Source of the DNA: a virus
Virus record (IMG/VR): IMGVR_UViG_3300001679_000073
Location: 1-22,932 of that record
Reading direction: 5' to 3' (one strand)
DNA length: 22,932 nucleotides
Made by a program: the position numbers and the translations under genes. Of the stretch, positions 1 to 22,932 are shown piece after piece. The notes under the pieces were generated by a model, which saw only the letters and a program-made list of their open reading frames with translations, was not told the origin of the DNA and searched no databases. Within the stretch, counting starts at the first letter, position 1, and each line of letters begins with the position of its first letter.

Positions 1-199
1 CTAAACCTTTTCTAATGAAGATAATTGCAGGAGCTTCATATTCTCCAACTGCATCACCTACCTTAACACGTAGCTTTCCAACTGACAGTAAGTGCTGATG
101 GTCAAAGGTATGTGAGTGACCACCCATTTCATCACCAATATGCTCTAATTCAATCTGACGAATCCAAACATTAGAAACAATATTAATCTTGTCCTTCAT
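1..199 (-). CDS. Cupin-like phage protein, C-terminus cut by window edge
   Basis: The first 66 residues are visible, starting at an ATG at 199 with AGAGGTG just upstream as ribosome binding site; the reading frame stays open to the window edge. The visible part has a GGHSH segment (residues 26-30), a following DHQH (33-36), then the short beta-strand pattern LLSVGKLRVKVGD and EAPAIIFI. This matches the first half of the metal-binding cupin fold, in which clustered histidines hold a metal. Small cupin proteins of this kind occur in phage structural regions, but their role is not known to me. It follows the 107-aa gene with no spacer (that gene's stop begins two bases beyond this ATG) and is the last visible gene of the operon. 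The family call is from motif only; no enzyme activity can be assigned. Confidence 0.6.
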   Translation of the reverse strand, partial: MKDKINIVSNVWIRQIELEHIGDEMGGHSHTFDHQHLLSVGKLRVKVGDAVGEYEAPAIIFIRKGL

Positions 200-200
200 G

Positions 201-524
201 CTACACCTCTGTTATGTTAGTCACCCCTAGTGAAGTTAAGAAGTCTAAGTTAGGCGTTAGGTCGTCGTTCAGTACCACATCGTCACAAGTGATTACTTCA
301 CCTAACTCACCCTCATATTCTACTGAATATCTAGGCACTGACCACTTGCATACTTCTTCTACCGTCACAGGGTCACGAGTAGGGTCTTCAATTTTATTAA
401 GTTGTTCAACAATAGCCTCACAGTCAATCTCAATTAGACCTGATTCTATCGGTGTGCCTTGTACAGTTAAAGCTAGGCACTCACCAGAGTACGTATTAAT
501 TGTATATTTAATATAGTGTCTCAT
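201..524 (-). CDS. Hypothetical protein, 107 aa, acidic
   Basis: I do not recognise a family. The ATG at 524 has a strong AAGGAG site seven bases upstream, and that site lies across the stop codon of the tail-fibre gene, so the two are probably translated together. The protein is acidic, predicted mostly beta with charged loops, and has no signal peptide or membrane segment. Its place directly after the tail fibre and before a cupin-like protein suggests a tail accessory or fibre-assembly factor, but that rests on position alone. Codon use looks like that of its neighbours. Confidence 0.75.
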   Translation of the reverse strand: MRHYIKYTINTYSGECLALTVQGTPIESGLIEIDCEAIVEQLNKIEDPTRDPVTVEEVCKWSVPRYSVEYEGELGEVITCDDVVLNDDLTPNLDFLTSLGVTNITEV

Positions 525-534
525 TTTTATCTCC

Positions 535-1572
535 TTACGATACGGTCATGTACTTATATGCAAATCTGCCGTAAAAATTACTTTTTACCGAAGAACCATC
601 CCTTTCGACACGCCAACCTGCTTGGTAGCTAGTACCGGGATACGATGCCACAGACTTCCCAGAGTTAGAGCCTACAATAGCCTCTAAATGTTGGCGTTCA
701 GGATTAGACCAACCATTACCATTAACCTTAATATGCGGAGTAAAGTTCAATCCCGAAGAGTTCTGATATAAGGTTATAGAGTTGGATAGAAAAGTAGTAG
801 TTGATGAATAAATAGTGACTGTACTTCCACCTGCAGCAGGTGTTGCCCAAGTTGCTGTTCCTGCTGATGAATACTTCAAGAATTGTCCTGAAGAGCCACC
901 ACTTGGAATGTGCTTGCTACCACTGCCTGTAGGATGAGAGTAGTTGTTAGCGCTTGTAGCAATACCGTCTAGTTTAGTGTTGTCTGCTGTAGTAAAGCTC
1001 TTCTCTGTCAAGCCATTGTTACCTACACTATAAGTAGTGTCTGTAAATACTGCGCCAGAAGGAACATTGGTCTGCACTTGAGAATCATCAACTTTTCCGT
1101 TTAGTTGTGTTTGAATAGATGATGTAACACCGTCTACATAATTTAACTCTGCTGTAGTGGCAGTACACCCATCTAATAGGTTTATTTCTGAAGCGGTTGA
1201 TGTCACTCCGTCCAAGATATTAATTTCTGATGTAGATGATGTAACACCGTCTAACTTATTAATCTCTGCTGTAGTTGATGTAACACCATCTAAGATGTTT
1301 ATTTCTGAAGCGGTTGATGTAACACCATCTAAGATGTTTATTTCCGCTGTAGTAGCTGTTACGCCATCTAGTAAGTTTAACTCAGCAGGTGTAGATGTGA
1401 CAATAACACCATCAATCTCTAGGTCCGTTAAATCAGGTGAAATCTGAGCGCCACCATCTAACAGGTTATCAATAGTATCGAAGTTAGTATTTACTTTGCC
1501 ACCCCACGTATTTTGAGATGCTCCAACTTCAGGTTTAGTTAATCCGTATGTACTTGTAGTAGCGTCAGCCAT
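535..1572 (-). CDS. Tail fibre protein with tandem LDGVT repeats
   Basis: This 345-aa protein is probably the distal tail fibre. The N-terminus (residues 7-40, with [28 protein letters not shown]) is the segment common at the start of phage fibres that docks to the tail. Residues 66-157 are seven tandem 13-residue units of the type [13 protein letters not shown], a repeat typical of fibre shafts. Residues 158-240 are Gly/Ser/Thr-rich, and the C-terminal 100 residues are a distinct beta-rich tip with several aromatic residues, presumably for receptor contact. No catalytic motif or self-cleaving chaperone is seen. The ATG at 1572 has an AAAGAGGT ribosome site. It lies downstream of capsid genes and upstream of a 107-aa unknown that overlaps its stop region. 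Trimer formation is expected from the family, not shown here. Confidence 0.88.
1102..1377 (-). repeat. Seven tandem 39-bp coding repeats in the tail-fibre shaft
   Basis: Seven consecutive units of 39 bp encode 13-residue repeats with the core LDGVT followed by a Ser/Thr/Ala stretch and a Glu-Ile/Leu-Asn pair. Some units are nearly identical in DNA; for instance, two share the segment reading tgaagcggttgatgt on the plus strand. Others have drifted (one has Cys instead of Val, one YVDGVT). A degenerate unit with a two-residue insertion may precede them (residues 51-65). The regular phase with no interruptions argues for a structural shaft whose length can change by recombination between units. 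Confidence 0.9.
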
Positions 1573-1583
1573 GTTTTACCTCT

Positions 1584-1874
1584 TTAAAATTTACCTTTCC
1601 ACACTCTCAGTTTATCGAAATCACCACTGAGTAGCATCTTCTTAACAACGTCTTTTCTAGCTTCGACATCATCCCATTTAACGCCTAGTTTATCACAAAC
1701 TTGCCTGAGTAGATGGATAGGTATGCTACCCGCTAATCTACTCTCACCGGTCTGTCCAAACCCACGTCTATTTATCTCTGCAACACGGTCTAAATAAGGT
1801 TGGTTTGAATAAGTGCTTTCGACAATAATCTTCTGTTTCTTCTCGTCAAAACTTACCTTTTCACCTATCTTCAT
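1584..1874 (-). CDS. Small conserved-type phage protein, 96 aa, function unknown
   Basis: The first half is charged and beta-like (residues 1-20), the centre carries GESRLAGSIPIHLLRQVCDKLGV, and the C-terminal part is helical and basic. I recall similar GSIP-containing small proteins beside capsid or tail genes in other podophages, but cannot name the family. The ATG at 1874 overlaps the TGA of the preceding 62-aa gene as ATGA, so the two are translationally coupled. Position between capsid and tail fibre suggests a head-completion or tail-linking role; this is inference only. Confidence 0.72.
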   Translation of the reverse strand: MKIGEKVSFDEKKQKIIVESTYSNQPYLDRVAEINRRGFGQTGESRLAGSIPIHLLRQVCDKLGVKWDDVEARKDVVKKMLLSGDFDKLRVWKGKF

Positions 1875-2059
1875 TTCTGAGCCTTTTTAGGTGTTGCTTG
1901 CTTCTTTTTGGCAATAACTCTAAGTCTAAAGTCACGACCTGCTTCTTTATCCATCTTCTTAACAATATCGACCTCTTCCTTTGATGCGGTAACGATTTCG
2001 CCTTGATAATTAGTTTTTCCATTTAGGAAAATATTTGGTGTTAGGATTTCTACTTTCAT
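1871..2059 (-). CDS. Small basic protein, 62 aa, downstream of capsid
   Basis: A short protein with a beta-like N-terminus (MKVEILTPNIF) and a Lys-rich C-terminal tail (KKKQATPKKAQK). The ATG at 2059 follows an AAGGAG site that comes directly after the terminator hairpin behind the capsid gene. Its stop overlaps the start of the 96-aa gene by ATGA. Short basic proteins at this place can be head decoration or head-tail joining factors, but no family match is visible, so the function is left open. Confidence 0.7.
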   Translation of the reverse strand: MKVEILTPNIFLNGKTNYQGEIVTASKEEVDIVKKMDKEAGRDFRLRVIAKKKQATPKKAQK

Positions 2060-2074
2060 ATTTATCTCCTTAGT

Positions 2075-2101
2075 AAAAAGGGCAGTCAGACCGCCCCTTT
2101 T
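2075..2101 (-). terminator. Rho-independent-type hairpin after the major capsid gene
   Basis: Read on the minus strand, the segment forms a stem of about 11 pairs (AAAAGGGGCGG with CTGCCCTTTTT, including two G-U pairs) and a loop of about five bases, ending in a run of five T. It begins nine bases after the capsid stop codon, and the ribosome site of the next gene starts about five bases beyond it. The near symmetry also gives a hairpin on the plus strand. With genes continuing downstream in the same direction, it is more likely a partial terminator or RNA-stabilising stem than the end of the operon. Confidence 0.75.
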
Positions 2102-2109
2102 ATTACATC

Positions 2110-3060
2110 TTAGCTAGTTGAACAATCTACAATCATTGCTGATGCAGCTTCGTTCTTACAAACAAGAGTAAGCTCAGTAAGCACTTGGCGCTTAGTTGAG
2201 TCACCTGTCTTCGCAAGAGCAGTGTTCTTAGTAGGACGTAATGCAGCACATGACCACATATCGTTCTGCATGATGAATACGTCACGACCACGGTTTTCAC
2301 GAGTCGGAGTAAATTCAACAGTACCCCATGGAGTTACATAAACGTCTAATGACTTAACAACTTTCTTATCACCTGCTTGTACAGAAGAGCGTTGGTTGTT
2401 GTTACCTGTGAAACCTAATGCAATATTCATTTGGTATGCTGAAAGGTAAACTGAGTCAGGACGACCACCATTTTCCCAAATAGACTGCATCGCTGAATCG
2501 AAGTCTGCTTGAGTGAATGCTGTTTGTGCGCCATCTGTACGAGCATTAGTACCGTCACCTGCAGCATTTGCGCCACCTGTTCCTTTATTAGTGATGTTAG
2601 ATGTCATCCAAGATGAAACACCTGCTAATTCACGAGCAACTGTTGCAGAACCTGCAACTCTAGCGTTGTTAGCGAATAAAGCCTTCTCGATGTCTAATTT
2701 TTGCTCTTTAGCAATCTTTAGAGTTTGGTAAGCCATTTCAGCAGAACGACCTGCTTTATCAAGACCTTCATCAGTATCAGGGATAGTTACAGCATTCTTA
2801 AAGATTTGCGTGTAGTTACCAAGACGAGATGTGCCTGTCATTGCATTAGCAACAGTATCGTCACCTTCAATGTGTTTGTTGTCTGCTGAAGCACGTAATG
2901 AGTCAGTCTGCCACTCATGGTAAGTGTTAGATGCTTTTACTTTTTTTAATGATGAATAGAATGGTGTCTCTTCAGGGGAAATGTTGTAGATTACGTTTTC
3001 CAAGTCCTCACGGATACCATTTGCGTCATAGCTATCAAATGTATTTGATGGTTGTGCCAT
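2110..3060 (-). CDS. Major capsid protein, DUF5309 / SU10 type
   Basis: This 316-aa protein is the shell subunit. The N-terminus (TFDSYDANGIREDLENVIYNISPEETPF) and the following TPFYSSLKKVKASNTYHEWQTD pattern are typical of the SU10-type major head protein family (DUF5309), an HK97-fold capsid found in podophages with SU10- or P22-like neighbours. Further family-like parts are the acidic helix around residues 95-130 and the C-terminal half with RPDSVYLSAYQMN, VKSLDVYVTPWGTVEF and a final beta segment. There is no sign of a fused protease or decoration domain. The ATG at 3060 has an AAAGGAG ribosome site, in keeping with high expression. It sits directly downstream of the scaffold gene and is followed by a terminator hairpin, a common arrangement for the most abundant virion protein. 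Confidence 0.92.
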   Translation of the reverse strand: MAQPSNTFDSYDANGIREDLENVIYNISPEETPFYSSLKKVKASNTYHEWQTDSLRASADNKHIEGDDTVANAMTGTSRLGNYTQIFKNAVTIPDTDEGLDKAGRSAEMAYQTLKIAKEQKLDIEKALFANNARVAGSATVARELAGVSSWMTSNITNKGTGGANAAGDGTNARTDGAQTAFTQADFDSAMQSIWENGGRPDSVYLSAYQMNIALGFTGNNNQRSSVQAGDKKVVKSLDVYVTPWGTVEFTPTRENRGRDVFIMQNDMWSCAALRPTKNTALAKTGDSTKRQVLTELTLVCKNEAASAMIVDCSTS

Positions 3061-3075
3061 GTTATTACTCCTTTA

Positions 3076-4086
3076 TTAGGTATTTAAAATTAAACCAAGT
3101 GCGTCATTTATATCACCTGATTTTTGTAGTTTTGCCTTTTGGCGTTTACGAACTTTCGTAGCAGAATCATTAACTCTTTTAGCGCCCGCTTTAACGAGAG
3201 GTCTAGCTTTCTTAGTCTTAGCGACTGCCTTAGCCTTACCTGACATTATATCACGGTATTTCATAGCATCATGTAGCACCTGAATAGCACGATGGTCCAT
3301 CACTTGCCCGATTTCATCGGGTGTGTAGCCATAGTGTTCACTTCCTACTTGTACTAATCTCTCCTTAATTTTGCTTGCTGTATTAGAGTTGGCAAATTCA
3401 GGAATCTTCTGTTGTAAGGTTTGCATCTCTTGCTTTAGATAAGTCTGTTTGGCAACTTTCTCAGCTTGTGTAGTCTGTTGACTAACTTGCTGCAATTGCG
3501 CCATCTGATTATCATAAGACACCTTACTCTCATCGTAGTTTAACTTTTGTTCCATGTAACCGATAGGGTCACTGTCGAAAAGCTCTCTCGATGGTGGAGT
3601 TGGTGCTTGTGCTACGCCTCCCTGTTGAAGCTGCTGATAAAGTTTATTTATCTGCTGTCGTTCGTTTAATAGAGCAGAATAGACTTGTTCAGCTTCTTTA
3701 CGTTGCTGTGCAGCCTCTTGCATACCCTTTTGGACGTATTTCTGTCCGCTATAGCCTTGCTTTAGTTCATCAAGCGTTACTTCTACGTCATTCCCATCAA
3801 CCTTGACAGTAATGTTAGAAGGCGCTTCTTGAACGGCATCCTCTACTTGGTCTTCGTATTCGTCCGCCTCTTCAACTTCATCTTCCGATTCTGCATCATA
3901 GTCTTCTTCCTCAGCTTCCGTATCCTCGACATCATCAGACTCAGCAGACTCTTCTACATCTGTAGCCTCATCTGTTATCTGAGATTCTTCTTCAGTTGTC
4001 TCAATTACTTCTTCTGTTGGAGCAATAATGCTCTCAATGGCAGATTCAATACTGCCGTCATTTTCTATAGTTTCAGTCGTTTCCAC
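3076..4086 (-). CDS. Capsid scaffolding protein
   Basis: This 336-aa protein has the expected scaffold architecture. Residues 25-85 are extremely acidic (mostly Glu and Asp). Residues 91-135 carry the pattern NITVKVDGNDVEVTLDELKQ followed by GYSGQKYVQKGM and a Gln-rich helix, seen in many phage scaffolds. Residues 120-240 are predicted coiled coil rich in Gln, and the last 60 residues are strongly basic with a final SGDINDALGLIL helix that would contact the capsid shell. The start is GTG at 4086, with AGGGGAAA placed correctly upstream; there is no in-frame ATG before residue 122, so GTG is the likely true start. It is placed between portal and capsid genes. No protease domain is visible, so the scaffold may leave intact or be cut by an unseen factor. 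Confidence 0.88.
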   Translation of the reverse strand: METTETIENDGSIESAIESIIAPTEEVIETTEEESQITDEATDVEESAESDDVEDTEAEEEDYDAESEDEVEEADEYEDQVEDAVQEAPSNITVKVDGNDVEVTLDELKQGYSGQKYVQKGMQEAAQQRKEAEQVYSALLNERQQINKLYQQLQQGGVAQAPTPPSRELFDSDPIGYMEQKLNYDESKVSYDNQMAQLQQVSQQTTQAEKVAKQTYLKQEMQTLQQKIPEFANSNTASKIKERLVQVGSEHYGYTPDEIGQVMDHRAIQVLHDAMKYRDIMSGKAKAVAKTKKARPLVKAGAKRVNDSATKVRKRQKAKLQKSGDINDALGLILNT

Positions 4087-4107
4087 GGTGCTGTTTCCCC
4101 TATATAT

Positions 4108-4338
4108 TTACTTACGTTTACGCTCACTAATCTTATGGTCGTCTATGACGCTATTCATGTGACTAGTTATGCTATCAAGCGCACGAACTATATCATGCGC
4201 ATCATCACGCTCTTCCGTAGTGGAATGAGCATCCATGAAGACCAATACTTGCCTCTCCATGACTTCAGTAATAACGTCTTTAAAAGTGTCGTCATTCATC
4301 AATGTCTTTATTCTAGCAGATTTTTCCTTAATATTCAT
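4108..4338 (-). CDS. Small helical protein, 76 aa, between portal and scaffold
   Basis: The protein is predicted nearly all helical and highly charged, with the pattern NDDTFKDVITEV, then EERDDAHDIVRALDSI and a C-terminal basic tail. Small helical proteins with a similar R-AL-I pattern are common beside portal genes in tailed phages, where they have no agreed function. The ATG at 4338 lies nine bases beyond the portal stop, and the ribosome site is weak, so it may depend on translation of the portal. No enzyme motif is present. Confidence 0.72.
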   Translation of the reverse strand: MNIKEKSARIKTLMNDDTFKDVITEVMERQVLVFMDAHSTTEERDDAHDIVRALDSITSHMNSVIDDHKISERKRK

Positions 4339-4347
4339 ATACTTAGG

Positions 4348-6441
4348 TTAGAATCTTCCTCCTGTAACAGCCTGTGTTGGTTGCTGTTGTGGGTATCTTG
4401 GTTCGTTCTGCATTTGCTTAATTCTAGCTATGTCTACGCTTGTACCATGGTTGCCTAAAATCTTGGCAGCATCTACAAGTAAGTCTTGGTCCATTTGGTC
4501 TCTCTTACGGTCATCCTCTGAGATAGCCTTCTGTGCCTCAATCTCTAACTTCATCATATCTGTTTGAGCTTTAGCGTTTGCCTTGATTGTTTCAGCTTCT
4601 ACAATTGCTTGTGCTTCAGGAGAAGGTTGTGGCTGACCTTGAGCTTGTTGCTGTTGAGCGATTAACTGTTGCTCTTGCTCAGGTGTCATAGGGTTAAAGT
4701 ATCTATCAGTATTTCTAACACCTGCAAGGACTAACATATCAGCCAAAGTATTACGCATACCTGTCATCGTCACAAGACCATTGCTAGGTCCGTAAGCTTG
4801 CCAAATCTGCATCTGTGTTTGGAATGCTTGGTTGAGTGCTGCGTGCTTATTCTCTTCTTTTCCTGTGCCTAATCCAACATTTACTGTCACATCCATAGCA
4901 TTGTTCCAAGAACGCGGGTCAATCGGTACATATTGTCCGTTTAAACGCATCATGGTCTCTTCACAGCTATTTTCTACTAGAAGGTTAAGCATTAACTTAA
5001 ATAGACGCTTCATGCCACCCTCGGCAATATTTCGAGCTATTACTTCAATTTGACCTGCGCCTTGTTGAGCTGTTAGTTGTGCTGCGGTTGCTGTAGAGTT
5101 TGCCAAAGCATTAGGGTCTAATCCCATACTTGCTTTAGTTACACCTGTTTTAACCTGAATCTCATCATCTAAGTATTGCATTGCAACAAGTGTTTGACCT
5201 GCTACAAAAGGAATTGCGTTTGCTTGAATAGCGCCTTGTACCTTGACTCTTCTAATTGAGCCAATCTCGTTATTCATTATGTCATCCATGTTCACTTGAC
5301 CTTCAACAACATCAATAGACGGGTTGTTTACAAGTGCTACGTTATCCATCATGCCACGTAACATAGCAGTAGATGAATCTTGGTCGTTCATAATTAGGTC
5401 GGCTATAGAGCGTCCAAAGAATGTATGTGGCTCAGGGTCAATCTCGAACACAGCAAAAGGTACATCACCCCATGGTTCAAAGTCTAGTAATTCTTTATTG
5501 CCACCACCTAATATAAAGCGGTGCATAGTTGCTTGTCCTGTTCCGTAGACATCCATCTTCATGTAAGCCTCTGTAACTTCTACAAGCTTCATTGAAGGGT
5601 CTTGCGAATGCTCTTCACCATCGTCTGAATAGCCATTACGTTCAAATGCTTCTGCGTCTGAGAATGTATCGTCTGTTGCGTTGCCTGATAATTCAGATAC
5701 CACATCGAAGTCATAACCCATAGCCACTAAGTCACCAACACGCATTTCCGTCTTGTGGGCGACAACATAAGCGTCTTTCACACTCTTAGCGTTTCTATCC
5801 ACAAAGAACTCTTCGGGTGGAACTGACTCAACACATAGCTTACCTGTATCTTTCTTATGGCTAATCTTTAACTCATACTTAGGCATTTCAACTTCCATGC
5901 CAAACGAATCCGCTGACATTTCCATCTCAGTAGATTGCTCGATTACCGTTACATTATCGTCATTAACAATAACAGACATCTCTTCTTCAGTAAGATTTGA
6001 GTATGTATGTATTGTTGCTTCTGAATAGTCTTCCCAATATACCTTTAATACGCCCGTTTTCTTCACTAGAGCGTCATGTATTGCATCATTAAGCAAAGTG
6101 TATCCGTTTAGCTCTTGGAAGCGGTAATGAGCATATTTGGTAGCTTGGTCAGCACTTGACACATCCTCTTGTGAGGTTGGTACATATTCAACAGGATTCT
6201 CTGATGATAAGAACACTCTCATAAGACTTGGCTTGATAGCACGGATAGTATCACGTACTTTAGTTGCTACAATCTTAGAGCGTCCCTCTTCCTCGCCAAT
6301 ATCTACTTCACCTTCAAAATAACGCTGTGCCTTAATGCGGTCTTCTGATATTTCACCTTCTACAAAGTCAACAGCCTCACTAACAGCATCACTTACAATG
6401 CCTTGGATGTCGTCTTCGCTCATTTGCTTTAATTCTGCCAT
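4348..6441 (-). CDS. Portal protein, P22-like
   Basis: This 697-aa protein forms the twelve-fold ring at one capsid vertex through which DNA is packaged and released. The N-terminal helical part with AQRYFEGEVDIGEEEGRSKI and IRAIKPSLMRVFLSSENPVEY, followed by a GVLKVYWEDY strand, matches the P22-type portal family; the length is close to that of P22 gp1 (725 aa). Later segments include a stem-like region with RSIADLIMNDQDSSTAMLRG and NNPSIDVVEG. The last 113 residues begin with a Gln-rich stretch and continue as a charged helix, compatible with the long helical barrel of P22-type portals. ATG at 6441 has TAGGAT upstream. It is followed by a small helical protein, scaffold and capsid, the classic head-gene order. 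Confidence 0.92.
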   Translation of the reverse strand: MAELKQMSEDDIQGIVSDAVSEAVDFVEGEISEDRIKAQRYFEGEVDIGEEEGRSKIVATKVRDTIRAIKPSLMRVFLSSENPVEYVPTSQEDVSSADQATKYAHYRFQELNGYTLLNDAIHDALVKKTGVLKVYWEDYSEATIHTYSNLTEEEMSVIVNDDNVTVIEQSTEMEMSADSFGMEVEMPKYELKISHKKDTGKLCVESVPPEEFFVDRNAKSVKDAYVVAHKTEMRVGDLVAMGYDFDVVSELSGNATDDTFSDAEAFERNGYSDDGEEHSQDPSMKLVEVTEAYMKMDVYGTGQATMHRFILGGGNKELLDFEPWGDVPFAVFEIDPEPHTFFGRSIADLIMNDQDSSTAMLRGMMDNVALVNNPSIDVVEGQVNMDDIMNNEIGSIRRVKVQGAIQANAIPFVAGQTLVAMQYLDDEIQVKTGVTKASMGLDPNALANSTATAAQLTAQQGAGQIEVIARNIAEGGMKRLFKLMLNLLVENSCEETMMRLNGQYVPIDPRSWNNAMDVTVNVGLGTGKEENKHAALNQAFQTQMQIWQAYGPSNGLVTMTGMRNTLADMLVLAGVRNTDRYFNPMTPEQEQQLIAQQQQAQGQPQPSPEAQAIVEAETIKANAKAQTDMMKLEIEAQKAISEDDRKRDQMDQDLLVDAAKILGNHGTSVDIARIKQMQNEPRYPQQQPTQAVTGGRF

Positions 6442-6449
6442 GTTTTATC

Positions 6450-8420
6450 CTATTTTCCAAACAAGTTCATTAGACCTGTGCCGATATCGCCACCTTCTTT
6501 ACCTGACTCAAACTGCACTGCTCTCTCTGCTCCTCTTGTAAATGCCCCTGTAAACTTACCAAGCTTATCCTGAATTGTACTCATTAGAGAGTTATCTACT
6601 AACGCTTTTCTGACAAAATCAGGGTCTTCTGATATTAGTAATTGTATCAAACTAGTTCTTTGTTCGTGAGACATTTCAGGTGTTAAATCTTTAACAATAT
6701 TTGACACTAATCCTAGTGTAGCAGACGGGTCTCCTTGAGCAGCTCGTGTAGCTAATGCAAGGTATCCTGATGCCTGTTGTTGGTTAGATGTTGTTGTTCC
6801 ACCTAACACTACATTCTTAGTGTTTAAAGCCTGACCTGAAATGTGTGCCTTCTCTAATAAATCTTCTATCTTCTCTTCAGGGAAAATAGTTCTCATCATA
6901 GAGTTTTCCTTCGTGCCTTCTTCAGCGACCTTTCTCATGTATGTTGGCTCTTTACTCCTATGACGTAGTGCGTTCATAGCACCCATTCTAAATGCTTTCA
7001 ATACTTGAGAGTTTTCCACTGTAGGAGATACACCGATTAGGTTCTCCATATCTACAGCCAACTCATCAGAGGGCTTAGTTAACGCGCCTCGACCCATCTT
7101 ATAAGCATCTCTCTGCCTTCTAATGTTTGATGCGTTCTGTCTTGTAGACTTTAGACGTGGTGAGAAATCATCTAATTGTTGTTTTAAAGATTTTTCTAGG
7201 TTGCTTAAAGGCTCGCCTAAAGCGCCCTTTCCTGAAGAATAAGCGCCACTTGTTGATTCTGATAAACTTCTACGCACAATCTCGGCATCTTCAAGTGTAG
7301 GCATTCTTACAATTTGCACTTCACCGTTATCGGCTATTTTGTAGAAAGGCACTAGACCTTTAGCCTGATAAATCTCACCTAGTAACTCTCTAGCGGATGG
7401 GAATCGTCTGATGGCATCCGCCACGGAATCTACAATCTCAGGCGTTAATTCCTGAGCATTGTCAAACGCACCTTTATATAATTTGCTCTCTTGCTTTTTA
7501 GCAATATCATCGCCAACTGTGTATGCTTTGTAAACATTTCCATCTACATTAGGTGTCATGCCTTCTTGCATATAGTCTTTTGCAGTCTCTCTAGTAGATA
7601 ATACTCTGTCTTGCAATTTAGTATCAATCTTACCAACATCCTCACCTAAATCTGCTCTTAGTGATTTAAGCACAGCGTGTAGTGTTGCGTTATCAGCAAC
7701 AATCTCACCGTTAGCAATTCCTCTTAATACATCGTCAGGGCTTCTTCCTGTAGTCTTAACCAATTCTTGCAATATAACAGAAATAGGCTCTACTGCCTTA
7801 TTGCCCATCATCTCATTAGCTTTAGTTAATACTTTATTAGTTAGTGCGCCACCTGAACTGAGTAATGCTGTTGTTGTGCCTGAGAATACAGTTCCCATCG
7901 CTGCACCCATAGGAATCCTAGTTAAATCTTTAACAACATCTTCTTCACCTGTGCCGTAAGCTGCTAATGCACCCTCTGCTGCGCCACGCTTAATTACGGG
8001 TTTAGCTTTTTGCATGAAATTAGCACCCTTTTGCGCAACATTAGCCGTTCTACCTGTAAGGTAGGCTGTAACTCCCATCTCATCACCGGGTATCGGGGAT
8101 AGATACGCTAATGCTGTTGGTGCAACCGCACCGAGTAATTCGTAAGAAATTGCTTCACCGGGGTAAGCCTCTTGATACGCATTAAGCTTATCCCTAATAC
8201 CGTCTCTAATTTCTTCATAAGAGCTTGTCTCTACCATTGACCTTGCAAAAGCTTCAATTTCATCAGCAAAACCTAGTGTCACTCCTTGGAATCCTGAACG
8301 AACCTGAGCTTTTTCTACTGTAGGTTTAGTGTCTGTATAAATGTCTCTACTACTAATGCTGTCCATGTGTTCATTATCGACACCATCAATAATTGCTTGC
8401 TGTAATGCAGATAATCCCAT
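6450..8420 (-). CDS. Large putative internal virion / DNA-ejection protein
   Basis: This 656-aa protein resembles phage internal or injection proteins. Residues 40-60 carry GFQGVTLGFADEIEAFARSM, a pattern I associate with ejected virion proteins of podophages. A YPGEAISYELLG segment (86-97) leads to Ala/Gly-rich stretches with EGALAAYGTGE (149-159) and MGAAMGTVFSGTTTALLSSG (171-190), which could insert into or cross a membrane. The rest is long, charged and mostly helical, with no catalytic motif. Its ATG at 8420 shares one base with the stop of the preceding gene (TAATG), with AAGGGG upstream. By place it corresponds to the P22 gp7/gp20/gp16 ejection group, though I see no direct similarity to a particular one. 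Function is inferred from pattern and location. Confidence 0.7.
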   Translation of the reverse strand: MGLSALQQAIIDGVDNEHMDSISSRDIYTDTKPTVEKAQVRSGFQGVTLGFADEIEAFARSMVETSSYEEIRDGIRDKLNAYQEAYPGEAISYELLGAVAPTALAYLSPIPGDEMGVTAYLTGRTANVAQKGANFMQKAKPVIKRGAAEGALAAYGTGEEDVVKDLTRIPMGAAMGTVFSGTTTALLSSGGALTNKVLTKANEMMGNKAVEPISVILQELVKTTGRSPDDVLRGIANGEIVADNATLHAVLKSLRADLGEDVGKIDTKLQDRVLSTRETAKDYMQEGMTPNVDGNVYKAYTVGDDIAKKQESKLYKGAFDNAQELTPEIVDSVADAIRRFPSARELLGEIYQAKGLVPFYKIADNGEVQIVRMPTLEDAEIVRRSLSESTSGAYSSGKGALGEPLSNLEKSLKQQLDDFSPRLKSTRQNASNIRRQRDAYKMGRGALTKPSDELAVDMENLIGVSPTVENSQVLKAFRMGAMNALRHRSKEPTYMRKVAEEGTKENSMMRTIFPEEKIEDLLEKAHISGQALNTKNVVLGGTTTSNQQQASGYLALATRAAQGDPSATLGLVSNIVKDLTPEMSHEQRTSLIQLLISEDPDFVRKALVDNSLMSTIQDKLGKFTGAFTRGAERAVQFESGKEGGDIGTGLMNLFGK

Positions 8421-9601
8421 TAGTTGCCCCTTGCTTTAATGAACGCCTCTTTCTGTACCATTGACAACTTATTCCACTGCTCTTTTGACACACCTTCCTT
8501 TTCATTGGAATTTAATGTTCCATAAGCCATTGTTCCTTCTAATGAGCTTAGATAGGCGCTTTGCTCTGGCGTAAACATAGGTTTGTTTTTCAATTCACGC
8601 ATCTTAGTGTAATACTCAGGAAGAGTAAGTTGTTGCGACATAAATTGACTAGCAATGTTTGAACGCTCTATTTGTCTTCTTGCTGTTTCTTCAAGACTTG
8701 CTTGTAGGATTTGTCTCGCTTTAATGTTCATAGACGCAGCACCCGATGTTTCTAGTAGAACCTCAAAGTCCTTCTCAGTCATTACACCTTCACCTGCTTG
8801 TCTTAATCCTTTAGCAACCTTATTTAGGAGTCCATTGTATGCGTCCATAGCAGGAGAAAAGCCCGTTGGAATAAATCCACGTCCAATATCAGGCACTTCC
8901 TGTAGAACAGGGTTGTCGCCTAGCTTTCTTAACATTGCTAAATCTCTCAATGAGTTATCCGCTGAGTAACCACCTTGTATTTGAGTTTTTGCATCCGCAA
9001 TTCCTGCCTTAATGAACTCCATGTTAGTTTTGTCACCCATGTTGATATTAACACCACCGCCACTAATAACACCTGCTGCTTTCATCGCAGCAAACTTTTC
9101 AGGGTCTGCTGTAAATAAATCAATCTTCTCTTGTAATGCTGACACCGGTTTGAACGCTAAACTGTAAGCAGTCTTGCCATCCATAACGCCACTCTTTACC
9201 AACTCTGCTAAATCTGTTCTACCCATCTTTATCAATGCTTCTGCTGTAGCATTTCCCTTCTTCCTAGAACGAATAGATTTAATCTTATTTTCCATTGACG
9301 TAGCAATACTAGCATCGGGATTAAGTCTCATTGAGTTAAGAGCAATAGTAATACGAGCCATGCGCTCTTCGTCACCAAAGAAGTCACCTGCTTTATCGAA
9401 AACGCCCGGCTCTTCTGTCGGTGTTTGCTGTTCTGTAATTTGTTGCTGAGGAACATTTACGTGTGGATTACCACCAATTGTCATGGCAGGGTCTGTCATC
9501 AGACTTGGGTCTTGATTTTTAAAACCTAGTAAATCTAACTTATCATCTTCCATGTTGAATAATCCTGACAGACTATTGCTAATATTATTTATCAAACTCA
9601 T
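8420..9601 (-). CDS. Putative virion structural / ejection protein, 393 aa
   Basis: The N-terminal 70 residues are low complexity with a Gln/Pro/Thr-rich linker (about 50-67). Residues 75-130 form a helical part with RMARITIALNSMRLNPDAS. The C-terminal half has GNPVLQEVPDIGRGFIPTGF and LRQAGEGVMTEKDFEVLLE; a G-G-MT-DF pattern of this kind appears in virion proteins of many podophages and pseudo-T7-like phages. No enzyme motif is present. The ATG at 9601 has a strong AGGAGA site. It lies between repeat-rich proteins and the 656-aa putative ejection protein and its stop overlaps that gene's start, so joint production in fixed ratio is likely. The exact role is unknown. Confidence 0.65.
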   Translation of the reverse strand: MSLINNISNSLSGLFNMEDDKLDLLGFKNQDPSLMTDPAMTIGGNPHVNVPQQQITEQQTPTEEPGVFDKAGDFFGDEERMARITIALNSMRLNPDASIATSMENKIKSIRSRKKGNATAEALIKMGRTDLAELVKSGVMDGKTAYSLAFKPVSALQEKIDLFTADPEKFAAMKAAGVISGGGVNINMGDKTNMEFIKAGIADAKTQIQGGYSADNSLRDLAMLRKLGDNPVLQEVPDIGRGFIPTGFSPAMDAYNGLLNKVAKGLRQAGEGVMTEKDFEVLLETSGAASMNIKARQILQASLEETARRQIERSNIASQFMSQQLTLPEYYTKMRELKNKPMFTPEQSAYLSSLEGTMAYGTLNSNEKEGVSKEQWNKLSMVQKEAFIKARGN

Positions 9602-9624
9602 TTAAGTCTCCTAAAACCTAATTG

Positions 9625-10029
9625 TTAGAACAAAGACTGTAAGCCTTCTCTAATTTTTTTACGCCAATCTTCCTTTTCATCATCCATGCCCATATCTTGC
9701 TCTGCAAGCATTCTGTTTTGAGTAGAGAACATATCTGTGCCGTAATCTTGTGTTGCATTGTACATATCAAGTAAGCCCGGATTTGTATCCGATGGAGCGA
9801 ATAGTTTACCCATAGCCTGTGTGTCAGCAGACATCATGCCTTCACCTGCTACATTAGTATCTTTAACGATAGGTCTTATCTGAGGCTTCTGCAACGAAGC
9901 TTGACCCATACCTAAGTTAGGCTGTGTCTGTTGAGGTTGCATAAAAGACTGAAAGATAGAGTCAAACTCATCATCTGACAAGCCACCCTTCGCTTGAGCG
10001 CCTTCTAATATTTGTTGTAGGTAGCTCAC
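9625..10029 (-). CDS. Hypothetical Gln/Met-rich protein, 134 aa, GTG start
   Basis: The start is GTG at 10029, which shares its first base with the TAG stop of the preceding gene (TAGTG); GGGTGG lies upstream. Residues 1-30 form a helix followed by FDSIFQSFMQPQQTQPN, then a Gln/Met/Asp-rich disordered middle and a charged C-terminal helix with KEDWRKKIREGLQSLF. There is no recognised family. It shares a low-complexity style with the adjacent 334-aa and 393-aa proteins, so it is probably a minor virion or assembly protein of the same ejection set. That assignment is by neighbourhood only. Confidence 0.65.
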   Translation of the reverse strand: MSYLQQILEGAQAKGGLSDDEFDSIFQSFMQPQQTQPNLGMGQASLQKPQIRPIVKDTNVAGEGMMSADTQAMGKLFAPSDTNPGLLDMYNATQDYGTDMFSTQNRMLAEQDMGMDDEKEDWRKKIREGLQSLF

Positions 10030-11033
10030 TACTTACCACCCATCATACTTCCTGCAAGCGTCAGATAATCAAATAGACCCGGGTCTTTAGTATTCGTTTG
10101 TGTTTGACCTGATTGAGTAACACCTAGTGCTTGATTTAAGTAACCTAGTCCTGTAGCAGGTGCGCCTGTCATGCCACCGAATTGACCTTTAGCAGCATCA
10201 ATAAGAGCTTGTTCTAATGCTTGTTGTTGCGTGCCTTGTCTCGCTAAGTTATTAGTAACTTCCTGACCCATGCCGAAGCCTAGGTTAGATAAACTACCCA
10301 ACTGACCTGCTGCTCCCTGTCTATTCTGAGAGCCTTGTAAACCTGCTGATTGGTTAGCTAATGCTGCTTGCATTTGATTCGATATATCAAATTGGTTAGC
10401 TCTTTGGTTAGCTTGGTAAGCCTCGAAGTTCTTAGTTGCATCATACTGACTTGCTGATTGGTTTGCTAAATCAGCTTGCATTCCTGTGCCAATATCAAAT
10501 TGAGATGCCTGTTGGTTTGCTAGTCCTGCTTGCATTCTGTTTGCTATATCACCCTGTGCGAGTGATGTTGCCCTATCAAATCCACCTTGTCTAAGACCTG
10601 CTGAAGATTGAGCTAGTTGTGATGCCACATCTCTTCCCATCTCTCCCATAGCAATACCATGACGAGAGCCACCGAATGCTTTACCTGCTTGAGCTTGTGC
10701 GCCCAACATATCTAAACCTTGGTTAGCGCCTCTAAGAATATCAGCTTCATTTGCATCAATTACTTGTTGAGTATAAGGATTCATATAGGCACTCAAGTCT
10801 GTACTTGCTACCTGACCTGCCTGTACTGTAGAGCTTTGACCGGTAGGAGCTACCATAGGACTTGTTCCACCATAACCTATGGTAGCACTGTTACCGATGT
10901 TTCCAACCATGTTAGGCTGATAGCCAAGCTCACCGGTTGTTGCTAATATAGAGTTATTTATTCCCGTTGCTGCTGTTTGGTTAATATTTGAACCAATTGG
11001 TGATTGTATTTGATTGTTTCCTGGTCCTGCCAT
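10029..11033 (-). CDS. Repeat-rich putative ejection protein, 334 aa
   Basis: The N-terminal 75 residues are Gly/Asn/Thr-rich and probably disordered. Residues 82-130 carry AYMNPYTQQVIDANEADILRG and QAGKAFGGSRHGIAMGEMGR, a pattern I know from a widespread family of podophage virion proteins thought to be internal or DNA-transfer proteins. Residues 153-234 consist of about four imperfect 18-residue units of the type LANQQASQFDIGTGMQAD, predicted as Ala/Gln-rich helix. The C-terminus is Gly-rich. The ATG at 11033 has AGGGGT upstream. It follows a 127-aa protein that looks like the front half of the same family, with only three bases between stop and start, so the two products may act as one unit. 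Confidence 0.72.
   Translation of the reverse strand: MAGPGNNQIQSPIGSNINQTAATGINNSILATTGELGYQPNMVGNIGNSATIGYGGTSPMVAPTGQSSTVQAGQVASTDLSAYMNPYTQQVIDANEADILRGANQGLDMLGAQAQAGKAFGGSRHGIAMGEMGRDVASQLAQSSAGLRQGGFDRATSLAQGDIANRMQAGLANQQASQFDIGTGMQADLANQSASQYDATKNFEAYQANQRANQFDISNQMQAALANQSAGLQGSQNRQGAAGQLGSLSNLGFGMGQEVTNNLARQGTQQQALEQALIDAAKGQFGGMTGAPATGLGYLNQALGVTQSGQTQTNTKDPGLFDYLTLAGSMMGGK
10332..10577 (-). repeat. Imperfect 54-bp coding repeats (18-residue LANQ units)
   Basis: Residues 153-234 of the 334-aa protein contain about four imperfect 18-residue units with consensus LANQ-ASQFD----MQA. The phase is exact between successive LANQ or QANQ starts (residues 171, 189, 207 and 225). An 18-residue period equals five turns of an alpha helix, so one face would carry Ala/Leu and the other Gln/Asn. 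This would suit a long helical bundle. The units have diverged at the DNA level, unlike those of the tail fibre. Confidence 0.8.
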
Positions 11034-11036
11034 AAT

Positions 11037-11420
11037 CTACCCCTGATTCCTTGGTCCATACAGGGCATCGTACTGAGCTTGCTGTTGTGGATTCCTAGAT
11101 GCTAGTTCTGCTTTTGCTTGTTCAAATAGTGGTGCTGATGAGTAACCTTTCATTCCACCGGCAAAAGTTTGAGCTTGTGGCATGCCTTCAAATGCTTGCA
11201 TTCCTTGTGGAGCTAGACCAAATGCTTGTGCTGCTCCGATGTTAGATTGTGCTGCTGCTGTCTGCGTAGGATTGAAAGCTGCGACATCAGGACCGTAATA
11301 AGGCTGATAGCCGATTCTTTGAACATCCTCTGCTCTTGCTAAGTTCCTGACTGAAGGCTCTTTTAGCCAATCAGGTATCTCTGTCTTTTGTGTTGTGCTT
11401 CCGCCTTTTCCACCGCTCAT
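11037..11420 (-). CDS. Virion-associated protein, 127 aa, partner of the repeat-rich protein
   Basis: The N-terminus GGKGGSTTQKTEIPDWLKEP, followed by NLARAEDVQRIGYQPYYGPD and VAAFNPTQTAAAQ, is a pattern I recognise from podophage structural proteins. In some relatives it precedes, in one polypeptide, the NPYTQQVID segment that here sits in the next gene. The C-terminal part is Ala/Gln-rich and low complexity. The ATG at 11420 has a strong AAAGGAG site. The stop lies three bases before the next start. Function is inferred to be structural; whether the split is ancestral or derived cannot be told from the sequence alone. Confidence 0.7.
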   Translation of the reverse strand: MSGGKGGSTTQKTEIPDWLKEPSVRNLARAEDVQRIGYQPYYGPDVAAFNPTQTAAAQSNIGAAQAFGLAPQGMQAFEGMPQAQTFAGGMKGYSSAPLFEQAKAELASRNPQQQAQYDALYGPRNQG

Positions 11421-11421
11421 C

Positions 11422-11787
11422 TTAAAACTCCTTTCCTAATGTTACAAGTTGTTCTTTCCAACCAAATTCTTTTAATGCTTTTTTCCATCCCGGTCTACCT
11501 GCTAGACTCATTCCGACACAGCCTTGGGCTTTACCCCATTTTACCGCATCTTCGTGCATGTCAGTAATTTGCTCAAGTTTCCCACCTGCCAAGAAGACGT
11601 GTAGCACTTTCTTGTTAGGATACACGACTATCTCAGTTACTGCACACCCTTTTGGACCTGACCAAAGTTGCATATTGCCACTGATAACACCATCAACTAT
11701 GTGAATAAAGCTATGAGTGTTTCCACCTTTATCTAAAGCAGACTCAATCCACTCTCTACATCTAATTAACTCTTCATGTGTACTCAT
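11422..11787 (-). CDS. GNAT-like phage protein, 121 aa
   Basis: Residues 8-50 (IRCREWIESALDKGGNTHSF, then NMQLWSGPKGCAVTEIV) and 52-70 (EIVVYPNKKVLHVFLAGG), followed by a helix and RPGWKKALKEFGW, match a small family found in podophage structural operons and often annotated as GNAT-type acetyltransferase. The order strand-strand-helix-strand-helix fits the GNAT fold, but the usual acetyl-CoA-binding Q/RxxGxG/A loop is not clearly present; the region around WGKAQGCVG is the nearest. Activity is therefore uncertain. The ATG at 11787 overlaps the preceding stop as ATGA. Its constant place beside tail genes suggests a role in virion assembly or in modifying a virion or host protein. Confidence 0.7.
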   Translation of the reverse strand: MSTHEELIRCREWIESALDKGGNTHSFIHIVDGVISGNMQLWSGPKGCAVTEIVVYPNKKVLHVFLAGGKLEQITDMHEDAVKWGKAQGCVGMSLAGRPGWKKALKEFGWKEQLVTLGKEF

Positions 11788-11996
11788 GGGTCAAGTTTAA
11801 TCTTAACCCATTGACCGTTCTTAGATACCACAGGACACTCATTAACCGCATCCCACATTAAAATACCATCCTCTGATGCTGATTGCGTACTATCCTTGTA
11901 TCTTAATTTATCTCTAGTTCTCATCAGAAATGAGTTCATTCTTTCACCCCAATTCTTCCAATCTGCTCCTAATGGAGGTGGTGGAGTTGGTATCAT
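11784..11996 (-). CDS. Small protein, 70 aa, after the gp10-like gene
   Basis: The N-terminus is proline-rich (IPTPPPPLGADWKNW), followed by a basic helix and a short beta segment with GILMWDAVNECPVVSKNGQW that could form a small beta hairpin, as in fibre-binding tips. Both ends overlap neighbours as ATGA: the start with the stop of the gp10-like gene, and the stop with the start of the GNAT-like gene. Translation is therefore probably coupled to the tail protein. Small proteins of this look are frequent in podophage tail regions, but their function is not known to me. Confidence 0.7.
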   Translation of the reverse strand: MIPTPPPPLGADWKNWGERMNSFLMRTRDKLRYKDSTQSASEDGILMWDAVNECPVVSKNGQWVKIKLDP

Positions 11997-13471
11997 CGTT
12001 TTCCACCTATTCTTGCTTCAATTCTCATAGTACCTGCACGCCAACAAGCAAGACCATTGCCTTCAACTCTCATTCTAATTTGTCGTCCTGTAAACCGAAC
12101 ATCTGTAGGATTTGTTAATACATACGGACCATGTGATGATTCAGCAGCATTAGGGTAATTCCTTGTCTTGAATGTTATGCTAACTTCGCCTTGTATTCTC
12201 TCGTCAGGTATAAGGCTAGTTACTTTCATTAGATTGTCGCCATTTCCTAAACTAATAGGACCTGTCTCAGCAAACGGTGATAAAGTACCATGTTGAAAAC
12301 CGGACTCTTGATTGTATAAGTCTGCATCTGAGTCAGCCCAAATAGGAGTATCAAATGTACCTCTATCAATTCCGGCAGTTCTTTCTAGTTTACCTACGTT
12401 CCAATGACCTTCTTTATAGTCATAAGATACGTATGTATCATTCTCTATCGCTCCGTCAGATGGATAAAACCACCATATCTCACCAAATTGAGAGTTATGT
12501 ACTGCAAATGCTTTACTAATTTGATTTCGGTTTATATCACAGAAGATGTAATCAATAACATCACACTTTACCTCTTTAGCTACTGAGCCATCGAACATAA
12601 AGAAGCCTTTAGCGCCCATCCAAAAAGCACCCTCATCAATTGCTACTGCTGATTTACGGGAGATAATGCCACAAGCTGTGCCGACACGCTCAAAACCATA
12701 TACAAACGGTGGTCCTGAGTAAGTGGCAATATGAGCATCAGTATCTGTCAGGATAAGAGTTCTACCTCTCATTCGTAAACCACACATAATCTGCCCGGTT
12801 GTCTGTAATTCAAAGTCACCTGCCTCATTTGTGGCTAACGGTGTCCAAGTTGTATTGTCTTCTCTGTCACACCAAGCTACCAATCGTGGATTGCTGCTTG
12901 CTCCTAAAGCAAAAACAAAACGCTCTTCTGTTACTACCATTCCTTTATTGCCGGTTGGAGCGCCTGATAAAGCTGTTGGCAGGGTTGCTGTATTTAGCGT
13001 CCACTCGTATATCTTTCCGTCTTTAGACGAACAAGCAAGTAAATTCTCACCCCAATTGTCTATTGACCAAGTAGTAGCCTCTTGGTATATTCCTGATGAT
13101 GTTCTAGCAATACCATAGTTATCTGTACCGTAGAAATCTCCGCCATAAGATAAGTTCACTGTTGCATCTTCATGTCCAACTGCTAGACCCGTAGGTGTAA
13201 TATCAGCCACTGTTCCTGACGCATTAATATAATGAAGTTTTGCGTGAGTTGCAATTGCAAGGTTAGAACTTGATGTGTTATCAATCCAAGCTAACATCCC
13301 TCTTGGAGCTGATGCTGAGGCTGTAGCAACTCTCTCACTCCAACCACCCACCGGTCTCATTGAGCCATCATGCCATCTTACTAAGTTAGCATCTCTCCAT
13401 CTATTAGACGCTTCAAAATCTGTACCGTTACGGTAAATTCCGGGTTGTAAATCTAGTGGTATTAAACTCAT
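11993..13471 (-). CDS. Tail accessory protein, P22 gp10 / stabilisation-like
   Basis: This 492-aa protein probably forms part of the short tail below the adaptor. The start LIPLDLQPGIYRNGTDFEAS, then RWRDANLVRWHDGSMRPVGG, is typical of the P22 gp10-like stabilisation family (P22 gp10 has 472 aa). The body is a series of short beta segments with regularly spaced Trp and Gly (FWMGAKGFFMFDGS, EIWWFYPSDG), suggesting a beta-propeller-like fold; the C-terminal 90 residues are a separate beta domain. I place the start at ATG 13471, which overlaps the preceding stop as ATGA. A TTG at 13489 would add six residues but lies inside the preceding gene without a ribosome site. It follows adaptor and fibre-like genes, as expected for neck and tail order. 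Confidence 0.85.
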   Translation of the reverse strand: MSLIPLDLQPGIYRNGTDFEASNRWRDANLVRWHDGSMRPVGGWSERVATASASAPRGMLAWIDNTSSSNLAIATHAKLHYINASGTVADITPTGLAVGHEDATVNLSYGGDFYGTDNYGIARTSSGIYQEATTWSIDNWGENLLACSSKDGKIYEWTLNTATLPTALSGAPTGNKGMVVTEERFVFALGASSNPRLVAWCDREDNTTWTPLATNEAGDFELQTTGQIMCGLRMRGRTLILTDTDAHIATYSGPPFVYGFERVGTACGIISRKSAVAIDEGAFWMGAKGFFMFDGSVAKEVKCDVIDYIFCDINRNQISKAFAVHNSQFGEIWWFYPSDGAIENDTYVSYDYKEGHWNVGKLERTAGIDRGTFDTPIWADSDADLYNQESGFQHGTLSPFAETGPISLGNGDNLMKVTSLIPDERIQGEVSITFKTRNYPNAAESSHGPYVLTNPTDVRFTGRQIRMRVEGNGLACWRAGTMRIEARIGGKR

Positions 13472-14052
13472 GCTGCTATTGTTGTCCAAGTGTCTGTTGA
13501 TTCAGGAATATCTGCCCATGTGTCTGTGCTTTCTGCAACTACACTCCAAGAGGTAGTGCTATTAATAATATCTTCCCACTTCTCTCTACCTATTGTTATA
13601 GTGACCGATACACCGTCCGATACTGCACTAGATTGTTGAACTCTATTGCATATAGCTGTAACTATAGAATCTTCTTGAGTCTCGGCACTTCCATTATAGA
13701 TAACCTGTGCTTTTGCAATTACTTGACCTGTAGCAGTAAGCTGACCTGCCGTAAGATGAATCTTCTCAGCATTAACCAAATATCCAGAAGTAACAACAGA
13801 TGATGCACTAGACTCTCTAACTCTAATAGAATCCGATATAGTGGACGAAGTTGCAACAATATCTGACTCAGCATTAACTATCTTGCTTGATACTGCAAAT
13901 ATTACAGTGTCGCCCATTGTGATAGAGCCTGACTCTCTTATTCTATAAGAATCAGCACTTGAGGTTGAGTCCGCAACAACGGTTAATGAACCGTCCTCTA
14001 GGTCGGCTGTGGAATACTTCGCTCTATTGTATTTCCACTGGTTGTATAACAT
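13468..14052 (-). CDS. Beta-rich tail-associated protein with Trp decapeptide tail, 194 aa
   Basis: I do not recognise a named family. Residues 32-85 contain two related copies (SADSYRIRESGSI and TISDSIRVRESSAS), alternating polar and hydrophobic residues as in beta-solenoid or fibre proteins. Residues 145-155 are a beta strand (DGVSVTITIG). The last 38 residues have Trp at 159, 169, 179 and 189, exactly ten apart, in a WxxIxxST pattern. The ATG at 14052 has a weak ribosome site one base beyond the preceding stop. It lies between a fibre-like protein and the gp10-like tail protein, so a neck or tail decoration role is likely. Confidence 0.75.
   Translation of the reverse strand: MLYNQWKYNRAKYSTADLEDGSLTVVADSTSSADSYRIRESGSITMGDTVIFAVSSKIVNAESDIVATSSTISDSIRVRESSASSVVTSGYLVNAEKIHLTAGQLTATGQVIAKAQVIYNGSAETQEDSIVTAICNRVQQSSAVSDGVSVTITIGREKWEDIINSTTSWSVVAESTDTWADIPESTDTWTTIAA
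13471..13581 (-). repeat. C-terminal ten-residue tryptophan repeat
   Basis: The last 37 residues of the 194-aa protein hold four units with tryptophan at exactly ten-residue spacing (positions 159, 169, 179, 189), with Ile or Val two to three residues later and a Ser-Thr pair six to seven residues later. Two units share ESTDTW. In the DNA the two ESTDTW units share a similar plus-strand segment (tgtctgtt and tgtctgtg), which points to local duplication. Confidence 0.85.
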
Positions 14053-14053
14053 T

Positions 14054-14434
14054 TTAGTTCAGAGTAATATCTAAGTCCGCATTCGGAATACGGAACACGT
14101 CACCTGAATCAATAGTCTTTGCAGTTGTCAATGTCGCATAAGCCATCAAGTTACCTGATGTTGCTGCATCGAACACTCCAACGTGCGTCACCGTACCCCA
14201 GTTATTAGTGGCAGTTGCCCACTCTAGTGCTGCATTGTTTGATGTGGTGTTTCCTGCAGTAGTAAATGCTACTGTCTGACGAGCGTAAGCTCCACCTGAT
14301 AATTCTGTACCGCCACCTGTCTCACCGGGTGCTGCTGTGTATAAAGCCACATATAACGTAGATGGAGCTGAGTAAGCCGAACCTGCAAATACGTGGTCTA
14401 AGATTTCTGTTTCTAAAAAGTTTGTAAATGACAT
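14054..14434 (-). CDS. Small fibre-like tail protein, 126 aa
   Basis: The pattern SFTNFLETEILDHVF, TLYVALYTAAPGETGGGTEL, YARQTVAFTTA and ALEWATATNNWGTVTHVGVF is that of a widespread small phage tail or head fibre protein family, predicted as a beta sandwich. The last residues DVFRIPNADLDITLN are typical of the family end. The ATG at 14434 shares a base with the adaptor stop (TAATG) and has AAGGA upstream. The protein has the usual family length. Its location between the adaptor and the gp10-like gene supports a neck or collar fibre role, but the exact attachment point cannot be read from the sequence. Confidence 0.8.
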   Translation of the reverse strand: MSFTNFLETEILDHVFAGSAYSAPSTLYVALYTAAPGETGGGTELSGGAYARQTVAFTTAGNTTSNNAALEWATATNNWGTVTHVGVFDAATSGNLMAYATLTTAKTIDSGDVFRIPNADLDITLN

Positions 14435-15063
14435 TATCCTTGTCCTCTTATTTTAAGTTTTAAGCCTGAGCCACTAAATCTAGCATTCTCAGATACTTCG
14501 TTTAATCGTGCAACGGAAGCGCTATACATCTGCGCCCAAATTGCAACTCTCTCATCTTCGCCTAGATACGGTGCTGAATGTAGTAGTGTGCCATAAAGGT
14601 ACACATCAGGTGCTTCTAGTAAAAGCCAATTATTAGCATTACTTGAACTAAGAGCTGTTGTCTTAGCGTAGTAAAGCAATTCTGTGTTTGTTTCAGCAGA
14701 AGGTGTTGGGTAGAACTGAAATTGACCGTCTGCGTGTGTGTAATGTGTTGCTGTTCCTGAGGCATCATTATTAGATGCTCTCTTGTCTGCCATAGCTGAC
14801 CTAGAGATTAAATCAAGAGGTGATGTTCCGTTGTCTGTGACGTGGAATCTAATAGTCTCCATCCAATCAGTAGGTATCTGTGAATATTCATCTCCACCTG
14901 ACTGTTGACCACTAGCGCGTTTCTCCATCTTCCAATGACGAATGTCTCTGTTAATCTGAGATTCAGCTAATGCAATGAAGTTATCAATAGCCGATGATAA
15001 GTCATCTCTATTAAGAAAGTCCGCTACTGCGGATTTAAGAGTTGCGTACGTGTTTATAGCCAT
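14434..15063 (-). CDS. Head-tail adaptor (P22 gp4 / SU10 adaptor-like)
   Basis: This 209-aa protein likely forms the ring directly below the portal. The N-terminal helices with YATLKSAVADFLNRDDLSSA and FIALAESQINRDIRH, the central strand region with YSQIPTDWMETIRFHV, then QFQFYPTPS and LLYYAKTTAL, and the late helices with LYGTLLHSAPYLGEDERV match the phage adaptor family common in SU10-like and many marine podophages. P22 gp4 has the same role at 166 aa. No peptidoglycan-hydrolase motif is seen here. ATG at 15063, with AGGGA about 12 bases upstream. It is followed without gap by a fibre-like protein. Confidence 0.85.
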   Translation of the reverse strand: MAINTYATLKSAVADFLNRDDLSSAIDNFIALAESQINRDIRHWKMEKRASGQQSGGDEYSQIPTDWMETIRFHVTDNGTSPLDLISRSAMADKRASNNDASGTATHYTHADGQFQFYPTPSAETNTELLYYAKTTALSSSNANNWLLLEAPDVYLYGTLLHSAPYLGEDERVAIWAQMYSASVARLNEVSENARFSGSGLKLKIRGQG

Positions 15064-15078
15064 AATTTCATTATATCC

Positions 15079-18000
15079 CTATTTGATTGAGGTTGGAGGG
15101 TTATTGTTGTACTTGAGTATATGGTCAACATAATCTGCTTCGCTACCTGTCCAATTATCTTGTTTACGCCAACGATTTATCTGCTTTTGTGACGGAGTAT
15201 TACTATTAAATTTTTGGTATCTGTTCTTATAAGCAGACTTCATGCCTTTCTTTATAATTGCATCAGTGAAATGCTCTAATGAGTCTTTTCCGCCTTCGTG
15301 CTTAGTGATAGCCTTAATCATCTTGTACATATTCTCATCAGACAATTTGGTTGTAGCAGATATACCGACATCTCTAGCCACGTCCTTGATGTATGACTTA
15401 GTGTCGTTCTCTTTGCCGTTTGGAGCGTACTTATTAAGAATCTTAGTGATTGTATCAAGTCCACGCTTACGTTTGTTTGTTAGGTCTCTAGTCAATGCTC
15501 TGATGCCGTTCTCAGGCTTATCAAATACAACAAAGCTACCTTCGGCTACAGTTCCACCTGACTCTGTACCTGTCATGCCGTTCCACTTAATGCCAAAGTC
15601 TTTAATGTTGCCCGGATTGTTACTACGAACATTACGTACTACTTTAGGTTTTTTAACGCCATCAAGAACGCCATTCATAGGAATTTCATCTTCAGCTTGT
15701 GATTCTGCACCACCTGCTAATAGACCACCTGTAGGTATAGCAACCGCTGCCTTATTAGGCTTGGCTACTGATGTAGCTCCATACATTGATTGACCCTTAT
15801 TAACATTGGCTTTTAATCCAGGAGTTATGTCTATGTAGTTAATTTCTGTCGGGTTTGGAACTTTATCACCGCCATATTTCGTTGAAAAATCAGTAAATTC
15901 AATCTTTGTCTTGCCTGTATTAGACTGATTCTGTTTAGCAAACTTCTTAGCAAAGCCCGGTAGTTTCTTATCGTACATATTTTCGTACAACTCTCTGTAT
16001 CTTTCTGAGTATAAGCCTACTTGCTGTTGTGAGTTAGTCCAAGCAACTCTATCGTAGTCACCTTCTGAAGCAATCTTCATAGCACGCTTAAATGCCATCT
16101 CCTGCCACTTGTCATTTTTCAGAGGAGCGTCAGGAACAGTTCCCATAAGGGCAAGTTTTTCTTTTTCTATCTCATCAATCCTTTTTAATATTCTTGGGGT
16201 TACATCATTGAAACCTGGGTTATTTTCCTTAGCAACTGCGTATTCACGCTTCAAGTTATCAGCCTCTGTTCCCAACTTCATAATCTTGCGTTCATTCTCT
16301 TTGGTTGAATAACCACCCTTTCGTCCTGACTGATGCCAATCAGATTGTAGCTCTTCAATGAACAATACTTTGTTGCCATCTATGTCAGTTCTATCGGATA
16401 CACGCAAATGTCCTACTACGTTGTCTTCATCAAAATGTCCGCCTCTATAATCTTCACCACTTAAAGACTTAGATGTTATAGGAATCTCTCTGTAAGTATT
16501 TACATCAAGACCTTTTTGTGTAAAGTCAGAGTATTTAGTCTGTGAATCAGTGCCGTATCCTATGTCATTATCATAAGCATATTCTCTAATTTGTACGTTA
16601 GCCTCATTGATACTATAAACAGGTTGACCGCCATTAAGATAGTCTCCATCAGGGTCTCGGATTGTTATCCCTATGTCTTCATTACCTGTTGCAGTAAAGT
16701 TGTGTCCATCAGTACCTGTGTTCCACTCATAAAAAGGATTCTCTGCATAATCTGCCTCAGCAATGTCATACGTAATGTCATCTATATCAAAATCTAAGTC
16801 ATCTATATCACCGTCATCTATCTTTTTACCAATCTGACCTGCCCAATCGTCTACGTAACCATCAGTAGTTCCTCTTTTGTTCTGAAGTTCAATCAAATCT
16901 TGTTCGAAGCTTTTTTCTAGTTTTTTTAGAGATTGTTCTTTTGAATAATATGAGGAGTCTTCGACCGATAGGTTGTTATCATTAATATATTTATTAACAT
17001 TTTCAACCATATTTGCTGAATCCTCATGAAGTACACGGTCTAGTTCACGTTGCTTAATCTTTGCATCGTCAATATACATATCAATCGTTTTAGGGTACTT
17101 CTCTGGGTCAGATTTATGTAGATGTTCAAACAACCTATTCATCTCAAATTCGTCACTAGAGTTCAATTCATACTTTATGTCTTCAGCACGATTATAGATA
17201 TAATCAGTATCATCAAGAACAGTCACATTTCCACCGTCTGCTCCTTCATACCAAGCAGGGTCATCTAATTGAGTTTCATTTAGTTGGTCTCCTCCTGCAT
17301 CTGAACTTCCCAGATGTTGTGTCTCGTCTAGCTGAGTCTTGTTTTTACTGATGTGATTAAGAAGACCCGTCTTAGTTACACGCTCATCCTTTGTTTTAGC
17401 ATTCGATAAGTAGTCAAGAATGCCTGTCTCTTTCATCTCATCTACAGTTACACCGTTCTTTTGCATGAACTGTCTAATGTGGTCAGGATGATTAGTCTCT
17501 TGCTTTAATTTGTTTACTACGTTCTCTGACTCTGAATAGAAACCTAGTTCATCAATCTGTGTTCTTGCATCAACACCGGGCTTAACCATACTCTTTCTAA
17601 GCGTCTGTTCGGTCTCAACACCGGGTATCTTACCTGCCATAGTCTCTGCTTTATTTGCAATATCGCCTAACTCTTCTAGTATCTTAGCCTTTAGATTTGG
17701 GTTGTTCTTGATGGCTTGATAACCTACGATAGCAGCATCAAATGGCGCACCTAATAATCCTTCCTCTAAGAAGTTTTTACCGTATGTTTTTAATTTCTCT
17801 AATGAACTAGACTCATCATTAGTGTCTGCCATCAAGTATTCAGTGAATGCGTTACGGTATTCTGTATCCTGAATCATTGTTGATAAGTTGCCCTCTGTAG
17901 GGTCTGTAGTAGCTGTACCACCAAATATAGCACCTACATACTTCACAAGGTTAGGAGCTTGACCTAATAGCTTTACTCCTGCTGTTGCTCCGCCTAAGTA

Positions 18001-19575
18001 TGAACCTGCAACCTCTACACCTTCACCAAGCATAGGGTAGTTATAGTTAGGTTTGCTAGGGGTTAGTATCTCTCCGTCATTCTCATCAAAATACTCTTCC
18101 CCTAAAGCTACATTACCTACAGTCTTTCCAAGTTTTACTGCATTTCCAACACCCCGTGAATAAGCACCGGGTATAGCACTTAAAACATCTTCAGTGCCTC
18201 TATTCAATACATTGTTAGCTAGAACCTCATCGCCACGCTTCATAGTTTCCCAAGCATCTGATGCTGAATCTTTTATATTGCCGTAAATGTCTGTAGCAAG
18301 TGGACCTAGAACATCTCCAACTGTATCGATAGCATCTGAACCAAACTGTTTAGCCGTATCTATACCTTGATTGATATTGAAGTTTGTTTCGGCATTCTCA
18401 TTCCAAAACTTAGTAGCATTAGGGTTAGGTGTAAATGTAGGCTTAACTTCAGGCTCAGGAATAACATTAGGTGTAGTTCCGTTTAATGCGTTCATTTCTG
18501 TCATTGGGTCGTAACCAAGTCTGCTGATATTAGCTTCTTTAGCTGAACTATCCCATTGGAATCTGTTTGCTTTGTCTAGTGCTTGGTCAACGCCTTGCTC
18601 ATAAGCATTAGCATCGGGAATGATATTGCCAAATGAGTCTCTGTCTGAAAGGTTCATAGTTGAGCGATGCTCTTCTAATATGTCACTCATACCGAAAGAA
18701 CCCATAGCTTTCTCAAACTGTAAGTCAGTTAGTGCCTTGCCTTCTTTCTTAAACATTGCCATCATTTCCATTGCTTTAGATGGGTCTACGTTTGGTGTTA
18801 GGTCTTTGAATGTTCCTGTATCTCTCTGTGCTATTCTCTCACCGCCTTGGTAACTACTCATAAGGTTACGAGCATCATCAAAGTTAGTTTGTTCAGGTAG
18901 CCATGGTGCGATACTGCCTCTATTATCTTGCGCTACTGACTCTACTGCGTCACGAGGTCGTAACGAAGTCGTAGGTGCTTGCTGTCTACTCCAAGTCTGA
19001 TTGTCGCCTAATGAGCCGTAAGCTCCTTCAGGTATTTGTTGACCTTGACCTTGTGAATAAGACTGACCTATTGGACCTAAGTATTCTGTTGGTTCAGGTG
19101 TTGGTATGTTGAATGATGATGCCTTTCTATGACCTTCAATAAGAGGTGTTCTTGGGTCTGCTTGGTAAACATTGCCTTGACCATCATATCTAGTCTCTCT
19201 ACTTGATGGAGCATGAATAGCATTGAATCTGTCGTGTTCTTCTTGTGGAACTCTATTAACGCCCGGTTGATTCATTAAGTCAGGAGTAGGTTGTGCCTTT
19301 GGAGCTACATTCTGTGGCGTAAACTGCTCACCACTGTAGTAATTGTCTCCATAGTTAAGCAATGAAGGTTCTTCAGGTACGTCAAATCTCTGGGTAGATA
19401 CTTCTTGTCTAGCTGTTGTGTGTCCTTGAGCTAAAGGAGCTTCAACTCGTGACTGATAAGCATTGCCTTCAGTATCGAATCTTATCTCCCAATTATCTTG
19501 AGTTGGGTCATAGACTGTGCCACCACCTGTAGAAGATACACCTGATTGACCTAATAAACCGTCTAATAAACCCAT
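15079..19575 (-). CDS. Giant virion protein: polyvalent-type domain plus C-terminal peptidoglycan-hydrolase-like domain
   Basis: This 1498-aa protein has several parts. Residues 28-76 and 125-167 are a duplicated motif (FDTEGNAYQ and YDGQGNVYQ, each followed by a PL-GH step). Residues 260-460 are helical and disordered. Residues 517-552 are Gly/Ala-rich and hydrophobic. Residues 678-755 and 1010-1267 match the conserved blocks of a domain of phage and conjugative-element polyvalent proteins: VTKTGLLNHI; TYREIPIT; GHFDEDNVVGHLRVSDRTD; LFIEELQSDWHQSG; VPDAPLKNDKWQEMAFKRAM; YDRVAWTNSQQQ. They are separated by a highly acidic stretch (770-950). Residues 1313-1450 (RSNNPGNIKD, FVVFDKPENGIRALTRDL, NDTKSYIKDVARDVGI, KHEGG) resemble a cell-wall hydrolase domain of virion proteins. 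The ATG at 19575 has AAGGAAGAG. It is probably packaged and injected, opening the cell wall. No frameshift or stop is seen. Confidence 0.83.
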   Translation of the reverse strand: MGLLDGLLGQSGVSSTGGGTVYDPTQDNWEIRFDTEGNAYQSRVEAPLAQGHTTARQEVSTQRFDVPEEPSLLNYGDNYYSGEQFTPQNVAPKAQPTPDLMNQPGVNRVPQEEHDRFNAIHAPSSRETRYDGQGNVYQADPRTPLIEGHRKASSFNIPTPEPTEYLGPIGQSYSQGQGQQIPEGAYGSLGDNQTWSRQQAPTTSLRPRDAVESVAQDNRGSIAPWLPEQTNFDDARNLMSSYQGGERIAQRDTGTFKDLTPNVDPSKAMEMMAMFKKEGKALTDLQFEKAMGSFGMSDILEEHRSTMNLSDRDSFGNIIPDANAYEQGVDQALDKANRFQWDSSAKEANISRLGYDPMTEMNALNGTTPNVIPEPEVKPTFTPNPNATKFWNENAETNFNINQGIDTAKQFGSDAIDTVGDVLGPLATDIYGNIKDSASDAWETMKRGDEVLANNVLNRGTEDVLSAIPGAYSRGVGNAVKLGKTVGNVALGEEYFDENDGEILTPSKPNYNYPMLGEGVEVAGSYLGGATAGVKLLGQAPNLVKYVGAIFGGTATTDPTEGNLSTMIQDTEYRNAFTEYLMADTNDESSSLEKLKTYGKNFLEEGLLGAPFDAAIVGYQAIKNNPNLKAKILEELGDIANKAETMAGKIPGVETEQTLRKSMVKPGVDARTQIDELGFYSESENVVNKLKQETNHPDHIRQFMQKNGVTVDEMKETGILDYLSNAKTKDERVTKTGLLNHISKNKTQLDETQHLGSSDAGGDQLNETQLDDPAWYEGADGGNVTVLDDTDYIYNRAEDIKYELNSSDEFEMNRLFEHLHKSDPEKYPKTIDMYIDDAKIKQRELDRVLHEDSANMVENVNKYINDNNLSVEDSSYYSKEQSLKKLEKSFEQDLIELQNKRGTTDGYVDDWAGQIGKKIDDGDIDDLDFDIDDITYDIAEADYAENPFYEWNTGTDGHNFTATGNEDIGITIRDPDGDYLNGGQPVYSINEANVQIREYAYDNDIGYGTDSQTKYSDFTQKGLDVNTYREIPITSKSLSGEDYRGGHFDEDNVVGHLRVSDRTDIDGNKVLFIEELQSDWHQSGRKGGYSTKENERKIMKLGTEADNLKREYAVAKENNPGFNDVTPRILKRIDEIEKEKLALMGTVPDAPLKNDKWQEMAFKRAMKIASEGDYDRVAWTNSQQQVGLYSERYRELYENMYDKKLPGFAKKFAKQNQSNTGKTKIEFTDFSTKYGGDKVPNPTEINYIDITPGLKANVNKGQSMYGATSVAKPNKAAVAIPTGGLLAGGAESQAEDEIPMNGVLDGVKKPKVVRNVRSNNPGNIKDFGIKWNGMTGTESGGTVAEGSFVVFDKPENGIRALTRDLTNKRKRGLDTITKILNKYAPNGKENDTKSYIKDVARDVGISATTKLSDENMYKMIKAITKHEGGKDSLEHFTDAIIKKGMKSAYKNRYQKFNSNTPSQKQINRWRKQDNWTGSEADYVDHILKYNNNPPTSIK
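19075..19494 (-). repeat. Duplicated N-terminal motif of the giant virion protein
   Basis: Residues 28-76 and 125-167 align with the same order of features: an aromatic or basic strand, D-x-x-GN-x-YQ, an Arg/Pro step, PL-x-x-GH, then a short Pro/Glu-rich linker ending in YG or LG. The spacing between copies is 97 residues. The DNA has diverged, so the duplication is old or under selection only at protein level. It may bind two copies of a partner, such as the portal or a chaperone. Confidence 0.7.
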
Positions 19576-19576
19576 A

Positions 19577-19930
19577 CTACTCTTCCTTAAATTGTTGGTA
19601 ATTTAACATGTCTTCTTCTGTCATGGGAGAGCCGTCAGGATTTAAACCTAACATGTACATCTCTTCTTCGTGAGAAACGATGCTATCTGATGGGGATAAT
19701 AAAGATAATAATCCTAAGCGCGGAAGTGCGTAGCGGACAAGTGGAGTAGGACCTGTTTTGAGCATTTTAGGTGTGAAAGCCTTTGCCGGTCTCCATCCTG
19801 TAATACCCTTGCCTATCTGACTCTTTGATTCTTTTGTAATTTGCGAGGCATCGTCTTTAATTAAATCCCATAAGGACATAGACCTCTCAGTAGGGGTGTA
19901 ACCTTTGTTCCACCAATCCGATAATCCCAT
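19577..19930 (-). CDS. Hypothetical protein, 117 aa, between terL and giant virion gene
   Basis: No family is recognised. The N-terminus MGLSDWWNKGYTPTERSMSL resembles in style the MGL-starting N-termini of the giant protein and the 656-aa protein. Residues 60-80 contain TPLVRYALPRLGLLSLLSPS, a short hydrophobic segment that could touch membrane but is too short for a sure transmembrane helix. The C-terminus is acidic. ATG at 19930, weak ribosome site, 45 bases after the terL stop. The next gene's ribosome site lies inside its last codons. A minor virion protein or helper for the giant protein is the likely role, by position only. Confidence 0.7.
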   Translation of the reverse strand: MGLSDWWNKGYTPTERSMSLWDLIKDDASQITKESKSQIGKGITGWRPAKAFTPKMLKTGPTPLVRYALPRLGLLSLLSPSDSIVSHEEEMYMLGLNPDGSPMTEEDMLNYQQFKEE

Positions 19931-19975
19931 ATAAATCCATAAATAGTGACAAATATATGGCGTTATCTTACCATA

Positions 19976-21268
19976 TCAAACAATTCCTTTTACGTTTCTT
20001 TTCAAGGGCTTACCCCATGTCTCGGTCATAGGTCTATAGCCGATTGCTAAATACCTGAATGCATCAGCGCCATGTGAACTCCAATCATGTCTAGGTCTTG
20101 AGCGCCAAGTCTTACCATTCTCATCATAATCACGGGAATAGTTAATCAGACAGTCAATACCCTTCTCGCACTTCTTAGAATCAAACCAACATCTATCCAA
20201 CATTGAACGAACTGCCTGAATACCATCATCAACCATAAGCATAGGAGCTATCTCTACGTTCCTAATACCTAGGCTATCTAATACCTCAAGCCGTGACTTA
20301 CCTGAGCCTAGTTCTCTAACTCTAACGTCATGTGGCAAGATGTGTTGGTCGTATATGTAACCTTTCTCTTGTAGCACTCTAGCATAGTGGTCTAATCCTA
20401 CGCCTGATGCTTCGTAATAATCAATGATGTGTATCTCTGTGCCGATATATTGTGCAAACCAAATAGCTGTTGAATCACCTACGCCTAAATCCCAACTTGT
20501 TATTACAGGCTTATCTCGGCTATATCTAACCTTACCTATTCTGTCTTCTTCTCTAGCTCTACGCATCTCAGTCGTATAGTAAGAGCCTTCACTGAATACT
20601 AAGAATCCGCCTTCCCAAATATGGTCATACATATCAGGACGCTTGGCTTTATCTTCTAACCTCTGTTCTTCCAACACTTCAGGAAACCATGGATTGTCAT
20701 TGTAATTGATTTCGCATATCTTAGAATTATCGGGCGTATTAATTCTAAAGCGTTCATGTGTTGCGCTGTACTTGGATTCAGGATTATAGGAAATCCACAC
20801 TTCGCTGCCTTCCTCTCTCACGGTAGGCAGGAGCTTCATAAATGCCATTTCGGACACTCCTTCGGCTTCATCCACCCACGCTAATAAGATACGAGCCTTT
20901 GACTTGATAGCATCTAGTGAGCGTCTTAGACCAACAAACGTATATGAGATACGACCATCTTTAGACCTGATGTATTTCTCACCAACGTCATAGTAAGCCT
21001 CTAGCCAAGGCAATGAACGTATAGCAGTCTTGATTTCCTCTAGTGATGAGTCCTCTAATGAGTTCATAAACTCACGACCACATAGTATCTGTCCACTCTT
21101 ACCGCTTCTGCCCCACTCATAACCACGTACAGCAGTCATTAGTGCAAAGGTTCTTGTCTTGCCTGAACCACGTCCACCATAAGCAATGCGATACCTAGCA
21201 TCACCTGTGAATATAGGCTTTAGCTTAGGAGGTACGTTAATCTGTGCTTTCTTCTTCTTCGTAGTCAT
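19976..21268 (-). CDS. terL: Terminase large subunit
   Basis: This 430-aa protein is the DNA-packaging motor and headful nuclease. The N-terminal ATPase has Walker A GGRGSGKT (residues 31-38), Walker B ILLAWVDEAE (127-136) and a following SYNPES coupling motif (160-165). The C-terminal RNase H-like nuclease has SWDLGVGDSTAIW with Asp260, HDVRVRELGSGKSR with Asp314, and SSHGADAFRYLA with Asp402, the three expected metal-binding acids. It belongs to the Terminase_3/6 type, somewhat shorter than P22 gp2 (499 aa). I choose ATG at 21268 (MTTKKKK), with GGTGAAG upstream; a TTG at 21292 would add eight residues but has no better site. The gene overlaps the terS end by 32 bases, so translation is coupled. 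Confidence 0.95.
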   Translation of the reverse strand: MTTKKKKAQINVPPKLKPIFTGDARYRIAYGGRGSGKTRTFALMTAVRGYEWGRSGKSGQILCGREFMNSLEDSSLEEIKTAIRSLPWLEAYYDVGEKYIRSKDGRISYTFVGLRRSLDAIKSKARILLAWVDEAEGVSEMAFMKLLPTVREEGSEVWISYNPESKYSATHERFRINTPDNSKICEINYNDNPWFPEVLEEQRLEDKAKRPDMYDHIWEGGFLVFSEGSYYTTEMRRAREEDRIGKVRYSRDKPVITSWDLGVGDSTAIWFAQYIGTEIHIIDYYEASGVGLDHYARVLQEKGYIYDQHILPHDVRVRELGSGKSRLEVLDSLGIRNVEIAPMLMVDDGIQAVRSMLDRCWFDSKKCEKGIDCLINYSRDYDENGKTWRSRPRHDWSSHGADAFRYLAIGYRPMTETWGKPLKRNVKGIV

Positions 21269-21671
21269 CTTCACCGTAGGCAACAATCTCAATTACTGTT
21301 GGTTGCATTGAGCCATCGCTTGATTTAAGGTCTGTTTCAGTCTTAGCAATCATGCCATGATTAACTCCCAATATAAGGGTTGCAGTCTTCTCTTTTAATA
21401 GACCGCTTAAAGCGCCATTGATAAGAGTTCTGCCCTGTTTTGTTATTAAACCCCTAACCGTGTCGGAAAATTCAGGGTAATGTTTCTCCCATTCGTAGAT
21501 AGTATCCCTGTCAACACCTAGCACACCCGCCAAGCCTTCAACCATAGGTATGACATCTTCATACTTAGTATCGTAGTTCTTTATATAGTCCTTTGCTAAC
21601 TCACAAGTCTTATCGTTGTATTTAGTTGGTCTCCCTAATGGTAGGAAGTTATCTGTCTTCTTGGCTGTCAT
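21237..21671 (-). CDS. terS: Terminase small subunit, P22 gp3-like
   Basis: This 144-aa protein recognises the packaging site and directs the large subunit. The opening GRPTKYNDKTCELAKDYI, then IPMVEGLAGVLGVDRDTIYEW (helix-turn-helix) and FSDTVRGLITKQGRTLINGA, match the P22 gp3-type DNA-packaging family; P22 gp3 has 162 aa. The C-terminus is acidic (YGEDDYEEEEST), as often seen where it meets the large subunit. The ATG at 21671 shares one base with the stop of the 59-aa zinc-ribbon gene (TAATG) and has only a weak ribosome site, so it probably depends on translation of that gene. A packaging site is likely to lie in or near this gene, as in P22, but I cannot locate it by eye. Confidence 0.9.
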   Translation of the reverse strand: MTAKKTDNFLPLGRPTKYNDKTCELAKDYIKNYDTKYEDVIPMVEGLAGVLGVDRDTIYEWEKHYPEFSDTVRGLITKQGRTLINGALSGLLKEKTATLILGVNHGMIAKTETDLKSSDGSMQPTVIEIVAYGEDDYEEEESTD

Positions 21672-21850
21672 TAGTGTCTTGCCTCTGATTCTTCTTCTTT
21701 ATATCGTAACACATAGTAATCCTCAATGATATTAGCTACTCCCTCTATACATTCATCACACAGTGTTATATTATCTAGTTTATATGTACCCATATCTATC
21801 CTCATATCATGCACGCTTAAATCAACCGCACACATACTACATTTACTCAT
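21671..21850 (-). CDS. Small CxxC...CxxC zinc-ribbon-like protein, 59 aa
   Basis: The 59-aa product starts MSKCSMCAVDLSVHDMRID and has Cys4-x2-Cys7 and Cys31-x2-Cys34 (CSMC and CDEC), a four-cysteine zinc-ribbon pattern. The C-terminal half is a charged helix. The ATG at 21850 has GAGGAAG upstream and overlaps the preceding TGA as ATGA; its TAA overlaps the terS start as TAATG. It fills an otherwise non-coding gap exactly and keeps the overlap style of the operon, which supports it as real despite its size. Small zinc proteins of phages can be transcription factors or assembly helpers; none can be assigned here. Confidence 0.8.
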   Translation of the reverse strand: MSKCSMCAVDLSVHDMRIDMGTYKLDNITLCDECIEGVANIIEDYYVLRYKEEESEARH

Positions 21851-21945
21851 TTCTTCTTCCTCGATTTCTTAATCTTATCTAACATCTTTCTGTGTCGCTC
21901 AACTCTAGCCCAATAATCTTCAGGTAGTTCTTTGAGTTGACTCAT
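21847..21945 (-). CDS. Micro-gene encoding a 32-aa basic peptide
   Basis: The predicted peptide begins MSQLKELPEDYWARVERH and ends in a Lys/Arg-rich tail, forming one amphipathic basic helix. Its ATG at 21945 overlaps the ninB stop as ATGA, and its TGA overlaps the ATG of the zinc-ribbon gene as ATGA. There is no clear independent ribosome site. Perfect fitting at both ends is the main support. It might be only a coupling leader that carries ribosomes from ninB to the zinc-ribbon gene, or a genuine small nucleic-acid-binding peptide. Confidence 0.6.
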   Translation of the reverse strand: MSQLKELPEDYWARVERHRKMLDKIKKSRKKK

Positions 21946-22355
21946 CTTTTAAAGCCCATTGATTCATAGTACAAATCTTCAGGATGTGGCAATACTATTC
22001 CCCACTCTGCAACAAACATATCTATCTGCTCTAGGTAGACCTTCATTTCGCCCACCTTTAGTTTGGTTGTGCTGCGTAGCTCTCTAATCTGCTCACCCTT
22101 TTTAGTCGTTAGTTCATTGTAACCTAGAAACTTATCTCTAAATAACATGTGTGTCTCGTCCTTGGTGTAACCTAATTCTCCACCAATAGTGTCAATGAAT
22201 ATCCAATATAGGGCGTTCTGTTTCTGACTTCTGCTCAATTTATCCTCTCTAATCTCTACTATTGCAGTTTCACAATCATTTGAGCTAAAGAAGTCTCTAC
22301 ACATCATCTGTAATATGTGAGCCTTACCCTTATCCCTTTGTATCAACCTTTTCAT
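21942..22355 (-). CDS. ninB: NinB-like recombination protein
   Basis: This 137-aa protein carries the SRSQKQNALYW segment (residues 41-51) and a following helical part with LGYTKDETHMLFRDKFLGY, and ends with LPHPEDLYYESMGF; these are features of the NinB family. Lambda NinB is a recombination mediator that helps RecA- or Red-type exchange on single-stranded DNA. I place the start at ATG 22355, which overlaps the preceding TGA as ATGA; a GTG at 22418 would add 21 residues of low family likeness. The gene comes directly after two nuclease-like genes and before the terminase genes, a common late position for recombination functions. Confidence 0.82.
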   Translation of the reverse strand: MKRLIQRDKGKAHILQMMCRDFFSSNDCETAIVEIREDKLSRSQKQNALYWIFIDTIGGELGYTKDETHMLFRDKFLGYNELTTKKGEQIRELRSTTKLKVGEMKVYLEQIDMFVAEWGIVLPHPEDLYYESMGFKR

Positions 22356-22642
22356 ATCGTTATTAAACCTTTTTGAACTAAAATCTCTTGTGTTCGTTTC
22401 ATGCCCATTAGGTGACACAGTAATAAGAACTCTTCCTTATACTCACTTGGTTTTCTACCATCAAGTATATCGTGACAGCTATGGCAACAATAAGCACCAT
22501 GTATATCTAAAGCCTTCTTGCCCATAGAGCCATTAGGTAGATGAGCAAAGATAACTGTTTCATTATTAGGTCCACCATTACATCCGTAAAGGCGAATAGT
22601 GCATGCTTGAGACCGAGCGCTCTTAGTTATTTTTGAGGACAT
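22352..22642 (-). CDS. DUF1364 / YbcO-like putative nuclease
   Basis: This 96-aa protein contains ARSQACTIRLYGCNGGPNNE, FAHLPNGSMGKKALDIHGAY, CCHSCHDILDGR and, near the end, HLMGMKRTQEILVQKGLI, in the order of the DUF1364 family, to which E. coli prophage YbcO belongs. That family is described as a putative HNH-like DNase. Cys14, Cys21, His34, Cys53, Cys56 and His57 are candidates for metal binding and catalysis. The ATG at 22642 lies inside the end of the nuclease gene upstream (20-base overlap). Its companion ninB suggests joint work in recombination or replication intermediates. Confidence 0.85.
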   Translation of the reverse strand: MSSKITKSARSQACTIRLYGCNGGPNNETVIFAHLPNGSMGKKALDIHGAYCCHSCHDILDGRKPSEYKEEFLLLCHLMGMKRTQEILVQKGLITI

Positions 22643-22932
22643 TTATCTGCCATTCAATACATGCTTCTATAACGTCTGCTACTGAATATACAACAGCTAC
22701 TTCAGCACAAGCGGTTTTAAGTCGTTCAATCATATCTTTCTGTACAGCACTGAGTCTTCCTTTAGCGCTTCCCGGTGTCTTAGGTCGTTTAACTTCAAGA
22801 AAGAACGTCTGACCTTCGTGAATAATACAAATATCAGGTACTCCTGCCTTAACGCCTTCTTTTTTTAGTCTTGCTGCGGTTATTAAACTACGCTTACCGC
22901 CATTAGGGATAGCAAAGTACATAACACCACGT
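22623..22932 (-). CDS. VRR-NUC domain nuclease, N-terminus cut by window edge
   Basis: Residues counted from the visible ATG (22922): FAIPNGGKR (3-11), AARLKKEGVKAGVPDI (16-31) with Asp30, then FLEVKRP (41-47) with Glu43 and Lys45, and KGRLSAVQKDMIERLK (54-69) with Gln61. This order of Asp, Glu-x-Lys and Gln is the VRR-NUC nuclease domain, a PD-(D/E)xK-type fold linked to branched DNA processing. The frame stays open upstream to the window edge (Arg-Gly-Val before the ATG), and family members usually start a little earlier, so the true start probably lies outside. It overlaps the following DUF1364 gene. Confidence 0.88.
   Translation of the reverse strand, partial: RGVMYFAIPNGGKRSLITAARLKKEGVKAGVPDICIIHEGQTFFLEVKRPKTPGSAKGRLSAVQKDMIERLKTACAEVAVVYSVADVIEACIEWQINVLKNN

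Follow-up and report, generated by a model that had tools for sequence, protein, structure and literature searches.

Lysozyme-type domains belong to the published set of polyvalent domains and are frequent in polyvalent proteins, a DdrB-ParB/lysozyme fusion being found among late phage genes (Iyer et al. 2017, PMC5512222). The idea that such domains open the wall while effectors enter was published in the same work (PMC5512222). For the SU10 ejection protein gp20 a transglycosylase activity has been assigned (PMC9509320), and T7 gp16 has been modelled across the periplasm, the membrane and the cytoplasm (PMC8954989). Muralytic activity of the Enc34 domain has been shown by assay; Glu131, Tyr95 and Trp79 are its key residues, and a beta-N-acetylglucosaminidase mechanism has been proposed for it (PMC8943055).

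The locus described here encodes a giant protein, P0001, which is considered rather likely to be a phage-type polyvalent protein with a C-terminal wall hydrolase and an exchangeable payload, and probably a virion ejection protein. The coupling of a polyvalent-type block to a wall hydrolase, which the initial annotation of this DNA had pointed out, is not new: such fusions have been known since 2017 (PMC5512222), and PHROG 7348, annotated as 'endolysin', already spans the module of P0001. New are the comparison of one gene slot among sister phages, a fold hypothesis for an unnamed and widespread module, and a localised divergence between near-identical orthologues.

The giant protein and its late-operon setting

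The window, i.e., the whole 22,932-base IMG/VR virus record, is probably a fragment of a genome. By its gene content it derives from an uncultured SU10-like short-tailed phage, since it encodes a Terminase_3 protein together with a portal, a major capsid protein (MCP) and an adaptor of the SU10 type. The order on the minus strand is TerS, TerL, a 117-aa ORF, P0001, the adaptor, several tail/ejection-type ORFs, the portal, a scaffold-like ORF and the MCP. P0001 stands among late or virion genes, as is expected of a polyvalent protein. The boundaries and length given for the ORF in the initial annotation are exact (it has an ATG start, and the plus strand over the same interval has many stops), and the podophage late operon described there is indeed present. 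The features are listed in Table 1.

Table 1. Features of P0001 and its two flanking genes in the window
Feature	Position	Strand	Remark
P0001, 1498-aa giant protein	15079..19575	-	between TerL/orf117 and adaptor
N-terminal segment, residues 1-130	19186..19575	-	common to window, L012, L183 and L194 variants
Mildly hydrophobic stretch, residues 440-650	17626..18258	-	peak at 520-552, under transmembrane level
GFYS motif domain, residues 678-755	17311..17544	-	first half of the two-part polyvalent-type module
Central domain, residues ~990-1275	15751..16608	-	second half of module; predicted divergent GNAT-like core
Helical insert of central domain, residues 1092-1144	16144..16302	-	
PHA02564/Enc34-type peptidoglycan hydrolase domain (by homology), residues 1313-1445	15241..15639	-	
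C-terminal tail, residues 1446-1498	15082..15240	-	
TerL (Terminase_3)	19976..21292	-	upstream neighbour, kept across slot comparison
SU10-type adaptor	14434..15063	-	downstream neighbour, kept across slot comparison

Orthologues of P0001 on other contigs are identical or 84-97% identical to it, and a further orthologue of 1344 aa is 48% identical, with dN of 0.36 against dS of 1.36. Between variants the conservation is lowest at residues 440-650, and the last ~40 residues of the tail are missing in L012 and L194. No stretch in all 1498 residues reaches transmembrane hydrophobicity.

P0001 has no Pfam match above the cut-off, and hence no named LPD, ART or PBECR domain of its own. A match to SseB at residues 694-735 was taken as chance (22 bits against a cut-off of 155). 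A releasing or processing peptidase is frequent in polyvalent proteins; in P0001, the Pfam domain search found no metallopeptidase domain to release the payload.

Several other minus-strand ORFs of the window may be mentioned. The 345-aa ORF at 535-1572 contains repeated LDGVTSTxxEINxLDGVT units, which are like phage tail-fibre repeats. The 656-aa ORF at 6450-8420 matches phrog_5880 and, narrowly short of the curated cut-off, Gp-FAR-1 (E 6e-6); it is possibly a helical ejection-type protein. The 127-aa ORF at 11037-11420 matches phrog_4287, 'DNA ejection protein' (E 1.7e-4), and the ORF at 10029-11033 may be its continuation. The 121-aa ORF at 11422-11787 matches phrog_22172 and phrog_7642, both of unknown function, and may resemble small GNAT-like virion proteins.

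The wall-hydrolase domain and the two-part module

The C-terminal domain of P0001 is matched by PHROG 873 ('endolysin') over residues 1310-1469 (E 1.7e-38), by Gp29 of PDB entry 9vvp (E 6e-21) and by the Enc34 endolysin, PDB 7q47 (E 1.7e-11). Its landmarks are NNPGN at 1319-1323, Y1383, Y1395 and the catalytic E1427; in 57 unique relatives the equivalents of E1427 and of Y1395 are always present, and the residue at 1383 is aromatic in 56. The homology to the PHA02564/Enc34 type extends across the domain and includes the catalytic Glu, Tyr and aromatic positions. By this homology the domain is taken to be an active peptidoglycan hydrolase, probably a beta-N-acetylglucosaminidase; its fold is read from a solved homologous structure, both structure predictions having been made for the central domain. 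The N-terminal SLT domain of the T7 gp16 type is absent, the hydrolase of P0001 being C-terminal and of the PHA02564 type, and no SLT match to P0001 was obtained in the Pfam and PHROG searches. Some other matches to the hydrolase domain are annotated as 'protein inside capsid D' or as structural proteins. The same domain also occurs in a 748-aa ORF (L243, 3144-5387) with ArdC-N and a below-cut-off match to an M78-type peptidase.

The module consists of residues 678-755 (GFYS...) and about 990-1275, the latter including the blocks LFIEELQSDWHQSG (residues 1071-1084), VPDAPLKNDKWQEMAFKRAM (1147-1166) and YDRVAWTNSQQQ (1174-1185). An HMM search of the collected loci with a profile of residues 930-1300 detected 184 ORFs, and the 678-755 motif accompanies the central block in 174 of them. 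By scans, relatives of the module were located on 593 or more viral contigs and at 111 genome loci; direct tblastn found it in five phage records and six plasmids. On a Variovorax plasmid (L019, 7440-9323) the module protein is encoded directly upstream of transfer genes of the DotD/TraH and IcmT/TraK types. Giant phage proteins commonly carry this block without annotation (at least 600 viral stretches from a single scan). It has no covering Pfam model, searches of Pfam, NCBIfam and PHROG gave no useful name, and a literature search for the block EIQSDWHQ found none; 'unnamed' means here without a Pfam model, and the module may coincide with one of the 40 LPDs of Iyer et al., some of which perhaps lack such a model.

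In 19 full-length module carriers the Pfam domains are LPD22 (4 of 19), ART-PolyVal (3), LPD38 (2), LPD3 and PBECR3, and there is no Pfam wall hydrolase among the families listed for them. Judged from the sequences, joining of the module to a wall hydrolase has occurred more than once, since an SLT domain is joined to it in one ORF of 5218 aa (1 of 49 module-holding records), but it looks uncommon. The label 'polyvalent-type' is supported for P0001 by association, through the shared module and the swapped payload in the sister phage L194. Disparate activities within one polypeptide, as in polyvalent proteins, are represented by the muralytic domain and the unrelated module.

The module takes other forms elsewhere. 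A 2407-aa protein of Dolichospermum phage Dfl-JY45 (L014, 3142-10362) has two copies of it together with four ART-PolyVal stretches, and proteins of ~550 aa in gammaproteobacterial and other genomes (L134, L154, L157, L164 and others) represent a compact, insert-free form.

The three blocks singled out in the initial annotation are conserved far beyond chance, as judged by the orthologues and the 184 ORFs, and its block at 678-755 proved to be a separate conserved motif that accompanies the 1010-1267 block. Its suggestion of a hydrolase-like C-terminus is confirmed by sequence (phrog_873, 9vvp, 7q47). Its polyvalent-type assignment stands in so far as relatives carry Pfam polyvalent domains, and does not extend to a named domain in P0001 itself. 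The outcome that it had set against itself, neither a polyvalent-type nor a hydrolase-like fold, is not what was found.

To assess the fold of the central domain, residues 930-1289 were modelled by AlphaFold2 with 109 natural sequences (pLDDT 82.6, pTM 0.72). A PDB search with this model gave no significant match, and many of its weak matches were GNATs. Because the inserts diluted this search, the compact natural relative L154 was modelled (pLDDT 90.2, pTM 0.83). In a Foldseek search against the PDB, GNAT-fold structures made up 48 of its top 50 matches (31 acetyltransferases and 17 chains of ICL2, the C-domain of which is GNAT-like; PMC6788997), with probabilities up to 0.92 and E-values above 0.01, none being 0.001 or less; the TM-scores of the matches to the central domain are 0.1-0.4. 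Comparison by hhalign with 26 GNATs (PF00583) gave 3-4% probability, which is not significant, and nevertheless aligned helix 3-strand 5 correctly. The CoA loop of GNATs, R/QxxGxG/A, follows strand 4. This loop was not seen in the central domain, where LFIEELQSD is followed by WHQSGRKGGY and the conserved glycines 1084 and 1088 misfit the pattern. In view of the weak structural scores, the null profile comparison and the unseen CoA loop, the central domain is predicted to have a divergent GNAT-like core, and it is not filed as a GNAT.

Nine residues, Y1028, E1030, H1047, R1058, E1075, Q1077, S1078, D1079 and W1080, are the same in all 109 aligned sequences. The EELQSDW block was the search pattern, so the invariance of E1075-W1080 is partly circular, while Y1028, E1030, H1047 and R1058 lay outside it. 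Fixed polar residues in a predicted GNAT-like core suggest an enzyme that would modify a host molecule after delivery. The fold hypothesis, the residue list and the compact natural members make the module testable.

One slot with several contents, and a locally diverged insert

TerL and the adaptor flank the slot in every close relative in which both ends are present. The slot contains the module and the hydrolase in the window type and the L012 type, and a divergent module with the hydrolase in the L183 type. In L194 the N-terminal segment (42% identity with the window over residues 1-130) and the hydrolase (68%) are kept, and the middle is replaced by a PBECR5 domain (40.5 bits against a cut-off of 25) with a sub-threshold ART-PolyVal match. 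The hydrolase alone, in ORFs of 222-290 residues, fills the slot in L206, L208 and L209. In L060, L070 and L075 there is the module alone, and it extends exactly up to the expected start of the hydrolase; the compared contigs are fragments, and this module-only status refers to the slot gene.

An N-terminus common to P0001 and the hydrolase-only proteins of L206 and L208 was considered and rejected, no relatedness being detectable. As the hydrolase-only N-termini are unlike that of the window, common descent of all slot occupants is seen only through the shared domains and the position. The fusion of hydrolase and module is not obligate, because hydrolase-only and module-only genes fill the same slot in sister phages. 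The slot pattern suggests a wall-opening protein able to carry exchangeable cargo. With its four kinds of content, the slot offers a naturally occurring setting in which to ask if virion proteins that cut the wall serve as carriers of host-directed effectors.

The orthologues in L004, L005 and L007 are 93-97% identical to P0001 overall. Counted in 20-residue bins from 1101, 29 of 52 differences in L004, 19 of 32 in L005 and 19 of 45 in L007 are in or adjoin the helical insert; the bins were picked after inspection of the data, and the binomial values are descriptive only. The span 1101-1150 accounts for most differences among near-identical orthologues, and L007 has 17 more in bins 1221-1260, which correspond to the C-terminal hairpin. 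All the invariant residues listed above are unchanged in the three orthologues. dN is not above dS in the central domain (0.08 against 0.13 in L004); therefore, a diverged segment acquired through recombination accounts for the insert pattern as well as selection does.

Proposed function and comparison with known systems

By analogy with SU10 gp20 and T7 gp16, P0001 would be packaged in the virion and would leave the particle with or ahead of the DNA. The C-terminal PHA02564-type domain would open the wall locally during genome entry, a step for which its homology speaks, and the payload upstream of it would act on the host, in the cytoplasm. This payload would be the GFYS and central-domain module in the window phage, a presumed enzyme with a presumed substrate, and PBECR5 with the ART-like stretch in L194. 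A more tentative proposal, which must be regarded as doubtful, is that the module represents an unrecognised, divergent GNAT-like enzyme family which phages and conjugative plasmids deliver to modify a host molecule, with a rapidly changing helical insert tracking host targets or inhibitors, and that the SU10-like slot carries exchangeable effectors.

Alternatively, the module may have no enzymatic activity and serve the ejection apparatus as a structural or scaffolding component with a GNAT-like shell, its variation reflecting assembly partners and not host conflict. The unseen canonical CoA loop and the weak structural matches are in line with this, as are the module-only proteins in the same virion-gene slot; however, Y1028, E1030, H1047 and R1058 do not vary across 109 diverse sequences, which is typical of a catalytic site, and conjugative plasmids and short proteins encoded on chromosomes contain the module too. 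A purely structural role appears unlikely. It is quite improbable that P0001 is an endolysin or another enzyme of end-of-infection lysis with extra domains, nothing being injected, even though the homologous domain of Enc34 belongs to a genuine endolysin encoded in a lysis cassette (PMC8943055) and phrog_873 and 7348 are both labelled 'endolysin'. Wherever both flanks are present in a close relative, the gene is enclosed by TerL and the adaptor and does not form part of a recognised holin/spanin cassette; its product is 1498 aa long with no segment at transmembrane hydrophobicity. Moreover, the hydrolase domain is also found in a multi-copy phage protein of 1295 aa whose structure is solved (9vvp Gp29) and in the matches with capsid-interior or structural annotations.

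The payload might also remain in the particle or the periplasm and act on the envelope (e.g., on wall or lipid), hydrolase and module sharing a target. Such a role would fit the joining of the module to a wall hydrolase in this lineage and its independent joining to SLT in the 5218-aa ORF, but most of the tested module carriers have no Pfam wall hydrolase (0 among the 19 full-length ones; SLT in 1 of 49), and carriers hold ART, RNase-like and LPD domains, which are expected to act in the cytoplasm; an envelope target is considered very improbable. An ejected polyvalent protein with an exchangeable payload is the reading preferred here, and it may be compared with the known systems as follows.

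The catalytic domain of the Enc34 endolysin (PHA02564; 7q47) is homologous to that of P0001 and agrees with it in the Glu, Tyr and aromatic positions. Enc34 is, however, a small endolysin encoded in a lysis cassette and has a membrane domain at its C-terminus, whereas the P0001 domain ends a giant protein among virion genes. The same hydrolase domain is part of a large phage protein in Gp29 (9vvp; 1295 aa, 4 chains) and in the Vibrio phage 'protein inside capsid D'; in Gp29 it is N-terminal, and the remainder has no match to P0001. GNATs (AtaT, NatD, SSAT) and the ICL2 C-domain head the list of structural matches to the central domain and resemble it in predicted order of strands and helices. 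The central domain differs from GNATs in that no score is significant and the canonical CoA loop was not seen, and by its large insert and other invariant residues.

SU10, a structural relative of the window phage by portal, MCP and adaptor, and T7 have a muralytic domain on a podophage ejection protein (gp20 and gp16, respectively), as is proposed for P0001. The available portions of the reports on these proteins describe no polyvalent module, and P0001 in turn has no SLT match. The polyvalent proteins of Iyer et al. (2017) are, like P0001, very large late-gene products that combine a peptidoglycan hydrolase with conflict-type domains, and relatives of its module share polypeptides with ART-PolyVal, LPD22, LPD38, LPD3 and PBECR3, as those proteins do. 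In contrast to them, P0001 has a payload without a Pfam model, a PHA02564-type hydrolase and no detected processing peptidase, and its payload is exchanged between close relatives within one slot.
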